DNA of 64,000 bases, taken from Persicobacter psychrovividus. GTDB taxonomy: Bacteria > Bacteroidota > Bacteroidia > Cytophagales > Cyclobacteriaceae. The stretch's first letter is position 1. Every line of letters begins with the position of its first letter. The notes beneath the pieces are model-generated. The model searched no databases. It worked only from the letters and a program-made list of their open reading frames with translations, and was not told the origin of the DNA. This document shows, in pieces, positions 1 through 64,000 of this stretch. The translations under genes were made by a program, and so were the position numbers. The DNA lies in contig NZ_AP025292.1 of the NCBI RefSeq assembly GCF_036492425.1, positions 2,294,001 to 2,358,000 of the forward strand. The letters are read 5' to 3'.

Positions 1-67
1 TATCGTCTTCTGCTACAATCTGAGCGGGAATTTCACGCTCAATAATTTTGGTGAATATCGTGGCCAT
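1..67 (-). CDS. HIT family (histidine triad) protein, N-terminal fragment
   Basis: Only the first 22 codons lie in the window; the gene continues past base 1. The visible start, MATIFTKIIEREIPAQ, followed by an acidic VAEDD stretch, matches the opening of bacterial HIT-domain nucleotide hydrolases (usual form M-x-x-I-F-x-K-I-I-x-x-E-I-P). The HxHxH catalytic motif is outside the window, so the family call rests on the N-terminus alone. It starts 21 bases after the greA stop on the same strand, so the two are probably co-transcribed from the greA promoter. Confidence 0.75.
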   Translation of the reverse strand, partial: MATIFTKIIEREIPAQIVAEDD

Positions 68-88
68 AGTCCTGATGATTTAAGTCAA

Positions 89-562
89 TTACATGGTAAT
101 TTCAAGCACTTCAAAATTCATTTTTCCTGCTGGAGCAGTTACCTCAGCAACTTCCCCAACCTTCTTACCTACCAAACCTTTACCGATAGGCGACTTGATG
201 GAAATTTTCCCCTGCTTCAGGTTCGCCTCTTCTTCGGAAACCAAAGTATATTTCACTTCCATTCCGTTTTTCAGGTTCTTGATTTTTACCGTTGAAAGGA
301 TGGAAACTTTTGACGTATCGATATCCGACTGGCGGATCACACGTGCATTGGCTACAACATTTTCCAACTGTGCGATTTTAGCCTCAAGGTGCCCCTGAGC
401 ATCCTTAGCAGCATCATATTCTGCATTTTCACTCAAATCACCCTTGTCACGTGCTTCTGCAATTTGCTGCGCGATGTCGGCACGGCCACGTAATTTCAAG
501 TCACGCAATTCATCTTTTAGGCGCTGAAGGCCCTCTTCGGTATAGTATGATATATTACTCAT
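89..562 (-). CDS. greA: Transcription elongation factor GreA
   Basis: 157 residues, the normal GreA length (about 158). GreA enters the secondary channel of backtracked RNA polymerase and stimulates cleavage of the transcript 3' end. Residues 1-75 are the N-terminal coiled coil; its tip carries GDLSENAEYDAAK with the expected acidic residues Asp42 and Glu45 that help position the catalytic magnesium. Residues 80-157 form the FKBP-like C-terminal domain, with the typical SPIGKGLVGKKVGE stretch near the end. The HIT gene follows 21 bases downstream. A consensus Bacteroidota promoter lies about 140 bases upstream, giving a fairly long untranslated leader. Confidence 0.96.
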   Translation of the reverse strand: MSNISYYTEEGLQRLKDELRDLKLRGRADIAQQIAEARDKGDLSENAEYDAAKDAQGHLEAKIAQLENVVANARVIRQSDIDTSKVSILSTVKIKNLKNGMEVKYTLVSEEEANLKQGKISIKSPIGKGLVGKKVGEVAEVTAPAGKMNFEVLEITM

Positions 563-885
563 CTTTTAATTGATCCGATTTTATTAAAAAAAAGAATAAC
601 GACCCCTAAGTGAGATCGTTGCAGATCGGGAAATGTACATGCGCAAGCCAAATACCGAAAGCAAATCGGCCGATCAAGCTGCAGGCATTCCCCCTTAACG
701 CTAACAAAGATAAACATTTTTTTAAACCGCCCAAAAGAGAAAAGCCCTTGAAGTCAATCGCCTACCCTCAATTATGACACATTTATGTTGAAATGAGAAC
801 AAAAAAGCATCCGCAAAAATCAGATTTCGCAAAAAATTAAAGTAACTTTACCAAGATGATTTTTGCGATTTTTCAATCTTAATTA
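563..885. other. Intergenic region between divergent greA and histidine kinase genes
   Basis: 323 bases between divergent genes. It holds the greA promoter (705-735). On the plus side the best candidate for the kinase gene is TAACTTTA at 843-850, one mismatch from the -7 consensus and without a clear -33 TTTG, so I do not call it. No ORF, RNA gene or strong hairpin seen. Confidence 0.5.
705..735 (-). promoter_or_regulatory. Bacteroidota-type promoter for greA
   Basis: On the minus strand there is TTTG (735-732), 19 bases, then TATCTTTG (712-705). This is an exact match to the TTTG-N19-TAnnTTTG consensus of the Bacteroidota primary sigma factor. Predicted transcription start is near base 698, leaving about 136 bases of leader before greA. 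Seen directly; activity is inferred. Confidence 0.7.
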
Positions 886-2991
886 ATGAAGTCAACCCTC
901 ATATATCTACTGTTTTTTTTAAGCCTAACCGCCTTCAGTTCCCTTGATGCTCAACCGATATCAATGGATAGTCTGAACCAGTTGAGCTTTGACGCCAAAA
1001 TCAACCTGGCCGAGAAGATGGTTCATGACGAACCGAATTTCGCCTATCGTGCGGCAGAAAGCGCCTGGCTGCAGGCGGAATCCGAAGGCAATAAAAAGCG
1101 AATGGGCAGGGCCCTTCCTTACATGAGCCTTGCTTCATTTTATCAGAATTACAAGATTGACGAGCTCAAACATTGTCAGGATGCGGCAGAGTATAATCTT
1201 GGCGCCAAAGACACCCTCGGGCTGATTATCACCAGAAAAACACAAGGATTAATTTCTCAGGGAATAGAGGACTATAGCCGAGCGAAGGGCTTTTTTGAAA
1301 ACGGCCTTACGCTTGCCCAGGCAATTGGCGACCTTTATTACGAACGAGAGATGATGGGGCTGCTGTTAAGTGTTGAATCAATGCTCGGCAACCGGGAAGT
1401 TACCCTTGAATTGGCCAACAGCCTTCAGAAACTCCACACCCAAGATCCCAACGTTACTGTTGTGAAGGCACTCCCAAATCGGCTGGTGGCGAAGTCTTTT
1501 CTTGAAATTGGCAATGCCCTACTGAGAATCAATGAAGAAAACAATGCCGAAACCTACCTGAAAAAGAGTTTGCAGGTCGCGGAGGAATATAATCTTGCCA
1601 AAGGCATTTATGACAGCCAGCAAAGTCTCGGAAAAACTTTTGCAAAAAAGGGAAGCTACGGCATGGCCTTGGTGTATCTGGCAAAAGCACAAGAATACGA
1701 ACGGCTGGCCAATGACAGCACCGCTTTAGCGGCCAACCTGTTACTGATGGGAGAATACAGCTTCAGGCGACAGGCAAAAAACAACTATGAGGACACCAAC
1801 CTGAATAATCAGGCCATCGGTAAAATCCGTGAAGCTTTACAGATCGGCTGGGCGAAAAACCTCAAATACACCCTTCGGGATGGCTATGAGTTGCTTGCAG
1901 AAGTTTATAAGGAGCTGAAGGATTATCCCAAAGCGCAGTCGGCATTGGAGAAACAATGGGAGATCACTTTGCTGATTAATTCTGAGACGCAAAATGGACT
2001 GATTGCAGAGCTTGAATCCAAGACGAAAATCGATGAAATGAAGCTCAAAATTGCCAAGGCTGAAAAAGATCAGCGGGTGATGGAAAAGGAGAAAAACTTC
2101 CAGCTGATGATCTTCATTGGTATTTGTATCATTCTGGTGATGATCATTTCAGGGGTTTCGCTGGTGGTTATGGGGAAAAACAAGCACAGTAAAATTCTGC
2201 TCGCCCATAATAAGGAAATTGAAAGAAAAAACGCACAGCTTGAGGCGCTGAACCAAACCAAAGACAAGTTCTTTTCCATCATTTCCCACGATGTTAAAGG
2301 TCCGCTGCACAGCCTCAGGTCGTTCTCCAATATTCTGATGAATCACCCAGAGCACCTGAGCATAGATGAAATCAAGATGTTGGCCAAAGATCTCGACGGA
2401 TCCCTCGAAAACCTATTGGGCTTGCTGGAAAACCTGCTAATATGGGCACGATCACAAACGGGGGCCATTCAGATAACGCCAGAGGTATTTTCCATTCAGG
2501 AGTTGGTGGATAAAAACCATCGCTTGCTTGGCAATACGGCAACCAATAAAAATATTCAGCTGAAAAAAGGGCCCACGGCTTCGGTCAGTGTTTTTGCTGA
2601 CATCAAATGTATTGATACCGTGCTCCGCAACCTGATTTCCAATGCCCTGAAGTTCACTAAAAAAGAGGGTGAAATTTACACGACCATTACCGAACGGGAT
2701 CATGACGTGGTGATTGCTGTGCGGGATAATGGTGTCGGTATTCCCAAATCAGTACAGTCAAAGCTGTTTATCCTCGGAGAGAAACATTCTACCATGGGGA
2801 CTGGCAATGAAAAAGGCACGGGCCTTGGACTGATTCTCTGCAAGGAATTTGTGGAACAGAACAAAGGGAAAATCTGGTTCGAGAGTGTTGAGGATCAGGG
2901 CACGACTTTCAGCTTTACTTTACCCAAAGCCAAGGTCAGCGAACTTCCGACGCAGCCTGCGCAACTTCCCGAGCAAGTGGCCCATAAATAG
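886..2991 (+). CDS. TPR-repeat sensor histidine kinase
   Basis: 701 residues. It begins with a signal peptide (hydrophobic 5-20, ending FSSLDAQ), followed by a periplasmic sensor region of TPR-like helical repeats to about residue 385. One transmembrane helix lies at about 406-429, then a short coiled coil. The HisKA domain has the phospho-acceptor at His468 in FSIISHDVKGPLHSL. The HATPase domain has the N box at Asn586 (NLISNALKFT), G1 at 614-618 (DNGVG) and G2 at 644-649 (GTGLGL), so all catalytic motifs are intact. There is no receiver or DNA-binding domain and no response regulator next door: an orphan kinase. The ligand is unknown. This TPR/TM/HisKA layout is common in Bacteroidota. Confidence 0.93.
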   Translation: MKSTLIYLLFFLSLTAFSSLDAQPISMDSLNQLSFDAKINLAEKMVHDEPNFAYRAAESAWLQAESEGNKKRMGRALPYMSLASFYQNYKIDELKHCQDAAEYNLGAKDTLGLIITRKTQGLISQGIEDYSRAKGFFENGLTLAQAIGDLYYEREMMGLLLSVESMLGNREVTLELANSLQKLHTQDPNVTVVKALPNRLVAKSFLEIGNALLRINEENNAETYLKKSLQVAEEYNLAKGIYDSQQSLGKTFAKKGSYGMALVYLAKAQEYERLANDSTALAANLLLMGEYSFRRQAKNNYEDTNLNNQAIGKIREALQIGWAKNLKYTLRDGYELLAEVYKELKDYPKAQSALEKQWEITLLINSETQNGLIAELESKTKIDEMKLKIAKAEKDQRVMEKEKNFQLMIFIGICIILVMIISGVSLVVMGKNKHSKILLAHNKEIERKNAQLEALNQTKDKFFSIISHDVKGPLHSLRSFSNILMNHPEHLSIDEIKMLAKDLDGSLENLLGLLENLLIWARSQTGAIQITPEVFSIQELVDKNHRLLGNTATNKNIQLKKGPTASVSVFADIKCIDTVLRNLISNALKFTKKEGEIYTTITERDHDVVIAVRDNGVGIPKSVQSKLFILGEKHSTMGTGNEKGTGLGLILCKEFVEQNKGKIWFESVEDQGTTFSFTLPKAKVSELPTQPAQLPEQVAHK

Positions 2992-3202
2992 CATTTTTAT
3001 GGCTTTTACTGCAATACTTGTCGGGCAGCAGATCATTTATTCTTCCTATTTTCATTAATTTAACAACAATCATGCGCTCTATTGTTAGATGCCTCATGAT
3101 CTTGAACAGGAATTAAGCTGAATAATAGTATTTTTCATACCTACCTCTTAATTTCGCTTTCTTACAATTTTCAACAATCACATCACGATTGACCCGCTTT
3201 CT

Positions 3203-4918
3203 ATGATTGCACATTTAATCAGCCTGATGGTATTTCTGCCGCTTGTATTTGCGGTAGTATTGCTTTTCATTCCGAAATCTAAAGACCTGCTCTATCGCCC
3301 TTTGGCCCTGGCAGGCGTTGGTGTACAGTTACTGCTTTCACTGCTCATGCTTGGGAATTACCTTTCGGGTAAAGATGCCCCAATTGGTGTGAACCAGATC
3401 AGTGGTTATCAGTTCGTCGAACAGTACGACTGGATACACCTCAAGCTTGGCAGCTTGGGGCAATTGTCTGTACAGTATTTTGTTGGCATCGACGGGATCA
3501 ATATCGCCATGATCCTGCTGAGTGCGCTGGTCATGTTCCTTGCTATTTATGGCAGTTGGGGCATTAAGCAGCAGACCAAAGGATATTACGCCCTGATGTT
3601 GCTGCTTTCGAGCACTATTATGGGCTGTTTTGTGGCCCTGGATTTCTTCCTCTTTTATGTATTCTTTGAATTCATGCTGTTGCCGATGTACTTTTTGATC
3701 GGTATTTGGGGAGGGCCGCGCCGAGAATATGCCGCCATCAAGTTTTTCCTTTATACCCTCTTTGGTTCAGTCCTTATTTTACTGGTCATGATTGGCCTGT
3801 ACAGTTCGGTCATCGACCCACACATGACCGCTGTGGCAATGGGTTGGGCACAGGATTTTAAAAGTGTAGATTCGGCCACCCTGCTGAAAGTTCAGCAAGC
3901 GTTGAGCAATCAGCTGATTCCTTCGCAGCAAATGGTCCGAAGTTTCAACCTTGTACACATGATGGACGGGGCCAACTTCATTCCTTCGGCGATTTTCACG
4001 CTGGGAAATTCCGCAACCCTGCTCGGGCTGAGCTATCGCCTATGGGCATTTTTATTGCTTTTCATTGGCTTTGGCATTAAACTGCCGATGGTTCCTTTCC
4101 ATACCTGGCTGCCTGATGCGCACGTTGAGGCTCCAACGCCTGTATCTGTGGTGCTTGCGGGTATCCTGCTGAAAATTGGTGGTTACGGTTTACTCAGAAC
4201 AGCTTATTCCATTTTCCCTGATGCCGCTATTCATTGGGCCTGGCTCGTTGGTTTTATGGGGATGCTGTCGATCATATACGGTGCCATGAATGCATTGGCG
4301 CAAAAAGACCTTAAACAACTCATTGCTTATTCGTCGGTTTCACATATGGGATTTGTACTGCTTGGCCTTGCCTCAGGAACGGCTGAAGGGGTCAGTGGTG
4401 CTATTTATCAGATGTTCAGTCACGGACTGATTTCTGCCCTGCTTTTCCTAATTGCAGGTTTCATTTACGACCGTACCCACGACAGGATGATTGAAAATTA
4501 CAGCGGCCTTGCCCAAAAACTACCGTACTTCACCACCTTCGTGATTATCGGTTTCTTTGCATCACTCGGCTTGCCTGCTTTTTCAGGATTTATTGCAGAG
4601 GTGTTCGTATTCCTTGGTGCATTCTCCTCTCAGGGCATCAATGGGTTAATCCCACGTTGGATGGCCATCGTTTCACTGCTTGGCTTGTTGCTTGGCGCCG
4701 CTTATTACCTGTGGACCTTACAGCGGATGTTTTTCGGTAAATACTTTGTAAGAAAAGCCGCCTGGGAAGTGCAGATGACCGACATGACCCTGAAAGAATA
4801 TATCGTAATGACACCGCTGGTCGTTTGCGCATTACTATTCGGAATATTCCCTTCATTACTGTTAGACCTGATCAATGGCAGTGTTGCTGCCTGGGTGCAC
4901 TTGGTGATGGGGGCTTAA
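3203..4918 (+). CDS. nuoM: NADH-quinone oxidoreductase subunit M
   Basis: 571 residues, one of the three antiporter-like proton-pumping membrane subunits of respiratory complex I. Almost entirely hydrophobic helices. Diagnostic segments are FEFMLLPMYFLIGIWGG (with the conserved intramembrane Glu), GIKLPMVPFHTWLPDAHVEA (Lys and PFHTWLPDAH signature) and LKQLIAYSSVSHMGFVLLG. It is longer than the usual roughly 500 residues because of a mainly hydrophilic insertion at about 204-272, between the helix ending LLVMIGLYSS and the one starting LGLSYRLWAF. nuoN follows after 10 bases. The other complex I genes are not upstream, where a histidine kinase gene lies 211 bases away. Confidence 0.96.
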   Translation: MIAHLISLMVFLPLVFAVVLLFIPKSKDLLYRPLALAGVGVQLLLSLLMLGNYLSGKDAPIGVNQISGYQFVEQYDWIHLKLGSLGQLSVQYFVGIDGINIAMILLSALVMFLAIYGSWGIKQQTKGYYALMLLLSSTIMGCFVALDFFLFYVFFEFMLLPMYFLIGIWGGPRREYAAIKFFLYTLFGSVLILLVMIGLYSSVIDPHMTAVAMGWAQDFKSVDSATLLKVQQALSNQLIPSQQMVRSFNLVHMMDGANFIPSAIFTLGNSATLLGLSYRLWAFLLLFIGFGIKLPMVPFHTWLPDAHVEAPTPVSVVLAGILLKIGGYGLLRTAYSIFPDAAIHWAWLVGFMGMLSIIYGAMNALAQKDLKQLIAYSSVSHMGFVLLGLASGTAEGVSGAIYQMFSHGLISALLFLIAGFIYDRTHDRMIENYSGLAQKLPYFTTFVIIGFFASLGLPAFSGFIAEVFVFLGAFSSQGINGLIPRWMAIVSLLGLLLGAAYYLWTLQRMFFGKYFVRKAAWEVQMTDMTLKEYIVMTPLVVCALLFGIFPSLLLDLINGSVAAWVHLVMGA

Positions 4919-4928
4919 TGGCAGATTT

Positions 4929-6413
4929 ATGAACGTTGACGTTTTAAATAAAATCATCGATGCCCTGCCGATGATTCTTCCGGAGTCGATTTTAGTGCTG
5001 ACGATTGTTTTTTTGACGCTGCTGAGCATCAGTCCGTGGAAAAAAAACAATGGCTGGTCTATCCTCTGTTGCTGGATTGGGGGCATCGCTTATCTGCTGG
5101 CCGCATTTTATCAGCTGGGAGAATCCTTTAATATCGGTTTCTCAGGGATGATTTCACTGAATGATTTTGCTATTTATGGTAAGCTGCTCATTGGTGGTTT
5201 GTACCTGTGTGTGCTGCACCTGAGTGCCATTCACGTCACGGGGCATAACAACCAACACCACGAATACTGGATCCTGACGGTCGCCATTTTACTCGGCGGC
5301 TCTACCCTGCTGATGTCAGAGAGCTTATTGATGATCTACCTTGCGGTAGAGTTGCTTTCCTTCTCTGCCTATGGCCTGACGGCCTTCAATCAGCATAAAG
5401 AGGGCCAACAATCAGCGATTAAGTACTTGCTTTTTGGTGCTGTGGCCTCCGCCATGACCGTCTATGGGATGTCGCTGTTATATGGACTGACAGGCACACT
5501 CAGCCTTTCCAACCCGCAGTTTTGGTTACACCTTACCGATGTGCCAACACCCATTTTGGCATTTGCCGTTTTCCTGGCCACCTGTGGACTGTTATTTAAA
5601 ATTACAGCAGTACCCTTGCACCCCTGGGTGGATGATGTGTACCAGCATGCACCAACACCCGTGGCGGCATTTTTCAGTACTTTGCCAAAAATTGCGGTGT
5701 TCTTTTGTCTGGTAAATCTTGTGCAGATTCTGCAACCTTTCAATGCACTGAATAGCCCTTCTTTAACCTTGCTGATTGGCATTGTGGCGATCATGTCCAT
5801 GACCATCGGAAACTTGCTGGCGTTGTGGCAGAAAGATGTCAAAAGAATGCTGGCTTATTCGTCCGTTTCGCACGCAGGATTCCTGCTCGCCATTGCGGCA
5901 ATTCCCAACAAAGCAGCCTGGGATGCTGGCCTGTTTTATGTTGTGGTATATGGGATCATGAATTTAGCCGCCTTTGGAATGGTACAATATTTTGAAACCC
6001 GAAAGCTTGCGGTTACTTATGCGGACTTCAATGGATTGGGAAAAAAATTACCCTTGTGGGGGATAGGGCTGGTTATCGTAATGATTTCACTGACTGGCTT
6101 GCCACCAACAGCTGGCTTCAATGCCAAATTGATGGTCTTTATTGCTTTTTGGGAGCAGTTTGAAAGGTCGGGGATGAATATCTATCTGTACCTGCTGATT
6201 GCGGGTGTGCTGAACACCGTCATTGCGCTGTTCTATTACATTAAGCTGCCCTATCACTTCTATTTCCAAAAACAACTGCCAGAAGATGATGACTATGAGG
6301 AACGACGACTGAACGTCATCACTACTCCGCTGCGCTGGTCCTACGGGATCATCACCATTATCCTCATCATACCGCTATTGGTCTTGTTTTTTGCCCCGCA
6401 AATTATCTTATAA
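4929..6413 (+). CDS. nuoN: NADH-quinone oxidoreductase subunit N
   Basis: 494 residues, the second antiporter-like membrane subunit of complex I encoded here; length is normal for NuoN. It shows the family pattern of about 14 helices with YLAVELLSFSAYGLTAF (conserved Glu), KITAVPLHPWVDDVYQHAP (NuoN counterpart of the HTWLPDAH segment) and DVKRMLAYSSVSHAGF. It starts 10 bases after nuoM, so the pair is co-transcribed, and it ends at a strong hairpin shared with the convergent gcvT. Confidence 0.96.
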   Translation: MNVDVLNKIIDALPMILPESILVLTIVFLTLLSISPWKKNNGWSILCCWIGGIAYLLAAFYQLGESFNIGFSGMISLNDFAIYGKLLIGGLYLCVLHLSAIHVTGHNNQHHEYWILTVAILLGGSTLLMSESLLMIYLAVELLSFSAYGLTAFNQHKEGQQSAIKYLLFGAVASAMTVYGMSLLYGLTGTLSLSNPQFWLHLTDVPTPILAFAVFLATCGLLFKITAVPLHPWVDDVYQHAPTPVAAFFSTLPKIAVFFCLVNLVQILQPFNALNSPSLTLLIGIVAIMSMTIGNLLALWQKDVKRMLAYSSVSHAGFLLAIAAIPNKAAWDAGLFYVVVYGIMNLAAFGMVQYFETRKLAVTYADFNGLGKKLPLWGIGLVIVMISLTGLPPTAGFNAKLMVFIAFWEQFERSGMNIYLYLLIAGVLNTVIALFYYIKLPYHFYFQKQLPEDDDYEERRLNVITTPLRWSYGIITIILIIPLLVLFFAPQIIL

Positions 6414-6418
6414 AATAA

Positions 6419-6449
6419 AAAAGTCGTGATGCTCAACATCACGACTTTT
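6419..6449. terminator. Bidirectional terminator between nuoN and gcvT
   Basis: Perfect 13-bp stem: AAAAGTCGTGATG at 6419-6431 and its complement at 6437-6449, with a 5-base loop. The A-tract on one side and T-tract on the other let it act for both convergent genes. Confidence 0.88.
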
Positions 6450-6479
6450 CATCTTTTAGGCCCTCAGGACACCAAGCAA

Positions 6480-7568
6480 TTAGTCTTTATACAAAGGTAA
6501 TTTTTCAACAATGGCTTTCAGTCGGCGTTTACGCACCCCGATAAACACCTCAGAACCTGCTTTTGTATGGCCTTTCTTGATATAGCCCAAGCCGATCCCT
6601 TTATCAAGCATAGGAGAGATAGAACCCGAAGTTACTCGTCCGATTTCATTATCCTCAGCATCAAAAATCGTGTAGCCCTGTCTTGGAATACCCTTTTCTT
6701 CCATAATGAACCCTACCAAACGCTGACTCACCCCAGCTTCCTTCTGTGCTTTAAGTGCTTCCGCATTGGTGAAATCTTTGGTGAATTTAGTGATCCATCC
6801 CAAACCGGCTTCAAGTGGCGAAGTGGTGTCGTCAATGTCATTTCCATACAGACAAAAGCCTTTTTCCAGACGAAGGGTATCACGTGCACCTAAACCAATA
6901 GGCTTCACCCCAAGATCTTTCCCCGCTTCAAAAATGGCTTCCCAAAGTTCTTCTGCATCTTCGTTCATTACGTAAAGCTCAAAACCTCCAGCGCCCGTAT
7001 AACCTGTGGCCGAAATAAGGACATCCTCCACACCACCGATGGTATCCATGGCAAAAGTATAATAGTCCATTTGGCTCAGGTCGCGCTTGGTAATGCGCTG
7101 GCAAAGCTCCAGTGCTTTTGGCCCTTGTACAGCAAACAAAGACATCCCTTCAGAGATATTCTCCATTTGTACACCTTCAGTATTGAAAGAAGAAATCCAG
7201 TTCCAGTCTTTTTCAATATTTGAGGCATTCACCACCAGCATATATTGTTCATCAGCCAGTTTATAAACCAAAAGGTCGTCAACAATACCACCATCTTTAT
7301 TTGGCAAGCATGAATATTGCGCTTTGCCGTCAAAAAGCTTACTCGCATCATTAGAGGTAACGCGCTGAATAAGGTCCAGAGCCTTAGGACCACGAAGCAT
7401 GAATTCCCCCATATGGGACACATCAAAAACGCCTACGCCCTCCCGCACTGCTTTGTGCTCTTCAATATCTGAAGAATATCTTACGGGCATGTTATAACCC
7501 GCAAAAGGAACCATCTTGGCATTCAGTGATTCATGCACATCGTTCAACGCTACTTTTTTCAATTCCAT
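6480..7568 (-). CDS. gcvT: Aminomethyltransferase, glycine cleavage system T protein
   Basis: 362 residues, full length for GcvT. It transfers the methylene group from aminomethyl-lipoyl H protein to tetrahydrofolate, releasing ammonia. The N-terminal folate-binding fold has [22 protein letters not shown] and [15 protein letters not shown], whose Asp97/Asp98 pair matches the catalytic aspartate region. [14 protein letters not shown] and [20 protein letters not shown] are further family signatures. The C-terminal barrel starts near residue 280. The P and H protein genes are not in the window. Folate one-carbon metabolism is also represented by fhs far downstream. Confidence 0.96.
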
Positions 7569-7604
7569 ATAAAAAAATTGGTTTTAGTTTATCAATTTAG
7601 CTGA

Positions 7605-7624
7605 CCTCAGCTGAGGCAAATGTA
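7605..7624 (-). promoter_or_regulatory. gcvT -7 element with adjacent 12-bp palindrome
   Basis: On the minus strand TACATTTG (7624-7617) matches TAnnTTTG exactly, though no good -33 TTTG sits 19 bases upstream. Immediately downstream, over the predicted start near 7610, lies the perfect palindrome CCTCAGCTGAGG (7605-7616). That placement suits a repressor site. Promoter and operator roles are inferred. Confidence 0.4.
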
Positions 7625-7858
7625 ACAAACTAATTTGAGAATTAAATACTCTTGACAAGCCGATCATACATTGAATTATATATTTATTGACTTGGCTATT
7701 TTAGACAAAAAATCATGAATTTGATTGAAAAAACGAGAAATAGCATTGAAAAACATCAATTTTAAGCTAATTTTCTGTTATCGGCGAAAAATTTAAGGCC
7801 GATAGATCAAATTCTAACCTTTTATTTAAAGGATCAACCTTACCATTTACCTATCTCA

Positions 7859-9553
7859 ATGTTGCAATCAGCGAACGATTTCCTCCTACTTATAGACAGC
7901 TACCTTGGAAGCTCCCTTTGGTTTGTCTTTGCCCTTTTATTTACTGGGTTATTTTTCACCATCTACCTCGGTTTTCCACAAATTCGGTACTTTGCACACG
8001 CCTTACGCATTTTGGGTGGGAAATATGACAAAGACACCGATGAAGGCGACACCTCCCACTTTCAGGCCTTAGCCACTGCTTTAAGCGGCACGGTGGGTAC
8101 TGGGAATATTGCTGGTGTGGCATTGGCCATACACCTCGGTGGACCTGCGGCTATATTCTGGATGATCGTTACGGCCTTTTTCGGTATGACGACCAAGTTT
8201 GTGGAGGTGACCCTTTCCCATAAATACCGTGAAAAAACAGCGGATGGCACCATGGCAGGTGGTCCAATGTATTATATGAAAAACCGCCTCAGTATGCCCA
8301 AACTGGCGGCAGCATTTGCGATTTTCACCATCATTTCTTCTTTTGGAACAGGATCACTACCGCAAATCAACTCGATTTCGAATGCTGTTTTTTCTACTTT
8401 CAGCATCCCCCACTGGATTACTGGGGCAATTTTGGCTGTCGTGCTTGCGGCGGTAATTATTGGTGGTATTAAAAGAATTGCCGCAGTAACCTCTAAACTG
8501 GTTCCTGCAATGGCTTTCATTTACATCATCGGGGCGTTCGCGGTAATCATCTACAATTACGAAAACATTATTCCGTCGCTCAATCAAATTGTTGCTAACG
8601 TATTCACCGGTTCAGCGGCCACTGGTGGCTTTTTGGGGGCTACCCTATCATTTGCCTTCACCAAAGGCGTCGGTCGTGGTTTATTCTCCAATGAGGCAGG
8701 ACAAGGTTCCGCCCCAATTGCCCACGCTTCGGCAAAAGCACATGAACCTGTATCCGAAGGAATGGTCGCCATTCTTGAGCCTTTCATTGACACCATCGTA
8801 ATTTGTTCAATTACAGGATTGGTTTTATTGTCTTCAGGTGTCTGGAAAGAGAAACATCAAAATGTATTTCAGGCTACCGACCTTGTGGTTTTGCAAGATT
8901 ATTTTGAAGAAAGCAATCCTGCCGACAAAGAGCGTGTGGAACAGTATTTAACATCAACGACAACGCTACCTCATTATTCAGGCACATTGCAAGTGGTTGA
9001 TGGCCGTATTCAAGATCGGGTAACGATTCTCCATAACCGATCATGGGCCGAAAACATCCTCCTTACCAAAACCGTTAAAGGCACGGTCACCAATTACAAT
9101 GGTCAGATCAGCGTAGAACACGGCAATTGGCTCAACAAAAACAACCTCACCATGTCGGGGGCTTCCCTTGTGCACTCAGCGCCATTAACCGCATTGGCCT
9201 TTTCGAGAAGTTACTTTGGGGAGTACGGCAAGTATATCGTTACCATTGGTCTGTTGCTTTTTGCATTCTCTACCGCCATTTCCTGGTCTTACTATGGAGA
9301 CCGCGCAGTTACTTTTCTTTGGGGTCCCAAAGCCGTTATTGGCTTCCGGGTGGTTTATGTTATTTCTTTCTTTGTAGCTTCCTTCACCGACACCACCATC
9401 ATCTGGACTTTCGCCGGCATTTCTATTGCGCTGATGACACTCCCGAACCTTTTCGGAATCCTGGTGCTCCACCGTGAAATGAAAAGTACCATTAAGGATT
9501 ACTGGGAGGATTTCGATTCAGAGGTAAAAAATAAAGTTACTGTTGAACAGTAA
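7859..9553 (+). CDS. Sodium:alanine symporter family protein (AGCS)
   Basis: 564 residues, an inner-membrane transporter that takes up alanine or glycine with sodium. The family signature appears as [16 protein letters not shown] near residue 78, with [12 protein letters not shown] and GGPMYYMKN following. [15 protein letters not shown] is the conserved substrate-site segment. The usual AGCS length is 450-480. The extra length is a soluble block at about residues 330-430, inserted before the last helices (from [13 protein letters not shown] on). I infer an extracytoplasmic loop. The rest is colinear with the family. It is monocistronic and divergent from gcvT, 290 bases away; a link through glycine/alanine use is possible but not shown. 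Confidence 0.92.
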
Positions 9554-9662
9554 AAACCCGCTTTGAACTGATATTATCGCCAAGCGTAAAAGAGAATATG
9601 TTAATATTCAAATTATAACTTATATTTTCGTAATTTAACACCACGCTATTTCGATAATCATC

Positions 9663-10784
9663 ATGAATAAACTTCAAGCACAGCTTACCCTCTTATTTTT
9701 GCTTTTGCCTGCCGTGGTATTTGCGCAGGTTGATGGCCGGCAATATTTTCGTCTGGCAAAGGCAAAGTATGATCAAAAAGATTACAGCCAGGCTTTGGAG
9801 TATATTAACCAGTCGGTAGAAGCCGACAGCAGCTTTCTTAACGCTTTTCTGCTCAGGGCACAAATCTATGAAGCCCAGAGGAAGTACGCCAAGGGTATCA
9901 AGGATTACACTTTCATCATTGACCAAATTGGTAACAACAGCTCACAGAGTTTCAGTTATCTGTTTGAGCGCGCCATACTGAGCAGAAAACGTAAAGATTT
10001 TAAAACAGCACTGAAAGACATCGACCAGGCGATAATGCTGAACCCCACTTATGCGAAAGCACATGCGGAAAAAGCCTATATCCTCTTTATGGAGCGAAAA
10101 CCAAAAATAGAAGCCCTCCAGGTGTTGGACGATGCCATTGAGCTCGATCCCAACAACCCTGACTTTTATCAAAAAAGGGCGTATTTTAATGCCACGACCT
10201 TGGACCTCCGCCTCGGCGAGCCCGATCTTTCTGCCGCTATTGTGGACATCAACAAAGCGATTGAACTTTCTCCCCGCAACAACGAACTTTACGCCTTCCG
10301 AAGGAAATTATACCAGCAGTCCAATCAGGACGATTTAGCGATTCAGGACCTTACCCGCTCCATCAGTTGGGGGGATTATGATGAAACCCAGCTTTTCGAC
10401 CGTGGCAAGCTGTTCATGAAAAGCGGCAAGGCTGATTTGGCCATCAAGGATTTTAATGCGGCCATCAAAAAAAATGACCAAAAAGGACAGTTCTACCGTT
10501 ACCTTGGCCTGGCCCTGCACAATCAGGCAAAATATCAGGAAGCCATCGATATGTTTACCTCGGCAATCAACCGTTTCGAGGGGCAAATAGACACCGTTGA
10601 CCGGCAAAATAATCACGACCTGTATTACCGCCTTACACAGTTATATGCCCAGGCTTACATCGAGCGAGGCATGTCGCGTATTCAACTGAATCACAACAAT
10701 GAAGCATGCTTCGATTTCCGCCAGGCATTGAAGTACAATGAAAAAATCGCCAACAGATACCTAAATCAGTACTGCGAACCGTAA
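9663..10784 (+). CDS. Secreted tetratricopeptide repeat protein
   Basis: 373 residues with a clear signal peptide (LLFLLLPAVVFAQ, cleavage after about residue 21). The mature part is a run of TPR units; several match the A-x-x-x-x-x-A-I-x-x-x-P pattern, for example KDIDQAIMLNPTYAKAHAE and VLDDAIELDPNNPDFY. Such proteins act as periplasmic or outer-membrane-associated scaffolds; the partner cannot be read from the sequence. It is flanked by the symporter and the ABC exporter, with separate 5' gaps, so operon membership is uncertain. Confidence 0.85.
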   Translation: MNKLQAQLTLLFLLLPAVVFAQVDGRQYFRLAKAKYDQKDYSQALEYINQSVEADSSFLNAFLLRAQIYEAQRKYAKGIKDYTFIIDQIGNNSSQSFSYLFERAILSRKRKDFKTALKDIDQAIMLNPTYAKAHAEKAYILFMERKPKIEALQVLDDAIELDPNNPDFYQKRAYFNATTLDLRLGEPDLSAAIVDINKAIELSPRNNELYAFRRKLYQQSNQDDLAIQDLTRSISWGDYDETQLFDRGKLFMKSGKADLAIKDFNAAIKKNDQKGQFYRYLGLALHNQAKYQEAIDMFTSAINRFEGQIDTVDRQNNHDLYYRLTQLYAQAYIERGMSRIQLNHNNEACFDFRQALKYNEKIANRYLNQYCEP

Positions 10785-10881
10785 TTTTGCTGCGACCTTA
10801 AAATAGCGAATAATTTTTTATGGTTCATATTTTTCATAATTTGCGCTCCGTTTTAACATTCTACTCCAACGAGTATTTTTA

Positions 10882-12717
10882 ATGAAAAATTATTTAAGAG
10901 TATTAGGTTTCGCAAGACCCGTAGGAATGAAGGTACCCGCTTATGTGGTATTCACTATTTTCCAGACGATCTTTAGCTTAATCAATTTTACATTATTGAT
11001 CCCGGTGCTGAATTTGCTTTTCGACCCTAAAAATGCGGCGGCAAACCCAGTAACGGCTTTACCTTCCTTTGCTTTTACAAAAGATTATTTCCTTGATCTT
11101 TTCAATTATTATTTCACCCACTTCATTCAGGTTTATGGCCCTGCGGGTGCATTAAAGTATGTTTGTGCGGTACTGATCGTTTCGAACTTACTGGCCAACC
11201 TGTTCCGATATTTAGGCGCACTGATATTGATCTCCATGCGTTCACAGGTGATTTACAACTTGAGACATTCGCTTTTCAAGAAAATCAACCAGCTTCATTT
11301 AGGCTTTTTCACCCATCACCCTAAAGGGGATTTGATCACCAGAATTACCTCGGATGTTACGGAAGTGGAAGCCTCGGTAGTCAATACCATGACGGTGGTT
11401 TTTAAAGAACCCATCCTGATCATCAGCTACTTCTTCTTGCTTTTCAGCATGTCGTCCAAGCTTACCCTGACGGCTTTGTTGGTACTGCCAGTTTCTGGGG
11501 GAATCATTGCCAGCCTGGCCAAGAAACTTAAAAGTGTTTCGCAGGATCACGCCATCTCTTTTGCCTCTATCATGAGCCAGCTGGATGAATCCCTTGGAGG
11601 GATCCGAATCATCAAAGCATTTGGTGCTGAAGGCTTTATTGGCAAACGATTTGACACAGAGTTGAACCGATTCAGAAAATTGACCATTACCTATGCCTCC
11701 CGCAGCGAAGGCGCCAGTCCACTCTCAGAATTCCTCGGTGTTTTCGTGGTCATAGGCTTGTTGTACATTGGCAGCTCGATGATCCTGAAGGACGAACCAG
11801 AAATTTCCGGATCGGTATTCATCTCATTCATGATTATCTTTTCACAGGTACTTACTCCTGCCAAAAATATTTCAAAATCTTTCTCCAACATCCATAGGGG
11901 ATTGGTTTCCGCCAACAGGATTTTCACTTTACTGGACACTGACCCAGCCATTAAAAACACGCCTCAAGCCATTGAGAAAGGGAAGTTTAATGACAAAATC
12001 AGCTTTAACAATGTCCACTTCAGTTATGATGACTCGGAAGAAGAAGTTATAAAAGGGGTCTCTTTTGACATTAAAAAAGGGCAAACCGTTGCATTGGTGG
12101 GACCTTCCGGAGGAGGAAAATCTACCCTGGCCGATTTACTGCCACGCTTCTTCGATATTCAGAAAGGAAGTATCACCATTGATGGGCAGGACATCTCTAA
12201 GCTGACGATCGAAAGCCTGAGAGAAGAAATGGGAATTGTATCGCAAGAGTCGGTGCTCTTTAATGATACCATCCATAATAATATTGCATTCGGTATTCCA
12301 AACACCTCGAGGGAACAAGTGATGGAGGCGGCAAAAATTGCCAATGCTCACCAGTTTGTTTCTGAAATGGAAGATGGCTACGACACCATTATCGGTGAAC
12401 GCGGGTCAAAACTTTCCGGTGGCCAGCGCCAGCGCATCAGTATTGCACGCGCCGTTTTGAAAAATCCGGAAATCCTGATCCTTGATGAAGCAACAAGTGC
12501 GCTGGATACAGAATCTGAAAAACTGGTACAGGATGCGCTGAATAAGCTGATGAACAATAGAACGGCCTTTGTTATTGCCCACCGACTGAGTACCATTCAG
12601 CATGCACATCAAATTTTGGTGGTGCAACATGGTACCATTGTCGAGCGAGGGACACATACTGAACTATTGGAACGCGACGGGCTCTATAAAAAACTGCAAG
12701 ACTTGCAGGCGACCTAA
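10882..12717 (+). CDS. ABC transporter, permease/ATPase fusion (MsbA-like exporter)
   Basis: 611 residues in the half-transporter layout: six-helix membrane domain (about 1-330) fused to an ATPase domain. Walker A is GPSGGGKST at 407-415, the signature LSGGQ at 511-515, and Walker B ends in the Asp535-Glu536 pair of LILDEATSALD; the H-loop is in IAHRLSTI. It works as a homodimer in the inner membrane. Best match by overall look is the MsbA/lipid exporter group of Bacteroidota, which flips lipid A core or other lipids outward, but multidrug or peptide export cannot be excluded. The ATG is 97 bases after the TPR gene. Confidence 0.9.
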   Translation: MKNYLRVLGFARPVGMKVPAYVVFTIFQTIFSLINFTLLIPVLNLLFDPKNAAANPVTALPSFAFTKDYFLDLFNYYFTHFIQVYGPAGALKYVCAVLIVSNLLANLFRYLGALILISMRSQVIYNLRHSLFKKINQLHLGFFTHHPKGDLITRITSDVTEVEASVVNTMTVVFKEPILIISYFFLLFSMSSKLTLTALLVLPVSGGIIASLAKKLKSVSQDHAISFASIMSQLDESLGGIRIIKAFGAEGFIGKRFDTELNRFRKLTITYASRSEGASPLSEFLGVFVVIGLLYIGSSMILKDEPEISGSVFISFMIIFSQVLTPAKNISKSFSNIHRGLVSANRIFTLLDTDPAIKNTPQAIEKGKFNDKISFNNVHFSYDDSEEEVIKGVSFDIKKGQTVALVGPSGGGKSTLADLLPRFFDIQKGSITIDGQDISKLTIESLREEMGIVSQESVLFNDTIHNNIAFGIPNTSREQVMEAAKIANAHQFVSEMEDGYDTIIGERGSKLSGGQRQRISIARAVLKNPEILILDEATSALDTESEKLVQDALNKLMNNRTAFVIAHRLSTIQHAHQILVVQHGTIVERGTHTELLERDGLYKKLQDLQAT

Positions 12718-12863
12718 AATATTTGTGTAATACTCACAAAAATGATGTATAATAGGCGAATATTTTATATTTTTCGTATGAAGTAAGGAATTGGCTGCTT
12801 TGCCAAATCAATTCTTACCCATATAAGTTATCTTACCTATAGATTTAGCACCTTAGTATCACG

Positions 12864-13199
12864 ATGAAAGGTTTTGCCCGAATAATACATATACTTTTTT
12901 TCCTAATCATGTTGGTCATGTTCTTTTTTGGACTGCGCGCCGCAGACTATGCCCTGCATTTTCTGGAATACTTTGATTATATATGGATAGGGATGACCTT
13001 CGTCTTTGTCATTTACCTGCTGGCCGCTGGGGCGACCATCAGTGCGTTTTTCCGCAAGAACAAAGAAATTAAGGCCCTGAAAAAGGAAAATACTTCACTG
13101 AAAGCTAAGATGTTTGATCTGCATGAAGAGAATAAGGAGCAAACTGAGCAATTAAAGCTCAAGAGGGAAAACCCGCCTGCTCCTCCTCTTGAGGAATAA
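12864..13199 (+). CDS. Small membrane protein with cytoplasmic coiled coil
   Basis: 111 residues, no family recognised. Two hydrophobic helices at about 5-25 and 41-62 are followed by a charged heptad-like stretch (KNKEIKALKKENTSLKAKM and on) and a proline-rich end (PPAPPLEE). The layout resembles LapA-like small membrane proteins, but I see no decisive motif. It ends 24 bases before yifB on the same strand and may be co-transcribed with it. Confidence 0.7.
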   Translation: MKGFARIIHILFFLIMLVMFFFGLRAADYALHFLEYFDYIWIGMTFVFVIYLLAAGATISAFFRKNKEIKALKKENTSLKAKMFDLHEENKEQTEQLKLKRENPPAPPLEE

Positions 13200-13223
13200 A
13201 AGACAAACTTAGCCCAACCCTGC

Positions 13224-14759
13224 ATGCTCGCAACAACCTATGGCAGCGCTGTATATGGAGTAGATGCCCAAATTATTACGATTGAAACAAGCGTCGGTGA
13301 CGGCGCGAAATTCTTTATTGTAGGACTTCCTGACATTGCCGTTAAGGAAAGCCAGCAACGGGTAGAGGCCGCCCTGAAATACAATGGCTTCTTTATGCCA
13401 CGAAACAACGTGGTGGTCAATATGGCACCCGCAGACTTGAAAAAAGAAGGTGCCGCCTATGACCTCCCCATCGCCCTGACCATCCTTAATGCCTCGGGGC
13501 AGCTCAATGCATCCATTGCTGATTACCTGATCATGGGCGAACTGTCGCTCGATGGAAAGGTACGCCCCATAAAAGGTGCCCTACCAATGGCTGTGGCAGC
13601 TCGGCAAGCAGGATTCAAAGGATTTATTCTCCCAAAATGTAACGCCAACGAAGCTGGAATTGTCAATCAGCTTGAGGTGATTGGCGTGGACCATATCAGT
13701 GAGGCCGTTCATCATCTATCAGGCAAAAAAATCATCCCCCCGACGATCATAGAAACCCGTGAAGTATTCTACAATGAAAACACGGCTTTCTCGGTAGATT
13801 TTGAAGAAGTTCAAGGCCAGGAAAATGTAAAAAGGGCACTGGAAATTTCTGCCGCTGGCGGACACAATTTAATCATGATTGGCCCTCCGGGAGCAGGAAA
13901 AACCATGCTTGCCAAACGTTTACCGACCATCCTCCCGCCATTGAACCTCTCTGAAGCACTGGAAACCACCAAAATCCACTCCGTAGCGGGAAAACTCAAA
14001 ACTGATTCAAGGCTCATTGCTCAACGACCATACCGTGCGCCGCACCACTCTATTTCAGATACCGCATTGGTGGGCGGTGGTACCATCCCGCAGCCTGGGG
14101 AGATTTCCCTGGCTCACAATGGCATTTTATTTCTTGATGAACTGCCAGAATTCAAAAGGACAGCGCTTGAAGTCATGCGCCAGCCGTTGGAGGATCGAAC
14201 GGTTAATATTTCAAGGGCAAAGCTTAGCGTAAGTTTCCCTGCAAATTTCATGTTGATTTCTTCCATGAACCCATGCCCCTGCGGGTATTTTAATCACCCA
14301 GAGAAAGAATGTGTCTGCAATCCTACGCAAAGATCAAGGTATCTGGCCAAAATCTCTGGTCCCCTACTCGACCGCATCGATTTACATGTAGAAGTTACTC
14401 CCGTAAATTTTGATCAATTGACCTCCAAGCGGAAAACGGAAAAAAGTGAGCACATCAGGGAAAGGGTGTTGAAATCAAGGACAATACAGAGCCTGCGTTT
14501 TGAGAACATTGAGCATGTACACTGCAATGCCATGATGTCATCAAATATGGTTCGGAAATATTGTGAAATCGATGATCAGGGAAAAGCCTTACTCAAAAAT
14601 GCGATGCAAAAACTCGGTCTTTCTGGTCGGGCATTTGACCGGATCCTGAAGGTGGCACGAACGATTGCGGACCTTTCTGCCAGCGAAAAAATAGCCGTCA
14701 ATCACCTTGCTGAAGCCATACAATACCGTAGCCTCGACCGCAGTATGTGGACTTCATAA
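13224..14759 (+). CDS. YifB/ComM family Mg-chelatase-like AAA+ ATPase
   Basis: 511 residues, the full ComM/YifB length. Residues 1-180 are the ChlI-type S5-fold domain (VEAALKYNGFFMPRNN, APADLKKEGAAYDLPIAL). The AAA+ core has Walker A GPPGAGKT at 220-227, Walker B ILFLDELPEF, and the cysteine cluster SSMNPCPCGYFNHPEKEC. The C-terminal helical lid has LSGRAFDRILKVARTIADL. ComM homologues are hexameric helicases that promote branch migration during natural transformation in some bacteria. The family assignment is firm; that role here is inferred. Confidence 0.94.
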   Translation: MLATTYGSAVYGVDAQIITIETSVGDGAKFFIVGLPDIAVKESQQRVEAALKYNGFFMPRNNVVVNMAPADLKKEGAAYDLPIALTILNASGQLNASIADYLIMGELSLDGKVRPIKGALPMAVAARQAGFKGFILPKCNANEAGIVNQLEVIGVDHISEAVHHLSGKKIIPPTIIETREVFYNENTAFSVDFEEVQGQENVKRALEISAAGGHNLIMIGPPGAGKTMLAKRLPTILPPLNLSEALETTKIHSVAGKLKTDSRLIAQRPYRAPHHSISDTALVGGGTIPQPGEISLAHNGILFLDELPEFKRTALEVMRQPLEDRTVNISRAKLSVSFPANFMLISSMNPCPCGYFNHPEKECVCNPTQRSRYLAKISGPLLDRIDLHVEVTPVNFDQLTSKRKTEKSEHIRERVLKSRTIQSLRFENIEHVHCNAMMSSNMVRKYCEIDDQGKALLKNAMQKLGLSGRAFDRILKVARTIADLSASEKIAVNHLAEAIQYRSLDRSMWTS

Positions 14760-14876
14760 GCACTCTTCAGGCTATTGCGGCAAAGCTGTTCACCGATGAT
14801 TCCATGCTTATATCCATAATAATATAAGTATATCCGACAAGCCTTCATCGCAATCAACTGGAGTAATATATAGCCG

Positions 14877-14904
14877 TTTTTTATCACAATTAGGTGATAA
14901 AAAA
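14877..14904. promoter_or_regulatory. 11-bp perfect inverted repeat just upstream of the TonB receptor start
   Basis: TTTTTTATCAC (14877-14887) and its exact complement (14894-14904) with a 6-base spacer, ending 6 bases before the ATG at 14911. It could be the yifB terminator in the 5' leader, an mRNA hairpin limiting receptor translation, or a protein operator. The sequence alone does not decide between these. Confidence 0.5.
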
Positions 14905-14910
14905 CACAAC

Positions 14911-17193
14911 ATGCGACAACTCTATTCTACATTAATATTAATTCTTTTCATTTTTCCCACTTTTGCCATTGCGCAAGAAGGTGTAATATTGAATGGAATT
15001 ATCTATGATGCACAGACCAACACCCCTGTGCCCTTTGCACATATTATTGTAGATGAACAGCGGAATGTGATTACCTCAGATGCCGTTGGTGCTTACAACT
15101 TTACGGGTCAGCTGAATCAGCTTGTTACCATTCAAAGTATTGGCTACAGTTCAAAGACCCTCCGCCTGGAACAAAATCACCAGATATACCTTGAGCCACA
15201 GACGACCCAACTACAAGAGGTGGTGATTACCGCTCAAGAGCAGGAGATCAGTCGGCTAAATCGGCCAAGCAAAGAAATTACGATTGCAGAACTTCAGGAG
15301 CTTCCTCAGTTTATGGGAGAGGTGGACATCATTAAACATGTACAAATGCAATCGGGTGTTTCGCAGGTAAGTGAAGGCTCTTCAAGCTTCTTTGTACGGG
15401 GCGGAAGTTCCGATCAGAATTTGATTCTTCTCGATGGCGTACCCGTCTATGAGGTTTCTCACCTTTTTGGTATCATTTCGGTGTTCAATCCCGACATTCT
15501 GGCCTCTTCAGATCTTTACAATGGTGGTATTCCTGCACAGTTCGGCAGCCGTTTGTCATCGGTGCTTGACGCCAAAACCACTCGACCGGATTTAGAGCGT
15601 TTCACGATGAAAGGCGGGATTGGCGTTTTGGCTTCCCGACTCAATGTATCTACACCCATCGTTAAGGAAAAACTGGCCATCAGCATGAGTGCAAGACGTT
15701 CCTATATTGACTTGTTCCAGAAAAAATTAGGGCCTCCGGAAGCGCAAAAGAACTTTATTCATTTCTCAGACCTTTACGGGCAAATCCTCTATCAGCCTAC
15801 AGATAAAGACAAGATTCACTTCTCCGCCTATTATGGGCAGGATCAGTTTACCTCTCAAGAAAATTTCGCCTTTTCATGGGGAAATCAATTGATGCAAATC
15901 AGCTGGGAGCATTATTTCAACAGTGGCATATTCTTACGTTCAGGGATCAACCATAGCCGTTTTGGTTTTCAAATGGATAATCCTTCAGACCCTCAACTCG
16001 CTTTCCTTTGGGAAAATGAAGTTTCAAAAACGCAATTGTTTACAGAATTGAATTGGGAGTTTTCTAAAAGCAGTTTACAGGTCGGCTTACAGGCCAATTA
16101 CAGCCATTATAAACCCGGTGAAGTCAGCCCTATTTCGACCTTCAGCCAGTTTTTGGAGTTCAACCTGCCACAGTATCACAACACGGAATATTCACCATAT
16201 ATTCAGCAGCAGTTTCAGTGGAACAACGTGCAGCTCGCCATGGGCGTTAGAGCCTCCATTTTCCAGCACATTGGTCCCTGGGAAGATCCAAAAAGCAATC
16301 AGTCTACCGCAATTAAAGACTTGGTGCCAGTTCATAACTACTATCATCTTTCGCCACGGGTAAATTTACATTATCAGCCTGCCAATGAACTGGATTTGTT
16401 TTTTACTTATCAAAAAATGTATCAACCAGTACACCAGATCACCAACGGAACCATCCCATTGCCTTTCAATACCTGGATTCCAAGCTTTAAAGACCTTGCC
16501 CCTCAAACAGCAACACAGATTACCATTGGCGCAACACAGAAAATCAGCCAAGGCTATGAATTAAAAGTCGAAAGCTTTTTTAAGCTGATGAGGAATGTCA
16601 GTGAATTTTCCGACAACGCACAGACGATTGGAAATCCAGAATTGATTTATGATGTCAGACAAGGTAATGGATACGGCAGAGGCATAGAAGCAAGTTTGTC
16701 AAAAACCAGCGGAAAGCTAAAGGGGCAAATTAACTACACTTACTCTCGAAGCAGCAGAACAATCGAGGGGGTAAACCAGGGAAAACAATATCGGACTTCT
16801 TTCGACAGACCGCATATTTTAAACCTGTGGATGAGCTATAAATTTAACCCACAGTGGAGTGTCGGCGCTACTTTTCAGTATGCCTCGGGGCGTCCAACGA
16901 CCCTGCCATCAGGGAAATACAAATTCAGAGGTTACAGCCTGAATTTCTTCCCGCAAAGGAACAACTACACGATGCCAGACTTTCATCGTCTGGATCTTTC
17001 GGCCACCTATCGACCAAAATCCAACGATAAACACCGATTCAAAAGTTCTTTCAGTTTATCGATTTACAATACCTATAATCGCAAAAATCTCTTTACCATT
17101 TTTGCTTCCCAGGACAGAAGCGGCCAACCAGTATTCAAGCAAATTTATTTGTTCCCTGTAATGCCTACTTTAACCTATAATTTTGAATTCTAA
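14911..17193 (+). CDS. TonB-dependent outer-membrane receptor with carboxypeptidase-regulatory domain
   Basis: 760 residues. Signal peptide ends at FPTFAIAQ (residue 22). A CarboxypepD_reg-like beta sandwich follows (about 25-100; GIIYDAQTNTPVPFAHIIV), then the plug (about 120-230; FFVRGGSSDQNLILLDGVPV and PAQFGSRLSSVLD), then the 22-strand barrel ending in a C-terminal Phe (PTLTYNFEF). It is the smaller FecA/BtuB-size type rather than the roughly 1000-residue SusC type. The stop overlaps the start of the DUF4249 gene by one base, so the two are translationally coupled. TonB-receptor/DUF4249 pairs recur in Bacteroidota; the substrate is unknown. Confidence 0.93.
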   Translation: MRQLYSTLILILFIFPTFAIAQEGVILNGIIYDAQTNTPVPFAHIIVDEQRNVITSDAVGAYNFTGQLNQLVTIQSIGYSSKTLRLEQNHQIYLEPQTTQLQEVVITAQEQEISRLNRPSKEITIAELQELPQFMGEVDIIKHVQMQSGVSQVSEGSSSFFVRGGSSDQNLILLDGVPVYEVSHLFGIISVFNPDILASSDLYNGGIPAQFGSRLSSVLDAKTTRPDLERFTMKGGIGVLASRLNVSTPIVKEKLAISMSARRSYIDLFQKKLGPPEAQKNFIHFSDLYGQILYQPTDKDKIHFSAYYGQDQFTSQENFAFSWGNQLMQISWEHYFNSGIFLRSGINHSRFGFQMDNPSDPQLAFLWENEVSKTQLFTELNWEFSKSSLQVGLQANYSHYKPGEVSPISTFSQFLEFNLPQYHNTEYSPYIQQQFQWNNVQLAMGVRASIFQHIGPWEDPKSNQSTAIKDLVPVHNYYHLSPRVNLHYQPANELDLFFTYQKMYQPVHQITNGTIPLPFNTWIPSFKDLAPQTATQITIGATQKISQGYELKVESFFKLMRNVSEFSDNAQTIGNPELIYDVRQGNGYGRGIEASLSKTSGKLKGQINYTYSRSSRTIEGVNQGKQYRTSFDRPHILNLWMSYKFNPQWSVGATFQYASGRPTTLPSGKYKFRGYSLNFFPQRNNYTMPDFHRLDLSATYRPKSNDKHRFKSSFSLSIYNTYNRKNLFTIFASQDRSGQPVFKQIYLFPVMPTLTYNFEF

Positions 17194-18107
17194 TGAGATA
17201 CTTATACCTGATCATTTTACCCGCTTTGTTAACCCTGTTTTCCTGTGAAGAAATTATTGATATCGATATTCCTCTGGAACAAAATGTACCCATTATTGAA
17301 GGTTTGATTTCTACACAGGAGAATGAATCCTACTTTAAACTGAAGTATGCCTACAACTTTTACGAGGATGAAGACAGTGTGCCATTCATTAAAGATGCGC
17401 AGATTGTTGTAAAAGAGGTGCATCAGGGGCGTATTCAAGAATACCCATTTGTTTGGGACGAGGATTTGGAGCGTTATATTATCGATTACGAGGGGACGTT
17501 TACAGGTAAAGTGGGTGCGGAATACCAAATGTATATTCTGTGGCAGGGAAAGGAATATATCGCACGGGATAAAATGCCTACCAATGATGTAAAAGTAACC
17601 CTGAGAACGGAGGTGAACCAGCACCGCCTGAATGCCCTAATCAATTTTCAGGGTAGTGGCTTTGGCGATGGCCGTATATTTGATTTGTTTGTAAATTTCA
17701 ATGAGCCAGCAGATGAACGAAATTACTATCAGATTCACTTCCCGACAAGTGCCAATGGAGTAAAAACATCTATCATCTATTTATATGACGATCAGCTTTT
17801 CTCTTCTTCCCTAAAGGATTTTCAGGCGCCACAGACCTACACGCCGAATTCCAGGGCAACTATTGATGTATATTCCTATTCAGAAGAAACCTTTGCTTTT
17901 TTCAAGGATGTACAGGGAGGGATCAACAATCCTGGAGGGCTATTTTCAGCCATCCCCTCCAATCCACAAACCAATATTCAGTCTAACAGCGAAACCCTTG
18001 GCTATTTTTTGGTGGCCAATGTTGTTTCTGAAAGCATTGTTGCGGAAGCCGACTCCGTGACACTCGAATTATATAATCAGGCGATTGAAGGCTACGAGGC
18101 ACCATAA
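17193..18107 (+). CDS. DUF4249 lipoprotein, partner of the TonB receptor
   Basis: 304 residues. N-terminal lipoprotein signal with Cys18 in LLTLFSCEE, followed by the DUF4249 opening (IIDIDIPLEQNVPIIEGLI), where the mature protein begins as a beta-rich domain. DUF4249 proteins are surface or periplasmic lipoproteins almost always encoded next to a TonB-dependent receptor, in a manner like SusD, though not homologous to it. The start overlaps the receptor stop (TAATG). No enzymatic motif is visible; ligand capture for the receptor is the likely role. Confidence 0.9.
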   Translation: MRYLYLIILPALLTLFSCEEIIDIDIPLEQNVPIIEGLISTQENESYFKLKYAYNFYEDEDSVPFIKDAQIVVKEVHQGRIQEYPFVWDEDLERYIIDYEGTFTGKVGAEYQMYILWQGKEYIARDKMPTNDVKVTLRTEVNQHRLNALINFQGSGFGDGRIFDLFVNFNEPADERNYYQIHFPTSANGVKTSIIYLYDDQLFSSSLKDFQAPQTYTPNSRATIDVYSYSEETFAFFKDVQGGINNPGGLFSAIPSNPQTNIQSNSETLGYFLVANVVSESIVAEADSVTLELYNQAIEGYEAP

Positions 18108-18173
18108 AGTAAGTCAGATAGATAATTCGGTGGCCAAAAAAGGAAAGTATCACATCCCAATATGAGGTTCGTA

Positions 18174-18204
18174 TTTGAATCTGATAAACTTTCTTTTAGT
18201 TTTG
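18174..18204 (+). promoter_or_regulatory. Consensus promoter of the OmpA-family gene
   Basis: TTTG (18174-18177), exactly 19 bases, then TAGTTTTG (18197-18204): a full match to TTTG-N19-TAnnTTTG. Predicted start near 18211, 27 bases before the ATG. Confidence 0.7.
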
Positions 18205-18229
18205 TCTTATACTACACTGTAGACAAAAC
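18199..18229. promoter_or_regulatory. Inverted repeat overlapping the -7 box (candidate operator)
   Basis: GTTTTGTCT (18199-18207) and AGACAAAAC (18221-18229) are a perfect 9-bp inverted repeat with a 13-base spacer. The left arm lies on the -7 element and the predicted transcription start falls in the spacer. The left arm would therefore not be in the mRNA, which argues for a DNA-binding site rather than an RNA hairpin. Confidence 0.5.
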
Positions 18230-18237
18230 ATCAATCT

Positions 18238-20010
18238 ATGAAATTCATTATTACCTTATTTGGCATTTTTTTGCCACTTTTCGTCTTTGGGCAAAATAGT
18301 GGCTCCATGAAATTCAACTTACAGCGGCTGGGAAAGAATGTAAATTCCACTTATCATGAGTCCGCTCCATTGGTGGCACCCGATGGAAAAACGCTGTATT
18401 TTGTCCGTACAAACCACCCTGATAACAAAAAAGGGGAAAATGGTGGACAGGACATCTGGTTCTCGGAAATGCAAGCGGATGGTTTTTGGGGCAAAGCCCA
18501 GCATATGAAGTCTCCGTTAAACAACAGAAGATTCAATGAAGTGATGTGGATTTCTCCCACAGGGCAATACCTGCTCGTTCGGGGTGGTAACAGTAAAAAA
18601 GAAGATGGTTTGGCCATTACCACCAAAACCTCCTCAGGTTGGAGCAGCCCAAAGGCGATCACGGTTAAAGGATACAACAAAATGAAAAAAGGCCGCTTTT
18701 CTGGTGCAACCATGAGTAGCGACATGGCCGTACTGATCTTGTATTTCAGTGAAAAGCCCGACGATAAATTCTCTGACCTTTATGTGAGTAAAAGAATTGG
18801 TGGCACGGAGTATTCCGCTCCTTTACGCCTGACCAACCTCAATACCCGTCGGGATGAATTTGCCCCTTTCCTTTCACTGGATGACAAAACCCTGTATTTT
18901 GCCTCCAACCGACCTGGCGGAAATGGCGGTATGGATATTTACCGATCAGAAAGATTGGATGATACCTTTTTGCGATGGTCGAAACCAGAAAATGTAGGTC
19001 CGCCAGTAAATACAGTTGGTTTTGACGCCTACTTCTCCCTCGATCAAGAAGGAAAAGCCTACACCACCAGAACTTACCCGGGCACTACGGGAAACTCGCT
19101 GGATATTCTTGGACTATTGCCAAAGCCTCCAGTATTGACCCTCTCAGGGTCGATTACCAATGAGGATGACCAGATGCCACTCGAGGCCTCCATCAATGTG
19201 CTCAACGTTCACGCTAAAATAGACACTTTCTTTTACAGCAATGCAGGAGGCTTTTATGAAATTGCCATTCCTGACGGCCATAAATACGATCTGAAAATTG
19301 CCATTGGCACTAAAGAATATGTTTCCACAACCTTTAAGGCGCCAAAAATCAAGCAGGACTCTACCATGTATTTTGATTTTGCGCTGAAAGCACCCCGAAA
19401 GCTTGCGGAAGTTTATGGCGTGGTCATGAATAAAAAAACCAACGAACCTATTGAAGCAGAGATAAAAATTACTGGCGCCGAGGAATTCCTGACCAACAGC
19501 GCTGCTTTTGATGGGGGCTACAGTGTTGAAGTCGCAAAAGAAGGCACTTATGAATTCAGCATCAACATAGAAGGTTTTATTGGGCTCTCCGTCCCTGTTG
19601 AAATTGAAAAACACCATTTTGACGAAGGCTACCCGCTTGATTTTTATCTTACGCCGCTTGAAGTAGGAACCACAGTCCGCCTGGACAATGTGTTCTTTGA
19701 CTTTGACCGCGCAAGCCTGAAAGCATCCTCTTTCGAAGCTTTGGACAAAGTGGTACAGCTTATGGAAAAGACGCCAAATCTTCAGATTGAAATTGCAGGA
19801 CATACCGATAATGTGGGAAATAACAACTACAATAAAACACTTTCCAGAGACCGAGCGGCAGCAGTACGGGCTTATTTGGTAGAACAGGGGATTAGTGACT
19901 GGCGAATTACCAGTAAAGGATACGGCGCAGAAAAACCTCAGGTGGCCAATGACTCCGATGACAATCGGGCGATCAATCGCCGTGTAGAGTTTACTATTTT
20001 AGATATTTAG
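18238..20010 (+). CDS. PD40 beta-propeller / OmpA-family outer-membrane protein
   Basis: 590 residues. Signal peptide (LFGIFLPLFVFGQ), then WD40-like PD40 repeats at about 35-290 (for example DGKTLYFVRTNH, LSLDDKTLYFASNRPGGNGG), then two carboxypeptidase-regulatory-like beta sandwiches (about 300-480), and a C-terminal OmpA peptidoglycan-binding domain at 485-590 (NVFFDFDRASLK, IEIAGHTDNVGNNNYN, LSRDRAAAVRAYL). This type anchors in the outer membrane and holds peptidoglycan non-covalently; in Bacteroidota some relatives belong to gliding/type IX secretion complexes (PorE-like). Assignment to that machinery is only a possibility, as no other T9SS gene is present. The next lipoprotein gene is 65 bases downstream. 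Confidence 0.92.
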   Translation: MKFIITLFGIFLPLFVFGQNSGSMKFNLQRLGKNVNSTYHESAPLVAPDGKTLYFVRTNHPDNKKGENGGQDIWFSEMQADGFWGKAQHMKSPLNNRRFNEVMWISPTGQYLLVRGGNSKKEDGLAITTKTSSGWSSPKAITVKGYNKMKKGRFSGATMSSDMAVLILYFSEKPDDKFSDLYVSKRIGGTEYSAPLRLTNLNTRRDEFAPFLSLDDKTLYFASNRPGGNGGMDIYRSERLDDTFLRWSKPENVGPPVNTVGFDAYFSLDQEGKAYTTRTYPGTTGNSLDILGLLPKPPVLTLSGSITNEDDQMPLEASINVLNVHAKIDTFFYSNAGGFYEIAIPDGHKYDLKIAIGTKEYVSTTFKAPKIKQDSTMYFDFALKAPRKLAEVYGVVMNKKTNEPIEAEIKITGAEEFLTNSAAFDGGYSVEVAKEGTYEFSINIEGFIGLSVPVEIEKHHFDEGYPLDFYLTPLEVGTTVRLDNVFFDFDRASLKASSFEALDKVVQLMEKTPNLQIEIAGHTDNVGNNNYNKTLSRDRAAAVRAYLVEQGISDWRITSKGYGAEKPQVANDSDDNRAINRRVEFTILDI

Positions 20011-20075
20011 GCTGTTTTGATATTGAAAGTCGCCGAAGAGTCACGAAATTACCACCATAACCTTTACCAACCAAA

Positions 20076-20492
20076 ATGAAACAGATTCTATCAATACTAT
20101 GCCTTGGGATCATCATGATTTCCTGTAATGGTGAAAAGAAAAAACAACAACAGGAGTTAAAACAAATCTATGACCAAGTCATTGATATTCACGATGTAGC
20201 GATGCCCAAGCTTCAGCCGATCGTCAAATATCAGGCGGAAATTCAGAAACAGCTGGCCAACGGACAGGATTCCCTGGATAAACCCACCCTCGACGAGCTG
20301 AATAAGATGAACATCAATTTACTCAAATCTGAACGGGCGATGATGGACTGGATGCACAACCTCAATACCCAATATGATACCCTTTCTTTTGAAGATGCCA
20401 AGCAGTACCTGTTAGAAGAAAAGGAAAACATCACGCAGGTAAATGAAATGATGGATCGTGCCGTGGAGCATGCACGAACAAAACTTCAATAA
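20076..20492 (+). CDS. Helical lipoprotein of unknown function
   Basis: 138 residues. Lipoprotein signal with Cys17 (IIMISCNGE). The rest is charged and predicted helical (QQQELKQIYDQVIDIHD, MMDRAVEHARTKLQ), with a conserved-looking WMHNLNTQYDTLS segment. Homologues in Bacteroidota are usually labelled viral A-type inclusion protein, which is not informative. It lies 65 bases after the OmpA gene and ends at a strong terminator, so the two probably form one transcript. Confidence 0.8.
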   Translation: MKQILSILCLGIIMISCNGEKKKQQQELKQIYDQVIDIHDVAMPKLQPIVKYQAEIQKQLANGQDSLDKPTLDELNKMNINLLKSERAMMDWMHNLNTQYDTLSFEDAKQYLLEEKENITQVNEMMDRAVEHARTKLQ

Positions 20493-20494
20493 TT

Positions 20495-20528
20495 AAAAAA
20501 GGAACCCTAATCAGGGTTCCTTTTTTTT
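20495..20528 (+). terminator. Rho-independent terminator after the lipoprotein gene
   Basis: GGAACCCT (20501-20508), 4-base loop, AGGGTTCC (20513-20520), then eight T. An A-run on the left extends the stem and lets it also serve the convergent RRM gene. Confidence 0.9.
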
Positions 20529-20562
20529 GCCATGTTGTTTAAACGAAAATAGGACTTGAAAA

Positions 20563-20823
20563 CTATCTTGGTGCCATTTCCTCTTTCGGTTTTGCCTTTT
20601 TCACCACAATATTACTCCCCTCAAAATACAGCTCGTTGGTTTCAACAATTGCCATATAAGCTTCTGGGGTGTTCGGCATTTCTACAAAACCGAATCGCTT
20701 AGACATACCTGTCTCACGGTCAAAAATTACACGGGCAAAAGCCACTTCGCCGTATTGTTCAAAAAGCTCACGGAGGGAATCGCTGGATGTGTCAGCTCCT
20801 AATTTGGCAACAAAAATGTTCAT
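20563..20823 (-). CDS. RRM-type RNA-binding protein
   Basis: 86 residues, a single RNA recognition motif. RNP2 is MNIFVAKL at the very start and RNP1 is KRFGFVEM at about 47-54, with the aromatic residues needed to stack on RNA. The tail is short and basic (KKAKPKEEMAPR). I start at the ATG at 20823; a GTG directly upstream is in frame but adds only one residue. Small RRM proteins of this kind are widespread in Bacteroidota and cyanobacteria; in Bacteroides some are global regulators binding mRNA leaders. Monocistronic. Confidence 0.93.
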   Translation of the reverse strand: MNIFVAKLGADTSSDSLRELFEQYGEVAFARVIFDRETGMSKRFGFVEMPNTPEAYMAIVETNELYFEGSNIVVKKAKPKEEMAPR

Positions 20824-21011
20824 CACTAAAACAATTAAAGATTAATAAGTCGTTCAACCGTACATGAATCAAAATACTGAACCCACCAATGAAGGATTTC
20901 AGCATGAAAATCAAAAACCGAAGAACTTATAAGATAGAAATTAGTGATAAATATTAATTATTTCAATAATTATTTGACTTTTTAAGAAATAAATTACCTT
21001 CTCATTGTGCT

Positions 21012-21425
21012 TTAATCCACAGGCTTACACTGACTTAAAATCTCATTGACCTGATCCACGGTTACTCGCTGCGATCCGCCCCCCCAAGTGATGCTGATGA
21101 AGGTCGCAATCTCAGCAATATCCAACGGCTTCAAGGTATTCATTGCGGGCATTGGCTGGTCGTATAACTGGCCATTCACCATAATTTCGCCTTTAAGCCC
21201 ATACCTGATTGCGCAGATGGTTGCCGCTTGATCCTTTAAAAAATCTGACCCATTCAATGGCGGATAAAGCTTGCCCACTCCACGGCCATCCGCCTGATGG
21301 CAATTGGTACAATACTGCATATACAGGCGCTGCCCATTAACCACATATTGTTTGGTCTTGGTCTGTTCGGGATCGCAGGAAAACAACATCAGCAAACTCA
21401 GCCCTAAAAATAAATACTTCTTCAT
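21012..21425 (-). CDS. c-type cytochrome lipoprotein
   Basis: 137 residues from the ATG at 21425. Lipoprotein signal with Cys17 (LLMLFSCDPE), then one class I cytochrome c domain: heme-binding CTNCH at 39-43 and a likely axial Met in QPMPAMNTL. It is an electron carrier tethered to the periplasmic face. An ATG four codons earlier would overlap the upstream gene; the later start gives a standard MKKYLF signal peptide and lies 1 base past the upstream stop, implying translational coupling. Confidence 0.9.
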   Translation of the reverse strand: MKKYLFLGLSLLMLFSCDPEQTKTKQYVVNGQRLYMQYCTNCHQADGRGVGKLYPPLNGSDFLKDQAATICAIRYGLKGEIMVNGQLYDQPMPAMNTLKPLDIAEIATFISITWGGGSQRVTVDQVNEILSQCKPVD

Positions 21426-21426
21426 A

Positions 21427-21702
21427 TTATCGATCATTATGCCCTAAATCACGATCTGGATCGATATGATCTCGGATCAATTTTTTAATCTCTTTCGGTT
21501 GTGGAAATCTTCGGGATACCTTAAAGCTGAATATCAGTTGATCGTCAATCAAAATTTCATAAGTGCCCCCCGTCGCAGGCATCAGCTGCACCCCCTCGAG
21601 GTCCGTTTCAAAGGTTTGCAACAACTCTTGCGCCATCCACCCTGCGCGTAATAGCCATTTACATTGCGTACAGTACTTGATCGTTATTTGTGGTTTCTTC
21701 AA
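21427..21702 (-). CDS. SelT/SelW/SelH-type Rdx family protein (Cys version)
   Basis: 91 residues. The thioredoxin-like Rdx domain shows the redox motif CTQC (Cys11, Cys14) right after the first strand, then LLRAGWMAQELLQTF, the hallmark of selenoprotein-W-like proteins, and GGTYEILIDDQLIFS. Here the usual selenocysteine is an ordinary Cys. The role is presumed thiol redox; direct function is poorly known. It is coupled to the cytochrome gene, one base apart. Confidence 0.88.
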   Translation of the reverse strand: MKKPQITIKYCTQCKWLLRAGWMAQELLQTFETDLEGVQLMPATGGTYEILIDDQLIFSFKVSRRFPQPKEIKKLIRDHIDPDRDLGHNDR

Positions 21703-21816
21703 TTTAGGTTTCTGTTTTGTGCTTGATTTTAAGACTTCAAGTTACAAAAGCAGGAGTAATTTTGTGATAAAATCGTTAAAAAGGCAGAACTTATATCACC
21801 ATCAAACTCAAAAATC

Positions 21817-22104
21817 ATGGAAATAAGGCCAAACTGTGAAAACTGCAATAAACCCCTGCCCTACGACAGCGAGGAAGCGATGATTTGCACCTTCGACTGC
21901 ACCTTTTGTGCCGATTGTGTAACAGGAATCCTTGAGGATGTTTGCCCTAATTGTGGCGGCAATTTTGAACGTCGACCCATACGTCCGAAATCACTGTTAA
22001 AAAAATATCCCATCAGCAAAAAAGCCGTGTTAAATCCAATAAAAAAAGCCACATTTGAAGAAAAAAAACGACAACTCAAGCCTATCGCTCCCGCAGATCG
22101 TTAG
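21817..22104 (+). CDS. DUF1272 zinc-ribbon-like protein
   Basis: 95 residues. DUF1272 occupies about 1-52 with eight cysteines: CENC (7, 10), Cys24, Cys28, Cys31, Cys34 and CPNC (43, 46), consistent with two zinc sites. The sequence EIRPNCENCNKPLP with CTFDCTFCADC is the family signature. The C-terminal half is a lysine-rich tail not found in short family members. A -7-like TAATTTTG lies at 21757-21764. Function unknown. Confidence 0.88.
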   Translation: MEIRPNCENCNKPLPYDSEEAMICTFDCTFCADCVTGILEDVCPNCGGNFERRPIRPKSLLKKYPISKKAVLNPIKKATFEEKKRQLKPIAPADR

Positions 22105-22167
22105 ACTCGAAAACTAAAATTACTGTTCACTGAAAAATCCCTAAAAGCGACTACAAACATCACCTTT

Positions 22168-23688
22168 ATGAACATTGAGAACATAGAACTGCAATACCTG
22201 ACCCTGAACGATTATCAGGAATTGAAGTCGGCAATGATCGAGGCATACGCCTCCTTGCCTGATGCCTATTGGCTCGAAGAGCACTTGAAATCACTGATTG
22301 ACAAATTTCCTGAAGGACAAATTGTACTGAAGGTGAATGGTCAGTTAGCGGGTTGTGCCCTCTCGATCATCGTTGATTATTCCGAATTCGAGGATCATCA
22401 TACTTATCAGCAAATCACAGGAAATTACACTTTCAACACCCACCGACCTGACGGAAATGTGCTCTATGGTATTGATGTATTCATTAAATCAGAATATCGT
22501 GGCCTCCGACTTGGCCGACGCCTTTACGATTACCGCAAGGAGCTTTGTGAAAGGCTGAATCTGCGGAGCATCGCCTTTGGCGGACGGATCCCCAATTACC
22601 ATAAATATGCTGAAGAAATCAGCCCTAAAGAATACATCGAAAAGGTGAAAAGAAAGGAAATTCATGACCCTGTACTGAATTTTCAGATTTCGAATGATTT
22701 CCACCCCTCCAAAGTATTGAAAAAATACCTTGATGGCGACACCGACTCCAATGAGTTCGCCGTGCTTATGGAGTGGGACAATATCTATTACCAAAAGCCC
22801 AACAAGCAGGCTTCCCAACAGAAGACCGTCATTCGACTGGGACTGATTCAGTGGCAAATGCGCCCCTACAATAATCTGGAAGAATTGATGCAACAGGCCG
22901 AATTCTTCGTCGATGCCGTGTCAAGCTACAGGTCTGACTTTGCTCTATTTCCTGAGTTTTTCAATGCCCCACTGATGGCAGGTAACAACCACCTGCCAGA
23001 ATCGGAGGCCATTCGCGAGCTTTCGAAATACACGGATCGGATTGTTTCAAAATTTTCGGAATTGGCAGTGGCTTACAACATCAATATTATTACGGGCAGC
23101 ATGCCAGAAATTGTTGATGATTTGCTCTATAATGTTGGCTATTTGTGCCGTCGGGATGGATCTACGGATCGATATGAAAAATTACACGTTACCCCTGACG
23201 AAGCGAAAGTGTGGGGAATGCAGGGCGGACGTGAGCTGAAAACCTTTGATACTGATTGTGGGAAAATTGGAGTACTGATCTGTTACGATACGGAATTCCC
23301 AGAGCTCGGCAGATTGCTTGCTGATGAAGGGATGGACATTTTGTTTGTCCCATTCCTGACCGACACCCAAAATGGTTACTCGCGGGTTCGCCATTGCGCA
23401 CAGGCTCGGGCCATTGAAAACGAGTGCTATGTTGCCATTGCGGGCAGTGTCGGTAACTTGCCCAAGGTACACAATATGGATATTCAGTATGCACAATCGA
23501 CCGTTTTTACCCCTTGCGATTTTTCATTTCCCGCAAACGGGATCAAGGCGGAAGCTACGGCAAATACCGAAATGATTCTCATTGCTGATGTGGATTTGGG
23601 TTTGCTCAGGGAGTTGAATCAGTTTGGAAGCGTAAAGAATCTGCAAGACCGCCGAAAGGATCTTTTTGTATTGAAAAAGAAAAAATAG
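22168..23688 (+). CDS. GNAT acetyltransferase / carbon-nitrogen hydrolase fusion
   Basis: 506 residues. Residues 1-210 form a GNAT domain (acetyl-CoA site near YRGLRLGRRLYDYRKELC). Residues 222-500 form a nitrilase-superfamily amidohydrolase with the triad Glu263 (LFPEFF), Lys338 (YEKLHVTP) and Cys372 (LICYDTEFPE), all present. This fusion is a known Bacteroidota/Proteobacteria arrangement; the substrate pair is not established. It may acetylate and hydrolyse an amide in sequence, but that is inference. It is 63 bases after the DUF1272 gene. Confidence 0.93.
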   Translation: MNIENIELQYLTLNDYQELKSAMIEAYASLPDAYWLEEHLKSLIDKFPEGQIVLKVNGQLAGCALSIIVDYSEFEDHHTYQQITGNYTFNTHRPDGNVLYGIDVFIKSEYRGLRLGRRLYDYRKELCERLNLRSIAFGGRIPNYHKYAEEISPKEYIEKVKRKEIHDPVLNFQISNDFHPSKVLKKYLDGDTDSNEFAVLMEWDNIYYQKPNKQASQQKTVIRLGLIQWQMRPYNNLEELMQQAEFFVDAVSSYRSDFALFPEFFNAPLMAGNNHLPESEAIRELSKYTDRIVSKFSELAVAYNINIITGSMPEIVDDLLYNVGYLCRRDGSTDRYEKLHVTPDEAKVWGMQGGRELKTFDTDCGKIGVLICYDTEFPELGRLLADEGMDILFVPFLTDTQNGYSRVRHCAQARAIENECYVAIAGSVGNLPKVHNMDIQYAQSTVFTPCDFSFPANGIKAEATANTEMILIADVDLGLLRELNQFGSVKNLQDRRKDLFVLKKKK

Positions 23689-23745
23689 AAAGCCGATATT
23701 GTTCTTCGGGACACTTAGGGACATTTCGAAAAACAAATATATTTT

Positions 23746-23769
23746 GGTCGTGGACAGCTGTCTACGACC
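23746..23769. repeat. 24-bp near-perfect palindrome at the TetR stop codon
   Basis: GGTCGTGGACAG (23746-23757) meets CTGTCTACGACC (23758-23769) with no spacer; 11 of 12 pairs match. It overlaps the TAG stop (23764-23762) of the TetR gene and lies between convergent genes. Without a T-run it is not a typical terminator; a protein site is possible. Confidence 0.5.
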
Positions 23770-24346
23770 GCAATATTCCTAAAAATGCCTCCAAGCCCGC
23801 ACGCAGCGGCATGGCTTCCTCGGCGGTTTTGCCGACCACCCGCAAGCCATTGAAATAGGTCAGGATCAAATGTGCCAAAGTCGCCGCAGGCACCGTTGAT
23901 GTTACCGACCCATTCTGTTTCCCTCGCTCAATATAGGTGGTAAAATGTGCCTCCACCTTCGATGCATTTTCCTGCAAAAGACCACGAATGACCTCATCAG
24001 CATTAGAGAGTTCGGTTGTAACATTGACCACAAAACAGCCCTTGTGTTGCGGGTCGGTGATGATATCATCAATCACCATACTGAACAGCGACCGAAAGCC
24101 CTCCACCACATCCTCATGCTTGACCAAAATCGTCGGCAGCTGATCGACATTCTGCTGTTGATACAATTCAAAAGCCTGCTGAAAAAGCAGCTCCTTACAG
24201 TCAAAAGTAGCATAAAGACTTGCCCGATTCACCCCCAAATGATCGACCAATGACTGTATGGACGTTGCATGATAGCCCTGCGTCCAAAAAACCTCCATGG
24301 CTTTCTCAAGCACCTGCGCCTTATCGAATCCCTTGTTTCTCCCCAT
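23762..24346 (-). CDS. TetR/AcrR family transcriptional regulator
   Basis: 194 residues, the normal TetR length. The N-terminal helix-turn-helix covers about 8-55: VLEKAMEVFWTQGYHATSIQ and LGVNRASLYATFDCKELLF, matching the AcrR-type DNA-binding domain. The C-terminal ligand domain has GCFVVNVTTELSN, the TetR_C pattern of regulators often controlling short-chain dehydrogenases or efflux. Its ATG directly abuts the stop of the methyltransferase gene, so it is the second gene of that unit. A TetR-like operator lies upstream of the SDR gene 1.6 kb away and may be its target. Confidence 0.92.
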   Translation of the reverse strand: MGRNKGFDKAQVLEKAMEVFWTQGYHATSIQSLVDHLGVNRASLYATFDCKELLFQQAFELYQQQNVDQLPTILVKHEDVVEGFRSLFSMVIDDIITDPQHKGCFVVNVTTELSNADEVIRGLLQENASKVEAHFTTYIERGKQNGSVTSTVPAATLAHLILTYFNGLRVVGKTAEEAMPLRAGLEAFLGILRS

Positions 24347-24961
24347 CTATCGTATTCTTTTTGCAATGCCCCGAATCACCGACCCTCTGCCGATATGTCC
24401 TGCCCCTTCCTGTAAATCAACGGTCACTTCTTCGAGCAAACTGAAATCAAAAGCAGGAAAATCAGCCCTCATTTCTTCTACTGAAAAGAGCATTGACGGG
24501 TCTTTCGGCCCTCCAACCTTCGGGTTCATTTCCTGATACTGAAGGTGATTACTGCTGAACCCCTCAAAAATCAACTGCCCACCAAGGCGCACCAACTGAC
24601 CAAGGCTCCTGAAATATTCCTGCCGTTGATCCGCAGAAAAATGCGCATAAATCAATCCCAGCGCATCGAACTGCTGTCCGTGGAAATTTAAAGCCGATAA
24701 ATCGCCGACTTCATAATGAAGCTGAACCCCATGGCGTTGGGCAAGCTGTTCCGCTTTGTCCTTTGCTGCCGAACTCCAGTCAAAAGCCCTCACCTGCCAA
24801 CCCTGCAAGGCGGCATGAACAGCATTTCGCCCCTCGCCCTCTGCAGGCAACAAAAGCGTGTCCCCTTGTATTTCTGCCAATGCTGATTTTAAAAAAACAT
24901 TGGGAGAGGTCCCATAAGCATAAGCGGCCTGACGGTATCGTTCGTTCCAAAAATCTTTCAT
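24347..24961 (-). CDS. Class I SAM-dependent methyltransferase
   Basis: 204 residues from the ATG at 24961, which gives the standard opening MKDFWNERYRQAAYAYGTSP; an ATG ten codons upstream seems less likely. SAM-binding motif I appears as LLPAEGEGRNAVHAALQG, a variant typical of the TehB/thiopurine-like group rather than the canonical GxGxG. Motif IV region is FDALGLIYAHF. The substrate is unknown. No base separates it from the TetR start. Confidence 0.87.
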   Translation of the reverse strand: MKDFWNERYRQAAYAYGTSPNVFLKSALAEIQGDTLLLPAEGEGRNAVHAALQGWQVRAFDWSSAAKDKAEQLAQRHGVQLHYEVGDLSALNFHGQQFDALGLIYAHFSADQRQEYFRSLGQLVRLGGQLIFEGFSSNHLQYQEMNPKVGGPKDPSMLFSVEEMRADFPAFDFSLLEEVTVDLQEGAGHIGRGSVIRGIAKRIR

Positions 24962-25176
24962 AAGTCCATAAATTTCAGGGGACTGTTGCACAAGCCAGTG
25001 CTATGAATTTAGCACAAAAGTTTATTTCGTAAGCTGTACGGATACACCTGAGTGTATATCCAAAACACACAAAAATTATGATGATTCGGGCAGACACATC
25101 GATCAGCCCATACAGCGGCCAAATAAAGTTTCGTGGTATTACATAAAATTATGGTTCTGCAACAGCCCCTGTTTTA

Positions 25177-25932
25177 TTATAATAAAATAGGATTGATATT
25201 GATTCCTCCGTCCACATTATACTCCCCACCTGTAATAAATGAGGCCGCATCCGAGGCCAGGAAAGTCACCAAATGCGCTACTTCTTCAGGCTTGCCAAAA
25301 TCATTCAGCGGAATCCGCTTCTGTAGTTGCTCAGCGAACCCACTGATTTGCGCCTCATCCATACCTGTTTTCTCAAATATTGGCGTACTGATCGGCCCAG
25401 GATTCACGGCATTAACCCTGATTTTCCGACTGGCAAGCTCAATAGCCGCTGTTCTTGTGTAAGAATTCAGCGCTGCTTTTGAAGCTGAATAAATCGAGGT
25501 GTTCGGCATGCCCGCATAAGCATTTACCGACGACAGGTTAATGATTGATCCGCCATCTTTTATCAGTGGCAAAAATTTTTCAATAGTAAAAACGGCACCC
25601 TTAAAATTGGTCGCCATCTGATGATCGAAAAGCTCCTCACTGACTTGCCCCACAGGAGCAGGCTGAAAAATCCCCGCATTAACAAACAGCACGTCCACAT
25701 GCCCAAATTCTTCTTTAACCTCTGATACCAACTGATCAATCGCGGCCAGTGATGTTACATCTGCCACCTTCCCCACGACACCCAAATCCGCTGCGGCTTT
25801 TTGTACTTTCTCCTCTGATCGCCCAGTGATGATCACCGTTGCGCCTTCAGCCTTAAACTCCTCCGCTGTGGCATAGCCAATACCACTGTTCCCACCTGTA
25901 ACGACTGCAATCTTTTCCGCTAACTTACTCAT
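25177..25932 (-). CDS. Short-chain dehydrogenase/reductase
   Basis: 251 residues, the classical SDR length. Cofactor motif TGGNSGIGYA at 13-21, structural VNAG at 84-87 (replacing NNAG), catalytic Ser134/135, Tyr148 and Lys152 (YSASK), and the PG motif in VNPGPISTP. It reduces or oxidises a small alcohol/ketone with NAD(P); the first helix lacks a clear pattern that would decide the cofactor. A TetR-like palindrome lies 36 bases upstream of the start, suggesting inducible expression. Confidence 0.93.
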   Translation of the reverse strand: MSKLAEKIAVVTGGNSGIGYATAEEFKAEGATVIITGRSEEKVQKAAADLGVVGKVADVTSLAAIDQLVSEVKEEFGHVDVLFVNAGIFQPAPVGQVSEELFDHQMATNFKGAVFTIEKFLPLIKDGGSIINLSSVNAYAGMPNTSIYSASKAALNSYTRTAAIELASRKIRVNAVNPGPISTPIFEKTGMDEAQISGFAEQLQKRIPLNDFGKPEEVAHLVTFLASDAASFITGGEYNVDGGININPILL

Positions 25933-26363
25933 TGTCTGATTTGTATTTAAATTAATAGTTGATTTTAGAACGACCGTTCCAGTATTATGTTTTTAGGGGT
26001 GGGATGATTGCTGAGCCAAATGTCTTTTCAATTACCTTTTCTACAGAAACCTTGAACAAAAAAATGGACTGGAAAATCAATACCTCAAAGAAGGAAGATC
26101 TGCCGACTATAATTCCTCCTTTTAAAAATGGGTTTTAAAAAAGTCAAGCGAATCGATTTCACTAAAGACGGTATCAGTATTCTTCATCATCATTTGATAA
26201 AAACAGCAATTGGACTATAAGTCAACATGTGAAATGATGGCGGAAACATGGTTGATTTCTGGTTTTCATCAAGTCTGCTCGGGACCAGGCAATTCAATAG
26301 CAAAAAAATTTTGCCCTTCCGCCTGTACTTTCAGAAATTGAGTAAAAATCAACCGCACCATTT
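25933..26363. other. 431-bp intergenic region
   Basis: Between divergent SDR and GNAT genes. It holds the TetR-like palindrome near the SDR end. The remainder has only very short ORFs (a 24-codon one begins at about 26064) with no recognisable similarity. It may include a decayed gene, but I cannot support that. Confidence 0.4.
25968..25979. promoter_or_regulatory. TetR-type operator candidate upstream of the SDR gene
   Basis: GAACG-AC-CGTTC is a perfect 5-bp inverted repeat (25968-25979), 36 bases upstream of the SDR ATG, inside the longer near-symmetric stretch TAGAACGACCGTTCCA. Short repeats of this shape are common TetR/AcrR operators. Which regulator binds is inferred. Confidence 0.45.
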
Positions 26364-26846
26364 ATGCAAATAAAAATCGACGACCTTCAAGGCGACGCCA
26401 TCAAAGCTCTTCTGAAAGAACACCACACTGATATGTATGCCACCTCCCCAAAAGAAAGTGTACATACCTTGGGCATCGACCATCTCAAATCAGCAGACAT
26501 CACCTTTTTTACCGCCTGGGAAGCGGATCAGTTATTGGGCTGTTTGGCGATCAAAGCACATTCTGAAGATCAGGTGGAATTAAAATCTATGCGTACTTCA
26601 AAAGTGGTCAGAAATAAAGGGGTGGCCAGTCAATTGTTACACCATGTTTTGAGGTTTGCCAAAGAAAAAGGCTTTAGACACGTGCATCTTGAAACGGGCA
26701 CCCAGGATTACTTCAGTGCCGCACGACAGCTTTACAAAAAATTTCAGTTTACCGATTGCCCTCCCTTCGGTGATTATCAGCCCGACCCCAACAGTCATTT
26801 TATGTACCTGGACTTACAGCATTTTCCTGTAAGAGAAAACCAGTAG
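26364..26846 (+). CDS. GNAT family N-acetyltransferase
   Basis: 160 residues, one GNAT domain. The acetyl-CoA-binding motif A is VVRNKGVASQLLHHVLRFA (about 79-97), following the beta-4 strand VELKSMRTS. The end, GDYQPDPNSHFMYLDL, fits the PanZ/YhhY-like small-molecule acetyltransferase group. The substrate is unknown. It stands alone, 127 bases before the oligopeptidase gene. Confidence 0.9.
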   Translation: MQIKIDDLQGDAIKALLKEHHTDMYATSPKESVHTLGIDHLKSADITFFTAWEADQLLGCLAIKAHSEDQVELKSMRTSKVVRNKGVASQLLHHVLRFAKEKGFRHVHLETGTQDYFSAARQLYKKFQFTDCPPFGDYQPDPNSHFMYLDLQHFPVRENQ

Positions 26847-26973
26847 GAGAACTTGTAGCCAAATTCCAATCCTTGGCATATCCATGAATTTCTCTTTAAG
26901 ATAGATCAGCACTCAATAGTAGAATATTCATTTTTTATCCTATATTATCCCACATTAATCACCCAACATCTTT

Positions 26974-29133
26974 ATGAAATACAAAAATTTAAAGCATCTG
27001 ACCGTTGCATTTGCCTGTGCAGCAACGGCATGCCAATCACCCCCGAAACACGAGAATATGCAAACCTTAAAATATCCCGATACTTTCAGAGACACGAGCG
27101 TTGTTGATGATTATTTCGGCACAAAAGTTCAGGATCCTTATCGTTGGTTGGAAGATGACCGTTCGGAAACCACTGCAGCGTGGGTTAAGGAAGAAAATGC
27201 CGTTACCCAATCTTTTTTATCCCAAATTCCTTACCGTCAGCAGTTGGTTGATCGCCTGACGACCCTGTGGAATTACGAGAAATATTCCTCTCCATTCAAG
27301 CGCGGCGATTATACTTATTTCTATAAAAACGATGGGCTTCAGGCACAGTCGATTGTTTATCGAAGCAAAGGCGCAGAGCAGGCGGAAGTGTTTTTGGATC
27401 CGAACAAATTTTCAGCCGACGGCACCTCTTCTTTGGCTGGTTTGTCTTTTAGCAAAGACGGCAGCCTTTGCGCTTATCAGATTTCTGAAGGTGGATCGGA
27501 CTGGCGAAAGGTGGTGATCATGAATGCTGAAAGTCAGCAAAACATGGGCGACACTTTGGTGGATGTAAAATTCTCAGGACTGAGCTGGAAAGGTCAGGAA
27601 GGGTTTTATTACAGCAGTTACGACAAGCCGAAGGAAGGCAGTGATCTTTCAGGAAAAACACAATTCCACAAGTTATATTTCCACAAATTAGGCAGTGCAC
27701 AAAGTGAGGATCAGCTGATTTTTGGGGGAGAAAAAACACCTCGCCGATATGTAGGCGGACAGGTTACCGAGGATCAAAATTACCTTGTCATCACTGCGGC
27801 GGTCAGTACCACAGGAAATGAATTGTACATTCAGGATTTGAGAAAACCCAATCAGCCGATCCAAACGGTGGTGGATAATTTCGACACTGAAAACTATATC
27901 GTTCATACCGAAGGCGAAAAGTTGTTCATCACTACTACCCTTGACGCACCAAACAGCCGATTGGCAACAACTTCTCTTCAGAAACTGGATCCGAAATACT
28001 GGGAAGACTTCATTCCTGAAACAGAAAATACCTTGTCGGTTTCAACAGGCGGCGGCTTTTTCTTTGCCAACTATCTGGAGCATGCGACCTCGAAAGTGGT
28101 TCAGTATGATTTGGATGGAAAAGTGGTTAGAAACATTGAGTTGCCTGGCGTAGGTTCTGCAGGTGGATTTGGCGGTAAGTTCACGGCGGAAAAACTATAC
28201 TACACCTTCACCTCTTATACCAACCCCGCGACGATTTTCGAGTTCAATCCAAAAACTGGAAAATCTGAGCTTTACAAAAAATCGGAGGTACAGTTCAACA
28301 GTGCGGATTTCGAGTCCAAGCAAATTTTCTATGCTTCAAAAGATGGTACCAAGATCCCGATGATCATCACCTACAAAAAAGGATTGAAGTTGGATGGCAA
28401 CAACCCAACCCTGTTGTATGGCTACGGTGGATTTGGTGTGAACCTGACGCCTTCGTTCTCTACGCCGATGGTGGCGTGGTTGGAAAATGGTGGCGTTTAT
28501 GCCGTACCGAATCTTCGTGGTGGTGGTGAATATGGCGAAGAATGGCATTTGGCTGGAACAAAAATGAAGAAGCAAAATGTCTTTGACGACTTCATTTCCG
28601 CAGCAGAATACCTGATCGAAAATAAATACACGAGTTCAGAACGTTTGGCGATCCGTGGTGGCTCCAATGGTGGTTTATTGGTAGGTGCTTGTATGGCTCA
28701 GCGTCCGGAACTGTTCAAAGTGGCTTTACCTGCCGTTGGGGTGATGGACATGTTGCGTTATCACCAATTCACTGCCGGTGCAGGTTGGGCGTATGATTAC
28801 GGAACAGCTGAGGACAGCAAGGAAATGTTTGAGTATTTGAAGGCATATTCGCCTGTACATGCACTCAAAAAAGGGACAGCTTATCCGGCAACGATGGTTA
28901 CCACGGCCGATCACGACGACCGTGTGGTACCTGCACACTCTTTCAAGTTTGCCGCAGAATTGCAGCATTGCCACGAAGGAGAAAATCCTGTACTGATCCG
29001 CATTGAATCCAATGCTGGGCACGGCGCAGGAAAACCAACCGATATGATCATCAAGGAGTATGCTGATTTATTTGCTTTCACCCTTTGGAATATGGGTGTT
29101 GAGCAGTTGGAAGCGACAGAAGAAAATAGTTAA
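26974..29133 (+). CDS. Prolyl oligopeptidase family serine peptidase (lipoprotein)
   Basis: 719 residues. A lipoprotein-like signal ends at Cys20 (AATACQSP), so it is likely anchored in the periplasm. The seven-blade propeller domain spans about 90-440 after DPYRWLEDDRSE, the N-terminal signature. The alpha/beta hydrolase domain carries the triad: Ser564 in GGSNGG, the Asp of ADHDDRVV (646-651) and His683 in NAGHGAG. It cleaves short peptides after proline. Length and motifs are full for the S9A family. Confidence 0.95.
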   Translation: MKYKNLKHLTVAFACAATACQSPPKHENMQTLKYPDTFRDTSVVDDYFGTKVQDPYRWLEDDRSETTAAWVKEENAVTQSFLSQIPYRQQLVDRLTTLWNYEKYSSPFKRGDYTYFYKNDGLQAQSIVYRSKGAEQAEVFLDPNKFSADGTSSLAGLSFSKDGSLCAYQISEGGSDWRKVVIMNAESQQNMGDTLVDVKFSGLSWKGQEGFYYSSYDKPKEGSDLSGKTQFHKLYFHKLGSAQSEDQLIFGGEKTPRRYVGGQVTEDQNYLVITAAVSTTGNELYIQDLRKPNQPIQTVVDNFDTENYIVHTEGEKLFITTTLDAPNSRLATTSLQKLDPKYWEDFIPETENTLSVSTGGGFFFANYLEHATSKVVQYDLDGKVVRNIELPGVGSAGGFGGKFTAEKLYYTFTSYTNPATIFEFNPKTGKSELYKKSEVQFNSADFESKQIFYASKDGTKIPMIITYKKGLKLDGNNPTLLYGYGGFGVNLTPSFSTPMVAWLENGGVYAVPNLRGGGEYGEEWHLAGTKMKKQNVFDDFISAAEYLIENKYTSSERLAIRGGSNGGLLVGACMAQRPELFKVALPAVGVMDMLRYHQFTAGAGWAYDYGTAEDSKEMFEYLKAYSPVHALKKGTAYPATMVTTADHDDRVVPAHSFKFAAELQHCHEGENPVLIRIESNAGHGAGKPTDMIIKEYADLFAFTLWNMGVEQLEATEENS

Positions 29134-29147
29134 GAATACCTTATATC

Positions 29148-29184
29148 GCACTTTGGTTCAAGCACCACGCTTGGATCAAAGTGC
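29148..29184 (+). terminator. Long hairpin after the oligopeptidase gene
   Basis: A 16-base arm (29148-29163) pairs with 29169-29184 at 14 of 16 positions around a 5-base loop, 15 bases after the stop. There is no T-run afterwards, so it may stop transcription poorly or instead protect the mRNA 3' end. Confidence 0.5.
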
Positions 29185-29301
29185 ATTCTCTCCAATGCCT
29201 ACTTCCCAAAGAATTATCTGCCCAAAAACCCTCCATACCACAAATCCTTTCTCTATATTGCCGACCGAAAAAAACACCCCTTCCAAAGTAGCAGATATTC
29301 A

Positions 29302-30240
29302 ATGCCTCAATATATATATTCCTTCAAATACGAAGCTCATCTATTAGATTTGTGCCAATTAGAAGCACGCCAATTGTTCGGTCAGCAACAGCAGGACAAT
29401 ATTTTATTTTCTGACATAAAAATTGACCCATCGATCAGCCCCTTTATTTTGGGTCGATTTGAAGTGATGCGCACTGCTACTGACTACCAACAGTTACTGA
29501 AACTGATCCGCATGATGAATATTCAGACCGATGGTTTCAAGGTAGATTATTTTTCCCTCGAAGGCGATGGCGCCCGATTTGAAGAGCGCCAGAAAATGAT
29601 GAAAGATGTTGGCTACAGTATATTTGCAGTGCCCGACTTTAAACAGCCCTCCGTGGTATATTCCATTTGCACGGATCAGAAACAGTGGTATTTTGGAAAA
29701 TTGAAACGCCATGACGGTGACTGGCGAAAACATAAAAACAAGCCCTTTTCCTTCAGTAATTCCATCGATATTCATACTGGGAAAACACTGGTCAGCCTGG
29801 CCTCAAAAGGCAATAAAGCCCACGCTCTGCTCGATGCCTGTTGTGGTGCAGGTACGGTGCTGTTGGAAGGTGCTATTGCAGGATTCAACATTTCTGGCTG
29901 TGAGATCAATCCCCGCACTTTTTATCATACCGTCAAAAACCTTAACCATTACGGCTACGAATTGGACATTCACCTGTCCGACGTCGCCGAGCTCGACAAA
30001 ACCTACGACGGCATTATCATCGACCTGCCTTATAATTTGTACAGCGCCTCCACTGACGAGGTAACCCAAAACATTATACAGTCGGCCGCACGTATGAGTA
30101 CCCGTGTCGTGATCGTTTCGATCAGTGATATTGAAGAGGTGATCGCCTCCGCCAATCTAAAAGTGGTCGATCAGTGCGTAGTAGAAAAACGGGGATATTC
30201 GAAATTTTCGAGAACGATCTGGCTTTGTGAGCATAGGTGA
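29302..30240 (+). CDS. TRM11/UPF0020-type RNA methyltransferase
   Basis: 312 residues. The C-terminal half is a Rossmann methyltransferase with SAM motif I ALLDACCGAGTVLLEGA (about 176-192), motif II SGCEINP and the catalytic-loop motif IIDLPYN, an N/D-PPY variant as in Trm11/TrmG10 tRNA guanine-N2 methyltransferases. The N-terminal part (about 1-150) looks like a degenerate THUMP-associated region. Modification of tRNA or rRNA guanine is the likely role. The ATG at 29302 follows a 168-base gap. Confidence 0.85.
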   Translation: MPQYIYSFKYEAHLLDLCQLEARQLFGQQQQDNILFSDIKIDPSISPFILGRFEVMRTATDYQQLLKLIRMMNIQTDGFKVDYFSLEGDGARFEERQKMMKDVGYSIFAVPDFKQPSVVYSICTDQKQWYFGKLKRHDGDWRKHKNKPFSFSNSIDIHTGKTLVSLASKGNKAHALLDACCGAGTVLLEGAIAGFNISGCEINPRTFYHTVKNLNHYGYELDIHLSDVAELDKTYDGIIIDLPYNLYSASTDEVTQNIIQSAARMSTRVVIVSISDIEEVIASANLKVVDQCVVEKRGYSKFSRTIWLCEHR

Positions 30241-30335
30241 TTTTTTTGTCCACAGAGGACACTAATGTCCACAAATTATTATTGAGCATTGGGGTTTCGG
30301 TGAAGGTTTAATTTATGACATTTCACCTTTTGATT

Positions 30336-30384
30336 GGCCACCGACAACTAATCCTTCGACAGGCTTAGGAACTAAGCAGTGGCC
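30336..30384. repeat. REP-like palindromic element
   Basis: Outer arms GGCCAC (30336-30341) and GTGGCC (30379-30384) enclose a second, imperfect pair around CCTTCGACAGGCTTAGG. That core is close to a CTTCGACAGGCTCAGG-type sequence I recall as a dispersed intergenic repeat in many genomes. Repetition cannot be checked within this window. Confidence 0.4.
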
Positions 30385-30458
30385 TGACAAATGGCCCCAT
30401 CACAAATTCAATTGATCACCTCGCCCCACGACCTATGCATGACAATCAATTCAATAAA

Positions 30459-30488
30459 TTTGACAAAACACTTTTTTTATATAATTTG
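30459..30488 (+). promoter_or_regulatory. Probable promoter of the YiaA/B gene
   Basis: TTTG (30459-30462), 18 bases, ATAATTTG (30481-30488): a near match to the Bacteroidota consensus, about 30 bases before the ATG. A TTGACA that looks like a classical -35 overlaps it but is badly spaced to TATAAT. Confidence 0.45.
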
Positions 30489-30517
30489 TAAAGGTATATC
30501 AACCTTACATTTTTTAG

Positions 30518-30973
30518 ATGGAAAACGAAACACAGGAAGTTCCAAAAGAAAAGGCACAGCCTTCAACAAAACAGCGATCACCTCATCAGCCAAGTATGGC
30601 ATTTGTCGGTGCCTCTTGGATCGCATTTTTCACAGGTGCTATTGCTTACAATATAGGGCTCTACAACGCAGAAATGCAACTTAACGAAAAGGGCTACTAC
30701 TTCACTATCTTACTTTTCGGTTTATTTGCTGCAGTGTCTGTACAGAAAAATGTACGTGACAGAATGGAGGGAATAAAGGTTTCTGACCTTTATTACGGCA
30801 TCAGCTGGGGAGCGACCTTGATCGCAATCGTCTTGTTGGTGATCGGTCTTTGGAATGCCTCGCTTACTTTAAGCGAAAAAGGCTTTTATGGCATGGCCTT
30901 TACCCTTAGTCTATTCTCTGCCATTGCGGTTCAGAAAAACGTGCGCGATGGGCAAATTAATATAGAAGATTAA
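30518..30973 (+). CDS. YiaA/YiaB family inner-membrane protein
   Basis: 151 residues. A charged, proline-containing N-terminus (1-28) precedes two copies of the YiaA/B two-helix domain. Each copy has a first helix ending in GLYNAEMQLNEKGYY or GLWNASLTLSEKGFY and a second helix ending in VQKNVRD; the match between the two copies shows an internal duplication. Four helices in all. The function of the family is unknown. A small ORF starts 22 bases after the stop. Confidence 0.9.
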   Translation: MENETQEVPKEKAQPSTKQRSPHQPSMAFVGASWIAFFTGAIAYNIGLYNAEMQLNEKGYYFTILLFGLFAAVSVQKNVRDRMEGIKVSDLYYGISWGATLIAIVLLVIGLWNASLTLSEKGFYGMAFTLSLFSAIAVQKNVRDGQINIED

Positions 30974-30994
30974 TTTTTTAAACTAAATATACTT

Positions 30995-31078
30995 ATGGTA
31001 GAAACACCTAAAACTGGAAGAGCTACTATCAATGACAATGGCTACGACATTTCAATCATCATTCCTGCTAAGAAATGA
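30995..31078 (+). pseudogene. Truncated start of a small membrane protein (27 codons)
   Basis: Encodes 27 residues ending GYDISIIIPAKK and then TGA. In Bacteroidota I recall small membrane proteins that begin in the same way and continue IPxKKNWF into a hydrophobic helix; here the reading frame stops exactly before that helix. The stop overlaps the ATG of the next gene (ATGA). A deletion joining this 5' end to the next gene is my reading; a genuine short leader peptide is the alternative. Confidence 0.4.
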
Positions 31079-31328
31079 AAAGTAATCTCTTATTACTCAC
31101 AATAGGCCTTTCAATATATTTTGGTTCTTCCACAGTAACCAAAAAATCAATTCAGACTGAGGATGAGACCCGAATTGAGGGCAAATATCCACGTGATCTA
31201 AATTCCAAGGTATCAATAATTGACACAACACTGAATCCTTTCACTAAGGAGTTGCTATTCAGCCAGAATGATTGTGAAAATAGTAACGAAAAAATTAATT
31301 GTGTAATTTCGAAATTCCCATCTATATC
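31075..31328 (+). pseudogene. 5' part of a secreted-protein gene split by an IS element
   Basis: Residues 1-84 of the original protein: signal peptide MKSNLLLLTIGLSIYFGSS, then a polar region to EKINCVISKFPSIS, which is encoded by the duplicated target site. Read on into the element, the frame adds 14 foreign residues and stops at 31371. Removing the element and one repeat copy joins it in frame to the piece at 32978-33457, giving a 230-residue secreted protein. I recognise no family. Confidence 0.85.
31288..31328 (+). repeat. Target-site duplication, left copy
   Basis: 41 bases identical to 32978-33018. Depending on whether the terminal C/G pair is given to the element, the true duplication is 39-41 bp. 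Confidence 0.92.
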
Positions 31329-32978
31329 CTGTCTTCGCCACCTTTTTTGGCTGATTTTCGCTACACCCTAAAAATCAATCGATTACAATAAAAACAGGTC
31401 AAAAGTGGGTGTCCCGTTTCTAAATTTTGCCTAATTTAAGGCATGTTTGTGCGTGAAAAACTCAATAAAAGTGGTACCATTAGTGTCCAAGTCATACTGA
31501 AATCCTCAAAAAAGTACAAAGTTGTTAAGACTTTTGGCTCATCGGCTGACCCAAACGAGATTTTAGCACTTAAAAATGAAGCAAATCAATGGATTCATGG
31601 TCAGACTGGTCAGGTTGCCATTAATTTCGATAATCAAAGAGCCGAAACTGAACAGGTCCTTGACAAAATAGATCAAGTCAAATCAGTTGGCATTGACCTT
31701 CTACTAAATTCTATTTATGACGAAATAGGCTTTAATCTTGTCGGTGATCTCTTATTTCGGAGATTAGTATTTTCTCGCATTGAATATCCTGTAAGCAAGC
31801 TAGCGACAACAGAGCATTGGTCGTTAAATCATGGGATGAATGTCTCTGTCAATACTGTTTACAGGCTAATGGATAAGGTTCATTCAGAGTATAAAGAGAT
31901 ATTACAACATCTTAGCTTCGAACACTCGAAACAAGTTTTAGAAGGCGAGGTGAATATTGCATTTTATGATGTAACCACTCTTTATTTTGAAACAGATCAT
32001 CAAGATGATTTAAGAAAAACAGGCTTTTCAAAAGAGGGGAAACATCAAAATCCGCAAATTGTACTGGGCTTATTGGTTAGTAGAGGAGGCTATCCACTTG
32101 CTTACGAAATATTTGAAGGTAATAAGTTTGAAGGGCATACCATGTTGCCTATCGTGGATGAGTTCTGCAACAAATATAATATTACCAAGTTGGTAGTTGT
32201 TGCTGATTCAGGGCTCATGTCTAATAAAAATGTAAAAGAACTACTTAATAAAGGCTATGGATTTATTCTCGGAGCAAGAATTAAGAACATGAACAAAGAA
32301 GTCAAAGACCAAATATTAAACTTGACTTTGGGTAATGGAGAGTCTGCTGAAATAGCTCAACCTGATGGATTAAGGCTGATTATTACATATTCTGACAAAA
32401 GAGCCAAAAAGGATGGTAAAAACAGACAAAAAGGGCTTGATAAACTCAAGAAGAATATTGCATCAGGTAAGCTTACAAAGTCCAATATCAATAACAGAGG
32501 CTATAACAAATATTTAAAACTTGATGGCGAGGTAAAGGTGCAGTTAGATGAAGAGAAGTTCAAGGAAGATGGTAAATGGGATGGCCTAAAAGGCTATTTA
32601 ACGAACGTAGAGGGTAATTCTGATGAAATCATTGCCAATTATGGAGAACTATGGAAAATTGAAAAAGCTTTTCGTATCTCGAAGACAGACTTAAAAATTA
32701 GACCTATATTCCATCGGATTCAAAAAAGAATTGAGAGTCATATCTGCATTTCCTTTGTTGCATATAAGGTACATAAAGAGTTGGAGAGACAGCTCAATAT
32801 TAAAGAGGCAAGGCTAAGTCCTGAACAGGCAATCAAAATTGCTCGGAGCATTTACGAAATTCAGGTTCGACTACCAGATGGAAGCAAAATAAACAAAGTA
32901 CTTTTGTTGCAGCCCGAGCAGGTGAAATTGGCGGAATTATTCAATTTTTGACTTGGGTGTCCCGATGGCGAAAACAGG
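31328..32978 (+). mobile_element. IS1634-family insertion sequence
   Basis: About 1651 bp with one transposase gene. Terminal inverted repeats are CCTGTCTTCGCCA (from 31328) and, read inward from 32978, CCTGTTTTCGCCA: 12 of 13 match. An 11-base direct repeat TGGGTGTCCCG lies near both ends (31406-31416 and 32954-32964). It is bounded by a 39-41 bp direct repeat; long, variable target duplications are the known peculiarity of IS1634 elements. The DNA is visibly more A+T-rich than its surroundings. Ends, repeats and transposase all look intact, so it may be active and recent. Confidence 0.9.
31443..32951 (+). CDS. IS1634-family transposase (DDE)
   Basis: 502 residues. DDE residues of the IS4-like superfamily are visible: Asp176 (AFYDVTTLYFE), Asp255 (VVVADSGLMS) and Glu407 in YGELWKIEKAFRISK, which fits the Y-x2-x-x3-E-x6-K signature with Leu replacing Arg. 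No frameshift or internal stop. A hairpin (TGCCT 31428-31432, AGGCA 31439-31443) reaches the first base of the start codon and could limit translation, a common brake on transposases. Confidence 0.93.
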   Translation: MFVREKLNKSGTISVQVILKSSKKYKVVKTFGSSADPNEILALKNEANQWIHGQTGQVAINFDNQRAETEQVLDKIDQVKSVGIDLLLNSIYDEIGFNLVGDLLFRRLVFSRIEYPVSKLATTEHWSLNHGMNVSVNTVYRLMDKVHSEYKEILQHLSFEHSKQVLEGEVNIAFYDVTTLYFETDHQDDLRKTGFSKEGKHQNPQIVLGLLVSRGGYPLAYEIFEGNKFEGHTMLPIVDEFCNKYNITKLVVVADSGLMSNKNVKELLNKGYGFILGARIKNMNKEVKDQILNLTLGNGESAEIAQPDGLRLIITYSDKRAKKDGKNRQKGLDKLKKNIASGKLTKSNINNRGYNKYLKLDGEVKVQLDEEKFKEDGKWDGLKGYLTNVEGNSDEIIANYGELWKIEKAFRISKTDLKIRPIFHRIQKRIESHICISFVAYKVHKELERQLNIKEARLSPEQAIKIARSIYEIQVRLPDGSKINKVLLLQPEQVKLAELFNF

Positions 32979-33018
32979 AAAAAATTAATTGTGTAATTTC
33001 GAAATTCCCATCTATATC
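32978..33018 (+). repeat. Target-site duplication, right copy
   Basis: 41 bases identical to 31288-31328; see the left copy. Confidence 0.92.
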
Positions 33019-33457
33019 ACTACCGATGCATTTTGGTCCAATTCCTAAAATAAAATTAAACTCAAATCTTCAACTAACTGACAGCCTTTTTATTACTGAG
33101 GCATTACAAGACAAAATCTACTTCTCCGAAGAGGAACGCCAATACAGTTATTATTTGGGAGTGAATATACCAAGTGGAAACAACTTCAAGACTGTTGTTA
33201 TCCCAGAACGGTTTAGCGTAGGCAAAAGCTATATTCTGTTGACAATATCAAATTCAGGTGAGCATATCGACAAAATTGTGGTAGGTTCTGAAGCTTCAGA
33301 TTGGGGATCTGTTTTTGGAAAAATAGAAAGCCTGGATAATATTGAAGTAACGACAAAAAAGATGGGGTATGATCAGAAAAAAGACGTCCTCTATTTCTCG
33401 TCCAGTGAATGTGAACAGTACTTTATTAACGAAAAAGGCCGGATTTTAAAAAAATAA
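32978..33457 (+). pseudogene. 3' part of the IS-split secreted-protein gene
   Basis: Encodes the last 159 residues of the reconstructed 230-residue protein, in the same frame as the 5' part across the duplicated target. It contains KIKLNSNLQLTDSLFITEAL, YYLGVNIPSGNNFKTVVIP and ends NEKGRILKK. The piece looks beta-rich and has no transmembrane helix or known catalytic motif. A start codon of its own is absent; an in-frame TTG at 32948 inside the element is not a credible start. Confidence 0.82.
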
Positions 33458-33485
33458 AAAAGGAGCCCCAAAAGGCTCCTTTCTC
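33456..33485. terminator. Terminator between the split gene and lysS
   Basis: AAAGGAGCC (33459-33467), 6-base loop, GGCTCCTTT (33474-33482), with A-rich left and T-rich right flanks. Serves both convergent genes. Confidence 0.85.
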
Positions 33486-33514
33486 ATTCAAATATATCTT
33501 AAAGACAGATCAGC

Positions 33515-35260
33515 TTAGGCATTCACCTTTTCCAACCATGCTTCTACTTCTTCTTTGGTAGGATTTTTAACATCCTTCAACTTCAATTTTTTACGCATTC
33601 CGCAAACGTCTTGGTGAAGTTTGTTGGCTTGCAATTCTTTGAAGTTTTCTTTTTGGATCAGGTTCAATTTCTGAAGTACAGGAATCAAATCTTCGGCTAC
33701 GCCTAATTCGATATAGTCTGCGTCAGACATGTAAACAGGACGTTTTTCTGGTTTCATTTGAGGGAAGAACAATACTTCCTGGATAGAAACGTTATTCGTC
33801 AGCAACATCACCAAACGGTCGATACCGATACCCAAACCTGAGGTAGGTGGCATACCGTATTCCAATGCACGCAAGAAGTCGTGGTCGATAAACATCGCCT
33901 CGTCGTCTCCTTTGTCCATCAATGCCATTTGCTCCTCGAAACGCGCACGCTGATCTACTGGGTCATTCAACTCAGAATAAGCATTGGCGATTTCTTTACC
34001 GTTCACCATCAACTCGAAACGCTCGGTCAATTCAGGATTGTCGCGGTGACGCTTACACAATGGAGACATCTCCACTGGGTAATCGGTGATGAAAGTTGGC
34101 TGGATGTAGTTGCCTTCACATTTCTCGCCGAAGATTTCGTCGATCAATTTGGCTTTACCCATGGTTTCATCCGTCTCGATGCCCAAGTCTTTACAAACGG
34201 CCAACAATTCAGGAACATCCATTCCAGTGATATCAACACCTGTATTTTCTTTGATCGCATCGATCATCGATACACGACGGAAGTTACCACCGAATTCGAT
34301 CTCGGTACCATCCACAGAAACTTTCGTTTCGCCATTATGAACTGTTTTCACGATGTGTTGCAAACAACGCTCGGTGAAGTCCATCATCCAGTTGTAATCT
34401 TTGTAAGAAACATAGATCTCCATGGCGGTGAACTCTGGGTTGTGCGTACGGTCCATTCCTTCGTTACGGAAGTTTTTGGAGAATTCGTAAACACCGTCAA
34501 AACCACCAACGATCAAACGCTTCAAGTACAACTCATTGGCAATACGCATGTACAATGGAATGTCCAAGGCGTTGTGGTGCGTGATGAACGGACGTGCCGA
34601 AGCACCACCAGGGATTGACTGAAGGATTGGCGTATCCACTTCCAAGTAACCTGCTTCGTTGAAGAAGTTACGCATCGCATTAACGATTTTGGTACGCTTG
34701 ATGAAAGTGTCTTTTACATTGTCATTGACGATCAAATCCACATAACGCTGACGGTATCTCATCTCTGGATCCGTAAATGCATCGTGCTTCACGACATTTC
34801 CTTCCGCATCTTTGGTTTCCTTCACTACTGGAAGTGGACGCAAAGACTTGGTCAAAAGCTTGAACTCAGTAACGTAAACAGAAAGCTCACCTACCTGCGT
34901 TTTGAATACATACCCTTTGATTCCGATGATATCCCCCATATCCAACATCTTCTTGAATACCTGGTTGTACATCGTTTTGTCTTCTCCTGGGCAGATGTCA
35001 TCACGACGGAAGTAAACCTGGATTCTTCCTGTGCCATCTTTAATCTCTGCGAAAGACGCATTCCCCATAATTCGACGAGACATGATGCGACCTGCAACAG
35101 TGATCTCCTTAAAATCATCAGGGCGCTTGTCGAAGTTTGCCTTGATCTCTTCGGCAGTTGTACTTACTACAAATTCTTCGGCAGGATAAGGGTTGATCCC
35201 CATCTGCATGAGCGCTTCACGCTCATCACGTCTTCTGATTTCTTGTTCGCTTAAATGCAT
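33515..35260 (-). CDS. lysS: Lysine--tRNA ligase, class II
   Basis: 581 residues from the ATG at 35260 ([15 protein letters not shown]). An in-frame GTG at 35326 is rejected because it sits at the predicted transcription start. Residues 60-160 form the OB-fold anticodon-binding domain; the class II catalytic core has motif 1 around [20 protein letters not shown], motif 2 [15 protein letters not shown] and motif 3 [13 protein letters not shown]. About 75 extra C-terminal residues after the motif 3 end ([11 protein letters not shown]) form a small tail, as in other Bacteroidota LysS. Charges tRNA-Lys. Confidence 0.96.
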
Positions 35261-35336
35261 GTTATTTTGTTCGTATAGAATGTTAGGCCATGCGGATAAA
35301 ATTCTCTCGCACTTACCTATCGACACTTTTCGGGTG

Positions 35337-35367
35337 CAAAAATACAGAAACTAATGTGAAGAACAAA
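35337..35367 (-). promoter_or_regulatory. Consensus promoter of lysS
   Basis: Minus strand: TTTG (35367-35364), 19 bases, TATTTTTG (35344-35337), an exact consensus match. Start predicted near 35330, leaving a leader of about 70 bases before the ATG at 35260. Confidence 0.7.
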
Positions 35368-35480
35368 GAGAGACCGACGGATTGGCAAGATATATGACTT
35401 ATAAATCATTTCTAAGGGAATTTTTATTTCCCCTATCCGAAAAAAGTTTAAATTTCGACTCAGAAAAACGATCGTATGTT

Positions 35481-35939
35481 ATGGAAAAAAGATACCTGCA
35501 CGAAGATGAAACTTTTCAAGACTGCATCGAGCGCCTACATTTACTAAACAAAGACAGCCTGCCCACCTGGGGCGCCATGAGCGTGGCACAGATGTTCTCG
35601 CATTGTGCTGAAGTACAAGAGGTGTGCAATGGCAGTAAATTACTGAATGGCACTTCTTTGCTTTCGACACTCTATAAAGCATATATAAAAAAGGAGAGTA
35701 TTTCGCCTACCCCATACCAGCGGAATCACAAAACGCATCCACAATTTGTACAATTAGAAGAAAAGGACTTTGACAAGGAAAAAGCACGCCTGATTAAAGC
35801 GCTGACCCAATTTAAGAAGAAGCTCGACACGGCTTATGGTGAACACACGCATCCGCTTTATGGGTTAATGACCAAAGCGGAAATGGGCTGGGCAATGTAT
35901 CGGCACCTGCACCATCACTTGCTTCAGTTTGAAGTCTAA
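35481..35939 (+). CDS. DUF1569 (DinB-like) protein
   Basis: 152 residues from the ATG at 35481 (MEKRYLHEDETFQ). An in-frame ATG at 35382 would add 33 residues not usual for the family. The DUF1569 signature is present: PTWGAMSVAQMFSHCAEV at about 27-44, then DFDKEKARLIKAL and HPLYGLMTKAEMGWAMYRH. The conserved histidines (His40 region and the C-terminal HLHHH) resemble the DinB metal site, but enzymatic activity has not been shown for the family. Confidence 0.85.
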   Translation: MEKRYLHEDETFQDCIERLHLLNKDSLPTWGAMSVAQMFSHCAEVQEVCNGSKLLNGTSLLSTLYKAYIKKESISPTPYQRNHKTHPQFVQLEEKDFDKEKARLIKALTQFKKKLDTAYGEHTHPLYGLMTKAEMGWAMYRHLHHHLLQFEV

Positions 35940-35946
35940 AAAGAAA

Positions 35947-35970
35947 AAAAGGGGAAACCATCCCCCTTCT
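35947..35970 (+). terminator. Short GC hairpin after DUF1569
   Basis: AAGGGG (35949-35954) can pair with CCCCTT (35963-35968) over an 8-base loop, followed by a broken T-run. Modest terminator. Confidence 0.55.
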
Positions 35971-36000
35971 TTCACCTAATTAACTAACTATAACCCACCA

Positions 36001-36963
36001 TTAATCTTCTTGTTGTTCCATCATCTCGTGAATAGACTGAACATTCCAGTGTGACATTTCATAATTGATATCCTCATCGGATATGTTGGTAACTTCATAA
36101 CCATATGTGGTACCCTTTTTCTTGTCCTTCCCATTCATTTCCATAATGAATCCCGTAGGGGCATCCTTGAGGTCAAAGGTTTTTGAGCGCTTCTTCGACT
36201 GCTTGGCAAAGGTGCTGAAGAAGGGCGAGTTGTCGTGCTCAAAATCTGGTGCAATCCAAAATTCCCCCTGATGTTCATCGCTGTCAAGCATATAATGCTC
36301 ACACTCATAGCCGTGAATATTTTTTGTTTTCCCCGTCTTCACAAAAGCTACTTCAGTCCCTGGGGCTTCCCCTTTTTCCATCGCCTCCTCATATTGGGCA
36401 TCAATAGCATCCTGTGTCATCTGATCCATATCCATCGCCATGGCCACGCCTGATTTCTCTCCCCGCTCTTCGTTCAAGGAAATTACTGCCTTATTATTGG
36501 TGTCATATATAAAAACACTGCGGTCGTCTTTCTTTTTATTATTCGGCGACAGCATGGCCATTCCCCAATGGGTTGCATCATCATGAGGAATCAATAAATG
36601 CAGGTGATTTTCCTCCACTTTCCCTTTCTTGGAAGTATTGGTCACCTTCATTTCAACCTGTCGGTCAAAGGCATAATATTTCTGATATTCCACCGGCTCA
36701 TTGATGGCCTTCATCATCCCAAAAAACTTCCCCGCCTTCTGTCGGTCATAAGCCTGCTCTTTGGTGGCATCTTTCTTGGCTTTTTTCTTTTTACCGAAGA
36801 AAAAGTTCCCCACTTTTTCCAGCCCAGTGTCTATACTGTCATCGGTTTTATTGTCGGGATTTTCAACACGATCCCCCTGCGTTTCTGTATTTCCTGAATT
36901 ATCCTGTGCATAGCTATTCATCGCCAACAGCGAGACCACCACCACAACCCAAAGCTTTTTCAT
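36001..36963 (-). CDS. DUF4412 secreted protein
   Basis: 320 residues. Signal peptide MKKLWVVVVVSLLAMNSYAQ, then a polar linker with a basic cluster (GKKKKAKKDATK). DUF4412 spans roughly 100-290, with the hallmark NIHGYECEHYMLDSDEHQGEFW shared by periplasmic proteins of Bacteroidota that resemble LolA/LolB-type beta barrels. Runs of acidic and methionine residues (MAMDMDQM) are notable. The function is unknown. Confidence 0.85.
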   Translation of the reverse strand: MKKLWVVVVVSLLAMNSYAQDNSGNTETQGDRVENPDNKTDDSIDTGLEKVGNFFFGKKKKAKKDATKEQAYDRQKAGKFFGMMKAINEPVEYQKYYAFDRQVEMKVTNTSKKGKVEENHLHLLIPHDDATHWGMAMLSPNNKKKDDRSVFIYDTNNKAVISLNEERGEKSGVAMAMDMDQMTQDAIDAQYEEAMEKGEAPGTEVAFVKTGKTKNIHGYECEHYMLDSDEHQGEFWIAPDFEHDNSPFFSTFAKQSKKRSKTFDLKDAPTGFIMEMNGKDKKKGTTYGYEVTNISDEDINYEMSHWNVQSIHEMMEQQED

Positions 36964-37096
36964 GATCCTAAATTTTGCTGGTTACAACAGCATAAAACTT
37001 AAAATAGCCCGAATGTTGCCGATTTGCCCCAACAAAGTGCACATTCAAAACATAAGACAATAAAAAGCCCCAATTATCCCCGATAATTTTGGGCAA

Positions 37097-37130
37097 ATAA
37101 AAAAGACGACCTTGCGGATCGCCTTTAGCT
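37097..37130 (-). terminator. Terminator upstream of DUF4412, serving the small gene at 37139
   Basis: Read on the minus strand, GGCGATCC and GGTCGTC form an imperfect stem with a GCAA-type loop, followed by TTTTTT. A second A/T-rich hairpin (37066-37094) lies just beyond. Confidence 0.6.
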
Positions 37131-37138
37131 GAACGGTT

Positions 37139-37321
37139 TTATAAGTACTCTCTTCGACCCTTGATCATCGACAAGTCAAAGTCTTCTTCATTGCCATCAT
37201 CCTGATCGAAATAGCTCCGTTTGGATTTTGGCACTTTGTTTCTTTTTGAAGCCTGGCGTCCACCATCTTCATTTCCATACCATTGGGCGTCTGTTCTTTT
37301 TTTGCCCGCTTTATTTTTCAT
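37139..37321 (-). CDS. Small basic hypothetical protein
   Basis: 60 residues, rich in Lys/Arg in the first half (MKNKAGKKRTDAQWYG, RNKVPKSKRS) and acidic in the second (DQDDGNEEDFD), ending IKGRREYL. No family recognised. The support is a normal start, a terminator right after the stop and no competing ORF. It could be a nucleic-acid-associated protein by charge, but that is only a guess. Confidence 0.55.
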   Translation of the reverse strand: MKNKAGKKRTDAQWYGNEDGGRQASKRNKVPKSKRSYFDQDDGNEEDFDLSMIKGRREYL

Positions 37322-37550
37322 GCTGGGGGAAAAATTAAAAAAAACTATAAATATGTTTAAGTGTCAAACACTCCTCAATTATACATAAATAATCCTTTTA
37401 CAAAAACAATAATCTGACAAAAATACGCCTCTTTTTTAGTGGCTGAATGATCGCTACAATCTGTACTGATGACCTCATTGAAGGGGTCTTTCAGCCTAAG
37501 AATAATTTTTTGTCAGAATATATTACATCAACCTTACCTGGTCGGGGTGC

Positions 37551-37796
37551 TTAGATTTGTGTGTGTCGTAATTTCTGCTGAAAAGCCATCTCAAGATCTC
37601 CAACGGTTTTCATTGCAAAGTCACTTTCTGGATCGAGGTTAATGCCGAAAAGTGTTTCCAATTTATGGATCACCCGATTGAGCGATTCCTCTCCCAAATT
37701 ACAATCTTCGCTAAGGCTTAATTCTGGGTGGATTTTTTCCAAGTCCCAAAGCGTTTCCTGAGAAACGGTCAATTTTACGCCATAAGATACATTCAT
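37551..37796 (-). CDS. Acyl-carrier-protein-like small protein
   Basis: 81 residues. Length and pattern follow acyl carrier proteins: Ser38 sits in LGEESLNRVIHKLETLFGI, comparable to the LGxDSLxxVELxxxLEExFxI motif around the phosphopantetheine serine, and residues 63-70 (MKTVGDLE) match the usual K-x-x-T-V-x-D at the third helix. In E. coli ACP the serine is residue 37 counting Met, and the protein has 78 residues. The Asp before Ser is Glu here and the hydrophobic pattern is weaker, so it may be a divergent or non-acylated carrier. No biosynthetic genes adjoin it. Confidence 0.5.
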   Translation of the reverse strand: MNVSYGVKLTVSQETLWDLEKIHPELSLSEDCNLGEESLNRVIHKLETLFGINLDPESDFAMKTVGDLEMAFQQKLRHTQI

Positions 37797-37932
37797 AGGT
37801 CTGTGTGGTCAAGTATAAAAATTAATTACGTTAGCATTAAAATGCAAAATAATTATTAAAACATCAACATCGACCTATAATTATTAACAAAAACACAACC
37901 GCTCGTCATATATTGATCATCTTGAAACCAAA

Positions 37933-37964
37933 AAAAACCGACGAGTTGCTACCCATCGGTTTTT
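37933..37964 (-). terminator. Terminator of the Xaa-Pro aminopeptidase gene
   Basis: AAAAACCGA (37933-37941) and TCGGTTTTT (37956-37964) form a 9-bp stem over a 14-base loop with inner GC pairing; the T-run is on the minus strand. Confidence 0.8.
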
Positions 37965-37995
37965 AATTAAATCTTGATGATCGTATTTTTCAGGC

Positions 37996-39777
37996 TTAGA
38001 ATTGCGCACATTTGGCTTTCAGCCAGGCTTGTTCTTCCGCATCAAGCAATGGCGAAAGCACTTCCAACACCTGCTGATGATATGCATTCAGCCACTCAAT
38101 TTCTTTGGCCGACAACATCGAAACCTCGATCAGTTTTGGTTCAAATGGTGCAAGGGTAAGGGACTCAAAACCTAAAAACTGCCCGAATTCATTGTTGTAA
38201 ATCTCCTTCACGGTAATCAGGTTTTCAAGTCGGATACCATAAGCATCCGTTTTGTAGAATCCTGGTTCATCAGAAACCACCATCCCGACTTCAAAAGGAG
38301 TGCCTCCAGTTACGCCTTTGTTTCCAAAACCTATTGGTCCTTCATGAACATTCAGGAAGGCGCCCACGCCGTGTCCTGTGCCATGGCCATAGTTCATGCC
38401 TTCTGCCCATAATTCATGACGTGCAAGCACATCAATTTGCGGACCAGCATAACCTGCAGGAAAAACGATACGCTCTATCCCTATGTGTCCTTTCAACACC
38501 AAAGTATAGGCTTTTTTATGTTCAGCCGCAGGCGTTCCGATATAAAATGTTCTGGTGATGTCCGTTGTGCCGTCTTTATACTGCCCACCAGAATCAATCA
38601 ACAACATCCCTTCACCACGCAGGCTTTTGGCTTTTGGGTCTTGTGGTCTGTAATGGACAATAGCCCCATTCCCCTGATAACCCACAATCGCTGAAAAACT
38701 TTCTCCAACATAGCCGTCCTGTTCCGCCCTGAAGGCTTTCAGGCGTTCTGCACATTGCGCCTCCGTTTTTCCTTCGGCAGCCGCTACCTTTTCTACCCAC
38801 TTGTAGAATTTAGTCAGGGCAACGCCATCTTTAATCATCGCATTGCGCATCCCTTTCAGTTCTGCTTCATTCTTGATCATTTTCAAAAACTGAACAGGAG
38901 ATGGTGCCACACAAACCTCTTTGCCTTCTTCAAGCAACTCATAATGATGAATAGAGAAACGGGCAGGGTCAATCCATAAATGCTCAAAAGTCCCTTTCGA
39001 CAACCAGTTAAAAACTGCGGTGTAATCTGCGACCGTTACCGCTGCCTCTTGCAGGTGCGCATTAACTTCTTCCGTAATTTTCCCTGCTGCGGTATATAAA
39101 GTGGCACGATCGGTTTCTATGCTCAAATAGGCATATCCCACAGGGTTGCAATCCACATCGGCACCACGAAGGTTCAGCATCCAGGCGATTTCATCAAGCG
39201 CCTCAACCATCAGGGCGTCGGTTCCTTCAGCCTTCATTTTTGCTCTGATAGCGGTCAGTTTTTCACTCACCGACTGCCCAGCATACGCCATTGGGTGAAT
39301 AAAAAATTTGGCTTCAGGCATCTCAGGGCGGTCCTTCCAGATCACTTCAAAAGGATCGAATTGCGCATTAACACAAATGTCTTTCGTCTCCAGTTGCTCC
39401 ATCAGGGCCTGATACACATTCAAGGAGAACAATTGTCCGTCGATGCCCACAGTATCCCCCTTCTTGAGGTTTTCAGCAAGGAAATCGATATATTCTGGGG
39501 CTCCCTGAACTTTTAACTGGTGTTGCTCAAACTCGCTTTCCGACAGTTCTTCCTCCGCCTGAATCAGGTAGCGGGAGTCCGTCCACAGTCCAGCATGGTT
39601 CATCGTTACCACCACGGTACCCGCAGAACCCGTAAAGCCAGAAATCCACTCGCGGCAAGCAAAACGGTCGGCAATATATTCACTTTGATGGGCATCGTTG
39701 GCAGGAACGATGATCGCACTCACGCCAGCAGATTGCATCTCTGAACGTAAAGCTGTTAATCTTTCATTTATAGTCAT
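37996..39777 (-). CDS. Aminopeptidase P family (Xaa-Pro aminopeptidase)
   Basis: 593 residues, the long three-domain type like eukaryotic APP1. Two creatinase-like domains (about 1-300) precede the pita-bread metallopeptidase domain. Metal ligands are visible in LLIDSGGQYKDGTTDITRT (two Asp), GTGHGVGAFLNVHEGP (His) and DEPGFYKTDAYGIRLENL (Glu); a final Glu lies in the C-terminal part. It removes the N-terminal residue from peptides with proline in position two. There is no signal peptide, so it is cytoplasmic. Confidence 0.95.
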   Translation of the reverse strand: MTINERLTALRSEMQSAGVSAIIVPANDAHQSEYIADRFACREWISGFTGSAGTVVVTMNHAGLWTDSRYLIQAEEELSESEFEQHQLKVQGAPEYIDFLAENLKKGDTVGIDGQLFSLNVYQALMEQLETKDICVNAQFDPFEVIWKDRPEMPEAKFFIHPMAYAGQSVSEKLTAIRAKMKAEGTDALMVEALDEIAWMLNLRGADVDCNPVGYAYLSIETDRATLYTAAGKITEEVNAHLQEAAVTVADYTAVFNWLSKGTFEHLWIDPARFSIHHYELLEEGKEVCVAPSPVQFLKMIKNEAELKGMRNAMIKDGVALTKFYKWVEKVAAAEGKTEAQCAERLKAFRAEQDGYVGESFSAIVGYQGNGAIVHYRPQDPKAKSLRGEGMLLIDSGGQYKDGTTDITRTFYIGTPAAEHKKAYTLVLKGHIGIERIVFPAGYAGPQIDVLARHELWAEGMNYGHGTGHGVGAFLNVHEGPIGFGNKGVTGGTPFEVGMVVSDEPGFYKTDAYGIRLENLITVKEIYNNEFGQFLGFESLTLAPFEPKLIEVSMLSAKEIEWLNAYHQQVLEVLSPLLDAEEQAWLKAKCAQF

Positions 39778-39942
39778 TTCTCTGTTGCGTTTACTCTAAT
39801 GGCTAATTTAATGCGAATAATTCACGAATCAAGCCCCTGCAGGCGGGAAAATGAACTTTATATATCAAGAACAGCGGATTCAAGGGGGGATCAAAAATGG
39901 CCTTCTTTTTTGTTGCAGCCCAGTACACACCCATAAAACCAA

Positions 39943-39970
39943 AAATCCCGACCTGTACAGATCGGGTTTG
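39943..39970 (-). terminator. Terminator of the proline dehydrogenase gene
   Basis: CCCGA (39948-39952) pairs with TCGGG (39962-39966); the interior CTGTACAG extends it. The A-run on the left is a T-run on the minus strand. Confidence 0.75.
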
Positions 39971-40010
39971 TTTTTCAATATAAAAAAGTAGGTAAGCGTT
40001 GGGTAAAAAA

Positions 40011-41192
40011 TTATTTCGCTTTGCGGCGATCGAGTTCTTCCATGATCAGGTTGAGCTCGCGGCTGCTTTGGCCTGCGACGGAGGTGTTTTCTTCCGCCCT
40101 TCGGAATAAATAGGGCATCACCTTCTCTACAGGGCCATAAGGCACATATTTGGCCACATTGTAACCATGATCCGACAAATTATAGGACAGGTGGTCGCTC
40201 ATTCCATATAACTGTGCAAAGCAAACCCGTGGGTCATGATCTTTCAGGTTGTGGCGCTGCATCAGGTCGATCAACAACTGTGCTGACGCTTCATTATGCG
40301 AACAGGAAATCAGCCCAATACTGTCAAGGTGCTCCATACAGTACCGAAGCCCATCATTATACATATTGTCTGTGGCTTCTTTCGTTGGGTTGATGGGGTT
40401 TTCATAACCATACTTCTCTGCGCGTTCAGCTTCCTTCTCCATATAGGCACCGCGCACCAGCTTTGCCCCAAAATAAGCGCCAGATTCCTTCACTATTTCG
40501 TGCAGGCGGCGCATTCTTTCCACCATGTTTTTTCGGTACATCTGAAAAGTATTGTACACAATCGGACGATCTTGATTATGGGCGACCATCATTTCTGTAA
40601 CCAGGCTATCCACCGCATCCTGATACCAACTGTCCTCAGCATCAATCAAAATGGGCTTTCCTGATTCGGAAGCTGCTCGACACAAACCATCGAACCGCTG
40701 GCGAATCGCTTTGAAGGATTGCTTCTCCACTTCGTTGAGGGTTTCCTTATTGGAGATCTTGGTCCATAGCGCAACATCCCCCATACCTGTGGGTTTAAAT
40801 ACACAAAATGGAATTTTATCATTCTCTGCCGCTTCCTCAATGGTCCTGAGCGTTTCCCTATAGGTGGCATCAAAAGCTTCTTCGGTTGATTCTCCTTCAA
40901 CAGAATAGTCTAATATTGTTCCAATTCTATATTTATTTAACTCCTCTATTGTATTTTTACTATCTTGGATCGATTCTCCACCACAGAATTGTTTAAAAAG
41001 CGTCGCTTTTACTATATTTTTAACGGGTAATCGGAACTTCAATGCTACATTTACAAAAGAAGTTCCTAAATTTACAACTGTGGGATAGTTGATCGTTTTG
41101 AAAAGCATATAACTGCGCCAAAGATCTGTATTTGATTTTGATCTAAACGCTTTATATGTATCACTGAAATTAACTGGATTTATTTCCACCAT
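40011..41192 (-). CDS. Proline dehydrogenase family protein
   Basis: 393 residues, a monofunctional PRODH barrel. It oxidises proline to pyrroline-5-carboxylate using FAD. Family signatures are FKPTGMGDVALW, ILIDAEDSWYQDAVDSL, GAKLVRGAYMEKEAERA and the C-terminal LFRRAEENTSVAGQSSRE, the arginine-rich segment that binds the carboxylate and flavin. The size suits the Bacteroidota and mitochondrial-type enzymes. The pyrroline-5-carboxylate dehydrogenase gene is not in the window. It diverges from the shikimate cluster across 88 bases. Confidence 0.94.
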   Translation of the reverse strand: MVEINPVNFSDTYKAFRSKSNTDLWRSYMLFKTINYPTVVNLGTSFVNVALKFRLPVKNIVKATLFKQFCGGESIQDSKNTIEELNKYRIGTILDYSVEGESTEEAFDATYRETLRTIEEAAENDKIPFCVFKPTGMGDVALWTKISNKETLNEVEKQSFKAIRQRFDGLCRAASESGKPILIDAEDSWYQDAVDSLVTEMMVAHNQDRPIVYNTFQMYRKNMVERMRRLHEIVKESGAYFGAKLVRGAYMEKEAERAEKYGYENPINPTKEATDNMYNDGLRYCMEHLDSIGLISCSHNEASAQLLIDLMQRHNLKDHDPRVCFAQLYGMSDHLSYNLSDHGYNVAKYVPYGPVEKVMPYLFRRAEENTSVAGQSSRELNLIMEELDRRKAK

Positions 41193-41280
41193 ACTTAATT
41201 AATTTAGACAATTATATATTTTGATACGTAAAATCAGCCTAATATAGGAGATTTTCTGTATTTTTCAACAACAATACACC

Positions 41281-42369
41281 ATGCAAATCGAACGACTTAG
41301 TGCTTGGAATGACCAAGGAGATCAGCCATTGATTATTGCTGGACCTTGCTCAGCAGAAACTGAAGAACAATTATTCAACACCGCTACCGAATTATATAAC
41401 AACGGAATCAGAATCATCCGTGCAGGTGTTTGGAAACCTCGTACCCGCCCAGGTACTTTTGAAGGTATTGGTGAAGACGCTTTGCAGTGGATTCAGAATA
41501 TCAAGAAAAAATTAGATGTTAAATTTGCCATTGAGGTAGCCAACGCGCAACACGTGGAATTGGCATTGAAATATGGCATCGACATTCTTTGGATTGGTGC
41601 ACGTTCAACCGTGAACCCTTTTACAATCCAGGAGATTGCCGACGCATTGAAAGGAAACGATGTTCCTGTATTTGTGAAGAATCCATTGAACCCAGATTTG
41701 GCGTTATGGATTGGTGCTTTGGAGCGCCTGAATCAGGCAGGAATTACGAAACTTGGTGCAATTCACCGTGGGTTCTCGACTTCAAAAAAAGTAAAATACC
41801 GCAACTTGCCACAATGGCAGATTGCTTTGGAATTGAAGCGTAAATACCCTGAGATGCCAATGATCTGTGATCCTTCTCACATCGCTGGTGACCGTGAGTT
41901 GATCCAGTCGCTTTCTCAAAAAGCAATGGACTTGGTTTATGATGGCTTGATCATCGAATCTCATATCAACCCTGCAGAGGCTTGGTCTGATGCTGCTCAG
42001 CAGGTAACTCCTGCCGCTTTGAAAGAGATTTTGGAATCATTGGTGATCCGTAAATCAAACACGGACAACCCTGAGGTTCAGAACCATTTGGCAGAGATGC
42101 GTGAGCGCATTGATGAGATCGACCGTGAGATTTTCGATACGCTTGCAGAGCGCATGAAAATTGTTGATCAAATTGGTGAGTACAAAAAAGACAACAAAGT
42201 AACGGTATTTCAGGTGAACCGCTACAAAGAAATGATGCAGGCTCGTACTGAGTGGGCAGAAGATTTGAACCTGAATCAGGAATTCATGGAGAACATCTTC
42301 TCATTGATCCACGATGCGGCGATCCGTCGTCAGACATTGATCATGAGCGAAACTGAGAGCAAAGCCTAA
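41281..42369 (+). CDS. Bifunctional DAHP synthase / chorismate mutase
   Basis: 362 residues. Residues 1-255 are a type I-beta DAHP synthase (AGPCSAETEEQ near residue 20, KPRTRPGTFEG, CDPSHIAGDREL), which joins erythrose 4-phosphate and phosphoenolpyruvate to begin the shikimate pathway. Residues 265-362 are an AroQ-type chorismate mutase (MRERIDEIDREIFDTLAER) used on the phenylalanine/tyrosine branch. The fusion is typical of Bacteroidota, and the mutase domain is thought to give feedback control of the synthase. A terminator separates it from aroB, so expression of the rest may be partly independent. Confidence 0.95.
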   Translation: MQIERLSAWNDQGDQPLIIAGPCSAETEEQLFNTATELYNNGIRIIRAGVWKPRTRPGTFEGIGEDALQWIQNIKKKLDVKFAIEVANAQHVELALKYGIDILWIGARSTVNPFTIQEIADALKGNDVPVFVKNPLNPDLALWIGALERLNQAGITKLGAIHRGFSTSKKVKYRNLPQWQIALELKRKYPEMPMICDPSHIAGDRELIQSLSQKAMDLVYDGLIIESHINPAEAWSDAAQQVTPAALKEILESLVIRKSNTDNPEVQNHLAEMRERIDEIDREIFDTLAERMKIVDQIGEYKKDNKVTVFQVNRYKEMMQARTEWAEDLNLNQEFMENIFSLIHDAAIRRQTLIMSETESKA

Positions 42370-42390
42370 GCTGCGCTTACCAAAGATAAA

Positions 42391-42427
42391 GAGGGTATAG
42401 GTTCAGCACCTGTACCCCTTTTTTTTA
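42391..42427 (+). terminator. Strong terminator/attenuator between DAHP synthase and aroB
   Basis: GGGTATAGGT (42393-42402), 5-base loop, ACCTGTACCC (42408-42417), one mismatched pair, then T-run (42419-42426). It lies inside an apparent operon, 15 bases before the aroB ATG. Confidence 0.85.
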
Positions 42428-42441
42428 TCAATAACCTTTTA

Positions 42442-43491
42442 TTGGATATGTTGCCAAATACCATTGATATCACCTCTGACATACAGCAAAGTTTAAGGGG
42501 ATTTTTAGATGCAACGACCTTCAGCCAGCTGGCGGTTCTGGTGGATGAAAACACCAAAGAACACTGCCTCCCGCTGATTCAGCCTGTCCTTCCTGACAGC
42601 ACATTAATCATTGAAATCAAAAGCGGCGAAGAGCACAAAAACTTCGGCACCTGCCAGCATATTTGGGAACAAATGACCTCGGCAGCCTTCGACCGAAAAG
42701 CCCTGTTTATTAATTTAGGCGGAGGTGTAATCGGCGATATGGGCGGTTTTTGTGCGGCAACTTACAAACGGGGCATTCGGTTTCTGAACTTGCCCACCAC
42801 CTTGCTTGCGCAAGTTGACGCCAGCGTTGGCGGCAAACTCGGAGTTGATTTTGGGCCATATAAAAATCACATTGGGCTATTTAAAGAGCCTGAAAGTGTC
42901 CTCGTTTTTACCGATTTCACAAAAACACTACCCTCACAGGAGATCCGTTCTGGCTATGCGGAAATCATCAAGCATTGCCTCATCCGTGATCAGCATTACT
43001 GGCTTGAGATTCAAAAACACGCCCTCGAACAGCAGGACTGGAAGGCGCATGTCGCGCATTCTATCGGGGTAAAATATGCCGTGGTACAGGAAGACCCTAC
43101 AGAAAAAGGGCTGCGGAAAATATTAAATTTCGGACATACCATTGGACATGCTGTAGAGAGTCATTTCCTCAATCATGATCAGGGCCGCCTGCTTCATGGG
43201 GAAGCAGTAGCGATCGGTATGATTGCCGAGACTTACCTTTCGGCAGAGCAAGGCTACATCAGCAAGGAAAATTTGGCCGAAATTGTGAACTACACATTAA
43301 AAATTTACGACAAGGTAGACCTCAGTAATGAGAATTTTAATGTGATTGCAAAACATGCTTTGCAGGATAAAAAAAATGACACGGGAAAGATCAAAGCCTC
43401 GCTGCTATTGGCGGTAGGCGATTGTGGCTTCGATATTGAAATCACCACTGAAGAGATCATTTCTGCCCTAAAATACTATCAAACGCTATAA
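42442..43491 (+). CDS. aroB: 3-dehydroquinate synthase
   Basis: 349 residues, the usual AroB length. Second step of the shikimate pathway, NAD-dependent with a divalent metal. NAD-binding segment LGGGVIGDMGGFCAATYKRG (about 93-112) and PTTLLAQVDASVGGK; zinc-ligand region RSGYAEIIKHC (conserved Glu) and HTIGHAVESH (His). The next gene, aroA, starts 3 bases after the stop. Confidence 0.96.
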   Translation: MDMLPNTIDITSDIQQSLRGFLDATTFSQLAVLVDENTKEHCLPLIQPVLPDSTLIIEIKSGEEHKNFGTCQHIWEQMTSAAFDRKALFINLGGGVIGDMGGFCAATYKRGIRFLNLPTTLLAQVDASVGGKLGVDFGPYKNHIGLFKEPESVLVFTDFTKTLPSQEIRSGYAEIIKHCLIRDQHYWLEIQKHALEQQDWKAHVAHSIGVKYAVVQEDPTEKGLRKILNFGHTIGHAVESHFLNHDQGRLLHGEAVAIGMIAETYLSAEQGYISKENLAEIVNYTLKIYDKVDLSNENFNVIAKHALQDKKNDTGKIKASLLLAVGDCGFDIEITTEEIISALKYYQTL

Positions 43492-43494
43492 CCT

Positions 43495-44718
43495 ATGCTT
43501 TCATTAACCAAGAAGTCGCTGACCAAAGGGGCGACCGTCCCGATGGAAGCCTCCAAGAGTGAGTGCAACCGTGCGCTGGTCATCAATGCTTTGGCGGAAA
43601 AGCCCGCCAAACTGAATAACATTTCCAATGCAAGGGATTCACAAACGATGATCCGCCTGCTGCGTGAAGATCAGGAAATCTGGGATGTCCTTGACGCTGG
43701 AACCACCATGCGATTCCTGACGGCATACGCTGCGATAACCAACCGCAAAAAAATCATGACGGGGACTGCCCGCATGCAGGAGCGCCCAATTGGAATTTTG
43801 GTAGATGCCCTGCGCAGCCTGGGAGCAGATATTGAATACCTGAAAAACGACGGCTTCCCGCCTTTCAAGATCAAAAGTTTTGATCAGCAAAAAGCCGATA
43901 CCCTCGAGATGCGCGGCGATACCTCTTCCCAGTATATCTCTGCTATTTTAATGACGGCCCCTTTACTGCCTAAAGGACTGAAATTAAACCTCACTGGCGA
44001 TGTAAACAGTCGTCCGTATATTGAGATGACCATCGATTTGATGCGCCAATTTGGCGTAGAGGTGAAGGAAATCAACGAACGCAGCTTTGAAATCAGCCCT
44101 CAAAGTTATACCGCTTCAGCTTTCTCTGTAGAATCCGACTGGTCGGGAGCTTCCTATTGGTTTTCAGCCGTGGCACTTCAAAAAGACAGTGAACTATTTT
44201 TAAGAGGACTGAAGGAACACTCCACGCAAGGCGACAAGGCCATCATTGAACTGATGAACCCACTTGGGGTATCTGCTCGTTTTGAGGAGGGTGGTTTACG
44301 CATCTGGAACCATGGCGAAGTAACCAAAAACCCTGTGGTTTTTGATTTCAATAAATGCCCTGACCTTGCGCAAACAGTGGCCGTTACTTGTGCGGCGCTT
44401 AATGTTACCGCACACTTCAAAGGCGTGCAGTCGTTAAGAATTAAAGAAACGGACCGCACCCTTGCTTTGCAGGAACAGCTGGCCAAGTTTGGTGTAACGG
44501 TGAGCCCAATCAATGACCCTTTCGAGTTTATGATTACACCAAATGCTGATGGTTTCCCTACCAAAATCAAACCTGTGATCAACACCTATGAAGATCACCG
44601 AATGGCGATGGCCTTTGCGCCTCTTTGCCTTTTGATGGAACTGGAAATTGAAGAAGAGGAAGTGGTGAAAAAATCATATCCTGATTTTTGGCAAGATTTG
44701 GAAAAGGTGACGGTATAA
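43495..44718 (+). CDS. aroA: 3-phosphoshikimate 1-carboxyvinyltransferase (EPSP synthase)
   Basis: 407 residues, slightly shorter than E. coli AroA (427), as is usual in Bacteroidota. It makes EPSP from shikimate 3-phosphate and phosphoenolpyruvate. Shikimate-binding start KGATVPMEASKSECNRAL; PEP site DAGTTMRFLTAYAAI, where the class signature LGNAGT is replaced by a DAGT form; later SQYISAILM, DWSGASYWF, KETDR and YEDHRMAMAFAP. Translationally coupled to aroB (3-base gap). No aroC, aroD or aroK lies adjacent. Confidence 0.94.
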   Translation: MLSLTKKSLTKGATVPMEASKSECNRALVINALAEKPAKLNNISNARDSQTMIRLLREDQEIWDVLDAGTTMRFLTAYAAITNRKKIMTGTARMQERPIGILVDALRSLGADIEYLKNDGFPPFKIKSFDQQKADTLEMRGDTSSQYISAILMTAPLLPKGLKLNLTGDVNSRPYIEMTIDLMRQFGVEVKEINERSFEISPQSYTASAFSVESDWSGASYWFSAVALQKDSELFLRGLKEHSTQGDKAIIELMNPLGVSARFEEGGLRIWNHGEVTKNPVVFDFNKCPDLAQTVAVTCAALNVTAHFKGVQSLRIKETDRTLALQEQLAKFGVTVSPINDPFEFMITPNADGFPTKIKPVINTYEDHRMAMAFAPLCLLMELEIEEEEVVKKSYPDFWQDLEKVTV

Positions 44719-44874
44719 ATCCCACTCCGTTTTATTGCTTATTTGCATGAAAGTGGCTGATGATCAGTGACAGGCAACAGACAGGGTTCTCCCTCGATTA
44801 GCCGATCACAAATCAACAGCCACTTTTTCTATTATAGCCGATCTCACTTGTTAATTTTTTTGATTAATTATAGA

Positions 44875-44882
44875 TACATTTG
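44875..44882 (+). promoter_or_regulatory. -7 element upstream of the DUF4846 gene
   Basis: TACATTTG matches TAnnTTTG exactly, 29 bases before the ATG; no -33 TTTG at the proper spacing. Confidence 0.4.
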
Positions 44883-44911
44883 TCTATTATTCGCATCATT
44901 ACAATTACATA

Positions 44912-45742
44912 ATGTGTATTTTTCAAAAAAATAACTTTTTCATCTTATTGATCTGTGTCGCTATTACGGCCTGTAATCAAAAAGCATCCGAACAATTCTC
45001 TGTGCCCAATACGGCTATTTTAAAGCAGCGCATCCTTCCCCCTGAAGGGTTCAAGAGAGCAACACAGCCCAGAGATTCCTGGGGAGAGTTCCTCGAAAAT
45101 CTGCCGCTCCAACCAGAGGGCAGCGAAGTGATTCAGTATAATGGCGTTCCTATCAGTAACCAAAACAGCCATATCGCCATCATCAATTATGATGTCGGTA
45201 AAAGAAACCTCCAACAGTGTGCTGATGCTGTTTTGCGCTTGCGGGCTGAATATCTATGGAAAACCGACCGTAAAGCCGAAATTGAATTTAAATTCACCAG
45301 TGGGCACAATTTCAAATGGTTGGATTATGCCCAAGGGATTCGGCCGATTGTCAGTGGCAACAAAGTGAAGTTTAAAAAAACAGCCTCCGAAAATCATTCT
45401 TATCAATCGTTCAGAAAATACCTGGACATTATCTTTATGTATGCGGGGACAATCTCGGTGGAAAGAGATTTAAAAACCGTGAATCGGGCGCAAGGAAACT
45501 ATCAAATTGGGGATGTTATTGTGAAGGGCGGAAGTCCTGGCCACGCGGTCATTATCGTTGATCGTGCAAAAAACAGTCAGGGGAAGTTCGTCTATCTCCT
45601 TGCTCAGAGTTATATGCCTGCGCAGTCTATTCATGTGATGGATCAGGGAGGAACCTACGGCCCTTGGTTCGATATTCCTACCGAAGGTCCATTCCACTCC
45701 TCAAGATGGTATTTTACCAATCCAAAAATCCGACGGTTTTAG
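44912..45742 (+). CDS. DUF4846 lipoprotein
   Basis: 276 residues. Lipoprotein signal with Cys21 (VAITACNQK). DUF4846 fills the rest: LPPEGFKRATQPRDSWGEFL at the start of the domain, CADAVLRLRAEYLW, and HAVIIVDRAKNSQGKF followed by LAQSYMPAQ in the C-terminal half. The conserved His in SPGHAVIIVD and the Cys of LQQCADA suggest a papain-like/NlpC-related fold, though I cannot confirm catalysis. Possibly a cell-wall or murein-related enzyme; function unproven. Confidence 0.87.
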   Translation: MCIFQKNNFFILLICVAITACNQKASEQFSVPNTAILKQRILPPEGFKRATQPRDSWGEFLENLPLQPEGSEVIQYNGVPISNQNSHIAIINYDVGKRNLQQCADAVLRLRAEYLWKTDRKAEIEFKFTSGHNFKWLDYAQGIRPIVSGNKVKFKKTASENHSYQSFRKYLDIIFMYAGTISVERDLKTVNRAQGNYQIGDVIVKGGSPGHAVIIVDRAKNSQGKFVYLLAQSYMPAQSIHVMDQGGTYGPWFDIPTEGPFHSSRWYFTNPKIRRF

Positions 45743-45756
45743 CTTGCGCGAAGAAA

Positions 45757-45783
45757 AAAAGCCCACCATATTGGAGGGCTTTT
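45757..45783. terminator. Terminator between DUF4846 and M42 peptidase
   Basis: AAAAGCCC (45757-45764) and GGGCTTTT (45776-45783), 8-bp stem with inner CC/GG pairing. Bidirectional. Confidence 0.85.
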
Positions 45784-45807
45784 CTATGCTCATAAATCAC
45801 GAAACGA

Positions 45808-46878
45808 TTAACTGAAATATCGGAAATCGTGCTTATCCTCTATCTGTTGCAAAGCGTTAAAAATTAACTGAATAACACTTTCGACATCATCTTTGTGCGT
45901 CATTTCCACCGTGGTGTGCATATACTTCAACGGAAGGGAAATCAAGGCTGAAACTACCCCGCCATTTGAATAGGCAAAAGCATCGGTATCTGTTCCTGTT
46001 GATCTTGAAGAAGCCGCACGCTGATAAGCAATATCGTGCTTCTTGGCGGTATCGAATAAAATTTTCAGCAGGTTATTATGCACCGCAGGCGCAATCGTCA
46101 GCACTGGGCCATCGCCCGCACTAAAGTCCCCTTGCTTGATTTTATTGTAAAGTGGCGATTGCGTATCATGGCAAACATCCGTCACAATGGCCACATCAGG
46201 CTTGATACGGTCAGTAACCATACGTGCGCCATTGAGGCCGACTTCTTCCTGCACCGCATTTACGATATACAGTCCGAAAGGCAATTTAACATTCCCTTCT
46301 TTTAATCGACGAGCCACCTCAGCAATCATAAAACCACCAATACGGTTGTCCAGTGCACGGCCACATAAATAGCGGTTGTTCAGTTCCGTCAGGTCCTGAT
46401 CGAAAGTAACGACCGTCCCTACCTGAATACCAAGTTCATTAACTTCATCTTTACTGTGGGCGCCCACATCAATGGTCAGTTTCTCTGCATTTGGCTTAGG
46501 CCCCTCTTTTCCTCCACGAACGTGAATTGCTGGCCAGCCGAAAATACCATCAACCACACCATTTTCACCGTGAATTTTCACACGCATCGAAGGGGCGATT
46601 TCAAAATCAGAACCTCCGTTACGGGCAACATACAGGTAGCCTTTATCATCGATATAATTCACATACCAGGCAATTTCATCGGCATGTGCTTCAATCACGA
46701 CCTTATATTCTGCCTCAGGATTAACCACCCCGACAACGGTACCGTAATTGTCTACAAAGTACTCGTCGATATACGGTTTAATATAGTCTAACCAAATTTT
46801 CTGACCTGCCACTTCAAAGCCCGTAGGCGCATTGGCATTCAAATAACGATATAAAAAGTCTTGGCTTTTCTGGTCCAT
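45808..46878 (-). CDS. M42 family metallopeptidase (TET-like aminopeptidase)
   Basis: 356 residues from the ATG at 46878 (MDQKSQDFLYRYLN), the usual M42 length; a further upstream start would add 26 poorly typical residues. M42 enzymes are cobalt/zinc aminopeptidases or glucanase-like proteins forming large tetrahedral complexes. Metal and catalytic segments: EAHADEIAWYV (His and Asp), CGRALDNRIGGFM (bridging Asp), NAVQEEVGLNGARM (Glu-Glu pair), VTDVCHDTQSP (Asp) and a C-terminal His in YMHTTVEMTHKDD. All are present. Confidence 0.93.
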   Translation of the reverse strand: MDQKSQDFLYRYLNANAPTGFEVAGQKIWLDYIKPYIDEYFVDNYGTVVGVVNPEAEYKVVIEAHADEIAWYVNYIDDKGYLYVARNGGSDFEIAPSMRVKIHGENGVVDGIFGWPAIHVRGGKEGPKPNAEKLTIDVGAHSKDEVNELGIQVGTVVTFDQDLTELNNRYLCGRALDNRIGGFMIAEVARRLKEGNVKLPFGLYIVNAVQEEVGLNGARMVTDRIKPDVAIVTDVCHDTQSPLYNKIKQGDFSAGDGPVLTIAPAVHNNLLKILFDTAKKHDIAYQRAASSRSTGTDTDAFAYSNGGVVSALISLPLKYMHTTVEMTHKDDVESVIQLIFNALQQIEDKHDFRYFS

Positions 46879-46976
46879 AATCGACACTTTAGTTTGAATG
46901 TATATTTTATTGAGACAATTTAGTGATTCTACGGACCACACACTATATTTGATCATTAATATTAAAAAATAAAATA

Positions 46977-47810
46977 ATGCCGATCACAGTATCTTCCATC
47001 TATGTCTATCCCATCAAATCGTTGGGTGCTATTTCTCTCAATAAAGTACAAGTTGAAGAAGAAGGACTTCAATATGATCGGCGATGGATGCTCGTCGATG
47101 AAAATGGCCGATTCATGACCCAGCGAACCCTTTCGGTCATGGCTCAATTGCTCCCAGAAATCAGCTCTCAGGGCCTGAAAGTAACCCACCGTATTGGGGG
47201 GGATGCCCTCCATGTTCCATATGAGGCGGAAGGCCCTATGCGAACCGTGAAAATCTGGGACGACGAACTGGAGGCACAGGAGGTCAATGAGGCCTGTAAT
47301 GCCTGGTTTTCGGAAAAACTCAACAAGCCTTGCGCTTTGGTTCAGCTGCCCAATAACCGCCAACGAATGGCTTCAAAAAAATACACTGAAGATGATGAAG
47401 TAGCAGTAAGCTTCGCGGACGGTTTCCCGATCCTGATCGCCAACGAGGCAAGTCTGGAAGACTTGGCGCAAAAAAGCGGCATGGCATTGGAAATGGAGCG
47501 TTTCCGACCAAATATTGTGGTGAGCGGTGCACAAGCATGGGAAGAAAACACATGGAAAGAACTACAAATCAATCAGCTAACACTCATGGGTGCGAAGCCA
47601 TGTGGCCGATGTAAAGTGACCACCCTGAACCCAAAAACGGGCGAAAAAACAGGAAATGAGCCTTTAAAAACCCTCATGAAATTACGCAACTGGAAAGATA
47701 ACGGCATTTTTGGGGAAAACTGTTACTCCCTTGACGATGGCGAAATCAAGCTAGGCTACTTACTGACTGTTGTTGAAAAAAAGGAAAATCCTGTAAAAAC
47801 AATTGGTTGA
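46977..47810 (+). CDS. MOSC domain protein (molybdenum cofactor-binding type)
   Basis: 277 residues. The N-terminal MOSC_N beta-barrel (about 1-110; YVYPIKSLGAISLNKVQV, YDRRWMLVDENGRFMTQR) is followed by the MOSC domain with the cofactor-binding cysteine motif PCGRC (Cys209 and Cys212). YcbX/mARC-like proteins reduce N-hydroxylated compounds using molybdenum cofactor. Redox partner genes are not adjacent. It diverges from the M42 gene by 98 bases. Confidence 0.9.
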   Translation: MPITVSSIYVYPIKSLGAISLNKVQVEEEGLQYDRRWMLVDENGRFMTQRTLSVMAQLLPEISSQGLKVTHRIGGDALHVPYEAEGPMRTVKIWDDELEAQEVNEACNAWFSEKLNKPCALVQLPNNRQRMASKKYTEDDEVAVSFADGFPILIANEASLEDLAQKSGMALEMERFRPNIVVSGAQAWEENTWKELQINQLTLMGAKPCGRCKVTTLNPKTGEKTGNEPLKTLMKLRNWKDNGIFGENCYSLDDGEIKLGYLLTVVEKKENPVKTIG

Positions 47811-47904
47811 TATTCACCCTAAATAATACACCACCCCATATTATGTAAGGTAACATCAGCGCGTTAACATAGTAGAAAAGATTACCCCCCAAAACTATAC
47901 TACT

Positions 47905-48138
47905 ATGTTAACACCATTTTTTTCAAATACCCTCCCTGCTACGCAGTTCACTCAATCGTTCGACCAATATGCAATATCTGTATTGCCAAACCCCTCTTTG
48001 TTGGTGAGCAGTATTGGTTTCTCCTCGGCCCCTCCTACAGCGGACAACATTCCCGTTGTACCCATTAATCAGGGAGTAGGCATTCTGATACTTATCGGTT
48101 TAAGCCTGGCAATTTATAAACTCAAATTTTCAAAATAA
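47905..48138 (+). CDS. Small protein with a sorting-signal-like C-terminus
   Basis: 77 residues, no known family. The N-terminal 50 residues are polar and Pro/Ser-rich. The end is VVPINQGVGILILIGLSLAIYKLKFSK-like in pattern: a proline motif (PIN), a glycine, one hydrophobic helix and a short basic tail. That order matches the PID-CTERM/PEP-CTERM-type sorting signals of Bacteroidota exosortase substrates, with Asn in place of the usual Asp. There is no obvious N-terminal signal peptide, which counts against export. May equally be a plain tail-anchored membrane peptide. Confidence 0.5.
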   Translation: MLTPFFSNTLPATQFTQSFDQYAISVLPNPSLLVSSIGFSSAPPTADNIPVVPINQGVGILILIGLSLAIYKLKFSK

Positions 48139-48262
48139 TGGACTTACTGCTGAACGCCTGACCGTATCAGCCAAAAAGCCCTGCGCAAATCATGGGCAAT
48201 TTCTTCCTTTTTTAAACAGAAAGTGCTAACTCGAATGCATAACAATCAACATCAGCATTTCG

Positions 48263-48904
48263 ATGAAAAAGACCTTTATTCAACTATTTTTAGCGCTGGG
48301 GATTCTTTCTGCCTGTAACAGCAACAACGATAAACCATTGCCCATCCTCGGGCCGCGGACACCAGTGGAAACTACGGTAGATGGCAAGCTTAGCCAGGAT
48401 ACCGTTTATCACAAAATTGGATCATTTTCCTTCCTCAACCAAGATTCAGTAACCGTCAGTAATGCAGACTATGACGGCAAAGTATATGTCGCGGATTTCT
48501 TCTTCACCACCTGCCCGACCATCTGCCCAATCATGAAAACACAGATGATTCGGGTTTACGAACATTTCAAAGACAACGATCAGGTAAAAATCCTGTCGCA
48601 CTCCATCGACCCTGACCACGATAATGTAGCCGTTTTGCACAAATTTGCAAATCAGCTCGGGGTACAGGCACCAAAGTGGAATTTTGTTACTGGTGAGAAG
48701 CAAGATATCTATCGTGTTGGTCAGGAAAGTTATATGGTCAGTGCACTTGAAGACCCTGAAGCTCCAGGCGGGTTTATTCACAGTGGTGCATTCATCCTCG
48801 TCGATCAGCAAGGGCACATCCGAGGATTATATGATGGCACCAAAGAGGATCAGGTTGACCGACTCATCAACGACATCCCCAAACTGCTAAAATCGAAACC
48901 GTAG
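48263..48904 (+). CDS. SCO1/SenC family copper chaperone lipoprotein
   Basis: 213 residues. Lipoprotein signal with Cys18 (LGILSACNS). The thioredoxin-like domain carries the copper-binding set Cys84-x3-Cys88 (TTCPTICP) and His173 (FIHSGAF), all conserved. SCO proteins deliver copper to the CuA site of cytochrome c oxidase and may act in thiol redox at the periplasmic face. No oxidase genes are adjacent. Confidence 0.94.
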   Translation: MKKTFIQLFLALGILSACNSNNDKPLPILGPRTPVETTVDGKLSQDTVYHKIGSFSFLNQDSVTVSNADYDGKVYVADFFFTTCPTICPIMKTQMIRVYEHFKDNDQVKILSHSIDPDHDNVAVLHKFANQLGVQAPKWNFVTGEKQDIYRVGQESYMVSALEDPEAPGGFIHSGAFILVDQQGHIRGLYDGTKEDQVDRLINDIPKLLKSKP

Positions 48905-49209
48905 CGATATAGCCTTCCATCCTACTGCAAATTTTAAGTTTTCAACACGCGCTTAAATGACAAGGGAAATATTGCGCTGATCAGGCAAAAAACAGGGCTG
49001 ATCATCCATATATTCTGCTGTCATCAATAATACTCAATAAGTATAACTTATTCCCCTCTTTTGAGGCTATCCAGAAACAGGATAGCCTCTTTTTTTTAGA
49101 TGAAAGCGACTTATTCCAAGAAAATACAATACGCGTAACATTTTTTTAATCCAAATAGCAACCTCCACAATCTCCTGCCGTCCTAACCAATAAACAATCA
49201 GACAAAACC
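48905..49209. other. 305-bp intergenic region after the SCO gene
   Basis: Contains the terminator at 49063-49097, about 160 bases after the SCO stop. Nothing else recognisable lies between; a small RNA ending at that terminator is possible, but I see no positive evidence. Confidence 0.4.
49063..49097 (+). terminator. Strong terminator downstream of the SCO gene
   Basis: GAGGCTATCC (49063-49072), 7-base loop, GGATAGCCTC (49080-49089), then eight T. Perfect 10-bp stem. Confidence 0.9.
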
Positions 49210-49929
49210 ATGAAAACGACAATACACAAAGCAACAGAAAGAGGACATGCAAATCATGGGTGGCTCAATGCTCACCACAGCTTCAGCTTCGGCCAATGGT
49301 ACGATCCAAAAAAAGTGCATTTTGGCGCACTCAGAGTCTTAAATGATGATATCATTGCTCCAGGCATGGGCTTTGGCACGCACCCTCATGATAATATGGA
49401 GATTGTAACCATTCCGATGGAAGGGGAACTCAAGCACCGCGACAGCACAGGCAGAGAGGAAGTTATTCATGAAGGAGAAGTACAAATTATGTCTGCGGGC
49501 TCAGGGATTCAACATTCTGAATTTAACCCGAACAAAGATCAGCACACGAACCTTTTACAAATCTGGGTGATTCCCGAAAAACGCAATATAGAACCTCGCT
49601 ACGATCAAAAAATATTTGCGCAGGAAGGCCGACAGAATCAATGGCAAACAGTAGTAAGCCCTTCGGACGAAAATGCCCTTTGGATCAATCAGCAAGCAAC
49701 CTTCGCGATCTCCGAACTGGAAGCGGGAAAAGCGGTGGATTACCACCTGACAAAGCCTGAACACGGAATTTATCTGTTCGTAATGGAAGGAGAAATTTCG
49801 ATGGGCAAAGATCTTACGCTCGGCAAACGGGATGCCGTAGGTATTGAAGCAAGCGAGCAAGTACAAATCACTGCGACGCAAAACAGTAAAGTCCTGCTGA
49901 TCGAAATCCCGATGCTTGAATTGCACTAA
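49210..49929 (+). CDS. Pirin family protein
   Basis: 239 residues, a bicupin. The N-terminal metal site has His58 and His60 (FGTHPHDNMEIVTI), His102 and Glu104 (GIQHSEFN), the same spacing as human pirin and E. coli YhhW. The second cupin (about 140-239) has lost its ligands, as usual. Pirin-like enzymes act as quercetin 2,3-dioxygenases in vitro or as redox sensors; the biological role here is not known. Confidence 0.94.
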   Translation: MKTTIHKATERGHANHGWLNAHHSFSFGQWYDPKKVHFGALRVLNDDIIAPGMGFGTHPHDNMEIVTIPMEGELKHRDSTGREEVIHEGEVQIMSAGSGIQHSEFNPNKDQHTNLLQIWVIPEKRNIEPRYDQKIFAQEGRQNQWQTVVSPSDENALWINQQATFAISELEAGKAVDYHLTKPEHGIYLFVMEGEISMGKDLTLGKRDAVGIEASEQVQITATQNSKVLLIEIPMLELH

Positions 49930-49945
49930 AGTGCACAGCAGTACG

Positions 49946-49975
49946 CCAAAACCTGAATATCACTTCGGGTTTTGG
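49946..49975 (+). terminator. Hairpin after pirin
   Basis: CCAAAACC (49946-49953) and GGTTTTGG (49968-49975), stem extended by three more pairs. No T-run follows, so termination may be weak. Confidence 0.45.
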
Positions 49976-49997
49976 TGTCATAAAATCGGAATTTCAC

Positions 49998-50041
49998 TTT
50001 GCGCGGGCGAATAATTTGTTCATTTTTGCAATTATATTGCA
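49998..50041 (+). promoter_or_regulatory. TonB-receptor promoter with overlapping TGCAA-N5-TTGCA operator (site 1)
   Basis: TTTG (49998-50001), 19 bases, CATTTTTG (50021-50028; one mismatch to TAnnTTTG). The 15-base palindrome TGCAATTATATTGCA (50027-50041) begins at the end of the -7 box and covers the predicted start near 50035. It resembles the 7-1-7 layout of Fur-family boxes (6 of 7 symmetric pairs). The same site occurs twice more downstream. Confidence 0.6.
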
Positions 50042-50047
50042 TAAACA

Positions 50048-52402
50048 ATGAAACAACTTTTACTGCTTTTCAGCCTATTTCTTTCCCATCAAATCTTCGC
50101 CCAGCATCATGCGATCAAGGGGCAGGTATTGGATCATGACACCAAAACCCCCTTAATTGGTGTGGTGGTGTACATCAATGACGGACAACTCAACACCCTC
50201 ACCGATCTCAACGGCAGATACAATTTCCCCGAAGTTCCTGACGGTCACCATACCGTATTTGCCAGTTATCTGGGTTATTTGCCCAGCCGAAAGAACATCA
50301 ACCTGCACCAAAATCACCAGAAATGTAATTTTATGCTTGAGCCTGAAATCAGGGAACTTGAGCAGGTGATCATCAATGCCGAAGAAATAGAAAGACGCCG
50401 AAAGCAAAGCCAGACCATCACGGAAATCAGTGAGGAGGAACTGGAAAAACAACGGGGAAGCACCTTTGTGGATGCCCTTACCAAGCAGGCGGGAATCAAC
50501 AGCCTGAGCACTGGCGTGGGGATCAGTAAACCTGTAATTCGTGGGATGTTCGGCAATCGGGTGATTGTCAATGATGGTGGCGTGAAGCAGGAAAGTCAGC
50601 AGTGGGGTTCCGACCATGGCCTGCCCATTGATAATTACAACAGCAACAGTGTCGAGATTATCAAAGGCCCAGCGAGTTTGCTTTATGGCTCGGACGGTAT
50701 CGGTGGTGTGGTTAAAATATCACTGGCCAAGGTCCCCACCCTCAACAGTTTTCACGGGCAGTTCACCACCAACTATCAATCAAATAATGATGCCATAGGT
50801 TCAGGACTGAAAATCAGTGGAAATCATCACGGATATTACTTCATTGCCGAGGGTTCTTACACCTCTTTCAATAACTACCGTGTCCCTGCTGACCAGTTTG
50901 AATACCTGGATTTTATCTTCCCCATTAAAGAGCAGACGCTCGTTAATACCAATGGCCACGACCAATCGGTGGGCTTGCAAGTAGGAACGGCAAAGAAATG
51001 GGGCCGCCTGAACCTTGCGGTTTCCGATTTCCAGCAGACCGTCGGGCTTTTTCCTGGTGCGGTAGGCACTCCTTCTTTTGGCTGGCTCGATGATTTCCCG
51101 ATTTCCAGCAGGTGGCCAGAATTACCCATGCAGGTGAATCGGCACCAAAAAGCCATTTTCACCGCTGACCTCAAACTGAATGATGACTGGCTGAAAATCA
51201 CCCTGGGGTTGCAGCAAAATAACCGACAGGAACGCTCCCGACCAGAAGCACACCCTGCCGACCACCCAGAATACAGATCCCCTGGCGATGTGGCGCATGG
51301 GCTTAACCTGCGCAACTATTCCGCAGAAGCACTCTATAACCATCAGCGGGAGGGCTTCAACTGGAGTATTGGAATGGGCGGAAACTTTCAGCAACACCAC
51401 TTCGATGGTTTTGAATTTTTACTGCCCAACTATATCAATACCAGTGTTTATGCCACCACTTTTTTTCAGAAAGACCTGAATGAAAAATGGAGCCTGAGCG
51501 GTGGCCTTCGTTATGACCTGTTCGCTTATCAGGTGGAGCAATTTAATGACAGCAGTCGATACAGCCCAGGGCAAAACAGTGGTTACTGGATCAACAGAAG
51601 TCCACACATTGACCGTACCGAAGGCAATTGGTCGGGTGCCATAGGACTAAGTTACCGCCCCAGCGAACAATGGACCGCAAAAGTCAATTTTGGCAAAACG
51701 TTCCGTATGCCAACAGTGGCCGAACTGACCATGAACGGGGTGCATCATGGCACTTTCAGGCATGAGCAAGGCGATGCAAGCCTACAGGAAGAACGTGGTT
51801 ATCAGATTGACCTCGGGCTCGCTTTCAGTACTGAGCAGTGGCATGTTGAGCTGAGTCCATTTTTCAACTATTTTGAAAATTATATCTTTCTCGGGCCCAG
51901 TGGACGGTTCTCGCCCCTACCCGATGCCGGACAAATTTACGACTATAAAGAGGCTGAAGCCATTCATGCTGGAGCGGAGTTTTCGGTGAACTATCAGCCA
52001 ACCAACTACCTCAGTTTCAGCAATGCTTTTGAGTACCTTTACAACCTGAACCTGGACACCAACCTGCCGCTGCCTTTTACGCCACCAGCGTCCAATTATG
52101 TGGAATTCAGTTACCATTGGAGGCACCGATCGCAGTTTGAAGACCTGTACATTGGGGCGGGACACCGTGCGACGGCTGCGCAGAACAGGGTAGACAGAAA
52201 TGAACGTACAACACCAGGTTACCAGCTCATTAACCTGCACGCTGGCATGAAAATCTGTATGCCTCATGTACAGTATCATATTATGCTGAAAGTCGATAAT
52301 CTGACCAATCAGACCTATATGAATCATTTGAGCAGATACCGTTTGCTGAACCTGCCAGAGCAGGGGCGAAATATCAGCCTGACCGTCAAGATGAATTTTT
52401 AA
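50048..52402 (+). CDS. TonB-dependent receptor, ZnuD-like, probable metal uptake
   Basis: 784 residues. Signal peptide ends LSHQIFAQ (19). A CarboxypepD_reg domain (about 22-105; GQVLDHDTKTPLIGVVVYI) precedes the plug (about 120-235), which has VIRGMFGNRVIVNDGG, QQWGSDHGLPIDNYN and VEIIKGPASLLYGSDGIGG. These plug motifs are those of the ZnuD-type zinc/metal receptors. The 22-strand barrel ends LTVKMNF. Histidine-rich stretches (FQQHHFDGF, GVHHGTFRHEQG) fit metal handling. The His-rich DUF4625 lipoprotein follows 84 bases later with its own promoter and the same operator. Zinc is the best guess; copper or nickel is not excluded. Confidence 0.9.
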   Translation: MKQLLLLFSLFLSHQIFAQHHAIKGQVLDHDTKTPLIGVVVYINDGQLNTLTDLNGRYNFPEVPDGHHTVFASYLGYLPSRKNINLHQNHQKCNFMLEPEIRELEQVIINAEEIERRRKQSQTITEISEEELEKQRGSTFVDALTKQAGINSLSTGVGISKPVIRGMFGNRVIVNDGGVKQESQQWGSDHGLPIDNYNSNSVEIIKGPASLLYGSDGIGGVVKISLAKVPTLNSFHGQFTTNYQSNNDAIGSGLKISGNHHGYYFIAEGSYTSFNNYRVPADQFEYLDFIFPIKEQTLVNTNGHDQSVGLQVGTAKKWGRLNLAVSDFQQTVGLFPGAVGTPSFGWLDDFPISSRWPELPMQVNRHQKAIFTADLKLNDDWLKITLGLQQNNRQERSRPEAHPADHPEYRSPGDVAHGLNLRNYSAEALYNHQREGFNWSIGMGGNFQQHHFDGFEFLLPNYINTSVYATTFFQKDLNEKWSLSGGLRYDLFAYQVEQFNDSSRYSPGQNSGYWINRSPHIDRTEGNWSGAIGLSYRPSEQWTAKVNFGKTFRMPTVAELTMNGVHHGTFRHEQGDASLQEERGYQIDLGLAFSTEQWHVELSPFFNYFENYIFLGPSGRFSPLPDAGQIYDYKEAEAIHAGAEFSVNYQPTNYLSFSNAFEYLYNLNLDTNLPLPFTPPASNYVEFSYHWRHRSQFEDLYIGAGHRATAAQNRVDRNERTTPGYQLINLHAGMKICMPHVQYHIMLKVDNLTNQTYMNHLSRYRLLNLPEQGRNISLTVKMNF

Positions 52403-52417
52403 TGCAACTTTATTGCA
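52403..52417. promoter_or_regulatory. TGCAA-N5-TTGCA operator, site 2
   Basis: TGCAACTTTATTGCA, starting directly after the receptor stop codon and 70 bases before the DUF4625 ATG. Same ends and spacing as sites 1 and 3. Confidence 0.6.
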
Positions 52418-52441
52418 AAAAGATTGCTTCATTCACGAAGA

Positions 52442-52456
52442 TGCAATAAGTTTGCA
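52442..52456. promoter_or_regulatory. TGCAA-N5-TTGCA operator, site 3, covering a -7 box
   Basis: TGCAATAAGTTTGCA. The exact -7 consensus TAAGTTTG (52447-52454) lies inside the palindrome, so a bound repressor would block the promoter of the DUF4625 gene. A partial -33 (ATTG, 52423-52426) is 20 bases upstream. Predicted start near 52461. Confidence 0.62.
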
Positions 52457-52486
52457 TATACAAAATCACAATAACATCAATTTATC

Positions 52487-52972
52487 ATGAAGAAATTAAG
52501 CTTATGGGCATTGGCCTGCCTGATCTTTTGTGCTTGTAGCAGTAACTCAGAAAATGAATTACAGGCACCAACAGTAAAAATCATTCAGCTGGCGAATGAA
52601 ACCGAAGAGCACGACGGTCATGAAATGGCATTGGTAGAAGCTGGAGAAGAGCTCTATTTGAATGCAGCACTGAATGCCGAAAATGGTATTAAGAGTTATA
52701 AAATTGACATCCACTTTGGCGAAGGACATGACCATGACCACCGTGTGAAATCAACAGGTAAAGAGTGGCAATACGACCAAACTGTTGTAGTAGACGGAAA
52801 TCCTAAAACGCTTTCTATTGATGAGAACATTGTAACCGTACCTGAAATGATCGACGGTGAAGAAATTGCTGAAGGTAAATACCACTTCGCTATTTATGTG
52901 ATCGATCAACTGGGTAATGAAGATAAAACATTCCAGGATTTACTGATCCACCATCACGATCACGACCATTAA
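52487..52972 (+). CDS. DUF4625 lipoprotein, histidine-rich
   Basis: 161 residues. Lipoprotein signal with Cys17 (LIFCACSSN). The single DUF4625 domain is an Ig-like beta sandwich. Histidines are concentrated in three places: EEHDGHEM (about 40), HFGEGHDHDHRV (about 83-94) and the very end, HHHDHDH. Such clusters fit binding of zinc, copper or nickel at the cell surface or periplasm. Together with the receptor upstream and the shared operators, a metal-scavenging role is likely. It ends at a strong terminator. Confidence 0.88.
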   Translation: MKKLSLWALACLIFCACSSNSENELQAPTVKIIQLANETEEHDGHEMALVEAGEELYLNAALNAENGIKSYKIDIHFGEGHDHDHRVKSTGKEWQYDQTVVVDGNPKTLSIDENIVTVPEMIDGEEIAEGKYHFAIYVIDQLGNEDKTFQDLLIHHHDHDH

Positions 52973-52995
52973 TTGATGATCATTACTGATGTAAC

Positions 52996-53033
52996 AAAAA
53001 AGCCATCCCACGTAAAACGGGATGGCTTTTTTT
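52996..53033 (+). terminator. Terminator after DUF4625
   Basis: GCCATCCC (53002-53009), 9-base loop, GGGATGGC (53019-53026), then a T-run; A-run on the left also serves the convergent gene. Confidence 0.9.
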
Positions 53034-53063
53034 AGATCAATTTTTTTATTTTGACCGTGGGCG

Positions 53064-53642
53064 TTAAAAATCTTCATGAAGATCATCTACCGCACGGAAC
53101 TCATGCTTTTCCATGTTCAGGTATCGGCTCGCCGCCCAGTCCTGACCAAAGCCCCAGGCACCAAAAGCACCTCCAGTGGCAAATAAAACTGCGGGGGCAA
53201 TTCCTCCCGTAACAGCACCAGCGACAATCACCCCTGCACCTGCAAGAACACCACCGACTACATACTTCACACGGGCACCATTTCTTGCCCGACGGAAAAG
53301 CTCCATACGCTCCTCAGGATTCAATGGTCGGTTCACCTGATTGTTATAGGCAACATGCAAATTCCTCATGGAATTCTCTGTCAGGCTATTAACGGGCAAA
53401 CTGATCAGCTTCCCCTGATGGTCCTGAAATTTCACCATACGTTTAGCCTGAAAATTCGAACTTTTCTTCGAGAATAATTTTTTCTTTTCTTTGGTTGCCG
53501 AGATACGAATAGAGCCTGGCACAGCAAAATACGTTTGGCGGTTTTTTGTCTCCAGGGTTACGTGATCCGCAATGCCCTCAACCTGTGCGAAAGCTGATAC
53601 GCTCATCAGTATGGCCATCGCCATTAAAAATAGATGTTTCAT
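53064..53642 (-). CDS. Secreted hypothetical protein with a glycine-rich hydrophobic segment
   Basis: 192 residues. Signal peptide MKHLFLMAMAILMSVSAFAQ. The middle is basic and polar; residues about 130-165 (VVGGVLAGAGVIVAGAVTGG and on) form a Gly/Ala-rich hydrophobic stretch, like membrane-inserting segments of the Gly-zipper kind. No family recognised. A small envelope protein is a reasonable description; I cannot say more. Confidence 0.72.
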   Translation of the reverse strand: MKHLFLMAMAILMSVSAFAQVEGIADHVTLETKNRQTYFAVPGSIRISATKEKKKLFSKKSSNFQAKRMVKFQDHQGKLISLPVNSLTENSMRNLHVAYNNQVNRPLNPEERMELFRRARNGARVKYVVGGVLAGAGVIVAGAVTGGIAPAVLFATGGAFGAWGFGQDWAASRYLNMEKHEFRAVDDLHEDF

Positions 53643-53797
53643 GTTGTGTTAGGTTTATCTTGCGTTAAGATATCACAATCCCCCCACACTACAAATTCAA
53701 TCTTAAAAAATCAGCGGGAATCCTGCCCTCCTTTATAAGTTCGGTATTTCATAAATTCATTAGCTTGCGTAAATTGCACCCTCTAAAAATCTGATGT

Positions 53798-54502
53798 ATG
53801 AAGAATCTATCGATCTGTTTGACTCCCGAGCTCATTCACCTTTCCGACCTCAAGGGAAAGGTGGCCGTTGTTATTGATGTATTGCGCGCCACCACCTGCA
53901 TGGTAACAGGCATGGCCGAAGGCATCCCTTCCATTACCCCCGTAGCACAGGTGGAAGAATGCAAAGCTTTGCAGGCCAAAGGCTACATTGCTGCTGCCGA
54001 ACGCGGCGGAAAAAAAGTGGACGGCTTCGATATGGGTAACAGCCCCTTTGATTATATGGAAGCGGCCAAAACGGGCAAAAAGGTAGCCGCCACAACCACT
54101 AACGGTACTTTGGCCATCAGTAAATCCGCTGCCGCAGACGAAATTCTGATCGGTGCTTTTGTTAACCTCGACGCCATCATCTCCTACCTGAAAGCACAGG
54201 AAAAAGATGTTGTGATGGTTGCTGCTGGATGGCAAGGGAACTTCAACCTTGAAGACAGCCTTTTTGCAGGCGCTGTCGCAGCGGGACTTGAGGGGGAATT
54301 TGAACTTGAAGATGATGCCGCCCTGGCCACAAAAGTGATGTATCAGGCCGTAAAAAATGACCTTGCAGGATTTTTGGCGCAATCTGCACATGCCAAACGC
54401 CTTGCCAAGATGGATATTCAAAAAGACATCGACTTTGCCCTGACACTCAACACTTATAAAGTGGTGCCAATGGTTATTAATGGCGAGATCGTCCTCGCTT
54501 AG
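53798..54502 (+). CDS. comB: 2-phosphosulfolactate phosphatase
   Basis: 234 residues, full ComB length. It dephosphorylates 2-phosphosulfolactate to sulfolactate with magnesium; it was defined in coenzyme M synthesis of methanogens but is widespread in bacteria. Visible signatures are VVIDVLRATTCMVTGM near residue 24-39, AERGGKKVDGFDMGNSP, TTTNGTLAI and VMVAAGWQGNFNLEDS with the conserved acidic pair. ComA and the rest of the coenzyme M route are absent. topB begins 51 bases downstream. Confidence 0.93.
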   Translation: MKNLSICLTPELIHLSDLKGKVAVVIDVLRATTCMVTGMAEGIPSITPVAQVEECKALQAKGYIAAAERGGKKVDGFDMGNSPFDYMEAAKTGKKVAATTTNGTLAISKSAAADEILIGAFVNLDAIISYLKAQEKDVVMVAAGWQGNFNLEDSLFAGAVAAGLEGEFELEDDAALATKVMYQAVKNDLAGFLAQSAHAKRLAKMDIQKDIDFALTLNTYKVVPMVINGEIVLA

Positions 54503-54553
54503 CCAACAGCAAACCCTCCCTAAATTTTCATTCATCCTTTACTGCCCAAATTC

Positions 54554-56989
54554 ATGATTGTTTGTATTGCCGAAAAACCCTCCGTAGGACGAGAAATTGC
54601 CGAGGTCCTTGGTGCCAAAGAAAGACACGATGGCTACTACCAAGGCAATGGCTATCAGATTACATGGACATTTGGGCACTTCTGCACCCTGAAAGAACCG
54701 CACGATTACGCGCCCCATCTCAAAAGCTGGGGGCTCAGCACCTTACCGATCCTCCCCAAGAGCTTCGGCATAAAAGTGATGGGCGATGCAGGTGTAAAAA
54801 AGCAGTTCAAGACCATTGAAAAACTCATTCAGGGCGCGACGGAAGTGGTAAACTGTGGTGATGCAGGACAGGAAGGGGAACTGATTCAGCGCTGGGTATT
54901 GCTCAAGGCAAAATGTAAGGTGCCCGTCAAACGATTATGGATTTCCTCCCTGACCAAAGAGGCTATTGTCGATGGTTTCAAAAACCTTAAAGACGGCAAG
55001 GACTTCGATCGCCTTTATGCTGCTGGAAGCGCTCGCGCTATCGGCGACTGGCTACTCGGCATTAATGCCACAAGACTTTACACCCTCAAATACAGCGGGG
55101 GCAAAGGCGTGCTTTCCATCGGAAGGGTGCAAACCCCTACCCTTGCCCTGATTGTTGAGCGGTACCTGGAAATTGAAAACTTCAAACCGTCGCCGTACTG
55201 GGAGCTTAAAACCCGATATCGTGAGGTGAATTTTTCGGCGGCCAAAGGGCGATTTCTGCAAAAAGAAAAAGCACAGGTGGCCATGGAAGCCATTAAGCAG
55301 GAGGCTTTCACCATCAAGAATTACAGCAAGAAAGAAGGCAAGGAAACGCCTCCACGCCTTTTTGACCTGACCGCATTGCAGGTGGAATGCAACAAGAAAT
55401 TTGGCTTCTCGGCGGATCAGACCCTGAAACTTATTCAGCAACTTTACGAGCGAAAACTGGTCACCTACCCACGTGTAGATACCACCTACCTGCCCAATGA
55501 CATGTACCCAAAAATTGCGGGTATCCTCGGCTCCATGAAGGCTTATGAGGCACTCACTGCCCCACTGCGAGGAAAGCCGATCCGTAAATCGAAAAAGGTT
55601 TTTGATGACAAAAAAGTGACCGATCACCATGCCATTATTCCAACCCACGTGACGGCATCGGGCATGAATCAGCAAGAAACGATGGTATATCAGACCATCG
55701 CCTTACGATTTATTGCGGCCTTTTACCCTGATTGTATCGTATCGAAAACGGCTGTTTTAGGCGAGGCAGCCAAGGTGGAATTCAAGGCCAACGGTAAGCA
55801 GATCATTAAGATGGGCTGGCGCGATGTATATGCTCTGAGTAACCAGAAGGTGGAGGAAGAGCAGAAAAAAGGGGAAGAAGAAAACCAGATGATGCCCGCT
55901 TTTGAAGTCGGGGAAAGTGGCCCACACCAGCCTACACTTCAGGAGAAGGAAACCAAACCACCCAAGCAGTATTCCGAAGCCACCTTGCTCCGTGCCATGG
56001 AAACCGCGGGTAAGCTGATTAAAGAAGAGGAGGTTAGCGAGGAGGAAGATATTGAGGCTGAAGATCTGAGAAATGCCCTGAAGGAAAATGGTATTGGCAG
56101 ACCCTCCACAAGGGCGGCAATTATCGAAACCCTTTTCCGCAGAAAATACATTCAGAAACAAAAGAAAAACCTGATTCCCACACAAACGGGCATTCAGCTG
56201 ATTCAAACGATCAAAAACGACCTGCTGAAATCCGTCGAGCTCACGGGGCAGTGGGAGTACAAACTTCGGCAGATTGAAAAAGGCACTTTTAACCCTGCTG
56301 ATTTTCGCGAGGAAATGCAACAAATGCTGATTCAGCTGGTGCATGAAGTAAAAAATGATTACAGCGGACACATCAGTATTCAGGATGCCAAAAGCCAGAA
56401 AACGAAGCCTGCGGCCACCACAAAATCCGCCGAAAAAACCATCGAAGGCATGACCTGCCCGAAATGTACCAAAGGCAAACTATTGAAAGGAAAAACAGCC
56501 TATGGCTGCGAAAATGTTCGTCATCAACAATGCAACCTTATTTTGCCATTTGAATTTATGGGCAAAAAAATTACCGATGCCCAATGGTACAGGCTGCTCG
56601 AAAAAAATGACAGTGGCATGATCAAAGGTTTTCAGAAAGATGGTCAAAAAGTCAGTGGAAAGCTGTCCTTCACGCCCGACTTCAAATTGCAATTGCAGGA
56701 AAAAGCTGAAGACACCCTCAAATGCCCGATCTGTAACGCCAATACGATCAAAGGAAAAACGGCTTACGGCTGCGAACAATATAAAACCTGCGGATTTAAA
56801 ATCCCTTTTGAAAACTATGGCAAAAAACTGACTTCCGCCCAATTTAAAGCGATCGTCAGCAAAGGAAAAACCAACCTGATCAAGGGGTTCAAGACAGGAA
56901 ACGGAACCCTATTCAATGCATACCTCAGCTTTGATGAAAAAGGGCAAATTAAATTTTTACCAGAAAAGACCGCAGGAAAGCCCAAGTAA
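54554..56989 (+). CDS. topB: Type IA DNA topoisomerase (topoisomerase III)
   Basis: 811 residues. Toprim domain at about 1-150 (VCIAEKPSVGREIAEVLGA; the acidic motif reads DAGQEGELIQ, with Gly where many type IA enzymes have a second Asp, as commonly found in TopB). The catalytic tyrosine is Tyr305 in LVTYPRVDTTYL. Core motifs continue to about 620. The C-terminus has two Topo-zinc-ribbon/Topo_C repeats: CPKCTKGKLLKGKTAYGC and CPICNANTIKGKTAYGC, each followed by PFEFMGKKITDAQ or PFENYGKKLTSAQ. It decatenates single-strand-containing DNA during replication and repair. Confidence 0.94.
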   Translation: MIVCIAEKPSVGREIAEVLGAKERHDGYYQGNGYQITWTFGHFCTLKEPHDYAPHLKSWGLSTLPILPKSFGIKVMGDAGVKKQFKTIEKLIQGATEVVNCGDAGQEGELIQRWVLLKAKCKVPVKRLWISSLTKEAIVDGFKNLKDGKDFDRLYAAGSARAIGDWLLGINATRLYTLKYSGGKGVLSIGRVQTPTLALIVERYLEIENFKPSPYWELKTRYREVNFSAAKGRFLQKEKAQVAMEAIKQEAFTIKNYSKKEGKETPPRLFDLTALQVECNKKFGFSADQTLKLIQQLYERKLVTYPRVDTTYLPNDMYPKIAGILGSMKAYEALTAPLRGKPIRKSKKVFDDKKVTDHHAIIPTHVTASGMNQQETMVYQTIALRFIAAFYPDCIVSKTAVLGEAAKVEFKANGKQIIKMGWRDVYALSNQKVEEEQKKGEEENQMMPAFEVGESGPHQPTLQEKETKPPKQYSEATLLRAMETAGKLIKEEEVSEEEDIEAEDLRNALKENGIGRPSTRAAIIETLFRRKYIQKQKKNLIPTQTGIQLIQTIKNDLLKSVELTGQWEYKLRQIEKGTFNPADFREEMQQMLIQLVHEVKNDYSGHISIQDAKSQKTKPAATTKSAEKTIEGMTCPKCTKGKLLKGKTAYGCENVRHQQCNLILPFEFMGKKITDAQWYRLLEKNDSGMIKGFQKDGQKVSGKLSFTPDFKLQLQEKAEDTLKCPICNANTIKGKTAYGCEQYKTCGFKIPFENYGKKLTSAQFKAIVSKGKTNLIKGFKTGNGTLFNAYLSFDEKGQIKFLPEKTAGKPK

Positions 56990-57062
56990 TATCTTTTGAA
57001 TTAATGAGTTGATTATAAACACTTTTGATCTTACCTTAGGTCAAACTTACCTACATCAATTC

Positions 57063-58160
57063 ATGCAAAAATGTTTACTCGTGATCCTCTCCCTGATGAT
57101 CTATATGGAAACTACTGCCCAAAAAAAGGCCGTTTCCGACAGTACCACCTATAAAAAGCACAGCATGCTGGCTTTACCCGTGGTGTACTATTCCCCTGAA
57201 ACAAAGTTCGCTTTCGGGGCACTTGCCTACAACCTGTTCAAGCCTCACCCGCTGGATTCCCTTGCGCAAACTTCTTACGTCCGCACGGCCTTCATCTACA
57301 CCTTGAACAATCAGTATTTGCTGGAGGTGGACAATCAGATTTTCTTTCGCGACGATCGCCGACGAATGAAGAATTACTTCCTGCTGAGAAGTTATCCCGA
57401 CTCTTTTTATGGGATTGGGCAGGATATTGTTCCGGAGGAGGACAGGGATTTGATCAAGTTCTTTGACCTGACCTTTCGGTCTTCTTACCTCTTTCAATTG
57501 TTCGATAATATGTACCTCGGGGCGAGGTATCAGTATTATGATGCCATGGATATTGAGAAGCCTGAGGAAAACCTGCTCGACACCAACGATCACCTTGGCA
57601 AGGATGGTTACCGAACTTCGGGCCTGGGTATTGCCTTTCAGTGGGACACCCGAAACAACATTCTCAATGCTTCTTCGGGGTATTTTATTGAACTGGAATC
57701 CGAGCATAATTTTAAAGCCATCGGCAGTACTTATCGCTATGACTGGATGCGCCTGGACATGAGATATTACAAAAGGGTCAATAAATCGGGGGTGGTAGCG
57801 ACACAGTTTCGTGGAGATTTCACCTCGGGGGATGTGCCCTTTGAGAGTCTGGCGAAGTTAGGGGACTCCCGTATTATGCGAGGGTATTTCAAAGGAAAGT
57901 ACCGTGATAAAGTAGTAATGGCCACCCAAGTAGAATACCGCCAGCATGTATGGAGGCGCTTTGGACTCGTGGGCTTTGTGGGCGCAGGAAATATTGCCCC
58001 TGCACTTGATCAATTTTCCACCGATCAGCTCAAATACAATTACGGCGGCGGAGTTCGCTTTATGGTCAAGAAAAAAGAGGAGCTTAATATCAGGATTGAT
58101 TATGGTATTGGCAACGATGACAACTCGGGCTTCTATGTGGAAATATCAGAAGCATTTTAA
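57063..58160 (+). CDS. BamA/TamA-type surface antigen outer-membrane protein
   Basis: 365 residues from the ATG at 57063, which gives a signal peptide MQKCLLVILSLMIYMETTAQ; an upstream TTG is less likely. The protein is a 16-strand beta-barrel of the bacterial surface antigen (D15) type, without POTRA domains. Barrel signatures include YYSPETKFAFGALAYNLF, GLGIAFQWDTRNN, and MRGYFKGKYRDK (the VRGF/Y-like lid motif); it ends FYVEISEAF with a terminal Phe. Exact function unknown; relatives may transport lipids or phosphatidate. Confidence 0.87.
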   Translation: MQKCLLVILSLMIYMETTAQKKAVSDSTTYKKHSMLALPVVYYSPETKFAFGALAYNLFKPHPLDSLAQTSYVRTAFIYTLNNQYLLEVDNQIFFRDDRRRMKNYFLLRSYPDSFYGIGQDIVPEEDRDLIKFFDLTFRSSYLFQLFDNMYLGARYQYYDAMDIEKPEENLLDTNDHLGKDGYRTSGLGIAFQWDTRNNILNASSGYFIELESEHNFKAIGSTYRYDWMRLDMRYYKRVNKSGVVATQFRGDFTSGDVPFESLAKLGDSRIMRGYFKGKYRDKVVMATQVEYRQHVWRRFGLVGFVGAGNIAPALDQFSTDQLKYNYGGGVRFMVKKKEELNIRIDYGIGNDDNSGFYVEISEAF

Positions 58161-58613
58161 AAAAAAAGGGAGCCCCTACTACATGGCTCCCCTCAATAAA
58201 ACGATTATCGATCATATCACATCTTTTCGTTTCGCAATTTTGCCTGGTGATGACCACCAACCAACATCTCCCCTTCTCCTACCAAAGACAGTGGTGATCA
58301 GCGGCATACCCTGTAAAGGTAGAATTTAAAATGACTTTTTGCTGCGGCAGTGTTCACTTCCGTAAACAATCCGATAAAAAGCGAAAAGATATTCCATGAT
58401 TGGGTGCCCCACCACCTGCTACAGAAGCGCCATGGCAAGACAGGCACCCCAATTCACACCACATTTTCACACCTCATTTTTCAGGGTACCGTCAAACAGG
58501 AAAAGCAGTGCGCCTCATCGGGTGTTCATTTATAGCTTCATTAAACTATGGGCCATAAAAAAGGTGGTCATGCCGAAGCACCACCACCATATATATCACC
58601 TGTAAATTGCGCA
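58161..58613. other. 453-bp intergenic region
   Basis: Holds a hairpin just after the BamA-like gene (58168-58191) and the thioesterase terminator near 58557-58585. An inverted repeat GGGTGCC (58402-58408) / GGCACCC (58443-58449) lies in between. The few short ORFs have no similarity I recognise. Confidence 0.4.
58557..58585 (-). terminator. Terminator of the thioesterase gene
   Basis: On the minus strand GGTGGTGC and GC-ATG-ACCACC form a stem capped by TTCG, followed by TTTTTT (58562-58557). The TTCG cap gives extra stability. Confidence 0.7.
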
Positions 58614-58988
58614 TCAAATATCTTCCGTTGCTTCCGTCACGCCATGCGGTGCAGCCTCTCCGTTTTCATCAATATTAACAAACACCATTTTATCGATCGT
58701 AATAATCGGTTGGTGATCTTCCTTGCGTCGGGCCACCGCGCGTAAAGTTACCGAAGTTGTTCCAAAAGCAATCACCTGGCAACCAATCTCAACGATATCG
58801 CCCTGTTGGGCTGAAGCGGTGAAATTAATTTCAGACATGTATTTGGTTACCAGGCGGGCTGATCCCAGCTGACAACGCGCATAAATATAAGCTTCGACGT
58901 CAATCCAAGCCAACAACTGCCCACCAAAAAGGGTCAGGTGTGAATTCAAATCACTTGGCTGTACGAGTTTTCTACTTCTAAACTTCAT
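58614..58988 (-). CDS. Acyl-CoA thioesterase (hotdog fold, YciA-like)
   Basis: 124 residues from the ATG at 58988 (MKFRSRKLVQPSDLN), the usual single-hotdog size; a start 19 codons upstream is unsupported. The motif NSHLTLFGGQLLAWIDVEAY matches the N-x-x-x-x-F-G-G-x-L-x-x-W-x-D catalytic segment of YciA/BACH thioesterases, which hydrolyse acyl-CoA. The strand ending TIDKMVFVNIDENGE is also typical. Acts in the cytoplasm as a hexamer. Confidence 0.9.
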   Translation of the reverse strand: MKFRSRKLVQPSDLNSHLTLFGGQLLAWIDVEAYIYARCQLGSARLVTKYMSEINFTASAQQGDIVEIGCQVIAFGTTSVTLRAVARRKEDHQPIITIDKMVFVNIDENGEAAPHGVTEATEDI

Positions 58989-59293
58989 AGAGATTTCTAT
59001 TGATTGTTGATATTTAGATTGAATTATTCTGTCTTGGTGGAGCAAGCCCCCATGACTGCGTGGGTATTTTATAGTCTACAAATCAATGTAACGAAAAGAC
59101 CTTTTCCATATTTTGAACACATCACCCCAGCAGGAACGCCGCCCCCTATTGCGATAGCATCAACAGCTTGTTGCGCACGTTAAATATGAGGTGATTCAGC
59201 GCTGAAAAACGTTGTAGCAGGAATTTACTTCAACGGTCATTTCACAAGATACATTAATCTGCGGACAAAATAATAAGCGTCATTTTCGAGGCA
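58989..59293. other. 305-bp intergenic region
   Basis: Between the thioesterase and TRIC genes. No ORF, RNA gene or strong repeat seen; no clear promoter consensus either. Confidence 0.4.
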
Positions 59294-59905
59294 CTACCGC
59301 CGCATTCGGGGTAACGATATATGGTATTTGATGGAAAGTAAGCGGATCACAATCACGGTGCTCATGGTCACGAAACTATTCACCACCAAGCCAACACCCA
59401 TCATATTTAAAAACACATACGTCCCGCCACCAAGCAGGCAGGCGGTGGCATAAACCTCTTTTTGCAGGATCAGCGGAATATCATTGCAAAGGACATCACG
59501 CGTGGCGCCCCCAACTACTGAAGTAACCATCCCCATGATCACCGCATAAGGTGCACTGATCCCCAATGAAAGGCTTTTCTCTACACCGATCAGGGTAAAA
59601 ACACCGATACCGATAGTATCAAACAAAAAAAGGGTCTGTTTCAGTCGCCGTACATGTTTCGCAAAAGCAAAGACGATCCCCACAGCCAAAATCACCACCA
59701 GCAGGTAGTTCAGGTCATGAAACCAACTCACTGGCTGTTGCCCCAAAAGCATATCGCGCACTGTTCCGCCTCCCAGCGCAGTAATAAAACCGATCATCAT
59801 GGCCCCGAAAACATCCATCCGCTTATCGGCGGCAGTCTGAATGCCCGAAATGGCAAAAGCCAGGGTCCCGATCAGGTCAAGTACATAAATCAGCTCGTCC
59901 CGCAT
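59294..59905 (-). CDS. TRIC family (trimeric intracellular cation) channel, UPF0126
   Basis: 203 residues, seven helices in two related halves. Each half has the glycine-rich signature: GGGTVRDMLLGQQPVSW and GGATRDVLCNDIPLIL. Bacterial TRIC homologues form trimeric potassium/cation channels; the older UPF0126/YicG label has also been linked to glycine transport. The gene starts 3 bases after the ruvX stop, so the two are in one operon. Confidence 0.93.
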   Translation of the reverse strand: MRDELIYVLDLIGTLAFAISGIQTAADKRMDVFGAMMIGFITALGGGTVRDMLLGQQPVSWFHDLNYLLVVILAVGIVFAFAKHVRRLKQTLFLFDTIGIGVFTLIGVEKSLSLGISAPYAVIMGMVTSVVGGATRDVLCNDIPLILQKEVYATACLLGGGTYVFLNMMGVGLVVNSFVTMSTVIVIRLLSIKYHISLPRMRR

Positions 59906-59908
59906 CGA

Positions 59909-60325
59909 CTAAAACCCCTTTGTTCGCTCCATATAAGACTGAAGAATCACGGCAGCGCTAACCTTATCAATATTGCCTTTTTTGGCGCGGTCTTTCTTTT
60001 TCGATCCCGCACTGATCATCGCTTGCATCGCAATCTTGGAGGTGAACCTTTCGTCCTCCAGATGAATGGGCAGGCTGATCATTTTCTTTAACCGATTGAC
60101 AAACGCCTGAACATTTTGTGTATTGTTGGTATCGCTGCTATCGAGCTTGGTAGGCCAGCCGACCACCACACAGTCAAGCTCTTCCGTTTTGGCATAGTTT
60201 ACAATGAAGTCTACGATATCCTTGGAATGCACCGTATCCAGCGGACTCGCAATAATTTGCATAGGATCCGTTACGGCAATACCGACACGTTTTGTCCCAT
60301 AATCTATGGCCATGATTCTACCCAT
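59909..60325 (-). CDS. ruvX: Holliday junction resolvase-like RuvX/YqgF
   Basis: 138 residues from the ATG at 60325 (MGRIMAIDYGTKRVGIAVTD), the standard start; an in-frame ATG 32 codons upstream lacks support. RNase H-like fold with the catalytic Asp7 in AIDYG, Glu in LPIHLEDERFTS and Asp in NIDKVSAAVILQSY. YqgF processes the 16S rRNA 5' end and may resolve Holliday junctions. It is co-transcribed with the TRIC channel. Confidence 0.93.
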   Translation of the reverse strand: MGRIMAIDYGTKRVGIAVTDPMQIIASPLDTVHSKDIVDFIVNYAKTEELDCVVVGWPTKLDSSDTNNTQNVQAFVNRLKKMISLPIHLEDERFTSKIAMQAMISAGSKKKDRAKKGNIDKVSAAVILQSYMERTKGF

Positions 60326-60352
60326 ATTTTCTTTCTTTAAATGTTTTCCGCA

Positions 60353-60360
60353 CAAAGGTA
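60353..60360 (-). promoter_or_regulatory. -7 element upstream of ruvX
   Basis: TACCTTTG on the minus strand matches TAnnTTTG; a partial -33 (TGTG, 60383-60380) is 19 bases upstream. About 28 bases from the ATG. Confidence 0.45.
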
Positions 60361-60407
60361 AGCAAAAGATATTCCACAACACATCACAATCAAAAGCTAA
60401 AATGGTG

Positions 60408-60415
60408 TATTTTTG
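60408..60415 (+). promoter_or_regulatory. -7 element upstream of fhs
   Basis: TATTTTTG matches TAnnTTTG, 41 bases before the fhs ATG; no clear -33 TTTG at 19 bases. Confidence 0.4.
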
Positions 60416-60455
60416 CGCCACAAACGGATATACAGCAGAATACTGAGCTTATTTT

Positions 60456-62120
60456 ATGAAAACGGACATTCAAATTGCACGTGAGGCGCACCTTGCACCT
60501 ATTCAAGAAATTGCCGAAAAAGTCAACATCCCTACCGAGGATCTTTACCCTTTCGGGAAGCATATTGCCAAAGTACCACACACTTTGGTGGATGATGAAA
60601 AAGTGCAGAAGTCAAACTTAATTTTGGTGACCGCCATTACCCCTACCAAATCAGGAAACGGCAAAACCCTGACGAGCATCGGCCTGACACTGGGTCTCAA
60701 CAAGCTGGGCAAAAAAGCCATTGTTGCTTTGCGTGAACCGTCCCTTGGCCCTTGTTTTGGAATGAAAGGTGGCGCCGCAGGTGGAGGCTACGCACAGGTG
60801 GTACCAATGGAAAAGATCAACCTTCATTTTACGGGAGATTTCCACGCCATTACCTCCGCTCACAATATGATTTCAGCTTTGCTGGACAACTACCAGCATC
60901 AGAATAAATTCACTGGAAAACTTCTTAAAGAGGTGGTTTGGAAACGTGTTCTTGACGTAAACGACCGCAACCTTCGCCAAATGGTCTCAGGTGTTGGTGG
61001 CAATGCCAACGGTATTACCAGTGAAACAGGCTTTGATATCACGCCTGCTTCTGAAATTATGGCCATTATGTGTTTGGCCAATGACCTTACCGACCTGCGC
61101 ATACGCATCGAAAACATTCTGCTCGGATACACCGCTGACAATAAAGCTTTCACGGTAAAAGACCTTGGCGTTGCTGGAGCGATCGTCGCTTTGCTTAAAG
61201 ATGCCATTGATCCTAACCTGGTACAAACGACCGAAAACACTCCTGCTTTCGTTCACGGAGGGCCTTTTGCCAATATCGCTCACGGCTGCAACTCTGTTTT
61301 GGCAACTAAGCTGGCCATGACTTTCGGTGAATATGCTGTTACTGAAGCGGGTTTTGGTGCTGATTTAGGTGCTGAAAAATTCTTCAACATCAAATGTAAG
61401 CATGCTGGCATAGCCCCAAAAGCAACTGTGATTGTTGCCACTTGCCCTGCTTTGAAAATGCACGGCGGCATTGCTGAAGATGCCCTGAAAGAAGAAAACC
61501 TCTCGGGCGTTGAAGCTGGCCTGAAAAACCTGGCCAAGCATGTCGAGAATATGCAAAATTTCGGGCAGCCAGTAGTCATTGCCATGAACCGATTCCCTTG
61601 GGATACGGAGGCAGAATTGGCCATTGTGGAGCAGTGGGCAAAAGCTCAGGGCGTACGCTTTGCACTCATGACCGCCTTTAATGATGGCGGCGAAGGAGGC
61701 CTTGAATTGGCGAAAGAAGTTGTTGCGGCTGTTGAAGAAAATCAGGCGACCCTGAAATTCAGCTATGGTGAAAACGATGCTGTGGTTACTAAATTGGAAA
61801 ATATTGTCAAGAATATTTACGGTGGAACGGGTGTTGTTCTTGAGGGACGCGCACCACTGATGCTTCGCCGCATAAAAAGACTGGGCTTGGAACACTTGCC
61901 CGTTTGTATGGCCAAAACACAATATTCTTTCAGCGACAACGCTAAAGCTTATGGTGTCGCAAAAGATTTTAAAATCACCATTGACGACCTGATCATTAAT
62001 ACTGGTGCTGGATTTATTGTTGCCAAAGCAGGTGCGATCATGCGTATGCCTGGTCTGCCAAAAATTCCTGCAGCCAATAATATCGATGTCATTGACGGTC
62101 AAATCGAAGGCCTTTCATAA
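60456..62120 (+). CDS. fhs: Formate--tetrahydrofolate ligase
   Basis: 554 residues, full length. It uses ATP to make 10-formyl-tetrahydrofolate from formate, feeding one-carbon metabolism. The P-loop is [10 protein letters not shown] at 62-71. Other family signatures are [72 protein letters not shown] and [19 protein letters not shown] near the end. Monocistronic with its own terminator. Confidence 0.97.
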
Positions 62121-62148
62121 GCCTTGCGCCTTCACCGCATAAAAAAAT

Positions 62149-62184
62149 AAAAGCGCAGTCCTTTAAAGTGATTGCGCTTTTTTT
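62149..62184. terminator. Terminator between fhs and the small acidic gene
   Basis: AAAAGCGCA (62149-62157) pairs with TGCGCTTTT (62173-62181), then more T; the A-run permits use from both sides. Confidence 0.85.
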
Positions 62185-62189
62185 GTTCC

Positions 62190-62504
62190 TTAAATTTCTT
62201 CCGCAGGAAAGATATCGCTGTCGAGGTGCTTTTCCTCATACCCCTCCTTCACTTCATCAAACAGGTTACCGTCATCATCATAGTCAGGGTCGGCATCAAT
62301 AATCTGTACTGCCTGTTTGCTGGTCATCCTGATCAGGTAAATTTTGTCTTCGGTTTCAAACCTCAGCGCACTTACCTGCTGATGGTCTTTCCCCTTAAAG
62401 GTGATCAAATGGTTTCTGAAACCTGCAGGGTAGGCCAATTTCAGCTGTTCCTTAAGCTCTACACTTAATTTGTCATATTCTTTAGTAACTCTTAACTTCT
62501 CCAT
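62190..62504 (-). CDS. Hypothetical acidic protein
   Basis: 104 residues from the ATG at 62504 (MEKLRVTKEYDKLSVELK). Residues 1-70 form a compact charged domain containing LKLAYPAGFRNHLITFKGKD and IYLIRMTSKQA. The C-terminus is strongly acidic (DADPDYDDDGNLFDEVKEG). The type is conserved among Cytophagales as far as I recall, but no function is known. A start 29 codons upstream gives an unlikely N-terminus. Confidence 0.7.
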   Translation of the reverse strand: MEKLRVTKEYDKLSVELKEQLKLAYPAGFRNHLITFKGKDHQQVSALRFETEDKIYLIRMTSKQAVQIIDADPDYDDDGNLFDEVKEGYEEKHLDSDIFPAEEI

Positions 62505-62680
62505 AAGCCGACGGTTATTAAATAAAGAAACTGATTTGGATAGAAAATATTCCTTTCGATTGAATACCTCAAAATAAAATTTTTTCTTCAATAGGCAATA
62601 AATATAGCCACCTGATTATAGCCCAAAACCATCTTTTTTCGCCCAGTGGTTACGCCTTCCAAACACCCCATTTCGCGCAT

Positions 62681-62727
62681 AAAAAATGCCTGAAAATCAC
62701 TTCAAAATTTGAAGGGATCTTCAGGCA
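62681..62727 (-). terminator. Terminator of the alanine dehydrogenase gene
   Basis: TGCCTGAA and TTCAGGCA (62687-62694 and 62720-62727) close a stem that extends through an inner TTCAAA/TTTGAA pair; the A-run at 62681-62686 is a T-run on the minus strand. Confidence 0.8.
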
Positions 62728-62754
62728 CATCGTATTTTCAATAGCGCTATTTTA

Positions 62755-63981
62755 TTATTCCAACGAAGGGGGTGCAAAGAGTTTCAGATCTTTAAATTCC
62801 ATCTGAAATTTATTCCCAATCGCAGCATTGCAAAGACAGCCTTTATAATTATAAACCGCTTTCAGGAACCAGTCTTCTTTGAACATCATCGCTTCCACAC
62901 CACCGTGATCTCCCGTTTTAAGCAAAATCGGGGTGAAAATATTACTCAGCGCCGTAGTTGCTGTTCGCCCCACACGGGAAGGAACATTGGGCACGCAATA
63001 ATGAATTACATCGTATTTCCTGAAAATCGGTGATTCGTGAGTCGTCGGGCGGGAAGTCTCAAAACAGCCTCCCTGGTCTACCGTAATATCCACAATCACG
63101 GAATTGGGACGCATACTCGCCACCATTTCCTCCGACACATAATAGCGATTGCGGCCTTTCTCTGGTCGTATGGCCCCAATCACCACATCGGCTTGCTTCA
63201 GTGCCGACCGCAGGGTTTCTGTTTCAATCGTGCTTGTGGCTACATTATGAGCCAAAGCCGCTTTCAGGCGTCGAAGCTTATAAAGATGGTTATCGAAAAT
63301 CTGTACATTGGCTCCCAGCGCAAAAGCAACGCGTGCGGCATATTCCGCCACAGTTCCAGCACCAAGAATAATGACATTGGAAGGGGCTACACCTGTAATA
63401 CCACCAAGCAAAACACCGCGCCCTTTACGGACACTGCTCAAATACTCCGATGCAATAAACAGGGCATTCATGCCCGCAATCTCCGACATTGCACGTACCA
63501 CAGGCATCCCACCAGATTTATCTTCCAAGAGCTCAAAGCCCAAAGTGGTCAGTCGCTTTTCTTTTACCTTATCGAGGAATTCCCGTGACATGGTCCCGAG
63601 GTGAATGGCAGAAATCAGCGAACTGTGCGGCTTCATTAACTCCAGCTCCTGAATAGTAGCGGGTTCAACCTTCAGCACAATCGGGCACTCAAAAGCCTGT
63701 TCTGCGGAATAGACAATTTTCGCTCCGCGTTCAGAATACTCCTTATCATCGAAATTGGAAGAGAGCCCCGCACCCGTTTCAATCAAAACCTCGTGCCCGT
63801 TGTTCACAAGCACTCCCACAGAGTCGGGGGTCAGTGCCACACGGTTTTCCTGCATGGAGCGTTCCACGGGCATACCGATGGTCATGGCCTGGTGCTGGCG
63901 ACCGATCTTGGCAGGCTTTTCTTGCGTCAGGAGGGATTCCTGCGCCAATTTCGAAAATCCAAAAGGAGTGTTTTTAGCCAT
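62755..63981 (-). CDS. ald: Alanine dehydrogenase
   Basis: 408 residues. Interconverts alanine and pyruvate with NAD. N-terminal AlaDH/PNT domain: IGMPVERSMQENRVALTPD and VLIETGAGLSSNF; Lys in VLKVEPAT and His in ISAIHLGTMS belong to the substrate site. The Rossmann domain has VIILGAGTVAEYAARVAFALG and later VIVDITVDQGGCFETSRPTTH. An N-terminal extension of about 33 residues makes it longer than the usual 360-375, as in other Bacteroidota. Relationship to transhydrogenase alpha subunits is close, but the motifs favour AlaDH. Confidence 0.9.
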   Translation of the reverse strand: MAKNTPFGFSKLAQESLLTQEKPAKIGRQHQAMTIGMPVERSMQENRVALTPDSVGVLVNNGHEVLIETGAGLSSNFDDKEYSERGAKIVYSAEQAFECPIVLKVEPATIQELELMKPHSSLISAIHLGTMSREFLDKVKEKRLTTLGFELLEDKSGGMPVVRAMSEIAGMNALFIASEYLSSVRKGRGVLLGGITGVAPSNVIILGAGTVAEYAARVAFALGANVQIFDNHLYKLRRLKAALAHNVATSTIETETLRSALKQADVVIGAIRPEKGRNRYYVSEEMVASMRPNSVIVDITVDQGGCFETSRPTTHESPIFRKYDVIHYCVPNVPSRVGRTATTALSNIFTPILLKTGDHGGVEAMMFKEDWFLKAVYNYKGCLCNAAIGNKFQMEFKDLKLFAPPSLE

Positions 63982-64000
63982 TTCTGGTGACTTTAATTAA

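Follow-up and report, generated by a model that had tools for sequence, protein, structure and literature searches.

Three exact copies of the palindrome TGCAA-N5-TTGCA lie around two genes in the window (the whole 64-kb stretch of DNA considered in this study), and they raise the question of whether they are binding sites for a regulator and, if so, for which regulator and in response to which metal. The copies, none of them assigned a strand, lie exactly where a preliminary description of this DNA had placed them: box 1 (TGCAATTATATTGCA, 50027-50041), box 2 (TGCAACTTTATTGCA, 52403-52417), and box 3 (TGCAATAAGTTTGCA, 52442-52456). I will argue, on the basis of sequence comparison, that they are very probably operators of a zinc-sensing (Zur-type) repressor of the Fur family.

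The first of the two genes (50048-52402, + strand) encodes a TonB-dependent receptor, in which Pfam recognizes plug and CarbopepD_reg_2 domains. Its best relative in the PDB is ZnuD (4rdr, E=1.3e-25), and the next is the heme receptor PhuR (1.4e-8). The receptor had been designated ZnuD-like. With the curated ZnuD model of NCBIfam it scores 142.8 bits (cut-off 950), less than the 180.6 bits (cut-off 316.9) it attains with the heme-receptor model TonB-hemin. It falls under every curated NCBIfam cut-off among the matches listed (25 of 26 families). The second gene (52487-52972, + strand) encodes a protein of 161 amino acids, described beforehand as a histidine-rich DUF4625 lipoprotein, and Pfam recognizes DUF4625 in it (PF15418, E=3.8e-21). 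Cysteine 17 of the protein is invariant in an alignment of 17 sequences.

The boxes coincide with sequences that resemble promoter elements. The primary promoter of Bacteroides, as given in PMC7366714, consists of TTTG near -33 and TAnnTTTG at -7. According to this consensus, the receptor gene is preceded by a candidate -33 element, TTTG (49998-50001, + strand), and, 19 bases 3' of it, by a -7-like element, CATTTTTG (50021-50028, + strand), one mismatch removed from TAnnTTTG. The overlap of box 1 with the -7/start region of the receptor that had been claimed is therefore one of two bases, the final two of CATTTTTG being the first two of the box. The claim that box 3 contains an exact -7 element is also correct: TAAGTTTG (52447-52454, + strand), assigned to the DUF4625 promoter, lies within the box, 20 bases after a TTG (52424-52426) that is the candidate for -33. 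This TTG is in the right arm of a possible fourth box (TGCAAAAAGATTGCT, 52414-52428, no strand assigned), which differs from TGCAA-N5-TTGCA by one mismatch. Boxes 2 and 3 are both situated between the two genes, box 2 adjoining the stop codon of the receptor gene on its 3' side, and are spaced by 39 bp.

How much weight can be placed on the number of such sites? Three exact instances in the window may be compared with a mean of 0.28 and a maximum of 2 in 100 shuffles of the sequence. When one mismatch is allowed, the window has 4 matches, fewer than the shuffle mean of 5.61, and box 4 is therefore statistically weightless; what speaks for it is its position and its copy in an uncultured Persicobacter (L014), where one central base is changed. 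In the genome as a whole (6.15 Mb) the exact word occurs 11 times, as against about 6.9 times expected from the base composition of the window. Since this count is barely above chance, the case has to be made from location and comparison.

The window (2294001-2358000 of contig C1) belongs to a Persicobacter-like genome. The receptor of the uncultured Persicobacter is 100% identical to that of the window, and the receptor of Persicobacter CCB-QB2 (L015) is 66% identical. L015 has exact boxes at equivalent places (5982, 8369, and 8408, the counterparts of boxes 1, 2, and 3), including the same 39 bp between the latter two, and in place of TAAGTTTG it has TATGTTTG, likewise 20 bases 3' of a TTG. 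The box arms are kept in an alignment of the two sequences in which 59 of 90 positions are identical between the receptor and DUF4625 genes and 54 of 105 are identical upstream from the receptor. No counterpart of box 4 is found at the corresponding place of L015 within two mismatches. The three words of the window are retained in another genome of the species (G195), and a genome of the same genus (G194) has the three of L015. Further afield, the exact box was found in 5 of 13 receptor relatives (L014-L017 and L025) and was not found in the other 8 (L018-L024 and L026), of which L023 is available without its upstream side. In L016, from the Saprospiraceae, a Fur-family gene lies directly 5' of the receptor gene, and at its start is a one-mismatch box, opposite a divergent DUF4625 gene.

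The rest of the genome offers a mixed picture. Besides the three exact words in the window, four lie within open reading frames, three belong to copies of a repeat of 642 bp, and one is at position 394896 of contig C2, where it ends 22 bases 5' of the start codon (ATG) of another DUF4625 gene. A motif frequent throughout the genome and unlinked to metal genes would, according to the preliminary description, have spoken against a metal regulon. Seven of the 11 exact places are indeed unlinked, but these are the ones found in open reading frames or in the one repeat. On the other side of the C2 word from the DUF4625 gene, and 150 bases from the word, there is a sulfurtransferase gene. There are 55 places in the genome within one mismatch of TGCAAYNNNRTTGCA, and amongst the 31 such loci examined, a link to metal is clear for a ZIP transporter and possible for L122, the others having the look of chance. 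The ZIP gene (Pfam E=4.6e-18) has the one-mismatch box TGCCACATTATTGCA (TGCAATAATGTGGCA) 27 bases before its ATG, and its equivalent in G194 (73% identical) has a diverged box, TGCCACCTTGTTGCG, with two mismatches at 28 bases. L122 has TGCCACAAGGTTGCA 91 bases 5' of another TonB receptor. TonB receptors are numerous in this phylum, so this occurrence may be due to chance. No box was seen at the CobW locus of the genome (L168), nor was MerC found in this genome, and the regulon here therefore seems to have fewer members than in some relatives.

It is those relatives that connect the palindrome with zinc. I considered 30 loci containing Zur-type genes (99,018 bp) and 30 loci containing DUF4625 genes (the window included), counting the exact arms separated by gaps of 0 to 12 bases. 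In the Zur-type loci, the arms occur 11 times at a gap of 5, once each at gaps of 9, 11, and 12, and never at gaps of 0-4, 6-8, or 10. Eight of the 30 loci have such a word at the start of zur or immediately 5' of it, and together they account for ten of the 11. If one mismatch is permitted, a box is found 5' of zur in 10 of the loci and in none of the other 20. In the DUF4625 loci, there are 14 exact instances at a gap of 5, in 9 of the 30 loci, and either none or one at each other gap. With one mismatch the contrast between spacings is lost in both sets (8 at gap 5 vs 18 at gap 3 in the Zur-type loci; 22 at gap 5 vs 20 at gap 12 in the DUF4625 loci). When all 1024 possible five-base half-sites were ranked at the same spacing over the 60 loci, TGCAA stood second by count (25, after 29 for TTTTT) and first by number of loci (18, followed by 13 for TTTTT).

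The genes that follow the box are also informative. In three groups of loci (L027-L056, L087-L106, and L235-L246), the sites precede genes encoding MerC-like proteins, TonB receptors, CobW/COG0523 proteins, FolE, and Zur itself, along with a family of FAD oxidoreductases, lipoproteins, and some genes with no evident connection to zinc. The second group (26 sites, 3 of them inside open reading frames and 21 upstream) was chosen, ahead of any inspection of its genes, for C...G forms of the box and partly for pairs, and so is not an unselected sample. In the samples drawn from the order and the phylum, 43 neighbors of sites include, among the Pfam families listed, MerC (6), the TonB plug (6), Pyr_redox_2 (4), FUR (3), SCO1 (2), and cobW (1). 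L235, from another class of the phylum, has five exact boxes within 18 kb, a stretch that contains zur, MerC, FolE, a TonB receptor gene, and two DUF4625-like genes, as well as a ZIP gene whose end, but not its start, falls inside the stretch. In G037, the box stands at separate places before genes for MerC, a receptor, and FolE (L042/L087, L088, and L090). A strict form of the box, TGCAACNNNGTTGCA, occurs in 54 of the 247 genomes of the phylum sample, this genome not among them. That the same word marks genes of zinc uptake and the gene of the likely zinc sensor makes it probably the site of a repressor. Transport of zinc by the products of the box-linked genes would be expected from the families to which they belong.

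Some control is required for the frequency of the word itself. The reversed pattern contains CpG and would be unfair, and so I instead lengthened the spacer between the arms by one base. The controls differ from the true sites in location: 16 of 20 control sites fall within open reading frames and 1 of 20 upstream of a gene, as compared to 12 and 19 of 32 true-spacing sites in the sample from the order and 10 and 17 of 32 in that from the phylum (both taken as returned). The Fur-family protein of L016, used as a query, finds matches in 142 of the 194 genomes of the order. Over all 194, TGCAAYNNNRTTGCA exceeds the control modestly (651 vs 497). The excess resides in the 142 genomes with a Zur-type match (594 vs 361), while in the 52 without one the relationship is inverted (57 vs 136; p=2e-7 for the contrast between the two groups). 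It remains inverted (47 vs 88; p=3e-4 for the contrast) in the 24 Zur-less genomes left when two families with small genomes are removed. Those two families account for 28 of the 52, and so the co-occurrence is confounded by ancestry. The spacing control, at 136 vs 57 in Zur-less genomes, is not itself neutral, and the controls do not remove the effect of shared ancestry.

It might be that the palindrome has nothing to do with a Fur-family protein, that it is the site of some unrelated regulator or the stem of a transcript, and that its link to zinc is a by-product of gene neighborhood. After all, any palindrome may fold as RNA, and the binding of a protein to the boxes is predicted from the letters of the DNA. 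The distribution of the boxes makes this the least probable of the alternatives I considered, and a very improbable one. In G037, as noted, boxes recur at MerC, receptor, and FolE genes that are apart from one another, and boxes tend to overlap promoter-like elements and to come in regularly spaced pairs.

These last regularities were drawn from sets that exclude the loci of the spacing control and most of those that were duplicates or came from the same species. Taken together, 65 distinct exact sites upstream of genes give the motif TGCAAY-N3-RTTGCA, flanked by A/T-rich sequence; the ten bases of the arms were set by the search, and the evidence thus lies in the outer and inner bases. Among 24 pairs of neighboring boxes, which include those of some loci picked beforehand for their pairs (L089, L090, L095, L102, and L104), 18 are spaced by 36-40 bp, and 13 of these by 38 or 39. 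With 62 unidirectional sites, TAnnTTTG is found 32-33 bases past the start of the box 10 times in exact form, against 1 in the mirror orientation (16 vs 4 with up to one mismatch). Owing to this bias, TTG in the right arm of a box can act as a -33 element, with 19-20 bases between it and -7. Placed at -6 with respect to the box, a -7 element occurs in exact form 4 times vs 1 for the mirror, and at one mismatch there is no orientation beyond that of the mirror (16 vs 13). The corresponding exact numbers for all 124 sites, half of which lie in divergent gaps, are 12 vs 9 at -6 and 17 vs 8 at +32/33. Because the placement at +32/33 is oriented and the one at -6 is not, I offer a general tendency solely for the overlap with -33. 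The 36-40 bp pairing fits boxes lying over the -33 and -7 elements of a promoter, and, supposing that the second box covers -7, the layout of the promoter would account for the spacing.

If the boxes are operators of a Fur-family repressor, then which protein binds them? The preliminary description had proposed a search for Fur, Zur, and Nur homologues, and this yields two Fur-family genes in the genome over the Pfam cut-off, L012 and L013. The likeliest repressor is the 137-amino-acid protein of L013 (1474-1887 of that locus, near position 3173579 of contig C1 in this genome, G000), which is of the zinc type by its cysteines and by its best PDB relative, FurB (2o03, E=2.1e-7), named as a zinc regulator. 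Cysteines C97, C100, C133, and C136 are present in all 31 Zur-type proteins, L013 included, and none of them is in L012; the filter by which Zur-type proteins were picked required one CxxC, and no locus was dropped by it. L013 is 34% identical to the Fur-family protein of L016. It reaches the cut-off of no curated NCBIfam model, those for Zur (PRK11639, 26.1 bits, cut-off 167) and PerR (44.2 bits, cut-off 180) included, a tree of the family does not place it firmly among the Zur proteins whose genes bear boxes, and no box was found at its own locus. The absence of a box from a Zur-type gene is not peculiar to this genome, since G037 has ten words and a single Zur-type match, whose gene is free of the box.

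L012 is a good match to Fur proteins of known structure (2w57, E=2e-17), and the model that scores highest with the receptor, albeit under its cut-off, is TonB-hemin. One might suppose from this that L012 is an iron sensor that binds the boxes and that the receptor brings in iron or heme. I consider this quite improbable, given that Zur-type genes have the box in front of them and that the excess of the word goes along with such genes, that the genes linked to it are of a zinc type, and that the receptor is closer to ZnuD than to PhuR (1.3e-25 vs 1.4e-8).

The choice of metal had been left between zinc and nickel. Histidine-rich proteins are able to bind nickel, and a Nur-type repressor responsive to nickel might occupy the boxes, with the receptor and the lipoprotein importing that metal. 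In favor of this is the resemblance, noted in the preliminary description, of the palindrome to the Nur box of Streptomyces, which is in fact printed as tTGCaa-N5-ttGCAA in PMC3919588 and has the arms and the spacing of the box considered here. A word linked to zinc genes thus has the printed form of a nickel box, and the form by itself is not diagnostic of the metal. The genes in company with the box are those of ZIP, cobW, MerC, FolE, ZnuD-like receptors, and Zur-type proteins; no nickel enzyme or transporter appears among the 25 (of 45) families listed for the 43 neighbors; and L013 has FurB as its closest PDB structure. A nickel regulon is for these reasons unlikely, though slightly less so than one governed by L012. 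The part of the original claim that holds up is a metal regulon with a repressor operator and Fur-family boxes, an outcome supported by the comparison of genomes, and of its two metals, zinc is favored by the genes found with the box and by the position of ZnuD as the best solved relative of the receptor.

A Zur-type repressor would work at this locus as follows. When zinc is plentiful, dimers of the repressor loaded with zinc would occupy the boxes. At box 1 they would cover the end of the -7 element of the receptor promoter and the start region, and at box 3 (and perhaps box 4) they would cover the -7 (and -33) elements of the promoter for DUF4625, a short distance 3' of box 2. Judging from these positions, the bound repressor would exclude RNA polymerase. 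When zinc is scarce, the repressor would be released, the receptor, the DUF4625 lipoprotein, the second DUF4625 protein, and the ZIP transporter would be produced, and zinc would be imported.

The boxes are real and conserved, and part of what appears to be a regulon that extends through the phylum. I would give even chances to a fuller proposition: that there is a Zur regulon of Bacteroidota, phylum-wide and undescribed, with a box indistinguishable from that of Nur, often in pairs spaced by 38-39 bp since each box shares letters with one promoter element, and with a zinc route consisting of the TonB receptor, DUF4625 proteins, and ZIP or MerC-like carriers of the inner membrane. I found no report of a Zur box of Bacteroidota in the open-licence literature searched (titles and the beginnings of abstracts), where the name DUF4625 was also not found, and an earlier prediction may exist. 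The word Bacteroidetes is not in the main text of PMC6103462, nor is any word beginning Bacteroid in that of PMC2770081. A box for the zinc repressor of Bacteroidota would allow zinc-starvation genes to be predicted in many genomes and would provide a testable role for DUF4625 and MerC-like proteins that adjoin zinc genes. Should the phylum-wide reading be true, DUF4625 and this branch of MerC would acquire a function.

The proposed regulon is like the Zur regulons of other phyla in having a repressor of the Fur family and a palindromic box over the promoter. Those regulons sometimes have two boxes per promoter (PMC6103462) and include COG0523 proteins and back-up enzymes amongst their targets (PMC2770081), and TonB receptors are reported to be targets of Zur in Caulobacter (PMC4176598). 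The motif found here, TGCAAY-N3-RTTGCA, is unlike the Zur motif of E. coli as quoted in PMC6103462, and the genes found here add MerC-like proteins, DUF4625 lipoproteins, and the family of FAD oxidoreductases to those of the Zur regulons of other phyla. With the Nur system of Streptomyces the box has its arms and spacing in common, whereas the phylum is different and the linked genes point to zinc. As for ZnuD, it is the best solved relative of the receptor, yet the receptor is far below the curated cut-off for that protein and differs from it in bearing a CarbopepD_reg_2 domain at its N-terminus.

The box, TGCAA-N5-TTGCA, precedes genes for MerC-like membrane proteins at loci L042, L044, L046, L095, L221, L235 (from another class of the phylum) and L243, the assignment being made by Pfam for 6 of the 43 neighbours of box sites in the order and phylum samples, for L235 and for L095, and by resemblance at the remaining loci. 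Either zur or CobW often adjoins these box-linked genes, and their products are candidate zinc carriers.

Also recurrent under the box is a family of FAD/NAD(P) oxidoreductases (L027, L028, L031, L092, L098, L103, L105, L238 and L245), identified through Pfam (Pyr_redox_2) for L027 and L238 and by resemblance for the rest. At L226 the box lies 140 bases upstream of an LCIB-type carbonic anhydrase gene (L226:597-1361; Pfam E=5.5e-51).

Within the genome of P. psychrovividus itself (G000), TGCCACAAGGTTGCA is found at G000:C1:1817732 (L122:1533), 91 bases upstream of another TonB receptor, and shares the TGCCAC variant with the box of the ZIP zinc transporter gene. The word TGCAAACGGTTTGCA occurs three times at 642-bp spacing within a repeat (L001-L003, G000:C1:119285-123583), in which the longest repeated ORF is 77 aa (L002); it likewise occurs three times in G195, a genome of the same species.

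Upstream of the window's receptor, Pfam identifies SCO1/SenC (48263-48904) and pirin (49210-49929) genes. Both have look-alikes in Persicobacter CCB-QB2 (L015), and SCO1 accounts for 2 of the 43 Pfam-searched box neighbours elsewhere (two samples). Near the order sample's top-scoring DUF4625 gene lies a gene that is Fur-like by its sequence (L057:902-1336). The window's DUF4625 gene is followed by a reverse-strand gene, whereas in CCB-QB2 a second, diverged DUF4625-like gene (L015:9053-9514) comes after the first.
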